In this document: positions 1 to 61,151 of the stretch, piece by piece
How the letters are laid out: the number at the start of each line of letters is the position of its first letter
How positions within the stretch are numbered: the stretch's first letter is position 1
Origin: Pseudanabaena sp. BC1403
Lineage (GTDB): Bacteria; Cyanobacteriota; Cyanobacteriia; Pseudanabaenales; Pseudanabaenaceae
Length of the DNA: 61,151 nucleotides
Direction of reading: 5' to 3'
Assembly (NCBI RefSeq): GCF_002914585.1
Contig: NZ_PDDM01000030.1
Span: forward strand, 1 to 61,151
Position numbers and translations under genes: made by a program
The notes under the pieces: generated by a model
Seen by the model: only the letters and a program-made list of their open reading frames with translations
The model's database searches: none
Told to the model about the DNA's origin: nothing

Positions 1-58
1 CTCCCTTTCAGGTCGGGCTCGCTTCGCTTTCGCTCGTCGCTCCCTTCAGCGCTTTACT

Positions 59-87
59 AAGGTAGCAAGCTTATAAAGGTTTGTCAA
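59..87 (-). promoter_or_regulatory. Candidate strong sigma70-type promoter reading out of the left edge
   Basis: On the minus strand a perfect TTGACA (82-87) is separated by 17 bp from TACCTT (59-64), so transcription would start near base 52 and leave the window leftwards. The strength of the -35 box suggests a highly expressed transcript such as a stable RNA operon or a phage-like or ribosomal gene. The gene itself is outside the window, so its identity is unknown. Confidence 0.45.
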
Positions 88-224
88 CCCCTTTCTTCCT
101 TTTGTTTTGTGCTAGCTCCTCAAATTCGCTACATCACTTGCTAAGCAACACTCTTAAGCCTAAAACTTTTTTAAGATTTTCTTGCTAGCGGTGGAAATTT
201 GGCGCAATTATTGAGGTGATGAGT

Positions 225-1880
225 TTATTGGTTGACAATATAGGCGGAGGAAATCGCTTTTAGCTGCCCCGATCGCACTAGAGCTTGGTAGATGAATGCA
301 GCGACTTCGGCTCTGGTGGCGGGTTGATTAGGATTTAAGAGTTTTAGATTGGGATAGTTGACAACCATACGATTCTCGGTTGCAGCACCAACACTGTTAC
401 GTGCATAGGCAGGAATAGCATTTGCGTCTGAGAAGACTTGCAAGGTTGTGTTAATAGGTTTTGTTGGGGCGTAGCCTAGTCCATTAGCTAGGGAAACAAG
501 AATTTGCACGCGGGAAATATTTTCATTGGGGCGGAATGTAGTAGCGGAATAACCAGACATAAAGCCTGTGGTATAGGCTTTTTGAATAGCGGTAGCAGCC
601 CAGTTATTTGAAGCAACGTCGATAAAAGTAGCGCTACTGCGAATAGTTGACTTGTTCATAGCTTGGCTGAGCAGCGCTGCAAATTGAGCTCTGGTGACGG
701 GGTCGTTGGGGCGAAAACTGCCATCGGGGAAGCCCTTGATAATATTTCTAGAGGCTAATTCTTGGATAAAAGTTTGCGCCCAATAGTTATTAGGTACATC
801 TTTAAAAGCGACTTGAGTCGTTGGGGTTGTAGGGGTAGATGGGGATGTAATTGGGGAAGTTGGCTGGACAAGATTGACTGAGCCTTGAACTCGCTTGGGA
901 TCGACTTGGTTACCGATCGCAACGACTGTGACTCCAGAGGCATTGTTAATATCGGTTTGCTTATTATTTTGGAAAATATTTTGACCAGGGCTAGCATCTG
1001 TCCCAAGATCTACAGTGGGTTGTCCCTTGCGATCCTTCAAAATTACTAGACCATTTTCTTGATTGTTTGCAATGAGATTATTACGAAATGAAGGCATAGA
1101 TAGATTCGAGACAACGATGCCTCCACGGTTGCTAACGATGCGATTAGAGATAACAGCAACTTTTGAGTTTTGCCCGATCGCTAAACCAAATCCAGTATTA
1201 TCAAAGGTGTTGGACTGGATATTTCCTGTACTTGTACCAAGAGCTGAGAGACCATTTGCACCATTTTTAGTAAAAATGTTGTTGCTGACATTGGCGGAAG
1301 TTGCACCTGTTAAGAAAACTCCGTCATGGGTGGAATTGGCAAAGGTATTGCTTGTGATGGTGACATTTTGGGCTGACTCAACCCAAAGAGCATAGCCTCT
1401 AGGATTTTTATTGGTAATAGTGATGCCTTCAATGCGAGAGCCACTACCAACGAGCATGGCAATATTTTGACGAGCAAAGGTGGGACTGACAAAAACTCCA
1501 CCCCCAGAAATAATAATTTCTTGACCTTGGTTGGCAGAGTTACCGCGTAAAGTTACCCCAGAGGGAATTGTGAGGGGGAATTTTTCTCCCGTTTCGACTG
1601 AGTAAGTCCCAGATGCTAATTGAATAATTGCACCACTTTGAGGATTTTTATTGAGAGCGGCAGTTAATGATCGCAATGGCTGATCAGCCGAGACCCCCGA
1701 GTTAGAGTCTGAACCGTTAGCAGAGACAAAAATAACGGTGTTTGCTTGAGCGATTTGCAGAGTGGTTGAACTAGCTGGATTAGAATTTTGCGCGATCGCT
1801 AGGTCAGTTAGTGTGACAATTTGAGATAATCCAAAAGTAAAAAGAAATGCAAGTCTCAGAGATGTCCGTGAAAATGACAT
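225..1880 (-). CDS. Secreted DUF1565/parallel beta-helix protein with three SLH domains
   Basis: 551 aa. Residues 1-30 form a signal peptide (hydrophobic core around AFLFTFGLS, cleavage probably after AIA|Q31). Residues about 48-330 are a DUF1565/NosD-like right-handed beta-helix with repeated short Asn/Gly-rich rungs such as SNTFANSTHDGVFL. A Thr/Pro/Ser linker (about 340-357) leads to three SLH domains (about 358-545) with the usual spacing of FKDVPNNYWA, FIDVASNNWA and FSDANAIPAYA. In cyanobacteria SLH domains contact peptidoglycan or the periplasmic side of the cell wall, so this is inferred to be a wall-anchored surface or outer-membrane-associated protein. The substrate of the beta-helix cannot be read from the sequence. 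Start chosen at the ATG that gives a complete signal peptide. It stands alone, divergent from the next gene. Confidence 0.85.
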   Translation of the reverse strand: MSFSRTSLRLAFLFTFGLSQIVTLTDLAIAQNSNPASSTTLQIAQANTVIFVSANGSDSNSGVSADQPLRSLTAALNKNPQSGAIIQLASGTYSVETGEKFPLTIPSGVTLRGNSANQGQEIIISGGGVFVSPTFARQNIAMLVGSGSRIEGITITNKNPRGYALWVESAQNVTITSNTFANSTHDGVFLTGATSANVSNNIFTKNGANGLSALGTSTGNIQSNTFDNTGFGLAIGQNSKVAVISNRIVSNRGGIVVSNLSMPSFRNNLIANNQENGLVILKDRKGQPTVDLGTDASPGQNIFQNNKQTDINNASGVTVVAIGNQVDPKRVQGSVNLVQPTSPITSPSTPTTPTTQVAFKDVPNNYWAQTFIQELASRNIIKGFPDGSFRPNDPVTRAQFAALLSQAMNKSTIRSSATFIDVASNNWAATAIQKAYTTGFMSGYSATTFRPNENISRVQILVSLANGLGYAPTKPINTTLQVFSDANAIPAYARNSVGAATENRMVVNYPNLKLLNPNQPATRAEVAAFIYQALVRSGQLKAISSAYIVNQ

Positions 1881-2053
1881 AAATTTATCCTCTACAATTT
1901 ATTTAAGTCTCAAATTTTTAAGTCTTGGATATGCCGAGCTTGACGCTATGCATCTCAAATAGTTTCTTGAGGTGTTTAGTGCAGTAGCTGCCAAAACTCA
2001 ACCTAAATATACAGCCAAGTTTTAATTTTGGTTTTGCACCGATCGAGGTATTT

Positions 2054-2362
2054 GTGAGTTCACTTCCTGTTCCATCCCATATTCACTACGAGCTTCTGCT
2101 ACAGTTGCTGGAGCGTCAGACCTTACCAGCTCTGCACAATGAGATGAAGCAACCGCACATGGCAACAAAGATGAATGTTTCGAGAGAGCATCTTCAGGCT
2201 GCCATTATTAATCTCCGCAAGGCTTTTGCATTACAAAAGCAGGTTGAAGATCTGTGCGTGTATCACGGTATTCAGGTTTCTTATCGTTGGTCGCTGAGTG
2301 AATCGGAGCAAGAGATGGGGAAATCCTTAAAAGAAATCTCTAATCCCTCGAAAGATTCATAA
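2054..2362 (+). CDS. Conserved cyanobacterial hypothetical protein (probably DUF5340)
   Basis: 102 aa starting at a GTG; no upstream in-frame ATG is available. The N-terminal core (PSHIHYELLLQLLERQT) and the following helical stretch resemble a small cyanobacteria-only family that I recall as DUF5340, a tentative assignment. It is mostly alpha-helical with a charged C-terminus (about 85-102), has no signal peptide or membrane segment, and no catalytic motif is visible. It is followed 8 bp downstream by a 61-nt perfect hairpin, so it is a monocistronic unit. Function unknown. Confidence 0.7.
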   Translation: MSSLPVPSHIHYELLLQLLERQTLPALHNEMKQPHMATKMNVSREHLQAAIINLRKAFALQKQVEDLCVYHGIQVSYRWSLSESEQEMGKSLKEISNPSKDS

Positions 2363-2369
2363 TCAGTTC

Positions 2370-2430
2370 GACCCAGAGTAAGAAAGAAAAGACATCACTT
2401 TGTGATGTCTTTTCTTTCTTACTCTGGGTC
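2370..2430 (+). terminator. Perfect 29-bp hairpin terminator
   Basis: Arms 2370-2398 and 2402-2430 are exactly complementary over 29 nt with a TTT loop. The lower stem is A/T-rich and gives a T-rich 3' arm. It lies just after the stop of the preceding gene. Confidence 0.85.
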
Positions 2431-2480
2431 GCAATTGTGACGAAATTGTTACAATAGAGGAAATTTATTTATAAATATTT

Positions 2481-3923
2481 ATGGTTCAGGCTGCATCGAC
2501 GACTTTTTCGCGAGAAGATTGGCAAAAGGGATATGAGTCACTGCGAACTGAGCAGGCTTATTGGATCGATGAAATCGAGGGACAAATACCGCTAGAGCTA
2601 GAGGGCACTTTATTTCGGAATGGGCCTGGACAGCTTGATATTAACGGGCAGAAATATGGACACCCCTTTGATGGTGATGGCATGGTCTGCGCGATCACAT
2701 TTAAAGATGGCAAGGCACATTTTGCAAATCAATTTGTAAAAACACCTGAGTTTATTGCTGAGCAGAAAGCAGGCAAAATTTTATATCGGGGCGTATTCGG
2801 CACACAAAAGGCTGGTGGATGGCTAAGTAACATTTTTGATTTGCGGAATAAAAATGTTGCTAATACAAATGTGGTGTATCAGGGCGGGAAGTTATTAGCT
2901 TTGTGGGAAGCGGCACGTCCTTATTCACTTAATCCTCAAAGTTTGGATACTTTGGGTCAAGAAACTTTTGATGGGAAGTTAGCGGCGGGGCAAGTATTTA
3001 CAGCGCATCCAAGAAAGGACGATCGCACTGGAGATTTGTGGGGCTTTGGGGTGCAGCCAGGACCAAAATCTACAATTTCGATTTATCAGGTGACAGATGA
3101 GGGCAAGTTAGCGACAGAATCTCAGGTCAAAGTTTCAGGATTTTGTTTCTTGCATGATTTTGCCTATATGCCAAACTATCGGATTTTCATGCAAAATCCT
3201 GTGTCTTTTAAACCTTTGCCATTTATGTTGGGGTTAGCGACGGCAGGCGAATGTATTGAATTAAAGCCTAATGCTCCTAGTCAGTTTTTGCTGATCGATC
3301 GCCAAGGCAATCTGCAAACCATTGAAACCGATCCTTGTTTTGTATTTCATCACTGTAATGCCTATGAACAAGGCGATGAAATCATTTTGGATTCGGTTTG
3401 CTATCCTGACTATCCAAAGTTGGAACCAAATACAGATTTTCGGAATATTGATTTTGACAAGGTGATTGCAGGGCAGTTATATCGATTTACGATTAATCCC
3501 AAACTTGGAACGGTAAAGCGCGAAATGATCTTAGAGAGATCTTGCGAGTTTCCTGTGGTTCATCCCCGTTGTGTCGGGCAAAAACATCGTTATGCCTATA
3601 TTGGCGCGATCGCGAAAGAATCTGGCAACGCACCTTTACAAGCGATCGCCAAAGTCGATATGGAAACTGGTAAGCAAGAATTCCATAGTTTTGCGCCACG
3701 CGGGTTTATTAGTGAGCCGATTTTTGTACCCCGCGATCGCAATGACGATAGTGCTGAGGACGATGGCTGGATTCTGACCTTAATTTTTGATGCAGAACAT
3801 AATCGCTCAGATTTGGTAATACTAGATGCTCAAAATATTACGGGTAACCCTCTAGCCACATTACATCTAAAGCATCATGTACCTTACGGATTGCACGGTA
3901 GTTTTACAACTGAAGTCTTTTAA
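2481..3923 (+). CDS. Carotenoid (apocarotenoid) cleavage oxygenase
   Basis: 480 aa, full length for the RPE65/carotenoid oxygenase family. The four iron-ligand histidines are in place: H176 (FTAHPRKD), H225 (FLHDFAY), H290 (VFHHCNAY) and H472 (YGLHGSF). The family is a seven-bladed propeller that binds non-haem Fe(II) and splits C=C bonds of carotenoids or apocarotenals with O2 to form retinal-type products. Length and C-terminus are typical of cyanobacterial enzymes such as the two Synechocystis homologues; which of these it matches, and hence the substrate, cannot be decided here. It sits alone between two hairpins, and the terminator stem begins inside its last codons. Confidence 0.92.
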   Translation: MVQAASTTFSREDWQKGYESLRTEQAYWIDEIEGQIPLELEGTLFRNGPGQLDINGQKYGHPFDGDGMVCAITFKDGKAHFANQFVKTPEFIAEQKAGKILYRGVFGTQKAGGWLSNIFDLRNKNVANTNVVYQGGKLLALWEAARPYSLNPQSLDTLGQETFDGKLAAGQVFTAHPRKDDRTGDLWGFGVQPGPKSTISIYQVTDEGKLATESQVKVSGFCFLHDFAYMPNYRIFMQNPVSFKPLPFMLGLATAGECIELKPNAPSQFLLIDRQGNLQTIETDPCFVFHHCNAYEQGDEIILDSVCYPDYPKLEPNTDFRNIDFDKVIAGQLYRFTINPKLGTVKREMILERSCEFPVVHPRCVGQKHRYAYIGAIAKESGNAPLQAIAKVDMETGKQEFHSFAPRGFISEPIFVPRDRNDDSAEDDGWILTLIFDAEHNRSDLVILDAQNITGNPLATLHLKHHVPYGLHGSFTTEVF

Positions 3924-3960
3924 ACAAAAGGGGCGCTTTGCGCCCCTTTTGTTTAAAAGA
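3916..3960. terminator. Bidirectional hairpin containing both convergent stop codons
   Basis: 21-nt perfect arms (3916-3936 and 3940-3960) with a TTT loop and a GGGGCGC core. The TAA of the carotenoid oxygenase (3921-3923) is in the left arm and the TAA of the convergent DUF1824 gene (3953-3955) is in the right arm, so one palindrome serves both genes. Confidence 0.85.
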
Positions 3961-4354
3961 GATCTAAAGGAAAATGTCCGTGAGTGCCGCTATAGCCATC
4001 AGTAAAATCGGTGTGCAGAGATAGCAATACTCCTCGATAAGTACCTTTGTAATTGTCAGAATGGTATCGACGACTGCGAGGATTGTATTTTAGATATACG
4101 CCATCTGCGATCACAGGTAAGTCTGCGTCAGGTAACTCATAACGAAAATGAGCAGCATAATTTTGCAGAGCTTGCAAAGCTTCGGCTGTGGTGTCAGCAC
4201 AGATCCCAAAAATGTGATAATCGGCTTGTTTCGTCAAGAAATCTAGGGCTTCGCAGATCTGCGATCGCCGTTCTGAAGTTGCCGATTCTCGATCTAAGTC
4301 GCTTAGTTCCCAGAGAATGCGCTCAGCATCAGCGATGGTTAGATTATTACTCAT
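3953..4354 (-). CDS. DUF1824 family protein
   Basis: 133 aa. The C-terminal block (YLKYNPRSRRY, YKGTYRGVLLS, SGTHGHFPLDLF) is characteristic of DUF1824, a family found in cyanobacteria and plastid-bearing eukaryotes. It looks like a small soluble alpha/beta protein without signal peptide or membrane helices. The biochemical role of the family is unknown to me. It is convergent with the carotenoid oxygenase and shares a terminator with it; it is divergent, with a 47-bp gap, from the DUF3318 gene, so the two may share a promoter region. Confidence 0.85.
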   Translation of the reverse strand: MSNNLTIADAERILWELSDLDRESATSERRSQICEALDFLTKQADYHIFGICADTTAEALQALQNYAAHFRYELPDADLPVIADGVYLKYNPRSRRYHSDNYKGTYRGVLLSLHTDFTDGYSGTHGHFPLDLF

Positions 4355-4401
4355 GGGTTTCGCTCATAGATTTCTAAGGTAAGGAGGAGCTAAATTATAT
4401 T

Positions 4402-5013
4402 ATGAACATTAACGAAGAAATTGCTCGCTTGCGAGATCTATTGCCTGCTTCTTGGCGGATGGCAACATCAATCAAATCTAAGCCTGAGCAAATTGAGCCA
4501 GTCTCAAGCTTACAAATTTTACCTTGGCAAAAAGGGACTCAAGTAAATATCAATTTTCGGCTATGGCGACAATTACCTGAAGCCCAGAGAGATATGTTGT
4601 TATTGCATGAGGTAAGCTGGCGACAACAGACTAAATGGCTACAAACAGGTGCGTATCAAGGTATTGCTGCTGCCGCTTTTGTAGGAGGAGTTGTAGAAGC
4701 AGTCCAAGGAGATGTCACTGGCATAGCGATCGCATTATTATTAGGCACTATCGGCATCAATCAGATTTTACGTAAAAACAAAAGCTCACAGATACAATTA
4801 CAAGCTGATAGTGAAGCACTTGATGTCGCCCAAAAACGTGGTTATGGAGAATCCGAGGCAGCTAGAGCACTCCTTGAAGCTATTCCTGCGGCGGCAAAGT
4901 TAATGGGGCGAAATACACCTGAGTTCACAGAATTAATCCGTTGCCAAAATTTACGGGCGATCGCTGGCTTATCAAAAACAACGATTCCAGAAACAGGTCT
5001 TAATGATTTCTAA
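4402..5013 (+). CDS. DUF3318 family protein with hydrophobic hairpin
   Basis: 203 aa. Hallmarks of cyanobacterial DUF3318 are the start (EIARLRDLLPASWRM), the middle (INFRLWRQLPEAQRDMLLLH) and the end (FTELIRCQNLRAIAGLS). Residues about 83-122 form two adjacent hydrophobic segments (GIAAAAFVGGVVEAV and GIAIALLLGTIGINQI), suggesting a membrane hairpin. A strong Shine-Dalgarno-like AAGGAGGAG lies at 4381-4389, 12 nt before the ATG. Function is unknown; it may be a membrane-associated accessory protein, and no catalytic residues are recognisable. Confidence 0.85.
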   Translation: MNINEEIARLRDLLPASWRMATSIKSKPEQIEPVSSLQILPWQKGTQVNINFRLWRQLPEAQRDMLLLHEVSWRQQTKWLQTGAYQGIAAAAFVGGVVEAVQGDVTGIAIALLLGTIGINQILRKNKSSQIQLQADSEALDVAQKRGYGESEAARALLEAIPAAAKLMGRNTPEFTELIRCQNLRAIAGLSKTTIPETGLNDF

Positions 5014-5038
5014 GTTCAAAGATATCTAGAAAAAATCA

Positions 5039-5089
5039 AAAGCAAAAAAATAAAGGTGAAGCTTTGCTACACCTTTATTTTTTTGCTTT
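5039..5089 (+). terminator. A/T-rich hairpin terminator
   Basis: 20-nt perfect outer arms (5039-5058 and 5070-5089) with an inner AGC-TTT-GCT mini-stem separated by one mismatch, followed by T-rich sequence. It follows the DUF3318 stop. Confidence 0.8.
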
Positions 5090-5238
5090 GTATAATAGTT
5101 GTAGTATCGTTTACACTACCGAAAACCAACATCAATTTCACATTTAGAATTATTGATTTTGTGATAGATTTATACCCTTATAAGATTAAATTACGCTGTA
5201 ATCAGCACATCTAAAATACTCAAAATGGAATATTTCCT

Positions 5239-6258
5239 ATGAGCAGTTGTAGAAATGCACTAGAAGAATTAGTCATCGAAGAATCAGAAGCACAATACAA
5301 ACGCTTAGGTGCTGATGTAAAAAAGCGTGTCGATCTTAGTGAAGTAATCGCTTATACTCTCAATCGCTTACCGCCAATGTATGCAACTACTCAGCGCGGA
5401 TGGGTACAGCAGCGCAAGAGAGCTGAGCAAGAATTAGGATCTGCGATCACTAAAACAGTGCGCAATGGATTTCTAAGTACACAGAGTGATGTCTTAAGAC
5501 AAAGCGATCCGATTCCTGAACATGAACTGATTAGTCAGGCGCGATCGCTTTTTAAGTTACGCAAATTATTTAGCAAGGATTATCTCAAGTGGAAAGATGT
5601 CCCTGAGATTGTTAGAGATGCTTTGGATTCAGGATACTATCAGAGCCTTTCTAATGGCTCATATGTCAGCTTAGATCGACGCAATTCTCTTTTAGCCCGC
5701 AGTTATGCGGTACGTCGGAAATCAACGGCAATTTTGCCTTCAGCATCTAAGGTCGCTAGAACCGAAAAAGATATCTCAACCGAGATGAAAGACTTTGAGT
5801 CTTACATGTCGGGAACTATCTATCGTTATAGCAATATTCTTGAAAGCCTTGTGAATGCGATCGTTGAGCGCCGTGCCCAACGCCTAGATGAAACTGTTCA
5901 GCAGAAAGTTAATATCGATGATGTGGCGGCATATGTCCTTAATCGTTTGCCACCCATGTATGCTACCAGTCGTCGCGGATTACAAAATTTGCGACAAAGA
6001 GTCAAGTCTGAGATGACTAGTCAAATTATCAGTATTGTCAAGGAAGCTTTGACTAAAGTAGTTCAAGCACCCGAAAGATCTTTATCCCCTTTACCTTTTG
6101 AGAAGTTCAATGTTGAGCTAGAAGAATCTTTGGTGCAATTACGCGAATTACTCGGCAGGGATGATATTACATGGCGCAATGTTGCTGAAGCTGTAGAAGA
6201 ATGCTTGAGATCACCTAGGGCTGATTATCCAACTTGGCGAGCAAAGCACGATGTCTGA
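5239..6258 (+). CDS. Tandem ComFB-domain protein (putative cyclic-dinucleotide receptor)
   Basis: 339 aa with two copies of the late-competence ComFB fold. Copy 1 (about residues 5-80) has ALEELVIEE followed by VIAYTLNRLPPMYAT; copy 2 (about 200-275) has ILESLVNAIV followed by VAAYVLNRLPPMYAT. The signature LNRLPPMYAT is identical in both. A helical region (about 95-180) links them and another follows copy 2. Single-domain cyanobacterial ComFB/CdgR proteins were reported as c-di-GMP or c-di-AMP receptors affecting motility, cell size or competence; binding by this protein is inference. The Cys residues common in other ComFB proteins are absent. Monocistronic, with hairpins on both sides. Confidence 0.8.
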   Translation: MSSCRNALEELVIEESEAQYKRLGADVKKRVDLSEVIAYTLNRLPPMYATTQRGWVQQRKRAEQELGSAITKTVRNGFLSTQSDVLRQSDPIPEHELISQARSLFKLRKLFSKDYLKWKDVPEIVRDALDSGYYQSLSNGSYVSLDRRNSLLARSYAVRRKSTAILPSASKVARTEKDISTEMKDFESYMSGTIYRYSNILESLVNAIVERRAQRLDETVQQKVNIDDVAAYVLNRLPPMYATSRRGLQNLRQRVKSEMTSQIISIVKEALTKVVQAPERSLSPLPFEKFNVELEESLVQLRELLGRDDITWRNVAEAVEECLRSPRADYPTWRAKHDV

Positions 6259-6266
6259 GTATATTT

Positions 6267-6299
6267 AGTAAAAGGGAGCGCAGTGCGCTCCCTTTTACT
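6267..6299 (+). terminator. GC-core hairpin terminator after the ComFB gene
   Basis: 15-nt perfect arms around an AGT loop with core GGGAGCGC / GCGCTCCC and a T-rich 3' arm, 8 bp after the stop codon. Confidence 0.8.
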
Positions 6300-6304
6300 T
6301 TAAT

Positions 6305-6343
6305 AAAAAGGAAAAATAGCGATTAGCTCTATTTTTCCTTTTT
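6305..6343 (+). terminator. Second tandem hairpin
   Basis: 15-nt perfect A/T-rich arms (6305-6319 and 6329-6343) with a 9-nt loop, directly behind the preceding hairpin and ending in T5. Probably a back-up terminator. Confidence 0.65.
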
Positions 6344-6425
6344 GGGGTTAATTTGACCTAAGCATTATGACGATTGCTATAGTAGCAATAGTAAATTTAT
6401 TCACAACTGAATCAACCTAACTAAT

Positions 6426-6752
6426 ATGCTTAGCCCTATTTTGCAAACTAAGATCGAGAGTCAGATTAATAATAATAAAATCATGCTCTACATCAAAGGA
6501 ACTCCGCAACAGCCTCAATGTGGATTTTCGGCAGCAGTTGTGCAAACTTTTAATGCATTAGGACATCCTTACGAAACTGTAAATATTCTTGAAGATAACG
6601 ATTTACGCATGGGCATGAAGGAGTTTTCCAGCTGGCCGACTTTTCCGCAAGTGTATGTTGGTGGTGAATTTGTTGGTGGCTGCGACATTGTCATGGAGCT
6701 AAGCCAACGAGGTGAACTTGCCAATATTGTTCAAGAGGCGATCGCTAAATAA
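6426..6752 (+). CDS. grxD: Monothiol CGFS glutaredoxin (Grx4 family)
   Basis: 108 aa, full length. The CGFS active site is at C32-S35 (PQCGFS), with TFPQVY (cis-Pro P73) and GGCD (83-86) forming the glutathione-binding groove. Proteins of this class bind a [2Fe-2S] cluster as a dimer with glutathione and pass clusters on or sense iron status, acting in the cytosol. The WP motif in the loop (SSWPTFPQ) is typical of Grx4-type proteins. No BolA partner gene lies next to it here. It is convergent with an MFS permease and has its own terminator overlapping its stop codon. Confidence 0.93.
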   Translation: MLSPILQTKIESQINNNKIMLYIKGTPQQPQCGFSAAVVQTFNALGHPYETVNILEDNDLRMGMKEFSSWPTFPQVYVGGEFVGGCDIVMELSQRGELANIVQEAIAK

Positions 6753-6785
6753 ATAAAAAAGGGCGCAAAGTGCCCTTTTTTATTT
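6751..6785 (+). terminator. Terminator of the glutaredoxin gene
   Basis: 14-nt arms (6751-6764 and 6772-6785) with a GGGC / GCCC core and a T6 3' arm; the left arm begins inside the stop codon. Confidence 0.8.
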
Positions 6786-6802
6786 GACTGTAAGGACAAA
6801 TA

Positions 6803-6857
6803 AAAACCCAAAAAGTGTGAGGCGGCGTGGAGCGCCGCCTCACACTTTTTGGGTTTT
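6803..6857 (-). terminator. Terminator of the MFS gene
   Basis: 25-nt perfect arms (6803-6827 and 6833-6857) with a GGCGGCG core and outer A/T stem, 13 bp beyond the minus-strand stop codon. Each convergent gene here therefore has its own hairpin. Confidence 0.8.
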
Positions 6858-6870
6858 AGAATGGCTACAG

Positions 6871-8163
6871 CTATAGAACATTTGATAATGCTTTCTTGGT
6901 TCTTTTCCAAGCCCAAGAACCAAGCCCAAATACAATCAAGCTAAAAACAATTAATACTATTTGAAAACCAATTTGCTGTTTACCACCATTTTGTTTACCA
7001 AACACATTTGTTAAAAAGTCTAAAGATACAGCAATCACAGCAAGGGGCAAACTCGCAGCTATATTTTCGCCATTGTTTAATAGACCAAACACCTTTCCTC
7101 GCATATTCTCAGGTGTGTGTTCTTGAATCGCTGTACGCATGGGGATAACAATTAAAGCGCCATTAACACCAATAAAAGTTCCAATTAGCCAAGCAACCCA
7201 CTGATTAGACACAAACGCAAACATCAACAAACCGATCGCCATACCAATAAAACCAATGAAAGGCAAAGGTCTATGGGCAAATCGCTTGCCAAATTTGCCT
7301 AAAATAAATGCTCCAATTGCTAAGCCTAAACCAACCGATGCGACAAAAGAGCCAAATTCTTCGCGATTACCAGTTACAACTTCAGCAAGATTAAGTGATA
7401 ATTTTTGCATTGCACCAAGAACTGCATATAGCAAAATCATCTGTAACATTGCTCCACCGATCAAATGATTATGGCGCACATATTGAAAAGCGTCTCTTAA
7501 GTCAGTCCATATTCCTGAACCTACTTTTTTAGGATGGATAATCTCATCTTTGGGCAAAGCAAACAAAAATAAGCCAGAGATGATGTACAAGCTACCTAGT
7601 AAAACTTCACGACTATAAGATGTGGCTTCAGGAAAAAGATGGAGCGTAAATGCTAATAATGGTGCGCCGATCGCAAATCCGACAATCAGTGATCCCACTT
7701 CCGTAATAGTAAAAAGAGCATTGGCAGCTAGGAGATCATTCTTGGGAACGATTAAAGGGATCGCGGACTGCTCAGCAGGAGCAAAAAAATTGGTAAGGGT
7801 AGAAATAAGAAAGGTAAACAGCAGTAATACAGCTAATGAGCGAGGCGCAAACGGAATCGCAAAGATACAAGCCCCCCGCAAAAAGTTACACAAAATTAAG
7901 ACTTCGCGTTTTGGATGCCAATCAACAAAAATACCCGCGATTGAACCCAGAAATACCGCAGGCAAGGTCATAGCAATCATGATTGATGATTCTCGCGTAT
8001 TCACATCACTACCGCCATCAGCGACAGCAAGGGCAATCAGCAAAATCAGGACAACTTTATCAACTAACTGAGCCAATATTTGGGCGAGCCACAATGCCAA
8101 AAATTGACGATTACGCAAAACTGCTAAATAGCCAGCGGTCGAGTTTAGATCGGGTTCAGACAT
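6871..8163 (-). CDS. Major facilitator superfamily permease
   Basis: 430 aa with about 12 hydrophobic segments; the first are around FLALWLAQILAQLVDKVVLI and IMIAMTLPAVFLGSIAGIF. The short cytosolic loop after TM2 (IFVDWHPKREVLI) matches the MFS signature position. The layout resembles the MFS_3/EntS-type exporter group. Substrate cannot be predicted. It lies downstream of ftsW on the same strand but behind a 61-nt hairpin, so it is probably transcribed separately. The start ATG (8163) precedes a short polar N-terminus before the first helix. Confidence 0.8.
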   Translation of the reverse strand: MSEPDLNSTAGYLAVLRNRQFLALWLAQILAQLVDKVVLILLIALAVADGGSDVNTRESSIMIAMTLPAVFLGSIAGIFVDWHPKREVLILCNFLRGACIFAIPFAPRSLAVLLLFTFLISTLTNFFAPAEQSAIPLIVPKNDLLAANALFTITEVGSLIVGFAIGAPLLAFTLHLFPEATSYSREVLLGSLYIISGLFLFALPKDEIIHPKKVGSGIWTDLRDAFQYVRHNHLIGGAMLQMILLYAVLGAMQKLSLNLAEVVTGNREEFGSFVASVGLGLAIGAFILGKFGKRFAHRPLPFIGFIGMAIGLLMFAFVSNQWVAWLIGTFIGVNGALIVIPMRTAIQEHTPENMRGKVFGLLNNGENIAASLPLAVIAVSLDFLTNVFGKQNGGKQQIGFQIVLIVFSLIVFGLGSWAWKRTKKALSNVL

Positions 8164-8215
8164 CAGTAAAAATAGCTAGCTAAAGTGGCGTTTCTTAAAC
8201 ATTGTAGAGACTATC

Positions 8216-8276
8216 GCGATCGCCAGTATAAAAAAAGGAATCGCTTCGCGATTCCTTTTTTTATACTGGCGATCGC
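8216..8276 (-). terminator. Perfect 29-bp hairpin overlapping the ftsW stop
   Basis: Arms 8216-8244 and 8248-8276 are perfectly complementary, loop TTC. The arm near ftsW contains its last four codons and its stop (8261-8263), and the base of the stem is a HIP1 octamer. Acts as the ftsW terminator on the minus strand. Confidence 0.85.
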
Positions 8277-9499
8277 CGCCGTGAAGCTTCTATTTTTTCT
8301 TGTTGCTTAGTTTTGAGATCATTGCGATCGCCATTTCCCCTAGGAAATTGAATTACATCCGCCGCAGACATTTCACGCGCCGCACGAATCAGCAGACCTG
8401 CAATAAATAAACAAGATATCGTCGAGCTACCACCATAGCTCAAAAAAGGAAAAGGTAAACCAGTTGTTGGCAAAACACCTGTAGCCACACCCACATTCAA
8501 AATTGCTTGCACCACAATTAATGATGTAGAACCAAGAGCAATCAAGCGCACCACAGGATCTTTGCACTTATATGTCACCGACAGCCCAATAGTGCCATAA
8601 ATCATCACTAGTATGAGCAAACAAATGCCACCAAAAAAGCCAAATTCTTCAGCAAAAATCGCAAAAATAAAATCAGTATATTGAATCGGCAAAAACAGCT
8701 TCTGCTGGGACAAGCCAAACCCAGTTCCCCATAGACCGCCAGAACCAATCGCCATTAAGCTTTGCACCAATTGATAGCCATCGCCCGCCTGATCTTGCCA
8801 AGGATCGAGAAATGACATAATCCGCCTGCGTTGATATTCGCGAAAAGTGACACTAACTACTGCAACACAAGTACCTATAGCCGCAGTCCCCAAAAGTTGT
8901 AGACTTGGCAATCCAGCCCCCAAAGCAATCAACCACAGCGTAATCCCACAAAGTGCGGTCACACTCAAGCTAGGCTGCATCAAAATGCCGCCTAGTACTA
9001 ACAAAAACACGAGTAGCCAACCAACTCGCACTTTCCAAGGCGTGCGATTCCAATTACCAAACAGTTGGGCTGCTTGCAAAATTAGAAAAGGCTTGATTAG
9101 CTCCGATGGCTGCAATAAAAATGAACTCGAACCCACCGATAGCCATCTGGTCGCAGCGTTGCGAGTTGTCCCTAAACCTGGAATATGAGTTGCATAGAGC
9201 ATCGCCAGAATAATGAACAAAAAGATCGGGCTAATTTTGAGCATGAACTTTAATGGCAAATGCACGATCGCATTAAAGATCAACAAGCCAATCACAGCCC
9301 AAGCCAATTGATATTTGAAATAAAGCGTACCGTCTTTAAAGGCTGCATCCGCAACGGGATAGGATGCTGAAAAAAGAACTGCTAGTCCAGCAAATAACCA
9401 CAAAAAAGTCAGCCATCGCAGGAGACGAGCTTCTGTTGCCCATTTATCGACGGTGCGATCAAAAAATGGAAATACCTGAAAAATCTGAAGGAGTTTCAC
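8261..9499 (-). CDS. ftsW: FtsW/RodA/SpoVE family septal peptidoglycan polymerase
   Basis: 412 aa SEDS protein with about 10 membrane helices. The family signature PFPFLSYGGSS ends at residue 359, and the preceding GLPTTGLP-like loop (GVLPTTGLP) is present. SEDS proteins polymerise lipid II together with a class B PBP; FtsW acts at the division septum. The assignment FtsW rather than RodA is from overall resemblance to the single cyanobacterial FtsW and is not certain. A cytoplasmic Lys/Arg/Glu-rich tail (about 378-412) is encoded partly inside the terminator. Start is a GTG at 9499, giving a short cytosolic N-terminus. It lies 66 bp downstream of the ureidoglycolate lyase gene. Confidence 0.88.
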   Translation of the reverse strand: MKLLQIFQVFPFFDRTVDKWATEARLLRWLTFLWLFAGLAVLFSASYPVADAAFKDGTLYFKYQLAWAVIGLLIFNAIVHLPLKFMLKISPIFLFIILAMLYATHIPGLGTTRNAATRWLSVGSSSFLLQPSELIKPFLILQAAQLFGNWNRTPWKVRVGWLLVFLLVLGGILMQPSLSVTALCGITLWLIALGAGLPSLQLLGTAAIGTCVAVVSVTFREYQRRRIMSFLDPWQDQAGDGYQLVQSLMAIGSGGLWGTGFGLSQQKLFLPIQYTDFIFAIFAEEFGFFGGICLLILVMIYGTIGLSVTYKCKDPVVRLIALGSTSLIVVQAILNVGVATGVLPTTGLPFPFLSYGGSSTISCLFIAGLLIRAAREMSAADVIQFPRGNGDRNDLKTKQQEKIEASRRRSPV

Positions 9500-9565
9500 A
9501 GTTGCTTGGGGACTTAGGGAGTAAGAGTTGAGGGGACGCTGTTTAACTTTTCAACTTTCTGGGTT

Positions 9566-10063
9566 TTACTTTACTACAGTTAATTCAAAATTCAAGTTAT
9601 AAAGTTTTCGTAAATTGCAAACTTCATAATCATTGATATTGGTGTCATGCAATTCCAGATTGTAAAAATCAATAAATTCATCCTCAAAAAGGGGGCCAGC
9701 GTGCCAAGTACCTAAATCTAATTTAATAAAGCAATTGCCTGAAATCCGGAAAGCAGCGATTTGCTCTAAATTAATGCGATCGGGTGATACGGCTGGGGCG
9801 ACCGCCATGAACCATTCTTTACCACCAAGAGAGCCTAAGCATTGAGTACATTTTTGATGACGCGCAAAGCTATGAAATTTGATACCAGCTTTGCCTAAGC
9901 GCATGATGTAAAAGCGAGGAATTCCTGACAAAGATAGCTGAGCATCTTCAAGATCAAATTGTTTGCCATCATCAGTGGGAAAAATTACCTGACCATAGGG
10001 CTGAAAGTTTTCAGGCGAAATTAATTGCGGTGTCAATTGGGTTGATAAATTTGCGAGCAACAT
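9566..10063 (-). CDS. Ureidoglycolate lyase family protein
   Basis: 165 aa cupin-fold protein of the ureidoglycolate lyase (AllA-like) family. Supporting segments are PENFQPYGQVI near the N-terminus, FARHQKCTQCLGSLGG in the middle and LGTWHAGPLF near residue 125. Authentic AllA splits ureidoglycolate into glyoxylate and urea in purine/allantoin degradation. No other purine-catabolic gene is nearby, so the role in this organism is inferred only from family membership. It begins 14 bp after the DUF2283 gene and precedes ftsW, so a short operon is likely. Confidence 0.8.
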   Translation of the reverse strand: MLLANLSTQLTPQLISPENFQPYGQVIFPTDDGKQFDLEDAQLSLSGIPRFYIMRLGKAGIKFHSFARHQKCTQCLGSLGGKEWFMAVAPAVSPDRINLEQIAAFRISGNCFIKLDLGTWHAGPLFEDEFIDFYNLELHDTNINDYEVCNLRKLYNLNFELTVVK

Positions 10064-10077
10064 ATTACATCAGATCA

Positions 10078-10329
10078 CTAAAAAGCGAGAGAAAAAATAC
10101 TAAACAAATCTCGCAGATTTTTCTTATCTTGTTCATTAAAAGGAAAAATTATGTTTTTAATCTGATTAGGAGTTCTTTGTTTAACACTTAAAATTTCAAC
10201 ACCAACTATCTTGTTTTGCTCATCAAAGTCACAAATAACTCCATCAGCAACTTCTTCTGACTCCACAATGTCAGTTTCTCGCATACGGATATAAGCAGCA
10301 TTAGCGATTGGGTCATATTCGACTCTCAT
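10078..10329 (-). CDS. DUF2283 protein (antitoxin-like partner of DUF4258)
   Basis: 83 aa. The family core is clear: VEYDPIANAAYIRM at the start, then GVICDFDEQNKIVGVEIL. DUF2283 genes commonly follow DUF4258 genes, an arrangement that looks like a toxin-antitoxin pair although the activity is not firmly established as far as I know. Here the ATG overlaps the TGA of a frameshifted DUF4258 reading frame (ATGA overlap). The usual partner is therefore broken while this gene is intact. Confidence 0.8.
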   Translation of the reverse strand: MRVEYDPIANAAYIRMRETDIVESEEVADGVICDFDEQNKIVGVEILSVKQRTPNQIKNIIFPFNEQDKKNLRDLFSIFSLAF

Positions 10330-10602
10330 AATTTCCCTCGCATTTTTCGATCAAAATACACTGAGACAACTTTATTAGGGGCGGCTTTCACATTATAAAT
10401 GACCCGCAAAACCCTATTGTTGTAATCAGCAATCGTTAATAGAGCATGTCGTAAATCAGGATCTATTAGAGTCTAATTCAACTTTCTGAGGTGAGAGTAA
10501 CGTCATCTCGATCCAATGCAAGGATATTTGGCGATCGCTAATCCTTAATTTTGCGTGTTCGGTTAGCTCAAAATTCACGGGAAATTTCTTAAATTGTGCC
10601 AT
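10326..10602 (-). pseudogene. Frameshifted DUF4258 gene
   Basis: Read on the minus strand from the ATG at 10602, the first frame begins MAQFKKFPVNFELTEHAK, continues through HWIEMTLLSPQKVELD, and stops at SNRS*. A second frame then encodes DPDLRHALLTIADYNNRVLR, IYNVKAAPNKVVSVYFDR and KMRGKL*, ending in the TGA that overlaps the DUF2283 start. Together they form the expected approximately 90-residue DUF4258 protein. The total length of 277 nt is 3n+1, consistent with one single-base shift near 10455-10480. It could be a true pseudogene or a sequencing error; both halves are recognisable. Confidence 0.75.
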
Positions 10603-10776
10603 GAGGATATACTTAGTCTAAAGTGTATTCCCCACGAAAGGCACTCTCTAATTCGTTTAATTCTAGAGACATTGACTAGTATACATAGATTTTATAATCG
10701 CAAACCCTCCAGCTAAAAATTTATGACAGTAGTCATTGATTAATAATAGTTGGCTTCTTTAGCTCACACTTAAGTT

Positions 10777-11997
10777 TTAGACCTGATGTAAGCCCATCAT
10801 GAAATACATCAAAATGCGTTTGAGTGGGGAGATTTGCAAAAGCAGCAAACCAAAGCGGCGTAATACTTTAAAGAACCAGTTATGGTTAGAAAATAGGATG
10901 TTAGATATATGCGTAAGCAAAATTACGCCTAAATTATCCCACTTACGTTTTGATTGATAGCGTTTTAAAACTGCGATCGCCCCCAAATCCTCATGATTTT
11001 GATGGGCAGCTTTCAAAACATTAGCTAAGGCATTAACATCACGAATACCGAGATTCATCCCCTGCCCTGCGATCGGGTGAGTAGTATGAGCTGCATCACC
11101 GATTAGGGCTAATCGCGGTTGAATATAAGTTTGGCTATGCATCCAACGGGGAGAATAGTTAGAGCGAGCGCTTGATATCACAGTAATATTCCCGAGCTTT
11201 TCCATGAGGGGCACACCAAAGCGTTTAGCCAACTCTTTCAAAAATGTCGCTTCATCAAGGGCTAATAAAATCGGGGTTTCTTCTTTGGTCGCTGTCCAAA
11301 CGATACAAGCGTGATCGCTACCCAATGGCAAAATCGCAAAGGGTCCACTTGCTTGAAAACGCTCATAGGCAAAATTTTGATGGGGATTTTCAGATTTGAT
11401 CGTGGTGACAATGCAGGTTTGCGCGTAGAGACGCTCTGATATCTCGATATTGGCAAGTTGCCGAACTTGCGATCGCCCACCATCTGCACCAACTAATAAT
11501 TTGGTTTCCAAACATTGTTCGCCGATTTCGGAACTGATTTTTACACGCATGACATCGCGATCGGGGACATGCTCGATATCTAAGATTTTGGCTGGACAAA
11601 TTAATTCTAAATTTTGGCATTCCCGTGCAAATTCCCAAAGCGAAGCCAAAGTCACCGCATTTTCGACAATATAGCCTAATGCTTCTTGCCCCATATCTTC
11701 ACGACGCAACTGCACTTGATATGGCAAATCCCCTTCTGAGATTTGGATAGTATGCATCGGGGTTACACCTCGCTGCTGCATACCACCCCAAACACCAATA
11801 TTTTGCCAAATCTGGGTTGAACCATAGGCGATCGCACTAGCACGACCATCAGCGGTAAATTCTCCACGCAAGAAATTACCATTGCCTTCAATAATTCCCA
11901 CCTTGAGATTGCGGTTTGCTGAGCAATTCTTATCACCTAGCGCACAGGCTAAGCTCGCACCCACCATTCCCGCACCCACAATCAGCACATCAAACAT
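10777..11997 (-). CDS. UbiH/UbiF/COQ6 family FAD-dependent monooxygenase
   Basis: 406 aa, normal family length. It has the N-terminal Rossmann motif VLIVGAGMVGASLAC (residues 4-18), the DG motif LVGADGGRSQVR (about 192-203) and the second FAD motif GDAAHTTHPIAGQGMNLG (about 300-317). Family members hydroxylate aromatic rings, classically in ubiquinone synthesis. Cyanobacteria lack ubiquinone, so a role with plastoquinone or another quinone or phenolic substrate is inference. Hydrophobic segments near the C-terminus (about 370-405) suggest membrane association. It is divergent from ppc across a 431-bp region and no obvious terminator follows it. Confidence 0.85.
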   Translation of the reverse strand: MFDVLIVGAGMVGASLACALGDKNCSANRNLKVGIIEGNGNFLRGEFTADGRASAIAYGSTQIWQNIGVWGGMQQRGVTPMHTIQISEGDLPYQVQLRREDMGQEALGYIVENAVTLASLWEFARECQNLELICPAKILDIEHVPDRDVMRVKISSEIGEQCLETKLLVGADGGRSQVRQLANIEISERLYAQTCIVTTIKSENPHQNFAYERFQASGPFAILPLGSDHACIVWTATKEETPILLALDEATFLKELAKRFGVPLMEKLGNITVISSARSNYSPRWMHSQTYIQPRLALIGDAAHTTHPIAGQGMNLGIRDVNALANVLKAAHQNHEDLGAIAVLKRYQSKRKWDNLGVILLTHISNILFSNHNWFFKVLRRFGLLLLQISPLKRILMYFMMGLHQV

Positions 11998-12122
11998 TAG
12001 TTAAGTTACTTTTTAAAGTATTTTTTATAGTTCTAATGTCTATTATCAATATTTTGTAAAGAAATATTGCAAAATCACAGATATTTTTAACTATAGCGAT
12101 CTCGATTCAGGTTAGGGCAACC

Positions 12123-12179
12123 GCAAGAACAAAAAAGAAGTCACGGCGCGAAACGTCGAAACTCCTTTTTTGTTCTTGC
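12123..12179. other. Orphan terminator-like hairpin in the divergent ubiH-like/ppc region
   Basis: Arms 12123-12141 and 12161-12179 pair over 19 nt with one mismatch, with a T6 run in the right arm. Both flanking genes are transcribed away from this site, so it is not at the 3' end of any recognised gene. Possibilities are a leader attenuator for ppc, a terminator of an unseen small RNA, or a relic. Nothing else is recognised in the 431-bp gap. Confidence 0.5.
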
Positions 12180-12428
12180 TAATTGGAGATTCGCGATATA
12201 GTCAACATCTAGACAGGAAAAAAGCGCAGGTCTCTACGAAAAAGGTTGCAAATAACAAACAGTTAGGCTGGTATGGTATAGAAAAGAATAGAGATTTTAC
12301 GCTTGCTTCCTGCTTAAGGTTCCAAATTCTGTAACTACACCAGTTGTTAATTGCAATTTGGGCAACAGAAGAGTGCATCTTAAAGTGGGAAAATTTTGGT
12401 TTAGAAAGAAAATTTTGGAGAAAGTTGG

Positions 12429-15356
12429 ATGAGTTCCCCAGCAGCACTGTCAGCGTCATTAGTACAGATAGTTAATTTAGAGAGCGATCTGCGTGCCGCC
12501 AATTCCCGTCTACGATATCGTCTCAAACTCGTAGAGGATCTGTGGGAATCAGTCCTATTAAGAGAAAGCGGTCAAGAATTAGTCGATTTATTGCGACAAT
12601 TACGGGCTATGTGTTCGCCAGAAGGACAAGCGCCTGAATATCCTGCCCAAGAAGTCTTAAAAGTAGTCGAAAGCTTGGATTTACAGCAAGCAACTACAGC
12701 TGCTCGTGCATTTGCTTTGTTTTTTCAACTAATTAATATTGTTGAGCAAGATCATGAGCAAGAGCAAACTAGCATCCATCGGATCAGCCCGATCAATAGC
12801 GAAGCCGAATACCCTGTCGGTACATTTCGTTGGCTCTTTCCTGAACTCAAAAAGCTAAATGTGCCACCAAGACAAATCCAGAAAGTCCTAAATAATCTTG
12901 ATATCAGTCTCGTATTTACCGCCCACCCTACCGAAATTGTGAGGCATACAATTCGGGAGAAGCAGCGCACGATCGCGAAGATGCTCAAGGAACTCGATCG
13001 ACTCATTGGGGTTAAGGGTGATGAAATCGCACCACAGGCGATCGCCTTAAGCTGGGAAGCCACAGCACTTCAAGAGCAGATAGCTGAAGAAATTCGACTC
13101 TGGTGGCGTACTGATGAGTTAAATCAAATCAAGCCCACAGTTTTAGACGAAGCTGACTATACATTGCACTATTTTGAAGAAGTCTTATTTGATGCGATCC
13201 CCGTACTTTATGATCGCATTGCTTCGGCTATTTCGGCTACTTTCCCTAAGTTAACTCTACCGCGCTACAGTTTTTGTAACTTTGGCTCATGGGTGGGTAG
13301 CGATCGTGATGGTAACCCCTATGTCACTCCCGAAGTAACATGGCAAACCGCCTGCTACCAGAGAAATCTCGTCCTTAACAAATATATTAAATCCGTTGAG
13401 CGCCTTAGTCGCCTGCTGTCACTATCGCAAAGTCTCAGTGATGTGTCCCAAGAATTGCTCGACTCCCTTGGGGACGATCAAATTTATTTACCTGAAATTT
13501 ACGAAAAATATTCGCTCAAATTCCGCCAAGAGCCTTATCGCCTCAAGCTAGCCTATGTACGCGAGCGTCTCGTCCGTACTCGCGATCGCAACCAACAATT
13601 GCGCCATAGCGGTTGGCAAGCTTCAGAAATGGAGCTATCTACCAAAGGTCAAGAACATCAGCTCTACAACCATGTTTCGGAATTTTTGGCAGAGTTAAAA
13701 CTAGTTCAAGCAAGTTTAGTCGAGACAAAACTCAATCCCAAGCCTCTTGAAAACCTGATTCGGCAAGTTGATGTCTATGGGTTTCATCTTGCCCACCTTG
13801 ATATTCGACAAGAGAGCACCCAACATAGCAACACGATCGCAGAAATTGCCGAAGCACTTCAGCTTTTGGACAAGTCATATGACGAACTCACTGAAGTCGA
13901 AAAGGTGACATGGTTAACCCAAGAACTCAAAACTCGTCGCCCGATGATTCCCGCCAAGTTAAACTTTAGTGCCAAAACTAACGAAATTATTGAGACATTT
14001 CGGATGGTTGCCAAAGTTCAACAAGAATTTTCAGTCGCTATTTGCAACAACTACGTGATCAGTATGAACCGTAGTGTCAGCGATATTCTCGAAGTATTGT
14101 TGCTGGCTAAAGAGGCAGGACTTTACGATCCTGCAACAGGTATGGGTTCGCTCAGCATCGCACCTTTGTTTGAGACAGTCGAGGATTTACGCAGCGCTCC
14201 GCCCATTATGACCGAGTTATTTGAGCTGCCTCTTTACCGTGCTTATCTAGAATGCCACACACATCTGCAAGAGGTAATGCTTGGATACTCAGATAGCAAC
14301 AAAGATTCAGGCTTTTTAAGCAGCAACTGGGAAATTTATAAGGCGCAACGTGCGCTTCAAGATGTTTGCCAAAAATATCAAGTCGATCTCCGCATGTTTC
14401 ATGGTCGTGGTGGCTCGGTCGGACGTGGCGGCGGGCCCACCTATGAAGCGATCTTGGCTCAACCAGGACGCAGTATCGAAGGAAGAATCAAGATCACTGA
14501 GCAAGGTGAAGTACTTGCCTCAAAATATTCTTTGCCCGAAATAGCTCTTTATAATCTAGAGACGATTGCAGCGGCAGTCATCCAAGCGGCTTTATTACCT
14601 AGCAGTACTGACACTCTTGACTGCTGGCTGGATACGATGGAAGAAATTTCGGTGCGATCGCGCCAAGTTTATCGCCATCTTATTTACGAGCAACCTAATC
14701 TCGTTGAATTTTTTCATCAGGTCACACCGATCGAAGAAATCAGCCAGCTTCAAATTAGCTCACGTCCTGCAAGGCGTGCAGGCAAGAGAGACTTAGGCAG
14801 TTTAAGGGCGATTCCTTGGGTGTTTAGTTGGACGCAGAGCCGATTTTTACTGCCATCTTGGTATGGCATCGGAGCAGCCCTTGAGGAGTTTCTCCAACAA
14901 AATCCTGAGGGTCATTTATCACTGTTGCAATATTTTTATAGCAAATGGCCGTTCTTTAAAACCGCAATTTCGCGAGTCGAGATGACGCTTGCTAAAACTG
15001 ATTTGCAGATCGCGCATCATTATATGCGTGAGCTTACCAAAGAAGGGCATGAAGAAGCCTTTACAGACATATTTGCGGAAATACAAGAGGAATATCAACG
15101 CACTCGGAAGGTCATCCAAGCAATTACAGGACAAAAGCAAATTCTTGATAGCGATCGCGATCTGCAACGGTCTGTACAGTTGCGTAATGGCTCGATCGTG
15201 CCGCTTGGTTTTATCCAAGCATCTTTGCTCAAGCGCTTACGCCAACATCGTCCTGATACAGTAGATTTGCGATCGCGTTACTCTAAGAACGAACTCTTAC
15301 GCGGTGCACTACTCACTATCAATGGCATCGCCGCAGGTATGAGAAATACAGGTTAA
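12429..15356 (+). CDS. ppc: Phosphoenolpyruvate carboxylase
   Basis: 975 aa, in the range of cyanobacterial enzymes. The catalytic motifs are all visible: FTAHPTE with H166, [11 protein letters not shown] (around residue 618), and the Gly-rich loop [14 protein letters not shown] with H658. The C-terminus ends MRNTG, close to the usual QNTG. The enzyme carboxylates PEP to oxaloacetate, replenishing the open cyanobacterial TCA cycle, in the cytosol as a tetramer. No N-terminal regulatory phospho-Ser motif of the plant type is seen. A long untranslated leader with an orphan hairpin precedes it. It is followed closely by a terminator. Confidence 0.96.
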
Positions 15357-15367
15357 GACCTCTTTAA

Positions 15368-15406
15368 AGTTTTTAAAAGCCTTGCAAAGCAAGGCTTTTA
15401 AAAACT
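15368..15406 (+). terminator. ppc terminator
   Basis: 18-nt perfect arms (15368-15385 and 15389-15406) with an AAA loop and core GCCTTGC / GCAAGGC, 12 bp after the stop codon. Confidence 0.85.
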
Positions 15407-15491
15407 ATTTGGTTTTAGCCAACGCGCAAGCGTTATGCATCCATGTTACGATTTTGGACAAACTGAGCGCGTTTACTAAGCTGTGAGGAGT

Positions 15492-16538
15492 ATGAGCCCC
15501 AATCGTAATTTCCACGATCCCATCAGGGTTGGTGTTATAGGTATCGGTAATATGGGGCAGCATCATGCAAGGGTGCTCAGCTTACTTAAAGATGCGGAAC
15601 TTATTGGCGTTTCTGACGTAAGCGTAGAACGTGGACGTGATACTGCTAGCAAACATCGTGTACTTTTTTTTGAGGATTACCACGACCTTTTACCACTGGT
15701 CGATGCAGTTTGTATCGCAGTGCCCACAAGGTTACATTATGATGTCGGCACAACTTGCCTCAAAGCGGGAGTTCATGTCCTCATCGAAAAGCCGATCGCT
15801 GCCACAATTGAAGAAGCTGAATCCCTAGTTAAAACTGCCTCTGACTACAATCGAATTCTCCAAGTCGGGCATATCGAAAGGTTTAATCCTGCATTTCAAG
15901 AGCTGAGTAAAGTTTTAAAGCATGAGACAATTTTGGCGATCGAAGCCGATCGCATGAGTCCCTATTCGCAAAGGGCTAATGATGTATCGGTCGTATTTGA
16001 TCTAATGATCCACGACATAGACATCATTCTGGAGTTAGTTGCTTCGCCAATCGTGCGTGTTTCTGCTCATGGCAATCGTGTATCTCCTGAGTCTGAATAC
16101 CTTGACTATGTGACTGCAACTATTGGTTTTGAGAATGGTGTAATTGCGACTCTAACGTCTAGCAAGGTTACACATCGTAAGAAACGTAAAATTACGGCTC
16201 ATTGCACAAATTCACTGACTGAGTCTGATTTTCTAAATAACGAAATTTTGATTTATCGCCAAACTACGGCTAACTGGACAACTGATTATGGTCAAGTCCT
16301 CTATCGTCAAGATGGCTTTATCGAAAAAGTTCACACCAGCAATATCGAGCCGCTTCATGCTGAGCTAGAGCATTTTGTGAATTGTGTCCGCGATACGCAA
16401 CAGCCATCAGTTGGTGGCGATCAGGCTCTAAAGACCTTGCGTCTTGCCAGTCTGATCGAGCAAACGGCTCTTGATGGTCAAGTTTGGCGTAGTTGTGATT
16501 TAGAGCTACGTGAAATTGCCATAGCAGGAAGTTATTAA
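15492..16538 (+). CDS. Gfo/Idh/MocA family oxidoreductase
   Basis: About 348 aa from the ATG at 15492. A GTG nine bases upstream (15483) is also in frame, and GAGGAG at 15485-15490 lies too close to the ATG to act as a normal ribosome binding site, so the start is uncertain. The NAD(P)-binding motif GVIGIGNMGQHHARVL is N-terminal, followed by the family signature HVLIEKPIA (the Lys of EKP is the usual catalytic residue), VGHIERFNPA, and MIHDIDIILEL. Related enzymes oxidise sugars or UDP-sugars; UDP-GlcNAc 3-dehydrogenase-type activity is possible, but the substrate cannot be fixed. No sugar-biosynthesis neighbours. Confidence 0.85.
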   Translation: MSPNRNFHDPIRVGVIGIGNMGQHHARVLSLLKDAELIGVSDVSVERGRDTASKHRVLFFEDYHDLLPLVDAVCIAVPTRLHYDVGTTCLKAGVHVLIEKPIAATIEEAESLVKTASDYNRILQVGHIERFNPAFQELSKVLKHETILAIEADRMSPYSQRANDVSVVFDLMIHDIDIILELVASPIVRVSAHGNRVSPESEYLDYVTATIGFENGVIATLTSSKVTHRKKRKITAHCTNSLTESDFLNNEILIYRQTTANWTTDYGQVLYRQDGFIEKVHTSNIEPLHAELEHFVNCVRDTQQPSVGGDQALKTLRLASLIEQTALDGQVWRSCDLELREIAIAGSY

Positions 16539-16550
16539 AAAACAACACAT

Positions 16551-16577
16551 GAGAGGCGGTGCTTCGCACCGCCTCTC
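16551..16577 (+). terminator. Terminator hairpin 1 after the oxidoreductase
   Basis: 12-nt perfect arms with core GGCGGTGC and a TTC loop, 13 bp after the stop codon. Confidence 0.75.
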
Positions 16578-16588
16578 TCATCACTCAC

Positions 16589-16627
16589 AAAAAAGAGAAG
16601 TGGAGCCTAGCTCCACTTCTCTTTTTT
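16589..16627 (+). terminator. Terminator hairpin 2 after the oxidoreductase
   Basis: 18-nt perfect arms (16589-16606 and 16610-16627), loop CTA, ending in T6. A tandem back-up of the preceding hairpin. Confidence 0.8.
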
Positions 16628-16822
16628 GTTGCAGATTTGCTTTGATATGGGTCACCCATTAGCATGATTGTCTAGAGATAGAACCCCATCCAAGAAGTTA
16701 AAACCTAGACACAGAAAGAGCTTAAGCAGTTTTTAGGGTACAAGGAACAATGGGAACAATGCTAATTCTCACCAGTCAAAAGAGTCATCTCACACAGCAA
16801 AACAATGCAGGAAATCAAGCTC

Positions 16823-17323
16823 ATGAAATCTCTTACAAAAATCTCTTTAGGTATTGCGATCGCTACTTCTGTTCTTACCTCTTTTAGTGCGATCGCCTCA
16901 GCCGAAGAAGTAACATTACCTGGTAGCTATGTTGGAGCTGGGATTTCACTCCAAAGCTTTGCCACAAATCCTTCTGTAGTTGGCGCAAACTTAGCGGGTC
17001 GCTATAAGTTTGATGGCGTGCCAATTTCTGCTAGAAGTTCTGTTCTCTTTGGTAATGGTGGTACTTCCGTTGTTCCTACTGTTTCCTATGACTTACCAGT
17101 GGGCGATCGCGCTAATGTTTATCTTGGGGCTGGTGCATCGTTTAAAGTTGGCGGGAATGGCAGCTTAACAGGCGATCAAACTGCTTTCGCTTTGCAACCT
17201 GGGGTAGAAGTTAGCATTAACAAGCGCGTTCTACTTTACAGCAACGCTGTAATTCCATTTAATGGTCAGAGTAATGGCTCAGCAGGCACTTCGCTCCAAG
17301 CAGGTGTAGGCGTTCAATTCTAA
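16823..17323 (+). CDS. Small outer-membrane beta-barrel protein
   Basis: About 166 aa. I start it at the ATG 16823, because AGGAA (16809-16813) is correctly spaced before it; an ATG at 16805 is also in frame. Residues 1-27 form a signal peptide (MKSLTKISLGIAIATSVL, ending ASA|EE). The mature part alternates hydrophobic and polar residues in short strands separated by Gly/Asn turns and ends GVGVQF with a C-terminal Phe, as expected for an OmpA/OmpW-like eight-stranded barrel inserted by BamA. Ligand or function is unknown. It is flanked by its own terminator. Confidence 0.78.
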   Translation: MKSLTKISLGIAIATSVLTSFSAIASAEEVTLPGSYVGAGISLQSFATNPSVVGANLAGRYKFDGVPISARSSVLFGNGGTSVVPTVSYDLPVGDRANVYLGAGASFKVGGNGSLTGDQTAFALQPGVEVSINKRVLLYSNAVIPFNGQSNGSAGTSLQAGVGVQF

Positions 17324-17329
17324 TAAACC

Positions 17330-17368
17330 AAAAAACAGAGGCAACGCTTTGCGTTGCCTCTGTTTTTT
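17330..17368 (+). terminator. Terminator of the beta-barrel gene
   Basis: 18-nt perfect arms (17330-17347 and 17351-17368), TTT loop, core GGCAACGC, 7 bp after the stop codon and ending in a T run. Confidence 0.85.
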
Positions 17369-17376
17369 TGATTTCT

Positions 17377-17403
17377 AAAAGAGGTTGCAAAGCAACCTCT
17401 TTT
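17377..17403 (-). terminator. Terminator of the DUF6464 gene
   Basis: 12-nt perfect arms (17377-17388 and 17392-17403), AAA loop, directly abutting the minus-strand stop codon at 17404-17406. Confidence 0.75.
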
Positions 17404-17754
17404 TTATGCTTCCCAAAAGCGACAACCTTGACATGGGCCGTTAGGATTTACCGCACAGCGAATCATTTCTGAGCCAGCGTTATATCGACAATTACTATCT
17501 CCAATCACCCAACGCCCATTGCTCAGACTTCTCTCCAAATTTTCTGGTGCAGGTTGGACATAGACTAAAACTCTAAATAAGTTGTATTTACCCCTACGAA
17601 ACTGATATCGATGGCGGCGTTCTAAGATCGTGTAGGTTTTACCTTCTAAATCAATATGATCACCAGGCTGGGGAATCCAATCTAGGTATATTTTGCCCAA
17701 AGTGCTTTCAGGATAAAGAGTACAAACCTCTGTCGGCACTGACAATATTTCCAT
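17404..17754 (-). CDS. DUF6464 family protein
   Basis: 116 aa cyanobacterial protein, assigned from memory to DUF6464. The N-terminal half (PGDHIDLEGKTYTILERRHRY) looks like a small beta domain. The C-terminal 35 residues carry four conserved cysteines: C88 in GDSNCRYN, C100 in IRCAVNPNG, and C108 and C111 in PCQGCRFWE. This pattern suggests a zinc or Fe-S site, which is inference. No signal peptide or membrane segment. Function unknown. Convergent with the beta-barrel gene. Confidence 0.75.
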   Translation of the reverse strand: MEILSVPTEVCTLYPESTLGKIYLDWIPQPGDHIDLEGKTYTILERRHRYQFRRGKYNLFRVLVYVQPAPENLERSLSNGRWVIGDSNCRYNAGSEMIRCAVNPNGPCQGCRFWEA

Positions 17755-17947
17755 AGAACTAATTATTTAAACTATTATTTGATTTATTTGAACTCAACTT
17801 AATTGTAAGCCCCAAAACTAAAGTATAAGAACCCTTATTTGGCAAGATTTGAAATTTTTTACAGGTCAGGAGTTAGGATACCTCTATCAAAAGTGTGGGC
17901 ACACTTTTTTGGCGCTATAATGCTTTTGCCGCAAACGAAGCTTGATT

Positions 17948-19027
17948 ATGCGACTTTGTATCAATCCAAACTGCAATAGCCAAAATCTAGACACCACAGA
18001 GTTATGCCAACAATGTGGATGCGAATTACTCATCGATCGTGCTTATGCTGTCAAGAGATTACTCAGCGATAAAAGTGGATTTGGGACAATCTACGAAGTT
18101 GAAGATGCCAATCAGCATCCTAAGGTACTTAAAATCCTCAAACCTGAATTTAACGATCAGCCGAAAACCGTCGAGCTTTTTGAACAAGAAGCTTTTTTGT
18201 TAGGGCAAATTGATTCCACAGGATTACCCAAAATTGATGCTTATATCCATCATTATTTACCAGACAAAAAAAAGCTATACGGCATTGTTATGGAAAAAAT
18301 TGAAGGAATGAATCTCCATGATTGGATCTATAGCCATAATCGACTCTCAGAGAAAATGGCGATCGGATGGTTGAAGCAAATCGTACGAGTATTGAAAATT
18401 GTGCATCAAAAGGGCTATTTCCATCGCGATATCAAGCCTTCAAATATTATGCTCAGACCATCGGGCAAGCTTGCTCTGATTGACTTTGGCACTGCAAGGG
18501 AAGCAACCTATACCTATCTAGCTAAAATCGGTAGTGTCGGCGGTGTCACAAAAATCTCTTCTGCTGGTTATACCTCTCCAGAGCAAGAACGTGGTTTTGC
18601 GATTCCTCAGTCTGATTTCTATTCTTTAGGTATGACTTTTTTACATTTAGTTACTAGTACTTATCCTCTCAATCTGCATGATTCACATACAGATATATAC
18701 CATTGGCGCGAATCGGCTCCACAGATTTCCGGTAATTTTGCTCAGCTATTAGACAAACTGATTGCAAAAAGACCAGTTGATCGCCCATCTGATTGTGATG
18801 CAATTTTGCATAGCCTCGATGAGCTCGATCGGCTAACCAAAGAGATCCAAACTGAGCGCCAGACTCAGGTAAAACAGCAGATAAAGCAAGCGCAGCAAAA
18901 CCGCAGTCGCATTTGGATCGGTTTAACGATCGCTATTATGGGATTGATAGGATATGCGATCGCTGTTTTTAGTCGAATTCTTCCTTCACCTATCCCTTTG
19001 CCACCGCAAATTATTAAGCCAAAATGA
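17948..19027 (+). CDS. Membrane-anchored Ser/Thr protein kinase with N-terminal zinc ribbon
   Basis: About 359 aa from the ATG at 17948; a TTG six bases upstream is in frame but unlikely. Residues 4-23 form a four-Cys zinc ribbon (C4, C9, C20, C23). The kinase domain (about 33-290) has a Gly-rich loop in SDKSGFGTIY, the ATP-binding Lys in VLKILK (K62), the catalytic loop FHRDIKPSNIM (D161), DFG at 179-181, and YTSPEQ in the activation segment. A charged linker precedes one transmembrane helix near the C-terminus (IWIGLTIAIMGLIGYAIAVF), so the kinase faces the cytosol. This is a Hanks-type kinase of the kind abundant in cyanobacteria; targets are unknown. Confidence 0.88.
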   Translation: MRLCINPNCNSQNLDTTELCQQCGCELLIDRAYAVKRLLSDKSGFGTIYEVEDANQHPKVLKILKPEFNDQPKTVELFEQEAFLLGQIDSTGLPKIDAYIHHYLPDKKKLYGIVMEKIEGMNLHDWIYSHNRLSEKMAIGWLKQIVRVLKIVHQKGYFHRDIKPSNIMLRPSGKLALIDFGTAREATYTYLAKIGSVGGVTKISSAGYTSPEQERGFAIPQSDFYSLGMTFLHLVTSTYPLNLHDSHTDIYHWRESAPQISGNFAQLLDKLIAKRPVDRPSDCDAILHSLDELDRLTKEIQTERQTQVKQQIKQAQQNRSRIWIGLTIAIMGLIGYAIAVFSRILPSPIPLPPQIIKPK

Positions 19028-19067
19028 TTAGGAGAGAGAAGCGCATAAAGCAGAATGTTCTTCACTA

Positions 19068-19118
19068 CAATATTTCTTTTTAAAGTGTTAATTCATAACA
19101 CTTTAAAAAGAAATATTG
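19068..19118 (+). terminator. A/T-rich hairpin after the kinase gene
   Basis: 23-nt perfect arms (19068-19090 and 19096-19118) with a 5-nt ATTCA loop. Very A/T rich, 40 bp after the stop codon; a terminator or a small palindromic element. Confidence 0.6.
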
Positions 19119-19200
19119 TGGTTTATTTAATAAAAACTACCGTTAAAATTTCCGCTTATAAATTTTTGTATCGCCGTTCCAAAGTTATCATTAGCCTAGT

Positions 19201-20154
19201 ATGCAAGTTAAACGATTAGTAGCGATCGCCTTCTTTTTTCTAACATTGGTGATATTTATTCTCTTAGCAGAACCAGCTAAAACAAAGATAATCGCTGATG
19301 CCAAGTTTACGGAAACTCGCCCAAGTATCCCTCAAAAAACTACGCAAAGAATTGCCCAAAACATCAACTTTTCTCCAGAAATCAATCAATTTGCGCCCGT
19401 GAAAGGTTGTGAGAACCAACCACCAGCAAATCCACCTGAGCCGTCATTACCCGCCGCACTCACCTCTACTCCCATCACCCTAGAGCGCTTTCGGAAACCT
19501 TTACCAGCCTCTACAGCAAATCTTACTTCTTCTCAGAAAGGAATTACCTATAACCCTAGAGAAATAGTTGCTTTGGCAGCATCTTCTAACTATGGAGAGC
19601 GCTATCTTAAAGATCTATCGGGTCAACCTGCTAATAATCCGCCGATTATTGTTCTTCATGAAACGGTAGGCTCTGCTAATAGTGTCATTAATTTTTTTCA
19701 GGAATTCCATACTGACGAGGATAATCAAGCTAGCTATCACGCATTAATTGCACTGGATGGCAGCATTATTTACTTTGTACCACCAGATAAACGCGCCTTT
19801 GGTGCAGGGAATTCTGTTTTTGTAAGTTCTGTAGGAAAAGAAGCAATCCAAACTAATCCTCGATATCCAAGTTCTGTAAATAACTTTGCCTATCATATTT
19901 CTCTAGAAACGCCTACAGATGGAATGCATGATGGTTATACCCATAGTGGATATACAGAACCTCAATATCAATCTCTAGCATGGTTAGTCGCAAAAACTGA
20001 TGTGCCCTTAGAGCGAATTACTACTCACAGAATTGTCGATCGCTCAGGCTCACGTATCGATCCTCGCAGTTTCAATTTTAGTCTTTTCCAAAAGCAGCTA
20101 AGTGAATATCCTAGAACTAAGGAAATCTCTATTGGCTGTCCATCAACACCATAG
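19201..20154 (+). CDS. N-acetylmuramoyl-L-alanine amidase (Amidase_2 family)
   Basis: 317 aa. The N-terminus has a membrane segment or uncleaved signal (about 4-23, LVAIAFFFLTLVIFILLA), then a Pro/Thr-rich linker of about 90 residues, then an Amidase_2/PGRP domain (about 142-305). Likely zinc ligands are H152 (VLHETVG), H275 (TTHRIVD) and an acidic position at D286 (RIDPRSF); H231 in AYHISLET and the E235 that follows are other candidate active-site residues. It would cleave the bond between N-acetylmuramic acid and L-Ala in the periplasm, for wall remodelling or daughter-cell separation. Monocistronic, followed by a 61-nt hairpin. Confidence 0.85.
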   Translation: MQVKRLVAIAFFFLTLVIFILLAEPAKTKIIADAKFTETRPSIPQKTTQRIAQNINFSPEINQFAPVKGCENQPPANPPEPSLPAALTSTPITLERFRKPLPASTANLTSSQKGITYNPREIVALAASSNYGERYLKDLSGQPANNPPIIVLHETVGSANSVINFFQEFHTDEDNQASYHALIALDGSIIYFVPPDKRAFGAGNSVFVSSVGKEAIQTNPRYPSSVNNFAYHISLETPTDGMHDGYTHSGYTEPQYQSLAWLVAKTDVPLERITTHRIVDRSGSRIDPRSFNFSLFQKQLSEYPRTKEISIGCPSTP

Positions 20155-20165
20155 ATAAAAGAATC

Positions 20166-20226
20166 CTAAAAGCCCACAAAGGTAAAACGCCCGCTTAGCG
20201 GGCGTTTTACCTTTGTGGGCTTTTAG
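20166..20226 (+). terminator. Perfect 29-bp hairpin terminator
   Basis: Arms 20166-20194 and 20198-20226 are perfectly complementary with a TTA loop and core ACGCCCGC. Same 29+3+29 geometry as hairpins at 2370 and 8216. Confidence 0.85.
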
Positions 20227-20372
20227 TTTTTATTAGGCTAAGGTACTTTGGCAACTGGCGATCGCACCAAAATATTTGGTAGCGTTAGTCAATGATTATT
20301 TGATGAAATCAGTTAAACTTAAGTAGATAGCAAATACTAGTCACCAACTTTTGACTTAAGCTTTAGGGACAA

Positions 20373-23300
20373 ATGTTTAAAACTAACAAGATAGTTTATG
20401 GATATGCGATCGCCCTAGGCATTACTTTCTTGGGATCTTCCGTTGGCTTGCTAGTAGGCAATAATTATCACCAAAATGCAACTCAGAAGATGCAGGGGGC
20501 TGCTGAAGATCGCAAGTTTTTAAACACTCTCCAAGTCGATATTTTATATAATCGTCCTACCAAACAACTATCACCTTACTTAGCGGATCCAGATGGCTTT
20601 AAGATCGAGAGTGGCAAATTACTTGATCGCATTCAGAAAATTTTAACCGCACTAGAGGCATATAACTCTTCTGGGAAGACATCAAGCATCGAGGGGCTAC
20701 AACCATTGCTAGCTGAATATGCAATGGTTGTGAAAAAATTTCAGCAAGAAGCAAACCTAGAGATCGCCCAATTAACCACACTCACAGAATCTCCCAAAAA
20801 CTTAACCGCAGCAGAATTACGGTTAGTTAAATTTGTCAAAAGCAAGGATTTTGTCAAGTTTATTGAGTTTCCCGATCGCCTATTACCATTTACCCAACTT
20901 GCTGATGTACAAACAGCAAAAGCTGAGTCAGAACTAGCCTACTCTAAGACAATTCGCAATAGCATAGTTGCTGGAAGTGTATTCTTGTCAGCAGCGATCT
21001 CTGTCCTATTTACGATCTTTGCTAGCCGTGCGCTCGCTCGTGAACAAGCGACAATCAACCAACAATTGCGCAATCAATTAACCGAGCGCGAGCAAGCCGA
21101 AGCACAACTGCGTGAAAGTGAGCAGCGCTATATCAACTTAAATGCTGCAGCTCCTGTCGGAATATTTCGCGTTGATACTGAGGGAAACAGTATATATATC
21201 AACCAACGTTGCTGCGAGATGCTTGGCTTGTCACCAGAAGCAACCATTGGAAAATCTTGGCAGCAAGCATTGCACCCCGACGATCGCGAGTATGTTATCG
21301 CTGAGCAAATTCGCACAAGACGCGAAAATATACCATTTCAATTAGAGTATCGAATTCTAAGACCTGACGGTTCCGTAGTTTGGGTGCTGGGAAACGCTGT
21401 CGCCGAGAAAGATAACAGTGGGCAAATCATCGGCTATGTGGGGACAATCACAGACATTAGCGATCGCAAGCGCTCGGAAGAAGCCTTACAAAAAAGTGAA
21501 TCTCATTCTAGAGCCTTAATTAGTGCGATGCCTGACATAATTTTTCGGATGAACCAAGAAGGTGTTTATCTGGAATTTCTTGCTTCTCCAAATTTCAATG
21601 TTTTGGGTGATCTCTCAAAGATGGTGGGAACCAATGTATTAGATATTTTGCCGCCTCAAGCGTCACAACAACGCATGAAATCTGTTCAACAAGTTATTCA
21701 AACTGGTTCTATCCAAGTTTACGAACAAGAGCTTGAGATTGACGGCATACCCCAAATCGAAGAAGTCCGTATTGTGCCATATAGCGAAACCCAGGTTTTA
21801 GGATTGGTGCGAAATATTAGTGATCGCAAACAAGCCGAACTTGCTTTAGCAAAGAGCGAAGCCCAGAGTCGTGCCATATTATCAGCCATTCCTGATTTGA
21901 TGTTTCGGATAGGAAGTGACGGAATTTATCGCGAGTTTTATATTGCATATCGCGATTTTGCAGTTATTCCCCAAGGTAACGATCTCACTGGTCGATCACT
22001 TTCTGAAATGTTGCCACCAGATGTTTTTGAGCGACATATGCATCACCTGCAAAAAAGTCTAGAAACAGGAGAGGTGCAAGTATACGAGCAAATTTTTCCA
22101 ATTGGAGATCGCCTTCAATATGACGAAGTTAGAGTTGTCAAGATTGGCGAAGATGAAGCTCTGTTTATAATTCGGGACATTAGCGATCGCAAACAAGCAG
22201 AACAGGCTTTAGCAAAGAGCGAAGCCCAGAGCCGAGCCATATTATCAGCAATTCCTGATTTGATGTTTCGAGTAGGGACTGATGGCGTTTATCGCGAAAT
22301 TATTACGCAGCATCAAGATTTTGCCCTATTTCCACTAGACTTCAATCTTGTTGGGCAGTCAATGGTCGAGATTTTACCCGCAGAGCTTGCCGATCGCCAA
22401 TTTCATTATTTGCGTAGAGCGATCGCAACTGGTAAGTTGCAAATCTACGAGCAAAATATTCAAATAGGAGATATCTTTCAAGATGAAGAAGTGAGAGTGA
22501 TCAAGAGTGGCGAAGATGAAGTTCTGTTTATGATTCGGGACATTAGTGATCGTAAGCAATCTGAACTGGCTCTACAAAATCTAATTGCAGGCACAGCCGC
22601 TACCACTGGACAAGACTTCTTCCCCGCGCTAGTAACTCATATTGCCAAGGCTCTTAATGTTTCCCACGCTCTAGTTACTGAACTGGTTGATGATGAGTTA
22701 CACTCCCTAGCTTTTTGGGCAAATGGAGAACTTCAACCAGCTTTTTCTTTTAATATTGAAAAAACTCCCTGCGAAAAGGCATTACAGCAGGGAACATTTT
22801 ATTGTGATAGCTTTGTTCAGCAGATGTTTCCTCAACATATAGCTCTAGCTGAGATGGAGGCATCCAGCTATCTTGGTATTTCCCTAAAAGATAGTAATGG
22901 TCAGGCGATCGGTAATCTTTGTACTCTAGACAAACAGTCAATTCACAATCCACAACGAGCGGAACAAATCCTACAGGTGTTCGCCGCCCGTGCTACCGCT
23001 GAGTTGGAACGTCAACGGACTAACACCATGCTAGTTCAACTCAATCAACAACTAGAATCAAAGGTGCAAAAACGCACTTTGGAACTTCAAAAACTATCAG
23101 AACGCCTCACTTTGTCGCTGAAATCTGGAGCGATCGGATCTTGGGAATGGAATATTGCAGAGCAACAAATGTTTTGGGATGAGCAAATGTATAAACTGTA
23201 TGGAGTTGAACAAGGTGCTGATTTTCATCTCGACTATGAATCTTGGGCAAAGATGATCCATCCTGATGACCTCAAAGCTACGATGGAAATGGGAAAGCGA

Positions 23301-25061
23301 GCTCTCTTAGGAGAAATAGAACTGGACTCTGAGTTTCGGATTTTGCATCGTGATCACAGTATCCACTTTATAAAAGCCTATGGAACTTTGGTTCGAGATG
23401 CTAAAGGCAATCCCCAGAGTTTGATTGGTATTGATTTTGATATTAGCGATCGCAAACAAGCCGAAAATGCTATTTTGACATCTCAGAAATTCTTACAAAC
23501 AGTCCTTGACACATTCCCTCTGTCAGTATTTTGGAAAGATCGTAACTCGGTCTATCTTGGTTGTAATCGCAATTTCTTAAAAGATGCAGGACTTGCCTCA
23601 GTCGCAGATATCATTGGCAAGACTGACTATGAAATGCCTTGGGCTCAGACCGAAGCTAATTCATTTCGTCAATATGACCGCCAAGTCATGGACAACGATG
23701 AATCGAAGCTCGGTATCATCGAGACCCAATTGCAAGCAAATGGCGATCGGATTTGGGTAGAGACAAATAAACTACCGCTCTATGATTTAAAGGGGGAGGT
23801 GATTGGCATTTTAGGAACCTATCAAGATATTACGAAGCGGAAGCAAGCAGAGGAGGAACTACAACATACGAACCAAGAACTTCTCCGTGCGACCAGACTC
23901 AAGGACGAATTTTTGGCTAATATGAGTCATGAACTTCGTACGCCCCTCAACGCCATTCTCGGCATGACTGAGGGATTGCAAGAGCAAGTCTATGGCAGCA
24001 TCAATGATCGTCAACTCAAAGCCTTACAAACTGTAGAAACCAGTGGCAACCACTTACTTGAATTAATCAATGACATTCTTAATCTCGCAAAAATTGAAGC
24101 AGGACAAGTTGAACTAAATTATTCATCGACATCAATCAGTTATCTCTGCGAATCCAGCCTGAACTTTATTAAACAACAAGCAATGAAGAAACAGATTCAG
24201 CTAGATATGCATCTGCAACCAAATCTCCCTGAAATACAGTTAGATGAGCGGCGGATCAAACAGGTGTTAATTAATATCCTCAGTAATGCTGTCAAATTCA
24301 CCGCAAATGGAGGTCGCATTAAACTAAAAGCCACCAAGCTTTCTCATGTCTCTGAGCAAACCCAAGATCACACACAAGACTATCTGCAAATATCGATAAC
24401 CGATACGGGCATCGGCATCTCGCCAGAAAATATTCAGAGACTATTCAAACCCTTTGTCCAAATTGATAGCGCTTTAAATCGAAAATATGAAGGGACAGGC
24501 TTAGGACTAGCATTAGCAAAACAAATCATCGAGCTTCATGGTGGCACTGTCGGAATATCCAGTGAAATAGGTATTGGCAGTTGCTTCACCATAGAGTTGC
24601 CAATCAACCACCTCGAATCTCCGCCGCCACAAGAACCTCAGTTTTCATCTAATCTTGAGTCGCATCCAGAACTGAAACAGATATCAGCATCTACAGCACC
24701 ACTAATTTTGTTAGCAGAAGATAATGAAGCTAATATCATTACAGTAACTAGCTATCTTGAAGCCAAAGCCTATCGCCTTATCATCGCAAGGGATGGACAA
24801 GAGGCGATCGCCATTGCCAAGAGCGCTCAACCAGATCTGATTTTAATGGATATCCAAATGCCCGTTATGGACGGGTTAGAAGCTATCAAACAGATTCGTC
24901 TCGATCCTCAATTTGTTGATACACCAATTATTGCTCTGACCGCTTTGGCAATGGCTGGCGATCGCGAAAAATGCATAGCTGCTGGTGCTAATGAATATAT
25001 TACTAAGCCAATCAAGTTAAAAGATTTATCCCAGACGATTCAATCCTTTATGAATTCATAG
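20373..25061 (+). CDS. Membrane-bound multi-PAS hybrid histidine kinase/response regulator
   Basis: 1562 aa. Two membrane helices (about 9-30 and 191-214) bracket a periplasmic domain of about 160 residues. Next come PAS units at about 240-370, 375-485, 490-605 and 610-735, a GAF-like unit (about 740-885) and two more PAS units (about 900-1035, 1040-1165). HisKA carries the phospho-acceptor H1186 ([14 protein letters not shown]); HATPase_c (about 1285-1410) has an N box, DTGIGI and GTGLGLA; a receiver domain (about 1435-1560) has D1493 ([11 protein letters not shown]). PAS units 3 and 4 are near-identical recent duplications. It leads a three-gene operon of paralogous hybrid kinases, with only 15 bp to the next. 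No output domain, so a separate phosphotransfer partner is expected. Confidence 0.9.
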
Positions 25062-25076
25062 ACAGGTTTAAGCCTT

Positions 25077-28000
25077 ATGGAATCTACTCCTGACTCAAAA
25101 GATAATGTATCGGCGATCTCGCACAGTTCTCCAGTTGCACCAGATCAGCAGTCTTTACCATTAAGCGATCGTGGACAAACCGACAATCTACTCCTAACTC
25201 TTGTGGAGGCAACAGCTTCTGTCACAGGAGAAGATTTTTTCACAGCCTTTGTTAAACATCTCGCCACAAATCTAGGCTGTGCCCATGCCATGATCACGGA
25301 AGTAAAGGATGGACAATTACAAACCCGTGCCTTTTGGTCAAGAAATCTGCTTCAACCAAATTTGAGTTATGACATAAAAAATACTCCCTGTGAAATAGTC
25401 TTAGCAGACGGAATCTATGCTCAATCAACCGATTTGCAAAAAACCTTTCCTAATAATTCTAATCTGATTATTTTGAATGCCGATAGTTTTCTGGGAGTCG
25501 CTCTAACTAATTCTAGTAAGCAAACCATTGGGCTAATCAGTATCATGGATGTCGTGCCCATGCGAGAAATAGCTAGGTTACAGCCAATTATCCAGATCTT
25601 TGCGGCGCGTGTTGCGGCTGAGTTAGAACGAGAACAGACGACCCTTGCGCTGAAGCAGCTAAATCAAGAATTAGAACGGAGAGTAGAAGAACGTACCACC
25701 TCTCTAAAAGCAAGTGAAGAGCGTTGGCAACTAGCACTCAAAGGGGCAAATGATGGGATTTGGGATTTCGATATGGCGACAAACAAGGTTTTCTACTCTA
25801 GTCGCTGGAAACAGATGCGTGGTTTTGATGACGATGAAATTAGCGATAGTTTGGAAGAATGCTCAAGCCGCATCCATCCTGATGATTACGATCGCGTTAT
25901 AGCATCTGCCAATGATCACTTAGCTGGCAAAACAGAATTCGTGGAGATGGAATATAGAACACTCTGCAAAGATGGCTCCTACATATGGGTGCTTGAGCGT
26001 GGACAAGCCTTAAGAAATGAGTTGGGACAACCCATTCGCGTTATTGGTTCCGACACCGATATCAGCGCCCATAAACTAATTGAAGCCAAATTAATTAAGA
26101 GTGAAGCTCAATTTCGCTGTTTGGTAGAAGGAGGCATCGACCTGATTTGGTCAAGCGATCAAAATGGTTTATTTACTTACCTCTCACCACAATTCAATGC
26201 GCTTTTTGGCTGGGAGCCTAGTGAATGGATTGGCAAGTCATATAACGACCTTGTGCATCCAGATGATCTACTACGAGTAAAAACTCTTGAGTTTATGGAG
26301 AATGTGGTATCTGGCAAAAAATCTTGGCATCCTGAGTTCCGCCATCGACACCGAGATGGTCATTATGTCTGGGTACGCGCCAATAGTACAACGATTTTAA
26401 ATCCTGATGGAGTTGTGATTGGCAGTCAAGGGACTTTAACCGATATTAGCGATCGCAAGCAGGCGGAAGAAAGACTACAAGCAAAAACCAAGCAATTAAT
26501 CCAATCCCATACTAAACTAGCTCAATCCATCGCCAATATCCAACGCAGTAACGCTCTATTAACCGTTCTCCAAGAAGCCTCCTTTGACGGAATTCTGGTG
26601 ATTGATGAGCATCGCCGAGTGATCACCTACAATCAGCGTTTTTTAAATCAGTGGGATATTCCTCAATCACTAGTACTCTCAGCAAACGATCTCCAACTTT
26701 TCGACGTTGTTTTAGAGCGCCTCACTCATCCAGATGAATTTTTGCATCAGGTCGAGTATCTACATGATCATCCTAAGGAGATCAGCCATTCAGAGATCAG
26801 CCGCAAAGATGACAAAATCTTTGATCTTTACTCTGCCCCAATTTATTGGTCTAATGATCGTTATGGTCGAGCTTGGTTTTTCCGCGACATAAGCGATCGC
26901 AAACGACTAGAGCAAGAACAAACTCGTCTGACCTCTATTCTAGAAGCTTCGACTGACTACATCAGCATGGCAGATGCCAACGGAATGATCTTCTGGAAGA
27001 ATACAGAATTAAAACGACTATGCGGGATCGATCCCAATCATGATACAAAGCAATATCAAATTGCTGACTGCCATCCCCAATGGGCAGCCGATATAGTTTT
27101 GCAAGAGGGATTGCCCCATGCGATCGCCCTTGGAAGTTGGATGGGCGAAACAGCATTGCTGAATGTCGATGGACAAGAAATTCCCGTTTCTCAGCTTATT
27201 CTCGTGCACAAGTCTCCTCAAGGCGAAATAGAATTTTTCTCCTTCATCATGCGCGATATCCAAACTCGCAAAGAATATGAACAGAAACTAGAACTAACCA
27301 ACGCAGAACTGCTCCGCGCCACCAGACTCAAAGATGAATTTTTGGCAAACATGAGTCATGAACTCCGTACTCCTCTCAACGCCATTCTCGGCATGACCGA
27401 AGCACTCCAAGAACAAATCTTAGGGGACGTTAATGAGAGACAGCTAAAAGCCTTAAAAACCGTTGAAACTAGTGGTATGCATCTATTAGCGTTGATCAAC
27501 GATATTCTAGATTTAGCCAAAATCGAATCAGGACAGCTCCAACTAGACTGCAACACCACAAATGTGGCATTACTATGTCAATCCAGCATCACATTTATCC
27601 AGAACCAAGCCTTCAATAAAAGCATAAAACTAGAGGTCAAGATTTCTCCAAACTTGCCAGACCTACAAGTAGATGAGCGACGCATCCGCCAAGTGCTGCT
27701 TAACTTGCTCAGCAATGCCGTAAAATTTACGCCCAAAGGAGGAAGCATCACCTTAGAGGTTAAACATCTAGAATTACAGCAAATGCAGACTGGTTCATGG
27801 ATTCGCATTGCTGTAATTGACACAGGAATCGGCATTGCCCCAGAAAACATCCCAAAACTATTTCAACCCTTTATCCAGATTGATGGCGCTTTAAATCGTC
27901 AATATGCAGGTACAGGTTTGGGGCTATCGCTTGTCAAACGCATGGTGGAATTGCACGGGGGAACTGTCGGCTTGACAAGCGATCTGGGCATTGGCAGTTG

Positions 28001-28475
28001 TTTTACGATTGATTTACCATGTGTAACCAGTTTACAAGAAGCGATCGCAAATGTTTCTATCGATGCAACTCCAGCCCCACCTTCTCCAGTATCCGCCACA
28101 GTTAAATTATCCCCTTTAATATTGATAGCAGAAGACAACGAAGCTAATATTAGTACATTGAACGATTATCTTGAAGCCAAAGGATATCGTATTCTCTTAG
28201 CAATGAATGGGCAGGAGGCGATCGATCTTACGAAGACTTATCAACCTGATTTAATTCTGATGGATATTCAAATACCCATCATGGATGGGATCGAGACAAC
28301 TAAGCAAATTCGCCTCGATCCTAACTTGGTAAATATTCCGATTATTGCCTTGACGGCTCTGGCGATGGATGGCGATCGCCAAAAGTGCTTAGATGCTGGA
28401 GCCAATGAATATATTTCTAAGCCGATAAAGCTAAAAGATCTATCCCAGATAATTCAATCCTTTTTAACCTCATAG
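25077..28475 (+). CDS. Soluble hybrid histidine kinase (GAF-like, four PAS)
   Basis: 1132 aa, no membrane helix. A GAF-like sensor (about 33-195) is paralogous to the GAF-like unit of the upstream kinase (both contain a TPCE motif and a QIFAARVAAELERE-type end). A coiled-coil (about 195-215) and four PAS units (about 215-345, 350-470, 490-620, 625-745) follow. HisKA carries H761, HATPase_c is at about 860-980, and the receiver (about 1010-1130) has D1063. The third PAS contains the peculiar block SFDGILVIDEHRRVITYNQ, shared with the third kinase. It lies 15 bp after gene one and 11 bp before gene three, indicating co-transcription. Signal unknown. Confidence 0.9.
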   Translation: MESTPDSKDNVSAISHSSPVAPDQQSLPLSDRGQTDNLLLTLVEATASVTGEDFFTAFVKHLATNLGCAHAMITEVKDGQLQTRAFWSRNLLQPNLSYDIKNTPCEIVLADGIYAQSTDLQKTFPNNSNLIILNADSFLGVALTNSSKQTIGLISIMDVVPMREIARLQPIIQIFAARVAAELEREQTTLALKQLNQELERRVEERTTSLKASEERWQLALKGANDGIWDFDMATNKVFYSSRWKQMRGFDDDEISDSLEECSSRIHPDDYDRVIASANDHLAGKTEFVEMEYRTLCKDGSYIWVLERGQALRNELGQPIRVIGSDTDISAHKLIEAKLIKSEAQFRCLVEGGIDLIWSSDQNGLFTYLSPQFNALFGWEPSEWIGKSYNDLVHPDDLLRVKTLEFMENVVSGKKSWHPEFRHRHRDGHYVWVRANSTTILNPDGVVIGSQGTLTDISDRKQAEERLQAKTKQLIQSHTKLAQSIANIQRSNALLTVLQEASFDGILVIDEHRRVITYNQRFLNQWDIPQSLVLSANDLQLFDVVLERLTHPDEFLHQVEYLHDHPKEISHSEISRKDDKIFDLYSAPIYWSNDRYGRAWFFRDISDRKRLEQEQTRLTSILEASTDYISMADANGMIFWKNTELKRLCGIDPNHDTKQYQIADCHPQWAADIVLQEGLPHAIALGSWMGETALLNVDGQEIPVSQLILVHKSPQGEIEFFSFIMRDIQTRKEYEQKLELTNAELLRATRLKDEFLANMSHELRTPLNAILGMTEALQEQILGDVNERQLKALKTVETSGMHLLALINDILDLAKIESGQLQLDCNTTNVALLCQSSITFIQNQAFNKSIKLEVKISPNLPDLQVDERRIRQVLLNLLSNAVKFTPKGGSITLEVKHLELQQMQTGSWIRIAVIDTGIGIAPENIPKLFQPFIQIDGALNRQYAGTGLGLSLVKRMVELHGGTVGLTSDLGIGSCFTIDLPCVTSLQEAIANVSIDATPAPPSPVSATVKLSPLILIAEDNEANISTLNDYLEAKGYRILLAMNGQEAIDLTKTYQPDLILMDIQIPIMDGIETTKQIRLDPNLVNIPIIALTALAMDGDRQKCLDAGANEYISKPIKLKDLSQIIQSFLTS

Positions 28476-28489
28476 TCGAGTTACTCGTG

Positions 28490-31400
28490 ATGCCTTCCTT
28501 AGTCCAAGACATACAATCTGCTATCATCCGCAATCCATTGATAGTTGCGCCAGATATGAATGTGATAGAGGCGATCGCCGCTATGGGCAAAACTGATTCG
28601 AGATGTGTATTAGTGGTCGAGGAAAAAGGAGTCGAAGCTGAAGATATAGACTTGCTCGGTATTCTCACCCAACGCGATATTATTCGGATCAGCTCCAAGG
28701 GCAAACCTTTCGAGCAGTTGCCGATTCAGCAAGTAATGAGCCATCCTGTGATCAGCATCCAAGAATCAGAGCTTACTGATATCAAAACTGCCTTGTCTCT
28801 ATTCAAAGAACATAGTATTCATCATCTACCAGTTTTAGAAGGCGATCGCATCGTCGGGTTGTTAGCTCAAGAATCTCTAGCCGAGATGTTGGCGCAGTCT
28901 GTGTTGCAGTTAGAGTCTCAACTCATGGAGTTAAGCAATCAGAAAGCAGTTGTTGAACATCCCTTGGAGAATAATGATGCTCAGAATCGCGCCTTATTAG
29001 CTGCCATCCCTGACATGATGTTTTGTGTTGGCGCAGATGGGGTCTATCGCAAATTTATGACCCCCAACCGTGATATTGATGTAGTGCCTCAAGACTTTGA
29101 TCCAGTTGGCAAATGGATGCATGACTTCCTCCCTACGGATCTTGCTCAGCGTCAGCAATCTTCGTTAGAAAAAGCCTTGGAAACTGGTAAATTGCAAGTT
29201 TATGAGCAAGAGATCCAAATAGGCGAAAAACTTCATTATGAAGAAGTCCGTGTCATTAAAAGTGGCAAAGATGAAGTTCTATTTATGGTGCGAGATATTA
29301 CTGAGAGTAAACAAGCCGAAATTGCTCTCAAACAAAGTGAAGAAACCAACCGCGCTTTTCTCGCGGCAATTCCTGATCTCTTGGTGCGTATGGATTGCCT
29401 TGGGAATTATTATGCGATGTTAGCGGGAAGTGGCATAAAAATAAAATTTCCCACAATTGCTGTAACCCAACCGAACCTCTATGATATGTTGCCCAAAGCA
29501 TTAGCAGAGGAACGACTTCGCTATGCACGTCAGGCGATTGATACTGGCGAATTGCAGATTTACGAACAAATCTTAGAGATTGATAATGAAACTCAATATG
29601 AAGAAGTTCGCATTGTCGCTCTCAACAATCAGGAAGTATTGGTTATGGTTCGGAATGTGACCGATCGCAAGATTGCTGAACTCGCCTTAAAAGATCTGAA
29701 CTACTCTCTGGAAGCAAAGGTTGCCGAGCGAACAGCTAAACTACGAGTCAGTGAAGCCCAAAATCGTGCCATTATTGAAGCCATCCCCGATCTATTGCTA
29801 AAAGTAAACAAAGATGGAACCTGTGTAGAATATATCCCTCCATTGGTAGAACCTGAGAGATTTGAGCACATTGGTCTAAATCTTGCAGAGATATTACCTC
29901 CAGATTTGCTGCAAAAGCAACTAGATGCGATCACCTTAGCTATCTCCAATAAAGAGTTACAAGTTTATGAGCATCAATTTGCCATTGGCGATCGCATGAT
30001 ATATGAGGAAGTTCGGATTATCGACATTAACTCTGAAGAAGCTTTAGTGATTGTGCGGGATATTAGCGATCGCAAACATGCTGAATCCCAATTAAAAGAA
30101 GCAAATGAGCAGCTTGCTGAATCGGTTATAAACTTACAGCGGAGCAATGCCTTGCTTGTAGCGGAGCAAGAAGCTTCCTTTGATGGGGTTTTGGTGATTG
30201 ATGAACATCGTAAGGTTGTCACCTACAATCAGAAACTGTTAAGTCTATGGAAAACCTCTCCAGAGTTAATGGCAAAGGGAGACGATCGCGAACTTATCAA
30301 CTCTATCTTAAATCAACTCACACATCCAACTGAGTTTTTAGAGAAAGTTGACTATCTATACGACCATCCCAAGGAAATCAGTCGTGATGAGATTAGCCTG
30401 CTCGACGGGCGATTTTTTGAACGTTATTCTGCACCTATTTATTGGTCAAATGATAGTTATGGGAGGGTTTGGTTTTTCCGAGACATTAGCGATCGCAAAC
30501 AGTCTGAAGCTCAACTACTAACTATCAACGAGCAACTCGCAGTCTCTAATCAAGAACTAATAAGAGCTAGCCGCCTAAAAGATGAATTTCTCTCGACCAT
30601 GAGTCATGAACTCAGGACACCGCTCAATGCGATATTAGGAATGACTGAAGGCTTAAAAGAAGAAGTATTTGGAGCACTTAATCCTAAGCAAATCCAAGCC
30701 TTAACAGCCATTGATCGCAATGGAAATCATCTATTAAATCTAATCGAAGACATGCTCGATTTTGCAAATATCGTCGCTGGAAAATTAAAACTGAATCGTT
30801 CCTCTACGAATATCCAGCATCTCTGCAACGACAGTCAGCAACTAGTGCAAGCATCAGCTAGTCTCAGACAAATCCAACTTACTTCTAACATCCAGTCTTA
30901 TCTACCTAACCAAGACCTAGACAGTCATCGGATTCAGCAAGTATTAGTCAATCTACTTAGTAATGCGATAAAGTTCACCCCAGAGGGTGGAGCAGTGTCG
31001 ATGGAAGTCAGCATTTATAACGCTCCTGATCAGGATGATCATAATTCTTGGCTCAGGTTTGCCGTCACCGATACTGGCATCGGCATTGCTCCAGAGAACA
31101 TGTCCGCATTGTTTCAGCCATTTACCCAACTAGATGGCGCACTTAATCGCCAGTATGAAGGCACTGGTCTTGGACTCGCGATCGTCAAGCAGCTTGTAGA
31201 AATGCATGGTGGTCGAGTCGCTGTGCGCAGCACGATTGGGGTAGGGAGTTGCTTTATGTTTGATCTTCCATTAAATGATGATTTTGCACTATTACCATCA
31301 TCTGAGCCTGTTCCTAAACTGCAATCCTCTCAACAAGAGGCGAATCAATCACCGCTACTTTTACTAGCAGAAGACAACGAGGCAAATATTGCGACTATGG

Positions 31401-31714
31401 AATCGTATCTAGAAGCGAAAGGCTATCGAGTTATAGTCGCCCGCAATGGTCAAGAGGCGATCGCTAGTGCTAAATGCGATCGCCCTGATTTAATTTTGAT
31501 GGATATCCAAATGCCTGTCATGGATGGGCTCGAAGCAACCAAGCAAATTCGTCTCGATCCAATCTTGGCTAATATTCCGATTATTGCGCTGACCGCTTTG
31601 GCGATGGCAGGCGATCACCAAAAGTGCCTAGATGCTGGAGTCAACGAATATATTTCTAAGCCTGTAAAGCTTTCAGCTTTAGCCCAGAAAATTCAAGCCT
31701 TATTAACCTCATAG
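28490..31714 (+). CDS. CBS-pair multi-PAS hybrid histidine kinase
   Basis: About 1074 aa from the ATG at 28490 (the GTG just before it is also in frame). Two CBS domains (about 10-70 and 80-140) open the protein; the second contains HSIHHLPVLEGDRIVGLL. A coiled-coil and four PAS units (about 165-280, 285-400, 420-540, 560-690) follow. The phospho-acceptor His is at 706 ([14 protein letters not shown]), HATPase_c at about 810-920, and the receiver Asp at 1005 ([11 protein letters not shown]). CBS pairs usually bind adenine nucleotides, so an energy-state input is inferred. Last gene of the three-kinase operon, ending at a hairpin that starts in its stop codon. Confidence 0.9.
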   Translation: MPSLVQDIQSAIIRNPLIVAPDMNVIEAIAAMGKTDSRCVLVVEEKGVEAEDIDLLGILTQRDIIRISSKGKPFEQLPIQQVMSHPVISIQESELTDIKTALSLFKEHSIHHLPVLEGDRIVGLLAQESLAEMLAQSVLQLESQLMELSNQKAVVEHPLENNDAQNRALLAAIPDMMFCVGADGVYRKFMTPNRDIDVVPQDFDPVGKWMHDFLPTDLAQRQQSSLEKALETGKLQVYEQEIQIGEKLHYEEVRVIKSGKDEVLFMVRDITESKQAEIALKQSEETNRAFLAAIPDLLVRMDCLGNYYAMLAGSGIKIKFPTIAVTQPNLYDMLPKALAEERLRYARQAIDTGELQIYEQILEIDNETQYEEVRIVALNNQEVLVMVRNVTDRKIAELALKDLNYSLEAKVAERTAKLRVSEAQNRAIIEAIPDLLLKVNKDGTCVEYIPPLVEPERFEHIGLNLAEILPPDLLQKQLDAITLAISNKELQVYEHQFAIGDRMIYEEVRIIDINSEEALVIVRDISDRKHAESQLKEANEQLAESVINLQRSNALLVAEQEASFDGVLVIDEHRKVVTYNQKLLSLWKTSPELMAKGDDRELINSILNQLTHPTEFLEKVDYLYDHPKEISRDEISLLDGRFFERYSAPIYWSNDSYGRVWFFRDISDRKQSEAQLLTINEQLAVSNQELIRASRLKDEFLSTMSHELRTPLNAILGMTEGLKEEVFGALNPKQIQALTAIDRNGNHLLNLIEDMLDFANIVAGKLKLNRSSTNIQHLCNDSQQLVQASASLRQIQLTSNIQSYLPNQDLDSHRIQQVLVNLLSNAIKFTPEGGAVSMEVSIYNAPDQDDHNSWLRFAVTDTGIGIAPENMSALFQPFTQLDGALNRQYEGTGLGLAIVKQLVEMHGGRVAVRSTIGVGSCFMFDLPLNDDFALLPSSEPVPKLQSSQQEANQSPLLLLAEDNEANIATMESYLEAKGYRVIVARNGQEAIASAKCDRPDLILMDIQMPVMDGLEATKQIRLDPILANIPIIALTALAMAGDHQKCLDAGVNEYISKPVKLSALAQKIQALLTS

Positions 31715-31774
31715 GCAAAACCCAAAAGAGGAGAGGCGGCGCTTCGCGCCACCTCTCCTCTTTTGGGTTTTGCC
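31714..31774 (+). terminator. 29+3+29 hairpin terminating the kinase operon
   Basis: Arms 31714-31742 and 31746-31774 pair over 28 of 29 nt with a TTC loop (core GGCGGCGC). The left arm starts on the last base of the stop codon. Confidence 0.85.
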
Positions 31775-31809
31775 CTCAGACGATCACCATAGAAAATAGC
31801 TAATAAAAA

Positions 31810-31829
31810 ACCCTACCAAAAGGCAGGGT
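31810..31829 (-). terminator. Small hairpin downstream of hli
   Basis: Short stem ACCCT(A/G)CC with a G-T pair, followed on the minus strand by GGTTTTTTATTA. Possible terminator for the hli transcript. Confidence 0.5.
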
Positions 31830-31885
31830 CAAAGAATCGTTATCGTTTTTACTTTGTCTTAAACATAGAGATTGGAAAAATTTAT

Positions 31886-32092
31886 TTAGAAGTTACCGAG
31901 CCACCAAATTAGACCATGACCAGTAGAAGCTTCAATGATGAGAAGTGAAACAAAGCCGATCATAGCAAGTCTGCCATTGAGAAGTTCGGCGTAAGGAGTA
32001 AAGCCAGCTCTATCAGTATCGTCAACGTACATCTTGGGTTCGACTGCGAAATTGTTGAGTACACCGCGTTCGTTTACTGTATAGCTGCTCAT
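31886..32092 (-). CDS. High-light-inducible protein (one-helix CAB-like, Hlip)
   Basis: 68 aa. The single membrane helix carries the chlorophyll-binding motif [20 protein letters not shown] (residues about 36-55), with Glu and Arg/Asn as Chl ligands, followed by GHGLIWWLG. Hlips bind chlorophyll and carotenoid in thylakoids, dissipate energy and escort new chlorophyll to photosystem II assembly intermediates. AAGGA lies 7 nt before the ATG. A near-consensus HLR1 site is just upstream, consistent with high-light control by RpaB. The N-terminal soluble part (about 1-30) is of the HliA/B/C type. Confidence 0.92.
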
Positions 32093-32118
32093 TGCTTTGT
32101 CCTTTGTGTGAGTTCCTT

Positions 32119-32136
32119 ATGTAAAGAAATATAACA
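32119..32136 (-). promoter_or_regulatory. Candidate HLR1 (RpaB) box upstream of hli
   Basis: On the minus strand the site reads GTTATATT-TC-TTTACATA. It matches the HLR1 consensus (G/T)TTACA(T/A)(T/A)NN(G/T)TTACA(T/A)(T/A) at all but one defined position (T for C in the first half). It ends 26 nt before the hli ATG. HLR1 is bound by the response regulator RpaB in high-light genes; binding here is inferred. Confidence 0.55.
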
Positions 32137-32211
32137 AAGTATTTCGAGATGTGAATCTAGCTAAAGGTGTGTATGAATGATTGACTTTGCCTATACAAAG
32201 AGGTAGTCAAA

Positions 32212-32254
32212 CATCAAAAGAGTGTCTGTGCAATGCACAGACACTCTTTTGATG
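32212..32254 (-). terminator. ileS terminator
   Basis: 20-nt perfect arms (32212-32231 and 32235-32254), loop AAT, immediately after the ileS stop on the minus strand. Confidence 0.85.
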
Positions 32255-32260
32255 GGAAAT

Positions 32261-35152
32261 CTAGAAAGTACCAGCTAATGCACCGACACAGCGATCGCAA
32301 ATATGTGGATGCTCAACCGACTCACCGATATGGGTTGAGTAGTTCCAGCAACGGGGACATTTCTCGCCATCGGCATTGAGTACAGCAATTTGTAAGCCTG
32401 TCGCTTGACCTGTGAATTGCAAATCGGTGGGTAGGCTATCAACGATCTCTGCTTGCGAGACGATGAATAGATAGCGCAACTCATCGCCGCAGGATGCTAA
32501 ATAGCTGCGTTGGCTGTCATCGGATACGACTAGTAAGACCTTCGCTTCAAGAGGAGCGCCGATCGCTTTGCCGTTACGGGCTAGTTCCAACACTTTATTT
32601 ACTTCAGAACGGACTTCGCGGAGATATTCCCACTTACCAGCTAGTTCGGGCTTGTACCATTCATCATGAGCTGTAAACCAACCTGCTTGGAAGACTGACT
32701 TTTGGGGTACGGGATATGGGAGATGTTGCCAGATATCTTCAGCGGTGTGGGAGAGGACGGGGGCGATCGCTTTGGTAATTGCTTCGAGGCAATACATCAG
32801 CACGGTTTGGCAACTGCGGCGGCGTGGTGCATTGGGTGAACTAATGTACAAGCGATCTTTGGCGATGTCTAAGTAGAAGTTGGATAAATCTACGGTGCAG
32901 AAGTTTTGGATGGTTTGGAAGAAGCGCGAGAATTGGAAGTTATCGTAGGCTTCGGTGACATCTTTGGTGACTTCAGCGAGACGATGCAGGATATAGCGAT
33001 CGCTTTCTGGCAATTGGTCGTAGGTCACAGTATCCTGCGCAGGGTCGAAATCAAAGAGATTACTTAATAAGAATCTCGCCGTATTCCGAATCTTGCGGGA
33101 CATATCCGACATCTGCGCCAAGATCGTCTTCCCAATCTGGACATCGCCAGTGTAGTCCACACTCGCCGCCCAAAGACGAATTACATCCGCACCATAGGGT
33201 GGTTCTTTTTTCTGATCCTTACCACCATTAATCACAACTGTGGGATCAACGATATTGCCGAGGGATTTGCTCATTTTCTGTCCCTTTTCATCTAGAGCAA
33301 AGCCGTGCGTTAGAACAGTCTTGTAAGGCGCATAGCCGTTGGTTGCCACACTTGTCAGCAATGAAGATTGGAACCAGCCACGATGTTGATCGGAGCCTTC
33401 CAGATACATATCCGCAGGATAATTGACAGCATAGGGAACGAGTTTAGAGTCATGGTTCTCACCACCTAGCACACCTGCCCAAGAGGAGCCAGAGTCAAAC
33501 CAGACATCCATTGTATCTGTGCCTTTACGATACTTATGTCCATTATTGCGATAGGCTTCAGGAAGCAGTTCTTCAACTTCTCTTTCCCACCAAACATCGG
33601 AGCCATATTCACCAATCAGGGATTGAATATGGGCGACTGTTTCTTCTGTTAATAATGGTTCGTTGGTTTCTTCATCATAAAACACAGGGATCGGCACGCC
33701 CCAAGTACGTTGACGAGAAATACACCAATCTGATCGCTCTTGTACCATTGAGGTAATCCGATTTTCGCCGATCGCAGGAATCCATTTCACCTCTTTGATC
33801 GAGCGCAAAGCATCTCCACGGAAACCATCAACAGACGCGAACCATTGCTCGGTGGCTCTGACGATCACAGGCTTCTTGGTGCGCCAGTCGTAGGGATATT
33901 TATGGTTATAGGCTTCTTCTTTAATGAGTGTTCCATTAGCAGTCAAGATTTCCACAACCTTGGTGTTACCTTCCTTGAGCACACTCAAACCTACCAAGTC
34001 TTCGCCAGCATCAGCGTTAAAAACACCGCGATCGTCTACTAGCGAAATCATTCCCAAATTATATTTTTTACCCACGATAAAGTCATCATGACCATGATTG
34101 GGCGCTGTATGCACTAAGCCTGTACCTGACTCGGCGGTGACATGTTCGCCTAAGACAATCGGACTAGGGCGATCAGCAATCGGATGTTTTGCGATCGCAC
34201 CTTCAAGAACATCACCTTTGAAAGTGTATTTAACTTCTAAAGCTTGCTCAAAGGTTGCTGCTAGTTTCTCTACTAGTTCAGTCGCGACGATGTAGTTTTT
34301 CTCACCAGCCGAGACAATGCTGTAATCTAGGGATGGATTGGCACTGATGCCTAAGTTGGCGGGAATTGTCCAAGGTGTTGTTGTCCAAATCACTGCATGG
34401 AGGTTTGGTAGATTTGCGATCGCCTTCAGTTTATCGCTTGATTTGGTAATAGGGAAAGCCACATAGATACTGCGCGAAATATGATTTTCGGGATATTCCA
34501 ATTCGGCTTCGGCGAGAGCAGTATGCGAGCTCGGAGACCAATATACAGGTCGCAGTCCACGATAGATATAGCCTTTCAGTGCCATCTTCCCAAATACACT
34601 GATTTGCGCTGCTTCATATTCGGGCTTCAAAGTATAGTAAGCATTTTCATAATCACCCCAAACCCCCAAACGCTTAAACATTGCCGCCTGTTCGCCAATT
34701 GTTTGCATGGCAAATTCCTTAGCCCGTTTTCGCAATTGCAGAGGGGTTAAATTAGCTCGTTCTTCTGCCTTGATATTTTGTAGTACCTTAAGCTCGATTG
34801 GTAAGCCATGACAGTCCCAACCTAATACATAGCGAGCTTTACGTCCGCGCAACAGTTGGTAGCGATTAATTATATCTTTTAAAGATTTGCCCAAAGCATG
34901 ACCCATATGCAGTGTCCCATTAGCGTATGGGGGGCCATCGTGGAGCGTAAAAATATCGCCTTGGTTGTTCTGGCTTAAGTTTTCGTAAATGCTTTGTTCC
35001 TGCCAAAACTTTTGAATCTCTGGCTCTTTAATAATTGCATTTGCCCGCATCGAAAAGTCCGTTTGCGGTAGGTTAACGGTGTCTTTGTATTCAGACTGTT
35101 CGAGGCTTTTTGGCGCAGGTTTCTCAGAGTTGGCTTTAGGAGCAGATGTCAT
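32261..35152 (-). CDS. ileS: Isoleucine-tRNA ligase
   Basis: 963 aa, full-length class I synthetase. The HIGH motif is HMGH at 82-85 (ANGTLHMGHALG), the KMSKS motif starts at K626, and the editing CP1 domain includes WTTTPWTIPANLGI and TGLVHTAPNHGHDD. The C-terminus has a zinc-finger CPRCWNYS...CDRC. It charges tRNA-Ile with isoleucine and hydrolyses mis-charged Val in the cytosol. An N-terminal extension of about 30 residues rich in Pro/Lys/Ser precedes the core. No T-box or other riboswitch is seen in the short region upstream. Monocistronic. Confidence 0.97.
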   Translation of the reverse strand: MTSAPKANSEKPAPKSLEQSEYKDTVNLPQTDFSMRANAIIKEPEIQKFWQEQSIYENLSQNNQGDIFTLHDGPPYANGTLHMGHALGKSLKDIINRYQLLRGRKARYVLGWDCHGLPIELKVLQNIKAEERANLTPLQLRKRAKEFAMQTIGEQAAMFKRLGVWGDYENAYYTLKPEYEAAQISVFGKMALKGYIYRGLRPVYWSPSSHTALAEAELEYPENHISRSIYVAFPITKSSDKLKAIANLPNLHAVIWTTTPWTIPANLGISANPSLDYSIVSAGEKNYIVATELVEKLAATFEQALEVKYTFKGDVLEGAIAKHPIADRPSPIVLGEHVTAESGTGLVHTAPNHGHDDFIVGKKYNLGMISLVDDRGVFNADAGEDLVGLSVLKEGNTKVVEILTANGTLIKEEAYNHKYPYDWRTKKPVIVRATEQWFASVDGFRGDALRSIKEVKWIPAIGENRITSMVQERSDWCISRQRTWGVPIPVFYDEETNEPLLTEETVAHIQSLIGEYGSDVWWEREVEELLPEAYRNNGHKYRKGTDTMDVWFDSGSSWAGVLGGENHDSKLVPYAVNYPADMYLEGSDQHRGWFQSSLLTSVATNGYAPYKTVLTHGFALDEKGQKMSKSLGNIVDPTVVINGGKDQKKEPPYGADVIRLWAASVDYTGDVQIGKTILAQMSDMSRKIRNTARFLLSNLFDFDPAQDTVTYDQLPESDRYILHRLAEVTKDVTEAYDNFQFSRFFQTIQNFCTVDLSNFYLDIAKDRLYISSPNAPRRRSCQTVLMYCLEAITKAIAPVLSHTAEDIWQHLPYPVPQKSVFQAGWFTAHDEWYKPELAGKWEYLREVRSEVNKVLELARNGKAIGAPLEAKVLLVVSDDSQRSYLASCGDELRYLFIVSQAEIVDSLPTDLQFTGQATGLQIAVLNADGEKCPRCWNYSTHIGESVEHPHICDRCVGALAGTF

Positions 35153-35266
35153 CGTTCTAGACTATGTCAGATTTTGCAAAGGTTTACACTTCATAATACT
35201 ACAAACTAGTTTGTGAAAGAGTTGACAACAGCAAGGAAAAGGTAGAAAGAAAAAAGAAAAAAATTT

Positions 35267-35340
35267 GTAGGGGTAGAGCATTTGCGCTACCATCTTGCAA
35301 CTCGTCATTACAATCTTCGTTCGCAAATGCTCTACCCTCT
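35267..35340. repeat. REP unit 1, hairpin A
   Basis: Left arm GTAGGGGTAGAGCATTTGCG and right arm CGCAAATGCTCTACCCT enclose about 35 nt of variable sequence. First of four A-type hairpins around the transposase gene at 35775-36254. Confidence 0.85.
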
Positions 35341-35437
35341 TTGCTATAAACGATAATTTATTCCTGCGGTTTGAGAGCGATCGGTTAATGTTGGAGGTTT
35401 AGGGCGGGTTGAGATTTTGGGTGAATTGCGAAGGTTA

Positions 35438-35508
35438 AGGGCAGAGCATTACCGTATTCAGGCGATCGCAGAATTTATAAATTGTGGCAGTCAGGCTCTG
35501 CCCCTACG
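35438..35508. repeat. REP unit 1, hairpin B
   Basis: Left arm AGGGCAGAGCATTACCG and right arm GGCTCTGCCCCTACG. The inner part of the right arm has drifted compared with B3 and B4. Confidence 0.75.
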
Positions 35509-35529
35509 TTTAAAACGGAAAAAACAAAT

Positions 35530-35602
35530 GTAGGGGTAGAGCATTACCGCCACAATCTCGCAACTCGCCACTACAATCTTTATTCGCAAATGCTCTACCC
35601 TC
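35530..35602. repeat. REP unit 2, hairpin A
   Basis: Left arm GTAGGGGTAGAGCATTACCG carries a B-type inner end but is paired with an A-type right arm CGCAAATGCTCTACCCT, a hybrid suggesting recombination between A and B arms. Confidence 0.8.
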
Positions 35603-35663
35603 TTTGCTTTTACAGATAATTTATTCCTGCGATTTGGGGATGGTCGGTTAATGTGTGAGGTTT

Positions 35664-35734
35664 AGGGCAGAGCATTCCCGATTTAGATGGATCTGAGAAT
35701 TTATAAATTGTGACGGGAATGCTCTGCCCCTACG
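35664..35734. repeat. REP unit 2, hairpin B
   Basis: Left arm AGGGCAGAGCATTCCCG and right arm CGGGAATGCTCTGCCCCT. The inner CCCG/CGGG differ from other copies but still pair, so the change is compensated. Confidence 0.8.
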
Positions 35735-35774
35735 AGAATGATGGGAATGATGGGGATAAAAAAATTATTTCGAT

Positions 35775-36254
35775 TTATTCGGTATTACAATCTGTCCAAT
35801 TAGCTGGATTATTTTTAATGTATTCACGCAGATTTGTTAATTCCTGTTCAGTCCTTACAATCCTTTCGTAATAGTTGCGCTGCCAAATTGATATGCCGTA
35901 GTTTTTGTTAATACGGTTGATTTTGCGAGAAGAAATGGATTTGAAATTTTGAATGATGTTGGCTAATGAGGCTTTTTCCTTTGATTCAGAAATTATGATA
36001 ATTCCATGTAGATGATCGGGCATCAGAGTAAATCCATCAAGCTCTACGTTCGGAAAATGCTGAGGAATTTTTTGCCATAATGCCGCTACAATTTGACCAA
36101 TCAAATTTATTTTCATTTCTCCGTTATCTATCTCTCCAAATAAATGCTGTCGTTGATAGCAACAGATGGTTACAAAATAGATTCCTTCTTTTGCATAGTC
36201 ATACCCTTGTAAACGGATAGATTGTCGATGATGAATTTCAGGGTTGTAAGACAT
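35775..36254 (-). CDS. REP-associated tyrosine transposase (RAYT, Y1/IS200-like)
   Basis: 159 aa, typical RAYT length. The HUH-type metal-binding motif is H81-L-H83 in LMPDHLHGIIII, and the C-terminal block IWQRNYYERIVR...LREYIKNNP is diagnostic of this family; candidate nucleophile tyrosines are Y128/Y129 or Y145. RAYTs are domesticated single-strand transposases that cut and spread REP palindromes rather than moving themselves. The gene is flanked on both sides by two REP units built from the same A and B hairpins, the expected RAYT-plus-REP arrangement. The reading frame looks intact. Confidence 0.88.
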   Translation of the reverse strand: MSYNPEIHHRQSIRLQGYDYAKEGIYFVTICCYQRQHLFGEIDNGEMKINLIGQIVAALWQKIPQHFPNVELDGFTLMPDHLHGIIIISESKEKASLANIIQNFKSISSRKINRINKNYGISIWQRNYYERIVRTEQELTNLREYIKNNPANWTDCNTE

Positions 36255-36281
36255 AAATCAAATGTCGAAAAGATGGCAAAT

Positions 36282-36354
36282 GTAGGGGTAGAGCATTTGC
36301 GCTGATATTTGTAAATTATCACCGAAATCTCGATATGCAAATGCTCTACCCTCT
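36282..36354. repeat. REP unit 3, hairpin A
   Basis: Left arm GTAGGGGTAGAGCATTTGCG and right arm GCAAATGCTCTACCCT, just upstream of the transposase gene start. Confidence 0.85.
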
Positions 36355-36414
36355 GTGCTTTTAACCATAATTTATGACTGCGGTTTGGGGATGATCGGTG
36401 AATGCGCGAGGTTT

Positions 36415-36485
36415 AGGGCAGAGCATTACCGAATGGAGGGGATTGTTAATTTTATAAATTGTGGCTGTAATGCTCTGCCCCTACG
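36415..36485. repeat. REP unit 3, hairpin B
   Basis: Left arm AGGGCAGAGCATTACCG and right arm GTAATGCTCTGCCCCTACG. Confidence 0.85.
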
Positions 36486-36505
36486 CCAACAACAGGAAAA
36501 CCAAC

Positions 36506-36579
36506 GTAGGGGTAGAGCATTTGCGCCGATATCTCTCAACTCTCCACGACAATCTACATTCGCAAATGCTCTACCCTCT
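36506..36579. repeat. REP unit 4, hairpin A
   Basis: Left arm GTAGGGGTAGAGCATTTGCG and right arm CGCAAATGCTCTACCCT. Confidence 0.85.
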
Positions 36580-36677
36580 TCGCTTTTATCGAAAATTTAT
36601 TTCTGTGGTTTGGGAATGATTGGTGAATGTTGTAGGTTTAGGGCGGTTTGGGGATTATCGATGAATGTTGGAGGTTT

Positions 36678-36748
36678 TGGGCAGAGCATTACCGAATGGA
36701 GAGAATTGGTTAATTTTATAAATTGTGGCTGTAATGCTCTGCCCCTAA
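36678..36748. repeat. REP unit 4, hairpin B
   Basis: Left arm GGGCAGAGCATTACCG and right arm GTAATGCTCTGCCCCTA. A partial internal duplication of the spacer lies just before it (36600-36670, GGTTTGGG...TGAATGTTG occurs twice). Confidence 0.85.
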
Positions 36749-36926
36749 GAAATGATGGCAAATTGTTACAATCGCAAGGTGGATTGCCAGAAATTTTCGG
36801 AAAATGGCGATGATGATGGTGAAGACGCTGGTGACAGGTAACGAAACGCTGGAATACTGATTATGTCGTAGGAAATTGTTGATTTACAAAAGTTAATAGA
36901 AGCGTGAAAACTATTTGGTTTACACT

Positions 36927-39308
36927 TCACAAATCTTGACGAGAGAAAATAAGTACGCTCCCAATCCCCCAAAGCCCTCCCTTCGGCACGCTCTCATCTC
37001 TCCACATTCTCCTATAAGAAGACCAGAATCCTAACGGGAGATGCCCCTCAACACTCATGAAATTATCCTCAAAAAATGATTGGGGATAGTCCACCCAGTT
37101 ACCATCACTTTTCCATGCAATGCGATCACAAAATTTGTTCCAAGTCGCAGAACTAAGAGAACTAAAATCTATCTTACCAAGACATTCCTCGTAAATTTTT
37201 TTTTGGACGCTAAACCCATACAGCCCGTTGCTATATTCCACCCATAGATTATTGATCGCCAATAACTCATCACATGGGAAATTACGCAAATCATCCTCGC
37301 TAAACCATCGTCCCTTATCCTTGCCCACTGCCGTAATCATCAAGCGATAGGTTTCCTGATCTGCCTCATACCATTGCTGATTTTCGAGGTATTCTTCTAA
37401 CTTCTGATAGCGCGAATTAGTGACAGATTGCTTCGCTCCTACTAGTGCTTTCTGTTCGGCAATTGATAAATTTAAGCGCTTCTCAGACTGCTTATAAATG
37501 AGATAGGCGAGATCGTTGTGCTTTTGGCTGAGAGCCTCTTGGATTAATTTGGTTGGATTAATCATTGCAGCATAAAACAAGACAACATCTTTCCATGCAC
37601 TAATTCCTAAGCATTTGAAGAGGAGTTTTTCACCACCTTCTTTCAACCTGACCAGTTCACATGCAGCCAAAAATTCTTGAAAACTGAGATGGGCAAATTG
37701 GTAAATATTTCCATCCATTTTTACTAGCAACTCACTGATATTTTCCGATTGCGTCAGAAAATCTTGGGCAGATACATCGGGATCTATTTTTCCCAGCGCG
37801 ATCGCTATGTACTCCAGCAAATCAGCTTGAGAGATCTGCTTAAATCCCTCCTTTTCAAAGTGTTCTAAAGATATAGCTAAATCAGTAAAATATGTCTTTG
37901 AGCCACCACACATCATTTGTAACGCCACAAATTGTAATACTTCCTGTCGCTGATTAATCGAATTGAGAACTAAGATAATACTTCTAGCACTCGCTCGCCG
38001 CCCCAATTGCAACTCGCAAATATCTTGATATAGCTCCACCTTACGCTGCGGCAACTCCGATCCCTGCTTATTGTCCCGATGAAATCGCGCCATCATATTC
38101 AACAGCAACACATTCCCCGCAATATCATTCAACTCTGGACGTGCCTTAATTTGTTCCAATAGAGACTTTGCTCTTTCCTTAGCCTTTGCCTCCACATCAG
38201 GAGTATTCCGCCCAGCTCTCGCATAGCGCTCTTGGCACAAATACCACTGCTCCACAAACTGTTTACGCTGTTCCTGATTAAAATCCTGAATCCAAAAACC
38301 CGCCGTTGGTTTTCGAGCCACATAGTCCTCACGATAAGCCGTTGGGCGCGAAGTCATAATAAAAACTGCCTCATGATATTTCTGCATCTCTGCACTCAAC
38401 CACTCGCTTACCTTTGCCCTCTCCGCAGGCGGTACTTCATCAAATCCATCAAACATTACCAAAGCATCACCTTTTCGCAGCAAATTTAGCGCCCAATTCG
38501 GTGGAACTGTTTCTAATTCCTTAATCTTGGATAATCGCCCAATGTGAAACTTGGTCAATAGTTCAGTCAAATCTGGCGGATTCTCTTTGGTGATCTCCTT
38601 CCAACATCCTGCTAAATACAGCAAAAATGGCACAAACTTATGAGCCTTATATTTGCGAAAATCACCCTTGCAATATTCGCCAGTGCTGTAAATGTAAGTA
38701 AGATGCTTTAACAAAGTTGATTTGCCATAGCCACCCCAAGCCCTAATCGCAATCTGACGCAACCGATTATCCTGCTTTACCCTTTCCAGCAATTCCCAAA
38801 TCTGGATCTGCTGGCAACTTTCATCGCGATCGCGAAATTCATAACCCGATGCAATGGAATCTGATGATAGCTCCAAAGGCACAAACACCTCACGCAGCAA
38901 AGGATTATTCACAGGCAAATTCTCATCTTCCCGCAATCCCACCGCATAGTCTTCATGACAGTCCCACATCTGACATTGGAGATATTTCTCCGTAAAACCA
39001 AGCGTTTTCCAGTTTGCCGCTACATTTTCGCTAAGCTTTTCGATTCCCCGATCCGCCGATTCTCCTAAACCCTTAAAGCGCTTTTTATTGCCTTCATGGA
39101 TTGGTTGCAGCAAAGCCGCGCCATAGGATATGCCTGCACCAATTACCATCGAGGCGATCGCCTTGGAAATATCACTCGCCATAAACAACTGCCAAAACGC
39201 GCCAATCCCACCACCAGCAATGCCACCAGTCTTGATCGTTTTCAAAACAATATCGGTGATCTGTTCTTCGAGAGATAGCTTTGATTTTGATTCTGGCTCT
39301 TGAGTCAT
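36927..39308 (-). CDS. Membrane-anchored NACHT ATPase fused to a C-terminal GUN4 domain
   Basis: 793 aa. Residues about 22-68 contain two Gly/Ala-rich hydrophobic stretches (IAGGGIGAFWQLFMA and IASMVIGAGISYGAALL), a likely membrane hairpin. The NACHT domain (about 185-400) has a modified Walker A AWGGYGKSTLL (first Gly replaced by A190; K196, S197), Walker B ALVMFDGFDEVP (D287, D290, E291) and sensor MTSRPTA. A STAND helical region ends in YQFAHLSFQEFLAA (537-550). Residues about 633-765 form a GUN4 domain: WYEADQETYRLM, DLRNFPCDELLAINNLWVEY, YGFSVQKKIYEE, VEGHLPLG. GUN4 normally binds protoporphyrin IX/Mg-protoporphyrin and activates Mg-chelatase. The fusion suggests a STAND switch with a tetrapyrrole-binding sensor or effector; a defence or stress-signalling role is inference. 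No partner gene in the operon. Confidence 0.88.
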   Translation of the reverse strand: MTQEPESKSKLSLEEQITDIVLKTIKTGGIAGGGIGAFWQLFMASDISKAIASMVIGAGISYGAALLQPIHEGNKKRFKGLGESADRGIEKLSENVAANWKTLGFTEKYLQCQMWDCHEDYAVGLREDENLPVNNPLLREVFVPLELSSDSIASGYEFRDRDESCQQIQIWELLERVKQDNRLRQIAIRAWGGYGKSTLLKHLTYIYSTGEYCKGDFRKYKAHKFVPFLLYLAGCWKEITKENPPDLTELLTKFHIGRLSKIKELETVPPNWALNLLRKGDALVMFDGFDEVPPAERAKVSEWLSAEMQKYHEAVFIMTSRPTAYREDYVARKPTAGFWIQDFNQEQRKQFVEQWYLCQERYARAGRNTPDVEAKAKERAKSLLEQIKARPELNDIAGNVLLLNMMARFHRDNKQGSELPQRKVELYQDICELQLGRRASARSIILVLNSINQRQEVLQFVALQMMCGGSKTYFTDLAISLEHFEKEGFKQISQADLLEYIAIALGKIDPDVSAQDFLTQSENISELLVKMDGNIYQFAHLSFQEFLAACELVRLKEGGEKLLFKCLGISAWKDVVLFYAAMINPTKLIQEALSQKHNDLAYLIYKQSEKRLNLSIAEQKALVGAKQSVTNSRYQKLEEYLENQQWYEADQETYRLMITAVGKDKGRWFSEDDLRNFPCDELLAINNLWVEYSNGLYGFSVQKKIYEECLGKIDFSSLSSATWNKFCDRIAWKSDGNWVDYPQSFFEDNFMSVEGHLPLGFWSSYRRMWRDESVPKGGLWGIGSVLIFSRQDL

Positions 39309-39479
39309 GGTGTTTAGGACGATCGCATTTCACGCATTATAAACCGATAAAAAAATATATCGGTAAGACAAAAAGCGAGAAATCAAAAACTATCTAAAAA
39401 TATGAACTATCGCGATCGCCTATCATCACATCTATATTATCGTAAGGAAGTTTATCGTTATTTTCAGTAAAGGTTAGAT

Positions 39480-39506
39480 GGTGCGTTACGCTAGGGCTAA
39501 CGCACC
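39480..39506. repeat. Small GGTGCGTTA palindrome in the 39309-39619 gap
   Basis: 9-nt arms GGTGCGTTA / TAACGCACC with a 9-nt loop; a common dispersed cyanobacterial palindrome type. The rest of this 311-bp gap holds HIP1 octamers and A/T-rich sequence, with no gene recognised. Confidence 0.5.
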
Positions 39507-39619
39507 CTACTGGATAGACATATCTAATTTAGTACATTAAGAAAATCTTAGAATGTTCATGCAGCAAGCATTTAACCTAAAATCTATTACATCATTTTAG
39601 CTATGTCTATCCACTACAG

Positions 39620-40729
39620 TTAAAAGGTCAACACTGTCCGAATCGCGTCGCCTCTATGCATCATCGCGAATGCCTCATTGATTTCCTCAATCGGCATTAC
39701 ATTTGTAATCAAACTATCGATATCGATTTTGCCTTCCATATACCAATCGACAATTTTGGGAACATCAGTCCGTCCCTTTGCACCACCAAAAGCTGTACCT
39801 TTCCAGACTCGACCTGTGACTAGTTGAAATGGTCTAGTGCTGATTTCTTGACCTGCTCCTGCGACACCGACGATTACGCTCACACCCCAGCCTTTGTGGC
39901 AGCATTCGAGAGCTTGACGCATGGTTTGGGTTCTGCCGATGCATTCAAAGGTATAGTCTGCACCGCCTTTGGTCAAGTCAACGAGGTAGGGAACGAGATC
40001 GCCTTCTACTTCTAAAGGATTCACAAAATGCGTCATTCCCATTTTTTCAGCGAGGGCGCGTTTTTTGGGATTAATGTCTACGCCGACGATCATATTTGCG
40101 CCGACCATACGACAGGCTTGGATCACATTTAGACCAATGCCACCTAAGCCAAAGACAACGACGTTAGAGCCATATTCAACTTTGGCGGTATTAATCACTG
40201 CACCGATGCCTGTAGTTACGCCACAGCCGATGTAGCAAACCTTCTCGAAGGGAGCATCATCGCGGATTTTGGCTAAGGCGATTTCAGGAAGAACGGTATA
40301 ATTCGCAAAGGTGGAGGTTCCCATATAGTGATGAATTTTTTCGCCATTGATGGAGAAGCGGCTGGTTCCATCGGGCATTAAGCCTTGACCTTGGGTGACG
40401 CGAATTGCTTGACAGAGGTTGGTTTTACCACTGAGGCAGTAGGAACAGTTGCGACATTCGGGAGTGTAGAGAGGAATGACGCGATCGCCTGCTTTGAGAG
40501 ATGTTACGCCTGCACCGACTTCGACGACGACACCCGCACCTTCATGCCCGAGGATAGCGGGAAATAACCCTTCGGGATCATCTCCTGAGAGGGTGAATGC
40601 GTCGGTATGACAAACCCCTGTAGCTTTGATTTCCACAAGAACTTCCCCTGCTCTGGGGGGATCTAGTTGGACTGTCTCGATTTTGAGGGGTTGTCCTGCG
40701 GCGAAGGCAACTGCGGCTTTTACGTCCAT
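39620..40729 (-). CDS. frmA: S-(hydroxymethyl)glutathione dehydrogenase / class III alcohol dehydrogenase
   Basis: 369 aa, full length. Catalytic zinc ligands are C40, H62 (with E63) and C169; structural zinc ligands are C92, C95, C98 and C106 in [16 protein letters not shown]; the NAD-binding motif is GLGGIG at 194-199. The enzyme oxidises the spontaneous formaldehyde-glutathione adduct and also reduces S-nitrosoglutathione (GSNO reductase), protecting the cytosol from formaldehyde and nitrosative stress. No S-formylglutathione hydrolase (fghA) gene and no FrmR-type repressor lie beside it. Monocistronic. Confidence 0.95.
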
Positions 40730-40777
40730 GAATCTTCTTACATCCCTAAGTTTATGGCTGACGATTTATTTGAATTA

Positions 40778-40878
40778 TACCAAAACACAAAATGGCTACG
40801 CCATTTTGTGTTTTGAAAACCCTTGCTGGGTTTGATTTTTAATTCACAAAAGTGTCGGCACACTTTTGTGAATTGGTA
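40778..40878 (-). repeat. 101-bp two-hairpin element, copy 1 (full)
   Basis: Begins TACCAAAAC and ends GAATTGGTA (6-bp terminal inverted repeat TACCAA), flanked on both sides by TTA. It contains hairpin H2 (ACAAAATGGC-TAC-GCCATTTTGT) and hairpin H1 (AATTCACAAAAGTGT / ACACTTTTGTGAATT) joined by an A/T linker. Orientation is opposite to copies 2, 3 and 4. Confidence 0.85.
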
Positions 40879-40918
40879 TTATACGGGAGATAGATATATT
40901 TCACAGCTATGACAAATC

Positions 40919-40973
40919 AAAACCCAAATAAATAAGGGCGGCGCTTCACGCCGCCCTTATTTATTTGGGTTTT
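40919..40973 (-). terminator. Hairpin terminator of the membrane-protein gene
   Basis: 25-nt perfect arms (40919-40943 and 40949-40973) with a CTTCA loop and GGGCGGCG core; same 25+5+25 geometry and same outer AAAACCCAAA as the hairpin at 6803. Confidence 0.8.
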
Positions 40974-41005
40974 ATGTCCAAGGTAAAACTTGAATTGCTT
41001 TAGGA

Positions 41006-42049
41006 TCAAGTATCCTTTGGTAAGAATTGCAACAATGATTCAGGAAGAACGCGGCGTAACCACAATTCCCATGCTGTAGATTTTTTTTGGTATTGTACCC
41101 CAGCAAAAATTATTAAAACACCAACAAAAGAAATCACGATGGGAAAAAGTAACGAATCACGAAATACTGTATATGAAAGATGTCCTAGATAACCGAGAAC
41201 ACCCATAGCCCCGAAGATGACAAATACACGTCTTCTCAACAAAATAGATAGTAGAATCAAAAACAGATTGATTAGGAAATAGAGGAAGCGTTCCCATTCG
41301 CCACCAGCATTCATCAATGTTAAACCGCCCCAGAAAGCTGTCAATCCAGACAAATACAGCCAAAAGGCAAAGTCACCCTGATTGCGACGGATGCGTCGAT
41401 CAATTAAAAAAGCAATTATGATAGTGGCAATACCAAACCAGAAAGAAACTAGACATCGCTCATTCCAAGCATATTCATTTTGACCAAAAATCAACGGAGT
41501 CAAATCCATTGACATGTACCATAGCGAGTAAGCGATCGGCAATGTGAGAAAGGGAAAGCGAATCCACCATAGTGCTAGTAGACCAGCGAAAATCGTGCCC
41601 AACTCCATATAAAACCAACTAGCTTTTATCAACATATGGTAGTTGCCATAGTTTCCAGGATCTCCATTTGGCCAGATCCCCATCATTCGCTGGAAGCCAT
41701 AAATTGCTAGTGGAACCATGCACACAGCAATAGTTGTGAGCAAACCTCCAGGAATTTTTAGCCCGCGATCAAACCACAAACTTCTTCCTGCAAGAGTAAA
41801 AATTAGTATATAAATGCAAGATAGGGCGAAAATACCCTGTCCACCTAGTGATTCCCATGCAAGGGTCAGGAAGAAAAACATCCCAAAAATGACGATGAGT
41901 GCGCCAAAATAGTATGCAACATTAGTAAAATTAAATTTTGGTACATGCTGCTTCCTAGTTAGCAAAGCCTGCCAGAGTCGCTCAGCTACCTTTGCATCGA
42001 TCAAATTTTTGTCAACTGCCCAATCCAGATCTTCTCTTTCAATTTGCAT
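41006..42049 (-). CDS. Multispanning membrane protein, DUF2157-like
   Basis: 347 aa. The first 40 residues are polar (EDLDWAVDKNLIDAKVAERLW) and resemble the N-terminal segment of DUF2157 proteins. The rest contains about 10 hydrophobic helices, for example NVAYYFGALIVIFGMFFFLT, and ends with a short basic cytosolic tail (LWLRRVLPESLLQFLP). No transporter signature or catalytic motif is recognisable, so function is unknown. A small exported-peptide gene lies 40 bp upstream on the same strand and is probably co-transcribed. Confidence 0.6.
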   Translation of the reverse strand: MQIEREDLDWAVDKNLIDAKVAERLWQALLTRKQHVPKFNFTNVAYYFGALIVIFGMFFFLTLAWESLGGQGIFALSCIYILIFTLAGRSLWFDRGLKIPGGLLTTIAVCMVPLAIYGFQRMMGIWPNGDPGNYGNYHMLIKASWFYMELGTIFAGLLALWWIRFPFLTLPIAYSLWYMSMDLTPLIFGQNEYAWNERCLVSFWFGIATIIIAFLIDRRIRRNQGDFAFWLYLSGLTAFWGGLTLMNAGGEWERFLYFLINLFLILLSILLRRRVFVIFGAMGVLGYLGHLSYTVFRDSLLFPIVISFVGVLIIFAGVQYQKKSTAWELWLRRVLPESLLQFLPKDT

Positions 42050-42089
42050 GGGGATCTTCCTTTAAATAGTCCTCTTGTTTCATCAACTA

Positions 42090-42275
42090 TCAATGCCAGC
42101 GCATTGCATTGGCTAAATCGGCAATTGAGTAAGAATATGCAGGTACTTCAGAAGTATAGGAATTGCCTTGCCGATCGCTATAGGTTTGTGCCATGACTAC
42201 GACTGGCAAGGCTAACGACAGCGAGATGACGATCGCTTTAACTTGAAAACCCTTGAGCCAAAAATTCTTGTTCAT
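42090..42275 (-). CDS. Small exported peptide
   Basis: 61 aa from the ATG at 42275, which has GGAG 6 nt upstream; a TTG six bases further up is in frame but less likely. Residues about 1-29 form a signal peptide (hydrophobic VKAIVISLSLALPVVVMA, predicted cleavage after MA or MAQ). The mature peptide of about 31 residues is polar and Tyr/Ser-rich (TYSDRQGNSYTSEVPAYSY). No family recognised. Probably in an operon with the membrane protein 40 bp downstream. Confidence 0.6.
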   Translation of the reverse strand: MNKNFWLKGFQVKAIVISLSLALPVVVMAQTYSDRQGNSYTSEVPAYSYSIADLANAMRWH

Positions 42276-42428
42276 GTCCAACTCCTATTAGATATAAATA
42301 ACGCTTGTCTAATAGGATGCCTGAGCTAACTTGGATGAAAGACTCACTTTTAGGATCAGTTGCAGGATCGTCAATAGGATCGGTATTTTGCGATCGCTAT
42401 TACCGCGATCTGTAAAATAGGGCTAGCA

Positions 42429-45400
42429 ATGAGTTTTAGCCCTTCAGAACTATCGCGAAAAAATATGGCAAAAGCGTCTAAACGAGGACAGCAAATACTC
42501 AAGGATAAATTGCGTCAGCTTGGGCTGTCCCAGACTGCTAGCCAAGTCTTAGAAAGGGCTGGATCGATTGGTGTGGCTAAGCGTTTTTTTCAGGGGGATG
42601 ATATTCGCCAAGATACCTTCACGCAGATCTGTGAATTTTTGGGTGTGGATTGGCAAGAGGCGATCGCAAGGACTCCACAAGTAGATTTAAAGGAGGCTCA
42701 ACAAGTTCGTGATTTCTATGGACGTACTGCCGAACTGCAACAGTTAGAGCAATTCGTAATCAGCGATCGCTGTCAAATTGTCACCATTTTGGGCATGGGT
42801 GGCATGGGCAAAACTTCCCTAGCATCACAACTCGCCCATCAATTAAAAGAAGAATTTGAATTTACGATCTGGCGATCGCTACGCAATGCACCATCTTTTG
42901 AGAGCATCCTCACAGATATTTTGCAATTTCTTTCCCATCCGCAACCACTTGATCTACCAGATAATCTATCCACACAGCTTGACCTACTAATGCGTTATTT
43001 AGATGCGCGGCGATGTTTGATCGTAATTGATAATCTGGAATCAATTTTGAGCGATCGCTATTACTATCGCTCTGGTTATGAAGGCTATGGTGATTTAATT
43101 AGATATATCGACGAACATAGCCATCAAAGCTGTTTGGTGGTGACTAGTCGCGAAGCACCACCTGAACTATCGCGATTGATGGGTGACAAAGTGCGATCGC
43201 TGCTTTTATCGGGCTTATCGCAGCAGGATGGATTGCAAATATTTGAGAAAGAATCTATTGAGGCAAATGATGCGGAATGGCAGGAAATCATCACCCATTA
43301 TGCAGGCAATCCCCTCGCGCTAAAAATTGTCGCCGCAGGGATTCGCGATTTACTGGGGGGTGATGTTGCGCAAATGTTGACCTTAATGCGGGAAGGCGGA
43401 CTGACCTTTGGCGATATTCAGGATTTGCTCCATCGGCAATTTTTGAGACTATCGCAAGCTGAGCAGGAGGTGATGTATTGGCTAGCGATCGCCCGCGAAC
43501 CGATTTCGGCTATTAATCTCAGGGAGAGTTTACTATCGATAGAATCCAAGAAAAACCTGTTTGCAACTTTGGAATTATTGAAAAAGCGATCGCTAATTGA
43601 AGTTACGGCTAATGGATTCACCCTTCAGCCTGTGGTGATGGAATATGTCAATTATCAATTCATCGACAAGATTTGTCAGGAGATTAACTGCGCTGAACAG
43701 AAGCTGAATTTGCTCCATAGTCACGCTCTCATCGAAGCCACTGCCAAAGATTACATTCGTGATGCTCAAACTCGCTTTATCCTCCAATCTGTTGCTGATA
43801 AGGTGGGCTATCAAGCGATCGCCTTGGCATTAACTAAACTAAAAACAGAAATTCCATCGAAGCAAGGATATGCAGGTGGCAATTTATTGAATCTTCTCTG
43901 CTATCTACATATCGATCTGACGGGTTACGACTTCTCTAATTTATCGATTTGGCAAGCTGACCTTAGAGCCGTGGAACTCCATCGAGTAAATTTCTCTAAC
44001 TGCGATCTATCTAAATCTGCTTTTCGAGTCACCTTTAGCAGTGTGATGGCAACTGCCTTTAGTCCCGATGGCAATATTTTAGCCACTAGCGATGTCAGGG
44101 GCTGGATTTATTTTTGGCTGATGGCGGATGGCAGTCAACTCTTCAAAACTCAAGCCCATAGCGAATTTATATTTGCACTTGCCTTCAGTCACGATGGTAA
44201 AACGCTCGCGAGCGGTAGCCTCGATCGCAAAATCAAGCTATGGAATGTGCAGACAGGAGAATGTCTCCTTGCAATGGAAGCCCATGCCCTAGGAGTTGCG
44301 AGTCTTGCCTTTAGTCCTGACGATCGCTTGATTGCCAGCTGTGGAGGCGATCGCACAGTCAAACTTACCGAAGTCAAGACAGGTAAATGCTTGATGACCT
44401 TAGAGGGACATGAACAGATCGTGCGATCAGTTGCCTTTAGTCCTGATGGTCAAATAATTGCTAGTTGCAGTTTGGATCACACAATTAAACTATGGAGCGT
44501 GCAAACGGGTGCATGTCTGCGAACAATTGTCGATTCTAGTGCTGTCTATTCCCTTGCCTTTGCGCCACAAATTGACGCGAATAGCGCAGATGGACAGCTT
44601 GCTAGTGCTGGTGAAGATTGTCTGATCAAGATTTGGGATATTAATACGGGGCAAATCGTGAGCGCGATCGCAGGACATCAGAAACAGATTTGGGCGATCG
44701 CTTTCAGTTCTGACGGTCAGATGCTAGCAAGTGCAGGTGATGATAAAACGGTGAAGCTTTGGTCAATGAGTACGGGTGAAGTAATTAGAACTCTGTATGG
44801 TCATAAAAATCGCATTTGGTCGGTTGCCTTTAGCCCCGATGCGAAGGCTTTGGTGAGTGGCAGTGATGATCGGATTGTGAAGTTATGGGATGTGGAAACT
44901 GGTCAATGTATTAGAACAATTCAGGGCTATCACAAAGCTACAAAGCCTGTTGTCTTTAGTCACGATAGCAATCTTCTCTTCTCGTTTAGTTATGAAGAAC
45001 AGAGCGTCAGGGTTTGGGATGTTCAGAATACAAAATGTTTGAGAAATTTCGATCTGGGGACATCGGGAGTCATGCAAGTTGCCTTTAGCCCTGATCTGCA
45101 AACCTTTGCCTGTGGCAACTATGACCATTCGATCAAGATTTTTGACACTAAAAATGGAACCTGTCCCCAAATCCTCCAAGGACATTCTACGTGGGTGAGG
45201 TTTGTGATTTTCTCTCCTAATGGCGAGATGTTGATTTCAGGAAGTGGCGATCGCACAATCAAGATATGGCATCTGAAAACGGGAGAATGTTTAAATACTC
45301 TGTACGGTCATGATAGCCCTGTTCAATCTCTAGCTATCCATCCCAATGGTGAAATCCTTGCTAGTGGCAGTTGGGATGGCACGATTAAAATTTGGGATCT

Positions 45401-45911
45401 GCGATCGCATGAATGTCTAATGACTTTTACGGGACATAGCGATCGCGTTGAAAGTTTAACATTTAGTCAAGATGGCATGTTGATTAGCGGCAGTATGGAT
45501 TGCACGGTTAAGTTCTGGGAGCTTGAAACTGTTAAATGCGTGAGGAGCTTACAAATTCAATTTCCTATTTGGACAATCGCCCTAAACCCAACTGCTTCAA
45601 TCCTAGCAATGAGTGGAAATGCTACAGAAATAAAGTTGTGGGATTTGAACACTAATACATACTTAAAAAATTTAGTGAGAGATCTCGGCATTGGCTATAT
45701 GGGTGATGTGATTTTCAGCGCTGATGGACAGATTTTGGCAAATGGCGGTGAGGATGGAGTTAATAGGCTTTGGGATATGCAATCTGGAAAGAGTTTAAAA
45801 TCATTAAAAATCCCAAAGCCCTATGAGGGAATGAATATTACTAAGGTAAAAGGTTTAACGGATGCTCAAAAATCTACTCTCAAAGCATTAGGAGCCTCTG
45901 AGGATTTTTGA
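42429..45911 (+). CDS. NB-ARC ATPase with 14 WD40 repeats (APAF1-like STAND protein)
   Basis: 1160 aa. Residues about 14-82 form a helical HTH-like domain (KRGQQILKDKLRQLGLSQTA). NB-ARC follows (about 95-350), with Walker A LGMGGMGKTSLA (122-132), Walker B CLIVIDNLE (196-204) and the sensor VVTSR (237-241), then a winged-helix/helical part. A short pentapeptide-like stretch (FSNLSIWQADLRAVEL, about 500-530) leads into 14 WD40 units (from about 535), enough for two seven-bladed propellers; the eighth and thirteenth are degenerate. The tail (PYEGMNITKVKGLTDAQKST) is one I know from many cyanobacterial STAND proteins. Such proteins switch between ADP- and ATP-bound oligomers on ligand sensing; the ligand and output here are unknown. 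Confidence 0.88.
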   Translation: MSFSPSELSRKNMAKASKRGQQILKDKLRQLGLSQTASQVLERAGSIGVAKRFFQGDDIRQDTFTQICEFLGVDWQEAIARTPQVDLKEAQQVRDFYGRTAELQQLEQFVISDRCQIVTILGMGGMGKTSLASQLAHQLKEEFEFTIWRSLRNAPSFESILTDILQFLSHPQPLDLPDNLSTQLDLLMRYLDARRCLIVIDNLESILSDRYYYRSGYEGYGDLIRYIDEHSHQSCLVVTSREAPPELSRLMGDKVRSLLLSGLSQQDGLQIFEKESIEANDAEWQEIITHYAGNPLALKIVAAGIRDLLGGDVAQMLTLMREGGLTFGDIQDLLHRQFLRLSQAEQEVMYWLAIAREPISAINLRESLLSIESKKNLFATLELLKKRSLIEVTANGFTLQPVVMEYVNYQFIDKICQEINCAEQKLNLLHSHALIEATAKDYIRDAQTRFILQSVADKVGYQAIALALTKLKTEIPSKQGYAGGNLLNLLCYLHIDLTGYDFSNLSIWQADLRAVELHRVNFSNCDLSKSAFRVTFSSVMATAFSPDGNILATSDVRGWIYFWLMADGSQLFKTQAHSEFIFALAFSHDGKTLASGSLDRKIKLWNVQTGECLLAMEAHALGVASLAFSPDDRLIASCGGDRTVKLTEVKTGKCLMTLEGHEQIVRSVAFSPDGQIIASCSLDHTIKLWSVQTGACLRTIVDSSAVYSLAFAPQIDANSADGQLASAGEDCLIKIWDINTGQIVSAIAGHQKQIWAIAFSSDGQMLASAGDDKTVKLWSMSTGEVIRTLYGHKNRIWSVAFSPDAKALVSGSDDRIVKLWDVETGQCIRTIQGYHKATKPVVFSHDSNLLFSFSYEEQSVRVWDVQNTKCLRNFDLGTSGVMQVAFSPDLQTFACGNYDHSIKIFDTKNGTCPQILQGHSTWVRFVIFSPNGEMLISGSGDRTIKIWHLKTGECLNTLYGHDSPVQSLAIHPNGEILASGSWDGTIKIWDLRSHECLMTFTGHSDRVESLTFSQDGMLISGSMDCTVKFWELETVKCVRSLQIQFPIWTIALNPTASILAMSGNATEIKLWDLNTNTYLKNLVRDLGIGYMGDVIFSADGQILANGGEDGVNRLWDMQSGKSLKSLKIPKPYEGMNITKVKGLTDAQKSTLKALGASEDF

Positions 45912-45924
45912 TGATTTTCAATAA

Positions 45925-45964
45925 TACCAATTCACAGAAGTGTTGTCACACTTTTGTGAATTAA
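45925..45964 (+). repeat. 101-bp element, copy 2 (truncated)
   Basis: Begins TACCAATTCAC after a TAA flank and keeps only hairpin H1; an A-to-G change in one arm still pairs as G-T. The H2 half is missing. It may act as terminator for the upstream WD40 gene. Confidence 0.75.
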
Positions 45965-46044
45965 AAAAGCAAGCCCTGCGCCCAAATCCTCGATCTGCTA
46001 TTTCCTATGGGAATAGAAAAGAATCAACAATTTGAAATTAATGA

Positions 46045-46515
46045 CTATGAGAGATATGCGTACCTCAAAGTTTCGATGTCAAGTTTATCCATTTGCAGCA
46101 TAGCCGCCATAACTTTTTGGGATTTCTCGGCATCTTTATCCTGCAACATCACTCCTAAAGCCGTAGGAACAATCTGCCATGACACTCCAAATTTGTCATC
46201 TAGCCAACCACATCTGTTTGTCTTGCCACCTTCGGATAGCTTCTCCCACAATTCGTCTACTTCCTCCTGCGTTTCGCAGTTCACAAAAAACGATATGGCT
46301 GGTGAGAATGTAAAGTGTGGTCCACCATTTAACACTATAAATTTTTGTCCTTGAATTTCAAATGTTGCAGACATAACTGTTCCCTTAGCTCCAGGGCCAG
46401 CTTCTCCGTAATGCATCACACTCACAATCTTAGAATTTTTAAAAATAGAAGTATAAAAATTCATTGCTTCTTCGGCTTGACCATCAAACCATAAGAATGG
46501 GGTAATTTTTTGCAT
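46045..46515 (-). CDS. PhnB-like VOC family protein
   Basis: About 156 aa from the ATG at 46515; an in-frame TTG six codons upstream (46533) is less likely. Features of PhnB/3-demethylubiquinone-methyltransferase-like VOC proteins are ITPFLWFDGQAEEAMNFYTS at the start, VLNGGPHFTFSPAISFFV in the middle and DKFGVSWQIVP near the end. VOC folds may bind a metal and small substrates; enzymatic activity is not established for this group. It is the distal gene of the ECF42-type locus, separated from the next VOC gene by a palindromic repeat, so it may have its own promoter. Confidence 0.82.
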   Translation of the reverse strand: MQKITPFLWFDGQAEEAMNFYTSIFKNSKIVSVMHYGEAGPGAKGTVMSATFEIQGQKFIVLNGGPHFTFSPAISFFVNCETQEEVDELWEKLSEGGKTNRCGWLDDKFGVSWQIVPTALGVMLQDKDAEKSQKVMAAMLQMDKLDIETLRYAYLS

Positions 46516-46567
46516 AGGACTTTTACTCTTCAAATGATTGTTAAAAAGAATTTATAGCCAAGGTTGA

Positions 46568-46608
46568 CTTCGACTGTGCTAGCCATTGCGGACTGAGCGC
46601 AGTCGAAG
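46568..46608. repeat. Palindromic repeat CTTCGACTG / CAGTCGAAG
   Basis: 9-nt arms with an inner sequence GACTGAGCGCAGTC. It resembles a dispersed repeat seen in many bacterial genomes. It lies between the two VOC genes. Confidence 0.55.
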
Positions 46609-46632
46609 CCTGAAATCCATCAAAATACTGAG

Positions 46633-47043
46633 CTAGGAAGCTTCCGAGCAGTTAACCATCCAAGGAATTCCAAAGCGATCGACAAACATACCAAATCGTT
46701 TAGCCCAAAAGGTTTCCTGAAGTGGCATCCGTATCGTTCCACTTTCTGACAATGTCTGAAATACTCGTTCTGCTTCAGCTACATCTTCAAATTGAAGATT
46801 GACGGAGAAACCCTGTGGTTTTTCAAAGTAATCAGGGGGAGCGTCAGAACCCATCAATACGATATCGCCAATGGTTAATTGGGCATGGAGAATTTTATTG
46901 CGCCATGCTTCGGCAGTTTTTTCTGCCATAGGTGATTCGCCGTGGGTCATCATCATCACGATTTTGCCACCCAAACACTGCTCGTAAAACTTAAAGGCAG
47001 CTTCACATTGACCGTTGAAAGTTAGATAGGGATTCAATTGCAT
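46633..47043 (-). CDS. PhnB-like VOC family protein
   Basis: 136 aa, paralogue of the neighbouring VOC protein. Shared elements are LNPYLTFNGQCEAAFKFYEQ at the start, VLMGSDAPP, FSVNLQF, and the end AKRFGMFVDRFGIPWMVN. The HGE motif (MMTHGESPM) around residue 35 is common in the PhnB subgroup. It starts 68 bp after the upstream YCII gene, so it is probably co-transcribed from the ECF42-type promoter at 47608-47634. Function unknown; VOC genes of this type are regular members of ECF42 loci. Confidence 0.85.
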   Translation of the reverse strand: MQLNPYLTFNGQCEAAFKFYEQCLGGKIVMMMTHGESPMAEKTAEAWRNKILHAQLTIGDIVLMGSDAPPDYFEKPQGFSVNLQFEDVAEAERVFQTLSESGTIRMPLQETFWAKRFGMFVDRFGIPWMVNCSEAS

Positions 47044-47111
47044 AATGTACTCCTTGGGTTAATAAATGATTGCGAAATCTATGCGTGCGACGCTTAAAAC
47101 AGTCTGAATGC

Positions 47112-47540
47112 TTAAACTTTGAGCTTTTCTGTCTCTACGCGGATGCGTTCTTCCTGTTCCCGAAGTTCAGGTGTAAATTCATCGCCAAAATCTGCCGCCT
47201 CAAAAAGCGGACGAATCTCAATCTCTGATTCTGATGGCATGGGATTGGGACAGCGTTTGACCCATGCGATCGCTTCTTCCATCGACTTTACTTGCCAGAT
47301 CCAGTAGCCAGCCACTAGTTCCTTTGTCTCTGTGAATGGCCCATCAATGACGCTGCGATTTGCTCCTGAAAACCTTACCCGCACTCCCTTTGAGCTAGGA
47401 TGTAGTCCCTCACCAGCTAGCATAATTCCTGCTTTGACCAATTCTTCGTTGAATTTACCCATGTCCGTAAGCAGTTGTTCGCTGGGCATCACGCCAGCTT
47501 CTGAGTCTTTGGTCGCTTTGACCATAACCATGACTTTCAT
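47112..47540 (-). CDS. YCII/DGPF-domain protein (1 of 3)
   Basis: 142 aa, longest of three YCII-related paralogues in the locus. The signature is VIDGPFTETKELVAGYWIW (about 64-82), followed by EEAIAWVKRCP and EIEIRPLFE. DGPF proteins are ferredoxin-like dimers; their reaction is unknown. It is preceded 68 bp upstream by TGTCGA-N17-CGAC, the presumed ECF42 promoter. The Glu-rich tail (LREQEERIRVETEKLKV) is an extension relative to the other two copies. Confidence 0.88.
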   Translation of the reverse strand: MKVMVMVKATKDSEAGVMPSEQLLTDMGKFNEELVKAGIMLAGEGLHPSSKGVRVRFSGANRSVIDGPFTETKELVAGYWIWQVKSMEEAIAWVKRCPNPMPSESEIEIRPLFEAADFGDEFTPELREQEERIRVETEKLKV

Positions 47541-47607
47541 CTTTCAATCTCCTGTTTACTATTGCTATGAAGAGTTAAGAGCGTCTCAACCTTTGCTTCA
47601 CGATCTA

Positions 47608-47634
47608 GTCGAATGGGATGGCAAGAGATCGACA
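47608..47634 (-). promoter_or_regulatory. Candidate ECF42 promoter 2
   Basis: On the minus strand TGTCGA (47629-47634) is followed after exactly 17 bp by CGAC (47608-47611). Same boxes and spacing as 49116-49142. From memory, ECF42 sigma factors recognise TGTCGA at -35 and CG(A/T)C at -10. It drives the YCII gene starting at 47540. Confidence 0.7.
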
Positions 47635-47707
47635 GGTTGAGCAAATTTTTCTAGAAAAGTTTTTTAAAAGCTGATGAGAAATTTGGAGCGCGTTCTATTT
47701 ATGAAGA

Positions 47708-48067
47708 CTACTTTTCTGATGGCAAGCCTGATAGCTCTAGAATCGGTCGAATTTCAACCGTGCCTTTGTGGACTGTGGGAATGCGTTCGGCGATCGCGAT
47801 CGCTTCGTCGAGATTGGTTGCATCAATCAAGAAGTAGCCGCCAAGTTGTTCTCGTGTTTCAGCAAATGGGCCATCAGTTACTAGTCGTTTGCCGTCACGA
47901 ATCCTCACACTAGTTGCCTTGGCAACAGATTGCAGAGGTGAAGCGCCCAAGTATTGACCGTTCGCATTCAGATCTTGGGTGAGATGCACTGACTCCGCGT
48001 AGCATTGCTCTCTCTCATTTTCTGTCCATGCGGTTTCGTCGCTGTAAATGAGCAACATATATTTCAT
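47708..48067 (-). CDS. YCII/DGPF-domain protein (2 of 3)
   Basis: 119 aa, with the core MKYMLLIYSDETAW at the start, VTDGPFAETREQLGGYFLID (about 63-82), and GTVEIRPILE at the end. Length is typical for DGPF proteins. AAGAGGA lies just before the ATG, itself preceded by a 14-bp inverted repeat (48079-48114). No TGTCGA box lies directly upstream, so it is probably read from the promoter at 49116-49142 together with DUF1579 and YCII copy 3. Confidence 0.88.
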   Translation of the reverse strand: MKYMLLIYSDETAWTENEREQCYAESVHLTQDLNANGQYLGASPLQSVAKATSVRIRDGKRLVTDGPFAETREQLGGYFLIDATNLDEAIAIAERIPTVHKGTVEIRPILELSGLPSEK

Positions 48068-48078
48068 GATCGATCCTC

Positions 48079-48114
48079 TTGAGCTATGATTATTGCACGG
48101 TAATCATAGCTCAA
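48079..48114. other. Inverted repeat upstream of YCII copy 2
   Basis: 14-nt perfect arms TTGAGCTATGATTA / TAATCATAGCTCAA with an 8-nt loop, about 12 nt upstream of the YCII start. May be an RNA hairpin affecting the operon message or an operator; not T-rich enough to be a clear terminator. Confidence 0.5.
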
Positions 48115-48169
48115 TCCATAGCATGAGCTACATATATTTCAGGATCGATCGCTAAATATTTGTTGCGAA

Positions 48170-48649
48170 CTAATGCTTGCGCCGATAATGCGCTGTCATG
48201 AACTGCTGCCACTTGCCATCATCACCAAGAATTTGCGATCGCATGATCCGATGGTCATCACTAACAAACTCAATGATGTCTTGATACTTAGCGATCGCAC
48301 TCTGGCTAAAGTTTAGTCCTTCTGTATCGAGTGTAAGAATCTTTTCAGACTCATCAAGAGCGCCATTGTAAATCCAGAGATGCGTCATCATTGAGCCGAT
48401 AAACGTTCCCACATACCGATTGATTTTGGGGTCATAGCCCAACGTCATAATGGTCGTACCACGATTACCATCGGGCATCTCACACTCGCCTTCTGCCACG
48501 ATCCAAAGTCCGCCAAGCGATCGGACTATCTCAGTTCCTTGGGTCTTCGATGGTGGTTGGTCAGGTCCCATCATACATTCGGCTTCAGAAATCCATTCGC
48601 CAACGAATTTATCGAGCCATTGATGTTCTTTTTGAGGTTCAGCGTCCAT
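48170..48649 (-). CDS. DUF1579 family protein
   Basis: 159 aa. The family pattern is visible as EHQWLDKFVGEWISEAEC near the start, LGGLWIVAEGECEMP, TIMTLGYDPKINRYVGTFIG and LWIYNGALDE. DUF1579 proteins are predicted beta-barrel (lipocalin-like) small proteins of unknown role. It lies 42 bp after YCII copy 3 and 102 bp before YCII copy 2 on the same strand, so it belongs to the same regulated unit. DUF1579 genes accompanying DGPF proteins are familiar from other genomes. Confidence 0.85.
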   Translation of the reverse strand: MDAEPQKEHQWLDKFVGEWISEAECMMGPDQPPSKTQGTEIVRSLGGLWIVAEGECEMPDGNRGTTIMTLGYDPKINRYVGTFIGSMMTHLWIYNGALDESEKILTLDTEGLNFSQSAIAKYQDIIEFVSDDHRIMRSQILGDDGKWQQFMTAHYRRKH

Positions 48650-48691
48650 ATTTTGCTCCTAAATAGTTAATAAGGGTTTTCAAGTCTTCTC

Positions 48692-49069
48692 TTACAGATC
48701 TCGCGCGGCAACCATAGCGTTAATCTCCTCATCAGCCCCTCGAATCTCAAAAGCTCCGTTGCGAACCCCAGGGTGTTGGGACATCAACTGGATTGCGTGG
48801 TTCAGATCTCTAGCTTCAAGAAAGAGGATGCCGCCCAGATGTTCCTTCGTTTCAGCGTAGGGGCCATCTGTAATCGTGACCTTACCGTTCTGATACCGCA
48901 GTGTTGCGGCATTGCGGATGCTTTGGAGAGCTTCGCCACCAACAAAGTGTCCGCCTCGACGTAGCTCGTCGTCATAGGCTAAACATTCCTCCATCAGCGC
49001 TGTGCGATCGCTTTCTGATATCTGATCCCATTTCGCCTCATCCATATATCCAAGGCATATAAATTTCAT
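48692..49069 (-). CDS. YCII/DGPF-domain protein (3 of 3)
   Basis: 125 aa, with [16 protein letters not shown] at the start, [20 protein letters not shown] (DGPY in place of DGPF, about 63-82), and [11 protein letters not shown] near the end. It is the first gene after the sigma factor gene, beyond a hairpin, and has its own TGTCGA-N17-CGAC promoter 47 bp upstream of its ATG. Separated from the sigma gene by about 137 bp. Confidence 0.88.
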
Positions 49070-49115
49070 CGTTGCCTCCAGAGTTTCACCTAAAATTAGT
49101 TGCCTTCATCTAGTA

Positions 49116-49142
49116 GTCGTTCGGTGAAGCTGTAAATCGACA
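49116..49142 (-). promoter_or_regulatory. Candidate ECF42 promoter 1
   Basis: On the minus strand TGTCGA (49137-49142) and CGAC (49116-49119) are separated by 17 bp. The predicted start site near 49108 leaves a leader of about 40 nt before YCII copy 3. Matches the second site at 47608-47634 in both boxes and spacing. Confidence 0.7.
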
Positions 49143-49160
49143 ACGCGGCAAAATATTTTT

Positions 49161-49207
49161 ACAAAATATCTAGAGCCGTTGCTCCGCAACGCCTCTAGAT
49201 ATTTTGT
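49161..49207 (-). terminator. Terminator of the sigma factor gene
   Basis: 22-nt arms (49161-49182 and 49186-49207), one mismatch, TCC loop, reaching into the stop codon at 49207. It isolates the sigma gene from the YCII genes, which explains why these have their own promoter. Confidence 0.8.
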
Positions 49208-50463
49208 TAGTTCAGTTCTTGGAGACGTTTTTCGAGAAACCGCCGCTCTGGTTCTTGTTTCACGAGCGCAAGGGCGCGTTGGTAGGATTCTCTTGCCTGT
49301 GAATTTCTGCCCAAGCGCCGACAGAGATCGGCTTTTGCCGCATGGGCTAAGTGATAGTCAGCTAAATCGCCATTCGATAAGATGGCATCGATCCGTTGCA
49401 ATCCCGTTAGAAAGCCATCGCGCATCGCTACTGCCACGGCTCTATTTAAATCAACCACTGGTGATGGCTCTGCGCGCATGAGTAGATCATACAAGGCGAC
49501 AATCTGTGCCCAGTCCGTTGCCTCGGCACTTGTGGCTTCAGAATGTACTGCGGCGATCGCAGCCTGAATTGTGTATGAGCCAAACTGTGGAGATGATAGC
49601 GCTTGCCGCACAAGTGCCCTGCCTTCCGCAATATATGCTTGATTCCAGAGGGAACGGTCTTGATCTTCTAGCAGAATGAGATCGCCTGTGGAGGATGTGC
49701 GGGCAGTACGTCGCGATTCTTGCATGAGCATCAGGGCTAACAATCCGATCGCTTCCGCATCTGGTAATAGATCCACTACTAGTCGCCCTAAGCGAATTGC
49801 TTCTTCCGAGAGGTCATTTCTTGTTAGAGATCTCCCTGATGAAGCTGCGTATCCTTCGTTAAACACTAAGTAGATTGTTTGCAATACCGTGTCTAAGCGA
49901 TCGGGTAGTTCAGCGATCGCTGGCACTTGGTAGGGAATGTGCGCGTCGCGAATCTTAGCTTTGGCGCGGACGATGCGCTGGGCTAAGGTGGGTGGCGCGA
50001 TCAGAAAAGCACTGGCAATTTCTTCGGTGGTGAGTCCACAGACTTCTCGGAGGGTTAAGGCTACTTGTGCTTCTCGCGATAGGGCTGGATGGCAGCAGGT
50101 GAAAATCAAGCGCAAGCGATCGTCTTCTACATCTTCATCCTCTGTAATTGTGTTATCGCTTGTGTTGAGATGTTGAGATAGTTCTGCTAAAGATGCATCG
50201 AAGCGAGTACGGCGGCGAATTGTATCAATTGCTTTGAAGCGTCCAACGGAGACCAGCCAAGCTCTAGGATTGGCTGGTATGCCATCTCGCAACCATTGTT
50301 TGACCGCTACGGCAAAGGCTTCATGCATTGCCTCTTCTGCAAGATCAAAGTCGCCAATTAAGCGAATTAGGGTAGCAAAAATACTCCGAGATTCTTGACG
50401 ATAAACCTCATTTACGCGATCGCGGATCTGACTAGCATTGTTCTCATTCATTTTCTCATTCAT
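49207..50463 (-). CDS. ECF42-type RNA polymerase sigma factor with C-terminal TPR-like extension
   Basis: 418 aa from the ATG at 50463, whose ATGAATGA overlaps the stop of the DUF1772 gene; a longer frame to 50574 would run inside that gene and I reject it. Sigma2 spans about 17-90 (EEAMHEAFAVAVKQW, NPRAWLVSVGRFKAIDTIRR). The linker DDRLRLIFTCCHPAL precedes sigma4 (ALTLREVCGLTTEEIASAF, QRIVRAKAKIRD). The last 220 residues (DUF6596/TPR-like, ending YQRALALVKQEPERRFLE) are typical of group ECF42. This group is encoded with DGPF/YCII proteins and has no classical anti-sigma; the C-terminal extension is thought to be needed for activity. Translationally coupled to the DUF1772 gene. Confidence 0.9.
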   Translation of the reverse strand: MNEKMNENNASQIRDRVNEVYRQESRSIFATLIRLIGDFDLAEEAMHEAFAVAVKQWLRDGIPANPRAWLVSVGRFKAIDTIRRRTRFDASLAELSQHLNTSDNTITEDEDVEDDRLRLIFTCCHPALSREAQVALTLREVCGLTTEEIASAFLIAPPTLAQRIVRAKAKIRDAHIPYQVPAIAELPDRLDTVLQTIYLVFNEGYAASSGRSLTRNDLSEEAIRLGRLVVDLLPDAEAIGLLALMLMQESRRTARTSSTGDLILLEDQDRSLWNQAYIAEGRALVRQALSSPQFGSYTIQAAIAAVHSEATSAEATDWAQIVALYDLLMRAEPSPVVDLNRAVAVAMRDGFLTGLQRIDAILSNGDLADYHLAHAAKADLCRRLGRNSQARESYQRALALVKQEPERRFLEKRLQELN

Positions 50464-50947
50464 GGAGGGCGATTGTGATTGCTGCTGCTGCCAAAAGTGC
50501 TGATATCGTTCGCACATGGTTCCAGATTGTCCAGTTGGTAAGATAGTTAGCCCATAGACTCGCGCCGTTAGCACTATCTGGATCGGCGATCGCTAGCGCA
50601 TCATTTAGAGGCACATTGCACAGGATCGTTACGCCAAATGTGCCGATAAGATAGAACAAACTACCGATGAGTAGGTAAGCTGCCTTGGTTTGATACCAGT
50701 TTGACAGCGAAGATCCAGCAATAAATATACAGGTCGCGGCTGTTCCCAAAAATATTCCCATGAATAACGGATTGATCGCCGCAATATTGATGGATTGCAT
50801 GGCGGTAAGACCTTGCTTCGGTTGAAGTCTGGCAAGAGCATTCATTACAAAAGTGGAGAAAGCGAAGAAGACTCCAGCCATCAATCCACAACCCAGTGCA
50901 GAGAAAAGCTTTAATGCAAAATAATGTTGTTGAGTGAATTGCAGCAT
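50456..50947 (-). CDS. DUF1772 (anthrone-oxygenase-like) membrane protein
   Basis: 163 aa from the ATG at 50947; a TTG five codons upstream is in frame but less likely. Four hydrophobic helices are visible: LFSALGCGLMAGVFFAFSTF, NPLFMGIFLGTAATCIFIAG, AAYLLIGSLFYLIGTFGVTI and WNHVRTISALLAAAAITIAL. The N-x-P-L-N-D motif (CNVPLNDALA) between helices three and four and the WxxWNHVRT motif are family marks. Some relatives are called anthrone oxygenases, but activity is unproved. It overlaps the sigma start by 8 nt, so it is likely part of the same regulatory unit. Confidence 0.85.
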   Translation of the reverse strand: MLQFTQQHYFALKLFSALGCGLMAGVFFAFSTFVMNALARLQPKQGLTAMQSINIAAINPLFMGIFLGTAATCIFIAGSSLSNWYQTKAAYLLIGSLFYLIGTFGVTILCNVPLNDALAIADPDSANGASLWANYLTNWTIWNHVRTISALLAAAAITIALHE

Positions 50948-50979
50948 TGACCTACGTTCCAATCAGTTAAGCGATTTTA

Positions 50980-51019
50980 TCCCAATTCTGAAAATGGCGT
51001 GCCATTTTCAGAATTGGGA
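50980..51019. repeat. Short single-hairpin derivative of the 101-bp element
   Basis: 19-nt perfect arms with a GT loop, TCCCAATTCTGAAAATGGC / GCCATTTTCAGAATTGGGA. It joins the CCAATTC end of the element to the AAATGGC core of its second hairpin, like an internal deletion product. Confidence 0.7.
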
Positions 51020-51048
51020 CAACTATAGCCAATCAAGTCAGAATGTAA

Positions 51049-51145
51049 TACCAATTCACAAAAGTGTTGCCACACTTTTGTGAATTAAAAACCAAACCCA
51101 GTAAGGGTTTTAAAAACACAAAATGGCTACGCCATTTTGTGTTTT
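51049..51145 (+). repeat. 101-bp element, copy 3 (right end lost)
   Basis: Begins TACCAATTCAC after a TAA flank and has H1, linker and H2 intact, but the final TTGGTA is replaced by AAAACCC, the start of the hairpin at 51146-51200. Confidence 0.85.
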
Positions 51146-51200
51146 AAAACCCAAAAGTAGAATTGCGGCGCGAAGCGCCGCAATTCTACTTTTGGGTTTT
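51146..51200. other. Orphan terminator-like hairpin upstream of the transglutaminase-like gene
   Basis: 26-nt perfect arms (51146-51171 and 51175-51200), GAA loop, core GCGGCGC, followed by T5. The flanking genes diverge, so no coding gene ends here. It fuses directly to the truncated right end of copy 3. Confidence 0.6.
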
Positions 51201-51310
51201 TATCAGGCTACAGCTATATAAAGCACTTGAAAAGCTCTACCCCTCTCAATTTGGCTTCACACTGTTTATACTAGGTGTTGAATGCAAATACTCTCTCACT
51301 TCAGAGCTAT

Positions 51311-53620
51311 ATGGATACGATTCAGCAGCCTCAACCCAAGATCGGTGCATTTGATAAATTGCGAAAAGCTTCAGAATTTACGATCGCGGGAGTTGAAGAT
51401 TCGATTCCGTTGCGAGTGCTGGTGCAAATCTTTGTATTTATTAGTATTGGGGCAATGGACTCGGTTGCGAGTTCGGGAAATAGTGCTTGGGCAATCCCTC
51501 TAAGCGCGATCGCAGGAGTCTGGGCATGGTATGCAAGACGCAAACGTAATGTGATCGTGAAATTATTCATTGCGATCGCCATGATTAGTATGTTGGTCGT
51601 ATTTCTCGGAGATCTGGTGCGGAATACCGATGAAACGAGGCTATTACTGGCAAGATTGTTAATCCAGTTGCAGGTTTTGCATAGTTTTGACTTACCACGC
51701 CGCAAAGATTTGGGCTATTCGATTGTGATCGGCTTGATTTTGATGGCTTTGGCGGCGACTTTAAGCCAAACGATGGTTTTCGCGTTGTGGCTCATCGCCT
51801 TTTTAGTGGTGGGGATTCCAATTTTATTACTCGACCACCGATCGCGTTTGGGTGTGCAAACTAGCGGTTTTCAACCCAAAAAAATGGGGATTTCTCTTTT
51901 ACCTTTGTCGGGACTACTAGCGATCGTATTGGTATTAGGCCTGACAATTTTTGCCTTTTTACCCCGCTTACCAGGTTTTCAGCTACGCAACTTTCCTGTA
52001 AGCGTAAATCTCTCAGTGAAACGAGAGATGTCAAAAGGCGATATTTTAACGCGGCAGCAACAGCAGCAACAGGCTGGGGCAAATGGAACTGGCGCAAATG
52101 GCACTGGGGGAAATAGTGGTAATAACGAGCAAGAAACCTTACCCCAATTGTTTGCCCCTGAGATTGACACGGTTTCTGGGGCTAAACAGAATAATCAACG
52201 CAAACCTGAATTGGTAATGCGGGTGCGATCGCAAGCAGAGCTATTTTGGCGAGTGATGGCTTATGACGAATTTACAGGAAAGGGCTGGCGTATTTCTCGT
52301 AATGATCCCAAGCAAATCCGCACAATTAAACGTAACCCACTCAATTATGAATTTTTTGTTGCAATACCGCCCCATGCATCGATTGGCTTCACTAAAAAAG
52401 GACAGCCTATTGAAAGCCGAGAGGTAGTCCAAACCTATACGATTACATCGCCAAACTTTCCTAACCTTGTACCTGCGGCATCTATACCGAAACAGATCTT
52501 TTTCCCTAGTGAAGAGTTAGATATAGATCCCGAAGGCATGATTCGTGGACCTGGCCCCTTGCCTGAAGATCTTACTTATACGGTAATTTCTAATGTGGTA
52601 TCTCGCAATCCAAAACTACTGCGGCAAATGCCCAACGAATATGCGAAGTCAATTCGCAATTATTATTTACAAGTCCCTGCGAATTTAGCACCTGAAGTTC
52701 GGAATGCGGCTCTAGATATCGTTTCTACTGCCAAAGATCCTAATGGCAAGCCAATCTCTCTAGATAATGTCTACGATGTTGTGGTACAAATCGCCCAAAG
52801 CATCAAGCAAAACTACGCGATTAAACCGCTAAAGTTTGATGAGTCTAAGGGCGATCTCGTATCACAGTTTATTGAGCAAGGCGGCGGTGAAGAAAGTCAT
52901 TTTGTCTCAACCATGGCGGTAATGTTGCGATCACTAGGCATTCCTACCCGCTATGTGGTTGGTTTTGCCCCTGGCAAATTCAACCCATTTACAGGACTAT
53001 ATGAGGTTCAGAACATTGATACACAGTCAATGGTAGAAGTTTTCTTCCCTGCCTATGGCTGGGTTGCCTTTGATCCCGTGCCAAATCGTCCTCTGTTTCC
53101 GCCATCGATTGAGGAAAATCGGACATTTGGCGTGATGCAGACCTTTTGGAATTGGATTGCTCAATTTTTGCCGAGTCCAGTTAACAAATTTTTTGAATCG
53201 CTATTTGAAAGTATTAGTAAGTTTGTGGGCGGTTTGGTGAATTGGCTGATTGAAATGGGCTGGATCGGGATTGGTTTTGGCTTAGCGATCGCCTTTGGCA
53301 TCGGTATTGGTGGCTGGGCATTGTGGCAATTTGCGATTTGGTGGTGGCAATTGCAACGCTTGCAAAAAATGCCAATCCCGCAGCGCACCTATCAACAAAT
53401 GCTGCAATGGCTATCGGAACAAGGTAAGCCTAAATCTTCTTACCAAACCCCTCAAGAATATGTAGCTAGTCTTGGCGATCGCGTCTCCGAGAACCAAGCC
53501 TCTGCGATCGCCAAAATTACACAGATTTATCAAGATTGGCGCTATGGAGATCGGGCGATCAGCTATAACCTAGCTACAGAGCTAAAAATGTTGCTCAAGC
53601 AATTAAAAATCAAAAGATAA
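51311..53620 (+). CDS. TgpA-like membrane protein with degenerate transglutaminase domain
   Basis: About 769 aa from the ATG at 51311; a GTG 12 codons upstream is also in frame and the start is uncertain. The N-terminal third has about six membrane helices (e.g. VFALWLIAFLVVGIPILLL), then a Gln/Asn/Gly-rich low-complexity stretch, a DUF3488/TgpA beta region, and a transglutaminase-like core (FVSTMAVMLRSLGIPTRYVV). At the usual GxC site the sequence is GGGEESHFVS with no Cys, and the later His position reads DTQSMVEV. The normal Cys-His-Asp triad therefore seems lost, suggesting a non-catalytic role, possibly general to the cyanobacterial branch. A further membrane helix and a DUF4129-like C-terminal domain follow. 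Function unknown. Confidence 0.82.
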   Translation: MDTIQQPQPKIGAFDKLRKASEFTIAGVEDSIPLRVLVQIFVFISIGAMDSVASSGNSAWAIPLSAIAGVWAWYARRKRNVIVKLFIAIAMISMLVVFLGDLVRNTDETRLLLARLLIQLQVLHSFDLPRRKDLGYSIVIGLILMALAATLSQTMVFALWLIAFLVVGIPILLLDHRSRLGVQTSGFQPKKMGISLLPLSGLLAIVLVLGLTIFAFLPRLPGFQLRNFPVSVNLSVKREMSKGDILTRQQQQQQAGANGTGANGTGGNSGNNEQETLPQLFAPEIDTVSGAKQNNQRKPELVMRVRSQAELFWRVMAYDEFTGKGWRISRNDPKQIRTIKRNPLNYEFFVAIPPHASIGFTKKGQPIESREVVQTYTITSPNFPNLVPAASIPKQIFFPSEELDIDPEGMIRGPGPLPEDLTYTVISNVVSRNPKLLRQMPNEYAKSIRNYYLQVPANLAPEVRNAALDIVSTAKDPNGKPISLDNVYDVVVQIAQSIKQNYAIKPLKFDESKGDLVSQFIEQGGGEESHFVSTMAVMLRSLGIPTRYVVGFAPGKFNPFTGLYEVQNIDTQSMVEVFFPAYGWVAFDPVPNRPLFPPSIEENRTFGVMQTFWNWIAQFLPSPVNKFFESLFESISKFVGGLVNWLIEMGWIGIGFGLAIAFGIGIGGWALWQFAIWWWQLQRLQKMPIPQRTYQQMLQWLSEQGKPKSSYQTPQEYVASLGDRVSENQASAIAKITQIYQDWRYGDRAISYNLATELKMLLKQLKIKR

Positions 53621-53658
53621 AGTGGCGGCTCTTCGCGCCGCCACTTTATCTTTTGATT
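53608..53658 (+). terminator. Terminator overlapping the end of the TgpA-like gene
   Basis: 24-nt arms (53608-53631 and 53635-53658), one mismatch, TTC loop. The stem includes the last codons and the stop at 53618-53620. Confidence 0.8.
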
Positions 53659-53749
53659 ATGAAGATTTGTGATTTTATTACAAATTCTTGGCGGATTCAC
53701 CGCTTTTGGTAGACTAGATGGCGAATATATTAAATTTTTTATTTTAATT

Positions 53750-54235
53750 ATGAGTGTAGTTAGTCAAGTTTTAGAAAGAGCCGACGAAGAACTCCGCTAT
53801 CCCAGCATTTCTGAGTTGCAAAGTGTGCAAAACTTTCTCGCCACTGGCGCTCAAAGGGTGCGAATTGCCACAGTATTGGCAGAAAGCGAAGATAAAATCG
53901 TCAAAAAAGCCACCACAGAACTATTTAGAATTCATCCTGATTACATCTCTCCAGGCGGAAATGCCTATGGTCAAAAGCAACGCAGCCAGTGCCTGAGAGA
54001 TTTCACATGGTACATCCGCCTCACAACCTACGGAGTATTGGCAGGCGATAAGGAGCCCATCGAAAAAATCGGCATCATCGGTGTCCGCGAAATGTACAGC
54101 TCCCTTGGTGTTCCTTTGGTAGGTATGGCTGATGCAGTGCGCTGCCTCAAGAATGCATCTCTAGCATTACTCAGCAAAGATGATGCTGCTACCACTGAGC
54201 CTTACTTTGATTACATCATTCAAGCAATGTCTTAA
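53750..54235 (+). CDS. apcD: Allophycocyanin alpha-B subunit
   Basis: 161 aa from the ATG at 53750; the frame stays open a further 27 codons upstream, but the protein start [19 protein letters not shown] matches ApcD exactly in register. The phycocyanobilin-binding Cys is C81 in RSQCLRDF, and [10 protein letters not shown] plus [12 protein letters not shown] are allophycocyanin marks. ApcD is a minor core subunit of phycobilisomes and a terminal emitter, implicated in energy transfer to photosystem I or state transitions, on the cytosolic face of thylakoids. It is not next to apcABC, as is usual. Monocistronic, with a strong hairpin behind it. Confidence 0.95.
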
Positions 54236-54248
54236 TTCTTTGATTTAT

Positions 54249-54291
54249 CCAAACAACAAAAGCCTCGCAATGCGAGGCTTTTGTTGTTTGG
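54249..54291 (+). terminator. apcD terminator
   Basis: 20-nt perfect arms (54249-54268 and 54272-54291), AAT loop, core GCCTCGC, T-rich 3' side, 13 bp after the stop codon. Confidence 0.85.
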
Positions 54292-54297
54292 ATGCTA

Positions 54298-54478
54298 TGT
54301 AGGATGGGTTAGCGATCGCGTAACCCATAATTTTTGCCTAATTGATGCGTTATCCCAATTCACAAAAGTGAGACAACACTTCTGTGAATTAAAAACCAAA
54401 CCCTGTAAGGGTTTTAAAAACATAAAATGGCGTAGCCATTTTGTGTTTTGGTATTACGTTGCACTAACCCATCCTACA
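54298..54478. repeat. Outer inverted-repeat element TGTAGGATGGGTTAG
   Basis: 15-bp terminal inverted repeats (54298-54312 and 54464-54478) enclose a GGTTAGCG...CGTAACC palindrome and, nested inside, a complete 101-bp element (54353-54453). It looks like an older small element later invaded by the 101-bp one. Confidence 0.75.
54353..54453 (+). repeat. 101-bp element, copy 4 (full, nested)
   Basis: Runs from TCCCAATTC (first A of TACC changed) to TTTTGGTA, exactly 101 bp, flanked by TTA on both sides. H1 has one mismatch; H2 is ATAAAATGGC / GCCATTTTGT. Same orientation as copies 2 and 3. Confidence 0.85.
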
Positions 54479-54530
54479 AAACTTAAGTCTTCCTACTTAT
54501 AATTGATGATAGTTATTGAAGTTAAAATCT

Positions 54531-54863
54531 ATGACACTAACAATTGCAGTTGAAGCTGCACCCTTAGAGACTGATTTTGATGGTGTTGTCCGAGTTGGCA
54601 AAACCCGCATAACCCTAGATACGGTTGTTACAGCTTTTCTTGAAGGTGCAACAGTAGAGGAAATTGGGGCGCAGTACACATCCCTTGAGCTTTCTGATAT
54701 TTATTCAGCTATTGGCTATTACTTAAAACATAAAGTTGAAGTTGATGCATATCTTGTGGAACGTCAACTAAAATCCTCGTTGATTCGTCAGGAAGTAGAG
54801 CAGCGTTTTAATCCAGTGGGGATACGTGCGCGGTTATTGGCTAGACGAGATGGGCACAGTTAA
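54531..54863 (+). CDS. DUF433 family antitoxin
   Basis: 110 aa from the ATG at 54531. The DUF433 core is VVRVGKTRITLDTVVTAFLE (about 19-38), then ATVEEIGAQYTSLELSDIYSAIGYYLKH, a winged-helix/HTH-like DNA-binding unit. The C-terminal part (about 72-110) is helical and basic and would contact the toxin. DUF433 proteins are VapB-like antitoxins that pair with DUF5615 PIN-like toxins, as they do here: the toxin gene follows with no gap. The first residues lie only about 50 bp from the outer repeat, so the promoter must be inside or near that repeat. Confidence 0.85.
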   Translation: MTLTIAVEAAPLETDFDGVVRVGKTRITLDTVVTAFLEGATVEEIGAQYTSLELSDIYSAIGYYLKHKVEVDAYLVERQLKSSLIRQEVEQRFNPVGIRARLLARRDGHS

Positions 54864-54869
54864 TTGAGC

Positions 54870-55223
54870 ATGACGCGATTTCTTGCTGATGAGAATTTCA
54901 ATAATCACATTGTGCGTGGTGTTTTGCAGCAAAGCCGTGATGTTGATATTGTGCGCGTTCAAGATGTCGGCTTATCAGGAAAAGATGACCCGACTGTTTT
55001 AGAGTGGGCTGCACAGAATGGGCGGGTTCTCTTAACTCATGATGTTGCAACAATGATCACCTTTGCTTACAACCGAATTGAAGCAGGATTAACTATGACT
55101 GGGTTGTTTGAAGTGAGTCGTCGAGTTGCAGTAGGTTTAGCGATCGAGGAAATCATACTCATTGCTGAGTGTAGTCTTGAGGACGAGTGGGAAGGGCAAG
55201 TCAGGTTTCTTCCTCTACGATAA
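54870..55223 (+). CDS. DUF5615 PIN-like toxin
   Basis: 117 aa from the ATG at 54870; a TTG at 54864, directly after the antitoxin stop, is an alternative. The motif FLADENF (D7, E8) and the later LLTHDVATM (Asp) give the acidic cluster expected of a PIN-like RNase. The arrangement antitoxin-toxin with 0-6 nt spacing implies translational coupling. Targets are unknown; PIN toxins cut tRNA or rRNA. The pair is bounded by two 101-bp elements in opposite orientation (54353-54453 and 55229-55329). Confidence 0.85.
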   Translation: MTRFLADENFNNHIVRGVLQQSRDVDIVRVQDVGLSGKDDPTVLEWAAQNGRVLLTHDVATMITFAYNRIEAGLTMTGLFEVSRRVAVGLAIEEIILIAECSLEDEWEGQVRFLPLR

Positions 55224-55228
55224 TGTAA

Positions 55229-55329
55229 TACCTAAGGACAAAATGGCTACGCCATTTTGTCCTTTTAAAACCCTTACTGGGCTTGGTTTTTAATTCACGA
55301 AAGTGTTGACACACTTTTGTGAATTGGTA
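55229..55329 (-). repeat. 101-bp element, copy 5 (full)
   Basis: Runs from TACCTAAGG to GAATTGGTA, exactly 101 bp, flanked by TAA on both sides. H2 here is AAGGACAAAATGGC / GCCATTTTGTCCTT: the arm bases differ from other copies on both sides, so the pairing is conserved by covariation. Opposite in orientation to copy 4. Confidence 0.85.
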
Positions 55330-55359
55330 TAAATGTAAATTATAGTATTAGCCTAAAAA

Positions 55360-58300
55360 TTATGCTAAAACTTCATGTCTGTGGGATTCTAAAAATTCGC
55401 GAATTCGTTTGATTTGAAACTCGCGAGCATAGTCTAGTACTTGATTTGCAAATGGACTAAAAGTGGAATCAGTTTCTTGTAGAAGTACCACTTCATCTTG
55501 AATCGCGATAATATCCCCCATCCGCGCAAGTTGCAGCAATCTCTCGACCGTAAAGCTTGGCGGCGCAATCATAGGTTGCCCGATCGCATCGATCTTGACA
55601 TTGCTAATACTGATGTCAGTATCGTCGTAGATATTGCTATCATCATATTCCCATTCCAAATTGAGTAGCGATCGCATTGTATAAAACAAAGTATCAGGAT
55701 CAATTGGCTTCGAGATGAAATCATTACATCCTACAGCAATACTAAGACTACGATCTTGATTGAACGCACTGGCGGAAACCATGACGATCGCTGTTTTCTG
55801 AAACATTGGTAACTGGCGTAACTGCTTTGTCGTTTCATGTCCATCCAGTTGTGGCATGACCATGTCCAATAAGATCAAATCTGGCTTAAAGCTTTGGGCT
55901 TGAGTGAGACAATCATAGCCATTGATTGCTTCGGCAACAATGAAGCCGAGTGGCGTGAGTAAATCATTTAATACCATGCGGTTTTCGGTCTTGTCATCGA
56001 CAACCAAAATTTTGCGTCGATCTCCCAAGTAACCTGCGATCGTCCGACTATCGATCAATATCGGTTGAACATGATTAGGAACTTCAGTTAACTCAATTTC
56101 AAACCAGAAAGTACTGCCTTCATTTAATCTACTCTCCACATGCAGTTGTCCTCCCATCATCTCCACAATCTTTTGACAGATCGGCAAACCTAAACCTGTA
56201 CCAGAGTAGCGACGAGCGCGATCGCCTGCCTGCTGAAATGGCAAAAAGATATCTTCTAATCTGTCAGGATCAATGCCCACACCTGTATCCACGATCTCAA
56301 ATCGAACTTTGTAGTTGTTGTTCGGTTCACAGGGCTGAACATTTACGATCAGAGATACACTGCCGCGATCGGTAAACTTCACAGCATTTCCAAACAAATT
56401 AATCAGTACTTGGCGCAAACGCTTTTCATCACCATACATAGTGGTAGGTAATGTGGTCAGAGGTTGATAGATTAACTCAACATCCTTAGCACGTACTTGC
56501 AATTGAAAAATATCTGTAATGCTCTGCAACAACTTAGGAAGCTCAAATTCACTAAGATTGAGTTCTAGCTTTTTAGCTTCAATTTTAGAAAGATCGAGAA
56601 TATCATTGAGTAAAGTCAGTAAATGTTCGCCACTACGCTGAATAATTTCTAAGCCTGCTTTATGCTTGTCGGGGTCATAGCTCCGCTTGAGGATTTGAGC
56701 ATAGCCAAGGATACCGTTTAAGGGAGTGCGTAACTCATGACTCATGTTTGCGAGGAATTCACTCTTGGCTCGGTTGGCAGTATCGGCAACTTCTTTGGCA
56801 GATTGCAGTTCCTTTTCGGCTTGTTTGCGATCGGTGATATCTGTACCTACCGATAGAATTTCGATTAACTTTCCTTGGTCGTCATAAATCGGCTTATTTG
56901 ACCAAGTTACCCATACATGCCGCCCATCTTTGCAAATATTCTCATTCTCATTGAGTTGATATTTTTCAGGAGCACAGCATATTTCGGCAATCATGTTGCG
57001 GAGATCTTCTCCTGATACATCTTTCGATGAGACAACTGTATCTAATACATAGGAACCAATGATATCTTCTAATTGATATCCAAAAAACCTCAATCCATAA
57101 TCATTCAAGAAACAAATTCGACCTTGGGTATCCCATCGAAGAATGATGCAGTTTGCTGATTCCACTAGATCGCGATATTTCTTTTCACTCTCTTTAATAT
57201 TTTCTTCGATAATTTTGCGATCGCTAATATCTTTGACTGCGTAGATCGCAAAAACATTACCGCCAAACTCAATTGTTTCGGAAGAGATTAACCCCGTGAA
57301 TCTTTTTCCTTCCTTAGTCACAAAGTTTGCTTCGTAATTGAATACTCTCCCTTCAGATCCTAAAATTCCTAACATGCGATCGCGTTCTTCTAAATCAACC
57401 CACAGATTTAAATCTGAAGGAGCAGCACCGATCGCTTCTTCACGGCTATATCCCGTAATTTCTGACCATTTATTATTGACATCAATATGTTTATATGTGT
57501 CATTGGATAGTAAAGCCATGCCATCAGGACTAGACCGAAAGGCTTTAGCAAATTTTTCTTCCGATTCTCGTAGAGCCGCTTCAGTGAATTCATGTTCTAG
57601 AATTTCCTGTTGTAATGCATAGGTGCGTTCATCCACCTTTTGCACCAAAAGCTGTGAATATTCCTCCAGCCTCGTATGAGATCTCTTCATCTGGCGGCTC
57701 ATCTGATTAAAGGAATTTGCTAAAATTGCTAATTCTTCAATTGCACAAGAATCTTCCACTTTTTGATCGAGATTACCATTAGCGATCGATTGACTTGCCT
57801 GACTAAGCTGAGTAATGGGGCGACTGATGCGACGGGCAGCAATGATTCCCAAAATAGCATTTAAGCCGAGGGCGATCAGACATAGCATCGCCGTTGACAT
57901 TGAATTTTCTTTAATCTGCAACATAAAGTCAGATGCAGGTACAGCAACAACAATGCGCCAATTCAATCCGCTTAGCCCAGAGTCATTTTTCAATTCCCCA
58001 ACTTGAACAAAGTAGGTTTCACCCTCATATTTGATCATTGACTGCTGAATCTCATTGTTGTTCGATACGGGCTGTGATTTTAGCCATTCAGCAACTGTGC
58101 GCGTTAATTTGTCTTGACTTTGGGTTGCAAAAATTCGCTCTGATTTATTCTCCTGTGAAGATATTTCTACATCCGAATTAGAAGTGGCTACCAATTTACC
58201 AGAAGGCTCGACAATGAATGTCTGTCCATGGCTACTAACTTTTGTGTTCTCCAAAAACTGATTGATGTCACCCAAGAGCATTGATACGCCTAAAACCCCT

Positions 58301-58989
58301 TGCAGCTCACCATTTTCCTGATAAATAGGCCTAATCGCAGTGATGGCAGGCTCTTCGGCCATCGAATCTGTATATACTTCAGTCCAAATACTTTGTCTGG
58401 TCTCAACTACAGTTTTATACCAAGGGCGCTCGCTTAAATTAAAGCTATTTTTTGCCATCAATAATGTTTGCGGCCGCCCAAAATTATCGGTCATAAAAGT
58501 CGAATAAGTATTTTCGATCGCAAATCGATCTTTGATTCGTCTTACTCCACAGTATTTGCCAGAAACCGTGGCGACATAGATATTACTAATGCGGGGAAAA
58601 TTTTGCAGCTGTTTCCAAAAGTGAGCTTGAACCCTGATTTCATCATTATTTGGTTCTATTTGCCCTAACTCAATGCTATTGGCATTAAGTTGATTAAGAG
58701 TATAGGGAAGCTCTAAATAGGAATGTAAACGATCTTGAACTTGCTCGGTAACTTTGCGATGAAACTGATTAGCGAGCAGAAGAATTGCATTGTGCCCATT
58801 CCGAAATGATAACCACCCAATCAAGCCAACGATGCCGAAGGTGTTTAACAAAAACGGCACAGTGATCAATAAGCTTAGAGGTATTTTAAAGCCTTTGCAT
58901 TTACAATGATTGGTCTGCGTAGGAATGAATCCTGCTGATACAGTGTCAAGTACGTTGGTGGAGGGATGATTGATCGGTGGTATGGTCAT
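55360..58989 (-). CDS. Cache/HAMP/PAS hybrid histidine kinase with receiver
   Basis: 1209 aa. TM1 at about 36-58 (LSLLITVPFLLNTFGIVGLI), periplasmic dCache-type domain (about 60-355, with SERPWYKTVVETRQSIWTEV), TM2 (about 365-388), HAMP (about 390-445), PAS (about 480-605), a second PAS (about 610-730), then HisKA with H751 ([16 protein letters not shown]), HATPase_c (DTGVGI, GTGLGL) and a receiver with D1042 (LLDMVMPQLDG). A C-terminal tail of about 90 residues resembles a small helical phosphotransfer-linker region but has no clear HPt His. It is 30 bp downstream of the TPR gene and likely co-transcribed. The Cache domain implies a small extracellular ligand; which one is unknown. Confidence 0.92.
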   Translation of the reverse strand: MTIPPINHPSTNVLDTVSAGFIPTQTNHCKCKGFKIPLSLLITVPFLLNTFGIVGLIGWLSFRNGHNAILLLANQFHRKVTEQVQDRLHSYLELPYTLNQLNANSIELGQIEPNNDEIRVQAHFWKQLQNFPRISNIYVATVSGKYCGVRRIKDRFAIENTYSTFMTDNFGRPQTLLMAKNSFNLSERPWYKTVVETRQSIWTEVYTDSMAEEPAITAIRPIYQENGELQGVLGVSMLLGDINQFLENTKVSSHGQTFIVEPSGKLVATSNSDVEISSQENKSERIFATQSQDKLTRTVAEWLKSQPVSNNNEIQQSMIKYEGETYFVQVGELKNDSGLSGLNWRIVVAVPASDFMLQIKENSMSTAMLCLIALGLNAILGIIAARRISRPITQLSQASQSIANGNLDQKVEDSCAIEELAILANSFNQMSRQMKRSHTRLEEYSQLLVQKVDERTYALQQEILEHEFTEAALRESEEKFAKAFRSSPDGMALLSNDTYKHIDVNNKWSEITGYSREEAIGAAPSDLNLWVDLEERDRMLGILGSEGRVFNYEANFVTKEGKRFTGLISSETIEFGGNVFAIYAVKDISDRKIIEENIKESEKKYRDLVESANCIILRWDTQGRICFLNDYGLRFFGYQLEDIIGSYVLDTVVSSKDVSGEDLRNMIAEICCAPEKYQLNENENICKDGRHVWVTWSNKPIYDDQGKLIEILSVGTDITDRKQAEKELQSAKEVADTANRAKSEFLANMSHELRTPLNGILGYAQILKRSYDPDKHKAGLEIIQRSGEHLLTLLNDILDLSKIEAKKLELNLSEFELPKLLQSITDIFQLQVRAKDVELIYQPLTTLPTTMYGDEKRLRQVLINLFGNAVKFTDRGSVSLIVNVQPCEPNNNYKVRFEIVDTGVGIDPDRLEDIFLPFQQAGDRARRYSGTGLGLPICQKIVEMMGGQLHVESRLNEGSTFWFEIELTEVPNHVQPILIDSRTIAGYLGDRRKILVVDDKTENRMVLNDLLTPLGFIVAEAINGYDCLTQAQSFKPDLILLDMVMPQLDGHETTKQLRQLPMFQKTAIVMVSASAFNQDRSLSIAVGCNDFISKPIDPDTLFYTMRSLLNLEWEYDDSNIYDDTDISISNVKIDAIGQPMIAPPSFTVERLLQLARMGDIIAIQDEVVLLQETDSTFSPFANQVLDYAREFQIKRIREFLESHRHEVLA

Positions 58990-59019
58990 GGGCTTTTTGT
59001 TCTGTTGCCTTCCTAAGCT

Positions 59020-60549
59020 TTAATCAAATCCAAGTCTTCTCAATGCAATTTTACGATTTTGCCACACCTGTATTTCTTGCGGTGATATTTGGATGGCTTG
59101 ATCATAGGCAACGATCGCTTCTTCGAGCATTCCTAGCCCGCTGAGGGCATTCCCTCGACTATACCAAGCAAAATGATCGTCGGGATTGATTTCTAATGCT
59201 CGATCATGACTAGAGATCGCTTCTTCATAAAGTTCTAGTTTGCTAAGTACTAGCCCCCGATTGTTCCATGCATAATAGTCATCGGGACGTAGCTCTAAAG
59301 CTTTATCATAACTAGCGATCGATTCGGTGTAATTTCCCCATTGCTCAAGAGCTTTGGCTCGACTATACCAAATTTGATGATCGTGAGGCTTGTACTCTAA
59401 GGCGCGATCGTAACTTGCTACTGCCTCTCTATACTTTCCAAGACTTTCAAGAGCGTAGGCGCGACTAAACCAACCCTGTACATAGTCAGGTCTAATGGCT
59501 AGGGCTTTTTCACAATGATCGATCGCTTCTTCATATTTGCCAATCATTCCACAAACTAAGCCTTTACCACCATAGGAATAATAGTAATCAGGCTTGTGTT
59601 TGAGGGCGAGGTTGTAACTATTGATCGCCTCTTCGTAGCGTTCTAACATGCTTAATGAGGTGCCAAGATTGTGCCAAGCAGCATAAAAATCTTCCTTATA
59701 AGTTATCGCTTGACGATAATTTTGCACAGCTTCTTCATGATGGCCAGACAGGTCTAAAGCTACGGCGCGGTTGTACCAAGCCAAATGATTGTCGGTACGA
59801 ATCTGCAAAGCAAGATCGCAATTGACGATCGCCTCTTGGCAACGATTGCCAGCGACTAATAGACCTCCTTGCTCTAGCAGTAGCTCAACGCGGCGTTCGG
59901 AAATTAAGGGTTGAGCTGCGATTAGTTTTTGCAGATCCTCATATTTGCGATCGCGTTCTTCTTCAGTGATTTGAGCATAGGCTTCATAGCGATCGCCACT
60001 GACCCAGCGAAAAGTCTCCTGTCGCATCAATTCCATGTCAGTAGGAAACTCAAACACCTCAATGTTGCCTTTAAAAAATTCGGGATAGCTGTCAATAAAA
60101 AATTTGAGTGCAAATAAAGGCAGTAAAAATACAAAACAGATCGGGAAACTCTCTTTGAGTTTAGATTGCAGCAGACTCAGGTGGGCAAGCGGACGGGGAA
60201 CATGGGTCAACTTCTCGACTAAATCATGATTATCTAGATCGATAATCTTATTCTCTAAAAATTCTTCTATACCTGTGACAAATAGTAGATTTACACCGTG
60301 TAAATCTTGTTCATTTACTAACATTTCGTGAAAATCGGCAATCGGCCGATCTAGCCTTAATACACGAATTGTTCGATTCGTTGCATCTGCCCTTGTCCTT
60401 TTAATAATTTGCTCACCCTCCGAAGGTGAACAACGCACAAAGAGCATTTCAAAATCTTGCTTGGTTCTTAATAGATCCAATAGGTGCTGATATTCTGTCT
60501 CTGGATTTTTTAGAGCGTCCTTATCCCAAACGTTTCCAGTGTATTGCAT
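59020..60549 (-). CDS. TPR protein with degenerate N-terminal NTPase-like domain
   Basis: 509 aa. Residues about 20-200 look like a STAND/AAA-type NTPase without a P-loop: FEMLFVRCSPSEGEQIIK sits where Walker A would be, VNLLFVTGIEEFLE resembles Walker B, and HVPRPLAHLSLLQSKLKE resembles a sensor region. About eight to nine TPR units follow (about 220-505), each close to the W-x-x-x-G-x-x-L...A-x-x-x-Y-x-x-A-l-x-x-x-P consensus, including AWYNRAVALDLSGHHEEAV. The domain seems non-hydrolytic, serving protein binding. It precedes a hybrid kinase by 30 bp, suggesting a joint signalling role. Confidence 0.8.
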   Translation of the reverse strand: MQYTGNVWDKDALKNPETEYQHLLDLLRTKQDFEMLFVRCSPSEGEQIIKRTRADATNRTIRVLRLDRPIADFHEMLVNEQDLHGVNLLFVTGIEEFLENKIIDLDNHDLVEKLTHVPRPLAHLSLLQSKLKESFPICFVFLLPLFALKFFIDSYPEFFKGNIEVFEFPTDMELMRQETFRWVSGDRYEAYAQITEEERDRKYEDLQKLIAAQPLISERRVELLLEQGGLLVAGNRCQEAIVNCDLALQIRTDNHLAWYNRAVALDLSGHHEEAVQNYRQAITYKEDFYAAWHNLGTSLSMLERYEEAINSYNLALKHKPDYYYSYGGKGLVCGMIGKYEEAIDHCEKALAIRPDYVQGWFSRAYALESLGKYREAVASYDRALEYKPHDHQIWYSRAKALEQWGNYTESIASYDKALELRPDDYYAWNNRGLVLSKLELYEEAISSHDRALEINPDDHFAWYSRGNALSGLGMLEEAIVAYDQAIQISPQEIQVWQNRKIALRRLGFD

Positions 60550-60624
60550 GGCTCTCCCATATTGACTGAATACTCAAACTAATCATACCAAAATTGTAAA
60601 ATCCTGTTCAACCCCTTAAGATTA

Positions 60625-60650
60625 TACCAATTCTCAAAATGGCATTATTT
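60625..60650. repeat. Degenerate half of the short 101-bp-element derivative
   Basis: TACCAATTCTCAAAATGGC resembles the left half of the hairpin at 50980-51019; the right half is not conserved. In the gene-poor region 60550-60845. Confidence 0.45.
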
Positions 60651-60743
60651 TCATCTCACGCAAGTCGCAATATCGTTTAAATATCAGAGGCCTCCTAATT
60701 ATTCCTCAAAAAGCGATCGCAGAAATGTTGGAATGCGTCATGT

Positions 60744-60821
60744 TTAGCTCAATCTAATCCGCTGTTTTAGCTTAGCCTTGCCTCCAAGCAAGATATCTTG
60801 ATAAATCAATGATTCTTTCAT
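60744..60821 (-). pseudogene. Short remnant resembling the C-terminal start of an Rpn/DUF4351-type protein
   Basis: A 25-codon frame, MKESLIYQDILLGGKAKLKQ followed by RIRLS*, resembles the MKES-x-IYQDIL motif near the end of PD-(D/E)XK (Rpn-like) proteins. No other part of such a gene is present. Weak, low-confidence call. Confidence 0.25.
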
Positions 60822-60845
60822 TATTTCGCTCCGCAGCTAGAGTTC

Positions 60846-61091
60846 TTAAGTAAGAATTGAGCGAATCTCTTGAATAAACTCACTTGGGGTTTGGAGTTTT
60901 AAGCCACTTTGCTTAGCTACATTAGGGGTAAAGTCTTTGGTATTGAGGCTTAAAAGTCGATCGCTTTGAGCTAATAAGGCGGCGGCTAAAATAGGTGCAT
61001 CTTTAGATTCGATGATCGTTTCCCATTTAACTATAGCAAAGAAAGGGATAGTTAGGACAATTGACAGAAGGCTTGCTGTACGGCATCCCAT
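60846..61091 (-). pseudogene. PIN-domain toxin, truncated at its N-terminus
   Basis: 81 codons. Residues about 25-81 (ESKDAPILAAALLAQSDRLL, LNTKDFTPNVAKQSGLKLQT, PSEFIQEIRSIL) are the C-terminal half of a PIN toxin, including the Asp of SKDAPI and the T-x-D-type position in LNTKDF. The first 20 or so residues are not PIN-like and overlap the other reading frame of a transposase C-terminus. The N-terminal half with the first active-site Asp is missing, and no antitoxin gene is seen. Inactivation by an IS insertion is likely. Confidence 0.7.
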
Positions 61092-61151
61092 AAACTTTCA
61101 CATTTTCCTATAATCTTACTGACATGATGTTTTAACCTTGCCCAAAATTTC
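61052..61151 (-). mobile_element. IS630-type transposase C-terminus (partial, runs off the window)
   Basis: The minus strand from the right edge reads KFWARLKHHVSKIIGKCESL then WDAVQQAFCQLS* (stop at 61052-61054). This fits the C-terminal end of IS630/Tc1-mariner DDE transposases (WxxLK-(8-15 aa)-SLWDAV-x-x-x-F). Only about 32 codons are in the window. The IS end must lie between this stop and the PIN remnant, about 61000-61050. Confidence 0.6.

Follow-up and report, generated by a model that had tools for sequence, protein, structure and literature searches.

Probable ECF42 sigma factor promoters in Pseudanabaena sp. BC1403, and two versions of the −10 box among cyanobacteria

ECF42 sigma factors are widespread, and those of Streptomyces recognize TGTCGA/CG(A/T)C. 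One factor of this type is encoded in the 61,151-nucleotide stretch of Pseudanabaena sp. BC1403 DNA analyzed here (contig NZ_PDDM01000030.1, positions 1 to 61,151; hereafter, the window). Its open reading frame (49207..50574, minus strand) opens at 50574, although the ATG at 50463 is the more likely start codon. The start of the sigma gene is overlapped by a gene that Pfam assigns to Anthrone_oxy (50456..50962, minus strand), presumably the DUF1772 gene of the first-pass annotation, and the two genes probably form one unit. Two further groups of genes, also on the minus strand and identified by Pfam, each follow a candidate promoter site. Downstream of site 1 lie, in order, YCII gene 1 (48692..49069), a DUF1579 gene (48170..48649), and YCII gene 2 (47708..48067). 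Downstream of site 2 lie YCII gene 3 (47112..47540), a gene of the VOC/glyoxalase fold (46633..47043), and, as a possible third member, the VOC-like 3-dmu-9_3-mt gene (46045..46533). An inverted repeat without assigned strand (49161..49207) occupies the interval between the sigma stop codon and site 1, and is a possible terminator that would separate the sigma unit from the target unit; part of it is listed on the minus strand among terminator-like matches, of which the six found are no excess over the shuffle mean of 5.2. Upstream of the Anthrone_oxy-sigma unit, a 20-pair hairpin (51150-51196) is immediately preceded by more inverted repeats.

The first-pass annotation called this an ECF42 locus, and Pfam agrees: sigma regions 2 and 4 (PF04542 and PF08281) are found within 49207-50574, and the carboxyl-terminal extension contains DUF6596 (residues 226-325) and a TPR_7 match (residues 410-444) that, at 23 bits, falls below the Pfam cut-off of 27.9 bits. 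A TPR extension and a YCII neighbor are the ECF42 hallmarks given in the available excerpt of PMC8999054. Three YCII (DGPF) genes neighbor the window sigma (47112-49069), and another ECF42 trait, TGTCG(A/G) and CG(A/T)C boxes separated by a 17-base spacer, is found at the locus in the form of putative promoters. Among the eight Pfam-scanned genes in 46045-50962 there is no anti-sigma gene, only YCII, VOC, DUF1579, Anthrone_oxy, and sigma genes. A sigma of Pseudanabaena sp. SR411 is 94% identical to that of the window (best segment, residues 1-419; among the matches listed). Elsewhere near the locus, a 509-residue TPR-repeat protein (59020-60549, minus strand) matches a sigma profile at 253 bits, but it was rejected as a sigma factor, since none of the 25 families listed for it is a sigma domain. 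Locus L066 has a sigma-profile match of the same size.

Two TGTCGA-N17-CGAC boxes on the minus strand, just upstream of YCII genes and absent before the sigma and DUF1772 genes, had been described at first pass, and each element of that description holds. Site 1 (49116-49142, minus strand; TGTCGATTTACAGCTTCACCGAACGAC) has the form TGTCGATTT-N14-CGAC(TA) and lies 46 bp upstream of the YCII gene 1 ATG (49069). Site 2 (47608-47634, minus strand; TGTCGATCTCTTGCCATCCCATTCGAC) has the form TGTCGATCT-N14-CGAC(TA) and lies 67 bp upstream of the YCII gene 3 ATG (47540). Both 27-bp sequences are exact in the window. No site is present upstream of the Anthrone_oxy-sigma unit (50900-51330), where the best match has three mismatches (spacers 16 to 18), or within the Anthrone_oxy gene upstream of sigma (50440-50900), where the best has two. 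An identical or near-identical copy of the site 1 27-mer occupies the same position at loci L058, L061, L063, and L065, and all four also have counterparts of site 2. Judged from the window alone, the pair is a bare observation within the reach of chance: with spacers of 15 to 19 bases, the expected number of matches is 0.58, and two or more occur in 14 of 100 shuffles.

Genome-wide counts cut both ways. In the 5.5-Mb genome a loose form of the motif occurs 52 times, versus 88 for a reversed control, and thus shows no enrichment; the bare motif does occur at the random rate that the first-pass annotation had named as part of what would speak against its claim. Its placement is another matter. 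Twelve sites match TGTCGA-N17-CG(A/T)C with a spacer of exactly 17. The genome contains five YCII genes, and three of the sites lie within 100 bp upstream of one of them; a binomial estimate for this placement is 2e-11. The other nine are all intragenic, in open reading frames of at least 294 codons, on either strand. The third YCII-associated site is on another contig (C22), upstream of a YCII gene, a GST gene, and a second ECF42 sigma gene that the first-pass annotation had overlooked.

It is comparison among genomes that makes the sites convincing as candidate promoters. DUF6596 is present in 15 of 58 relatives and in 95 of the 388 genomes of the class. From 127 listed rows, 80 cyanobacterial loci were assembled (the window and 79 others), and the tree of their sigma factors divides into clade A (51, including the window sigma) and clade B (29, including the C22 sigma). 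TGTCG(A/G)-N17-CG(A/T)C occurs in 51 of the 91 non-redundant YCII upstream regions at these loci (65 of 114 in all; YCII genes identified with a profile built from those of the BC1403 genome); in the same regions, spacers of 14 to 16 or 18 to 20 yield no match. Other open reading frames at these loci have the N17 motif in 12 of 1086 look-alike-free upstream regions, and nine of those 12 genes are, by eye, VOC-, SnoaL-, or DUF1579-like and possible targets. A motif-blind count of all pairs of 4-mers, with spacers of 8 to 25, puts fragments of this dyad at the top (33 of 91).

The motif also accompanies the sigma factor. A refined version, TGTCGATYT-N14-CGACT, is found in 86 of the 388 genomes: 71 of the 95 with DUF6596, and 15 of the 293 without (Fisher, 1.6e-41). 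The reversed pattern, by comparison, is found in 10 of 95 and 22 of 293, respectively (p 0.39). A second pattern, TGTCGAAAT-N14-CGTC, is found in 51 genomes: 38 of the 95 and 13 of the 293. Some of these counts weigh against a promoter: the refined motif is missing from 24 genomes that have DUF6596 and present in the 15 that do not. Likewise, 40 of the 91 non-redundant YCII upstream regions contain no site, some of them belonging to later genes in a unit, and at 13 of the 80 loci no exact match lies closer than 5 kb to the sigma gene. These 13 are a mixed group: six clade B loci with a one-mismatch version upstream of YCII; the clade A locus L097, with two CGAT versions; L062, L079, and L120, near contig ends; and L075, L077, and L080, with no site near sigma.

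The two clades differ in both their −10 base and the location of their sites. Sites lie within 5 kb of sigma at 45 of the 51 clade A loci, where every one reads CGAC, and at 22 of the 29 clade B loci, where every one reads CGTC; no locus among the 80 mixes the two. The consensus of 87 distinct clade A sites is TGTCGATtTgag..att.cCgttCGACTaa, and that of 22 clade B sites is TGTCGAAATggc.....cTCGctCGTCATAG, each with an A-rich stretch upstream. The bases that follow the −35 box also differ: TGTCGATYT in clade A versus TGTCGAAAT in clade B (that is, TTT or TCT versus AAT). No clade A locus (0 of 51) has a same-strand site within 2.5 kb upstream of sigma. In clade B, 27 of 29 do have a site upstream of sigma (22 exact, five reading CGTT), separated from it by a YCII gene, and we infer that YCII and the clade B sigma share one message. 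Because sites precede the sigma genes of clade B and not those of clade A, the B sigma is probably self-amplifying and the A sigma is not. The first-pass annotation had proposed that the Streptomyces specificity holds in this cyanobacterium. Across cyanobacteria this is borne out by the spacing and position of the sites and by their occurrence together with the sigma factor; CG(A/T)C as one interchangeable −10 box does not survive.

How far the second sigma might nonetheless share the window sites deserves consideration. If the C22 factor also used them, the genome would have one overlapping ECF42 regulon, with CG(A/T)C as a single specificity. This is possible but doubtful. Both motifs share TGTCGA, the 17-base spacer, and CGNC, and the −10 base is not strictly bound to clade in other phyla; within the cyanobacteria, however, the 45 and 22 loci divide without exception, and the bases following the −35 box differ as well.

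The best 80 loci among the matches listed in named genomes represent many phyla (three of 80 are cyanobacterial by title); because these loci were confirmed against the window sigma, they lean to clade A. TGTCGA-N17-CGAC occurs in 34 of their 112 YCII upstream regions and the CGTC form in three, whereas a spacer of 16, which argues against a fixed 17, occurs in ten of the 112. Plasmids provided 14 loci for analysis, of 40 listed rows, and both −10 bases are seen in these and in further genomes. A strict clade-to-base rule was rejected outside the cyanobacteria: a Neorhizobium sigma from the CGTC side of the tree is accompanied by CGAC, and both bases occur at plasmid loci of Streptomyces.

Experimental data exist for an ECF42 factor of Sinorhizobium meliloti, RpoE10, whose promoters are tabulated as TGTCGG-N17-CGTC (Table 1 of PMC6180224). 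In the available excerpts of that study, RpoE10 overexpression raised two motif-bearing operons at least 2-fold; a motif-bearing YCII gene, however, did not respond, and its motif overlaps the mapped start, according to the authors (PMC6180224). The YCII site in a second S. meliloti record is identical to its tabulated counterpart. Like the window sigma, RpoE10 has a TPR extension, a nearby YCII gene, and sites with a 17-base spacer, and its targets include glyoxalase-like genes (PMC6180224, in part). Unlike the window sites, its −35 box ends in G and its −10 box is CGTC; moreover, YCII and sigma are predicted to form one unit there, whereas the window sigma belongs to a unit apart from its putative targets (PMC6180224, in part). 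By analogy, the Sinorhizobium data support the promoter geometry proposed here.

Two other systems provide comparisons for the extension. Streptomyces venezuelae ECF42 likewise has a long TPR-rich carboxyl-terminal extension, essential for activity there, and a conserved YCII neighbor (excerpts of PMC8999054). In ECF41 the carboxyl-terminal extension is also a proposed regulator (excerpts of PMC8999054 and PMC8103513). That extension is of the SnoaL type, in contrast to the window sigma, which contains DUF6596 and TPR in place of a SnoaL domain.

Placement before YCII genes, the exact spacer, co-occurrence with the sigma factor, and the Sinorhizobium geometry together make it very probable that the two window sites are −35/−10 promoters of the adjacent ECF42 sigma. 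Might the dyad instead bind some other conserved regulator, such as a repressor? The role assigned to RNA polymerase is read from sequence, and the tandem copies seen at some loci would suit a cooperative binder. Nevertheless, a regulator of this kind is improbable: the boxes are separated by a −35/−10-like distance, an A-rich stretch precedes them, and the downstream part reads CGACTA/CGTCATAG; the motif tracks the sigma factor, with its variant depending on the clade of that factor; and the same boxes are tabulated as the −35 and −10 elements of mapped Sinorhizobium ECF42 promoters (PMC6180224, in part). That so short a motif merely matches by chance in 61 kb, an idea for which the shuffles and the unenriched loose motif might speak, is very hard to credit in view of the exact spacer, the position, conservation over many genera, and sigma co-occurrence.

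Promoter recognition by the ECF42 sigma would thus place region 4 on TGTCGATYT and region 2 on CGACTA. Judging by the mapped start of one Sinorhizobium promoter, transcription would begin some 9 nt downstream of CGAC, and the resulting messages would have short leaders. Two messages are predicted, YCII-DUF1579-YCII and YCII-VOC-(VOC); gene order and the positions of the sites make these units plausible, with only predicted ends. The window sigma itself would not be under such a promoter (an open loop), and its unit would end at the 49161-49207 inverted repeat. Since the sigma unit has no such site, the level of sigma is presumably set by something else. In line with published ECF42 work, its activity would probably be controlled through the TPR-rich carboxyl-terminal extension, by some signal and some partner. 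The target products suggest the handling of reactive small molecules. The likely cyanobacterial ECF42 promoter is a ready reporter for finding the ECF42 signal.

The paralogs, which lie side by side in some genomes, raise a broader proposal. Their promoters may be insulated from one another by the third −10 base together with the bases following the −35 box, and their wiring may be opposite, open-loop for A and self-amplifying for B; this stands at about even chances. Equally balanced is the clade A part, in which an open-loop sigma would drive several units, tandem promoters, and distant GST or VOC genes. The clade B part, a self-amplifying sigma within a YCII-(GST)-sigma unit, could go either way. 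Paralogs that differ in wiring and in a single −10 base make a natural pair for studying how ECF factors avoid cross-talk, and for asking which region 2 residues read the −10 box. The novelty of the A/B promoter split is not established. A full-text literature search, with most subscription papers outside its reach, found no account of ECF42 promoters in cyanobacteria, ECF42 itself being named only in one paper's reference list; a re-classification of the ECF factors reportedly may give subgroup motifs.

A change in region 2 may set which −10 base is read: at window-ORF positions 113 and 104, Phe/Tyr and Arg/Lys versus Asn/Arg/His and others. The pooled set for this comparison contained 236 loci (L155, whose contig equals that of L061 in length, was left out), of which 233 gave a sigma and 217 of those a YCII gene; 129 sigmas had one clear label, after 101 siteless and three two-base cases were dropped. 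At residue 104, Arg/Lys accompanies CGAC in 62 sigmas and CGTC in two, versus 12 and 53 for other residues. At residue 113, Phe/Tyr accompanies CGAC in 67 and CGTC in one, versus seven and 54 for other residues. Residue 104 was rejected as sole determinant with a first set of 123 labeled sigmas (11 loci labeled by hand, some as "no label"), in which 12 of 95 CGAC sigmas lack Arg/Lys and no CGTC sigma has it. The −10 label changes only about seven times on the tree (at least 34 in shuffles), and both residues switch on the branch of the main change, so the association of residue with base largely reflects a single event. Most of the smaller label changes occur without a matching change at 113. 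Residues 104 and 113 are a lead only.

Sites located away from sigma hint at a wider regulon. At L135, L136, and L137, in three genomes of three genera, nearly the same 27-mer forms a CGAC-type site 39 bp upstream of a GST-like gene (by Pfam for L135, by likeness for L136 and L137), a likely trans target. Distant clade A sites at L138, L139, and L142 precede glyoxalase, DUF1579, SnoaL, YCII, or other GST genes, although YCII labels of individual sites (at counterpart, distant, and other-phyla loci) may include SnoaL genes. This fits a small regulon centered on small-molecule handling.

Several further observations concern individual loci. L057, L105, L107, and other clade A loci have two or three tandem promoter-like sites, most often 81-96 bp apart; 18 of the 32 spacings below 200 bp are 81-84 bp, and the spacings reveal no sharp period indicative of helical phasing. 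A same-genus genome without a DUF6596 match keeps a CGTC-type promoter (L150; G018:C168, ~142-1426); its YCII is 91% and its GST 85% identical, but sigma matches are confined to residues 80-120 and 308-321. L150 is, by these matches, a case of apparent natural sigma loss with the putative promoter retained. L253 (G047:C1:4174000-4186000) is possibly a decayed second ECF42 locus: it combines a CGTC-type site with weak matches to YCII and partial ones to sigma, and lies about 36 kb away from the only DUF6596 gene of that genome. Finally, YCII and SnoaL are fused in one protein at L097:4313-5254 (by Pfam) and also at L104 and L113 (by reading); other ECF42 loci have separate SnoaL genes.
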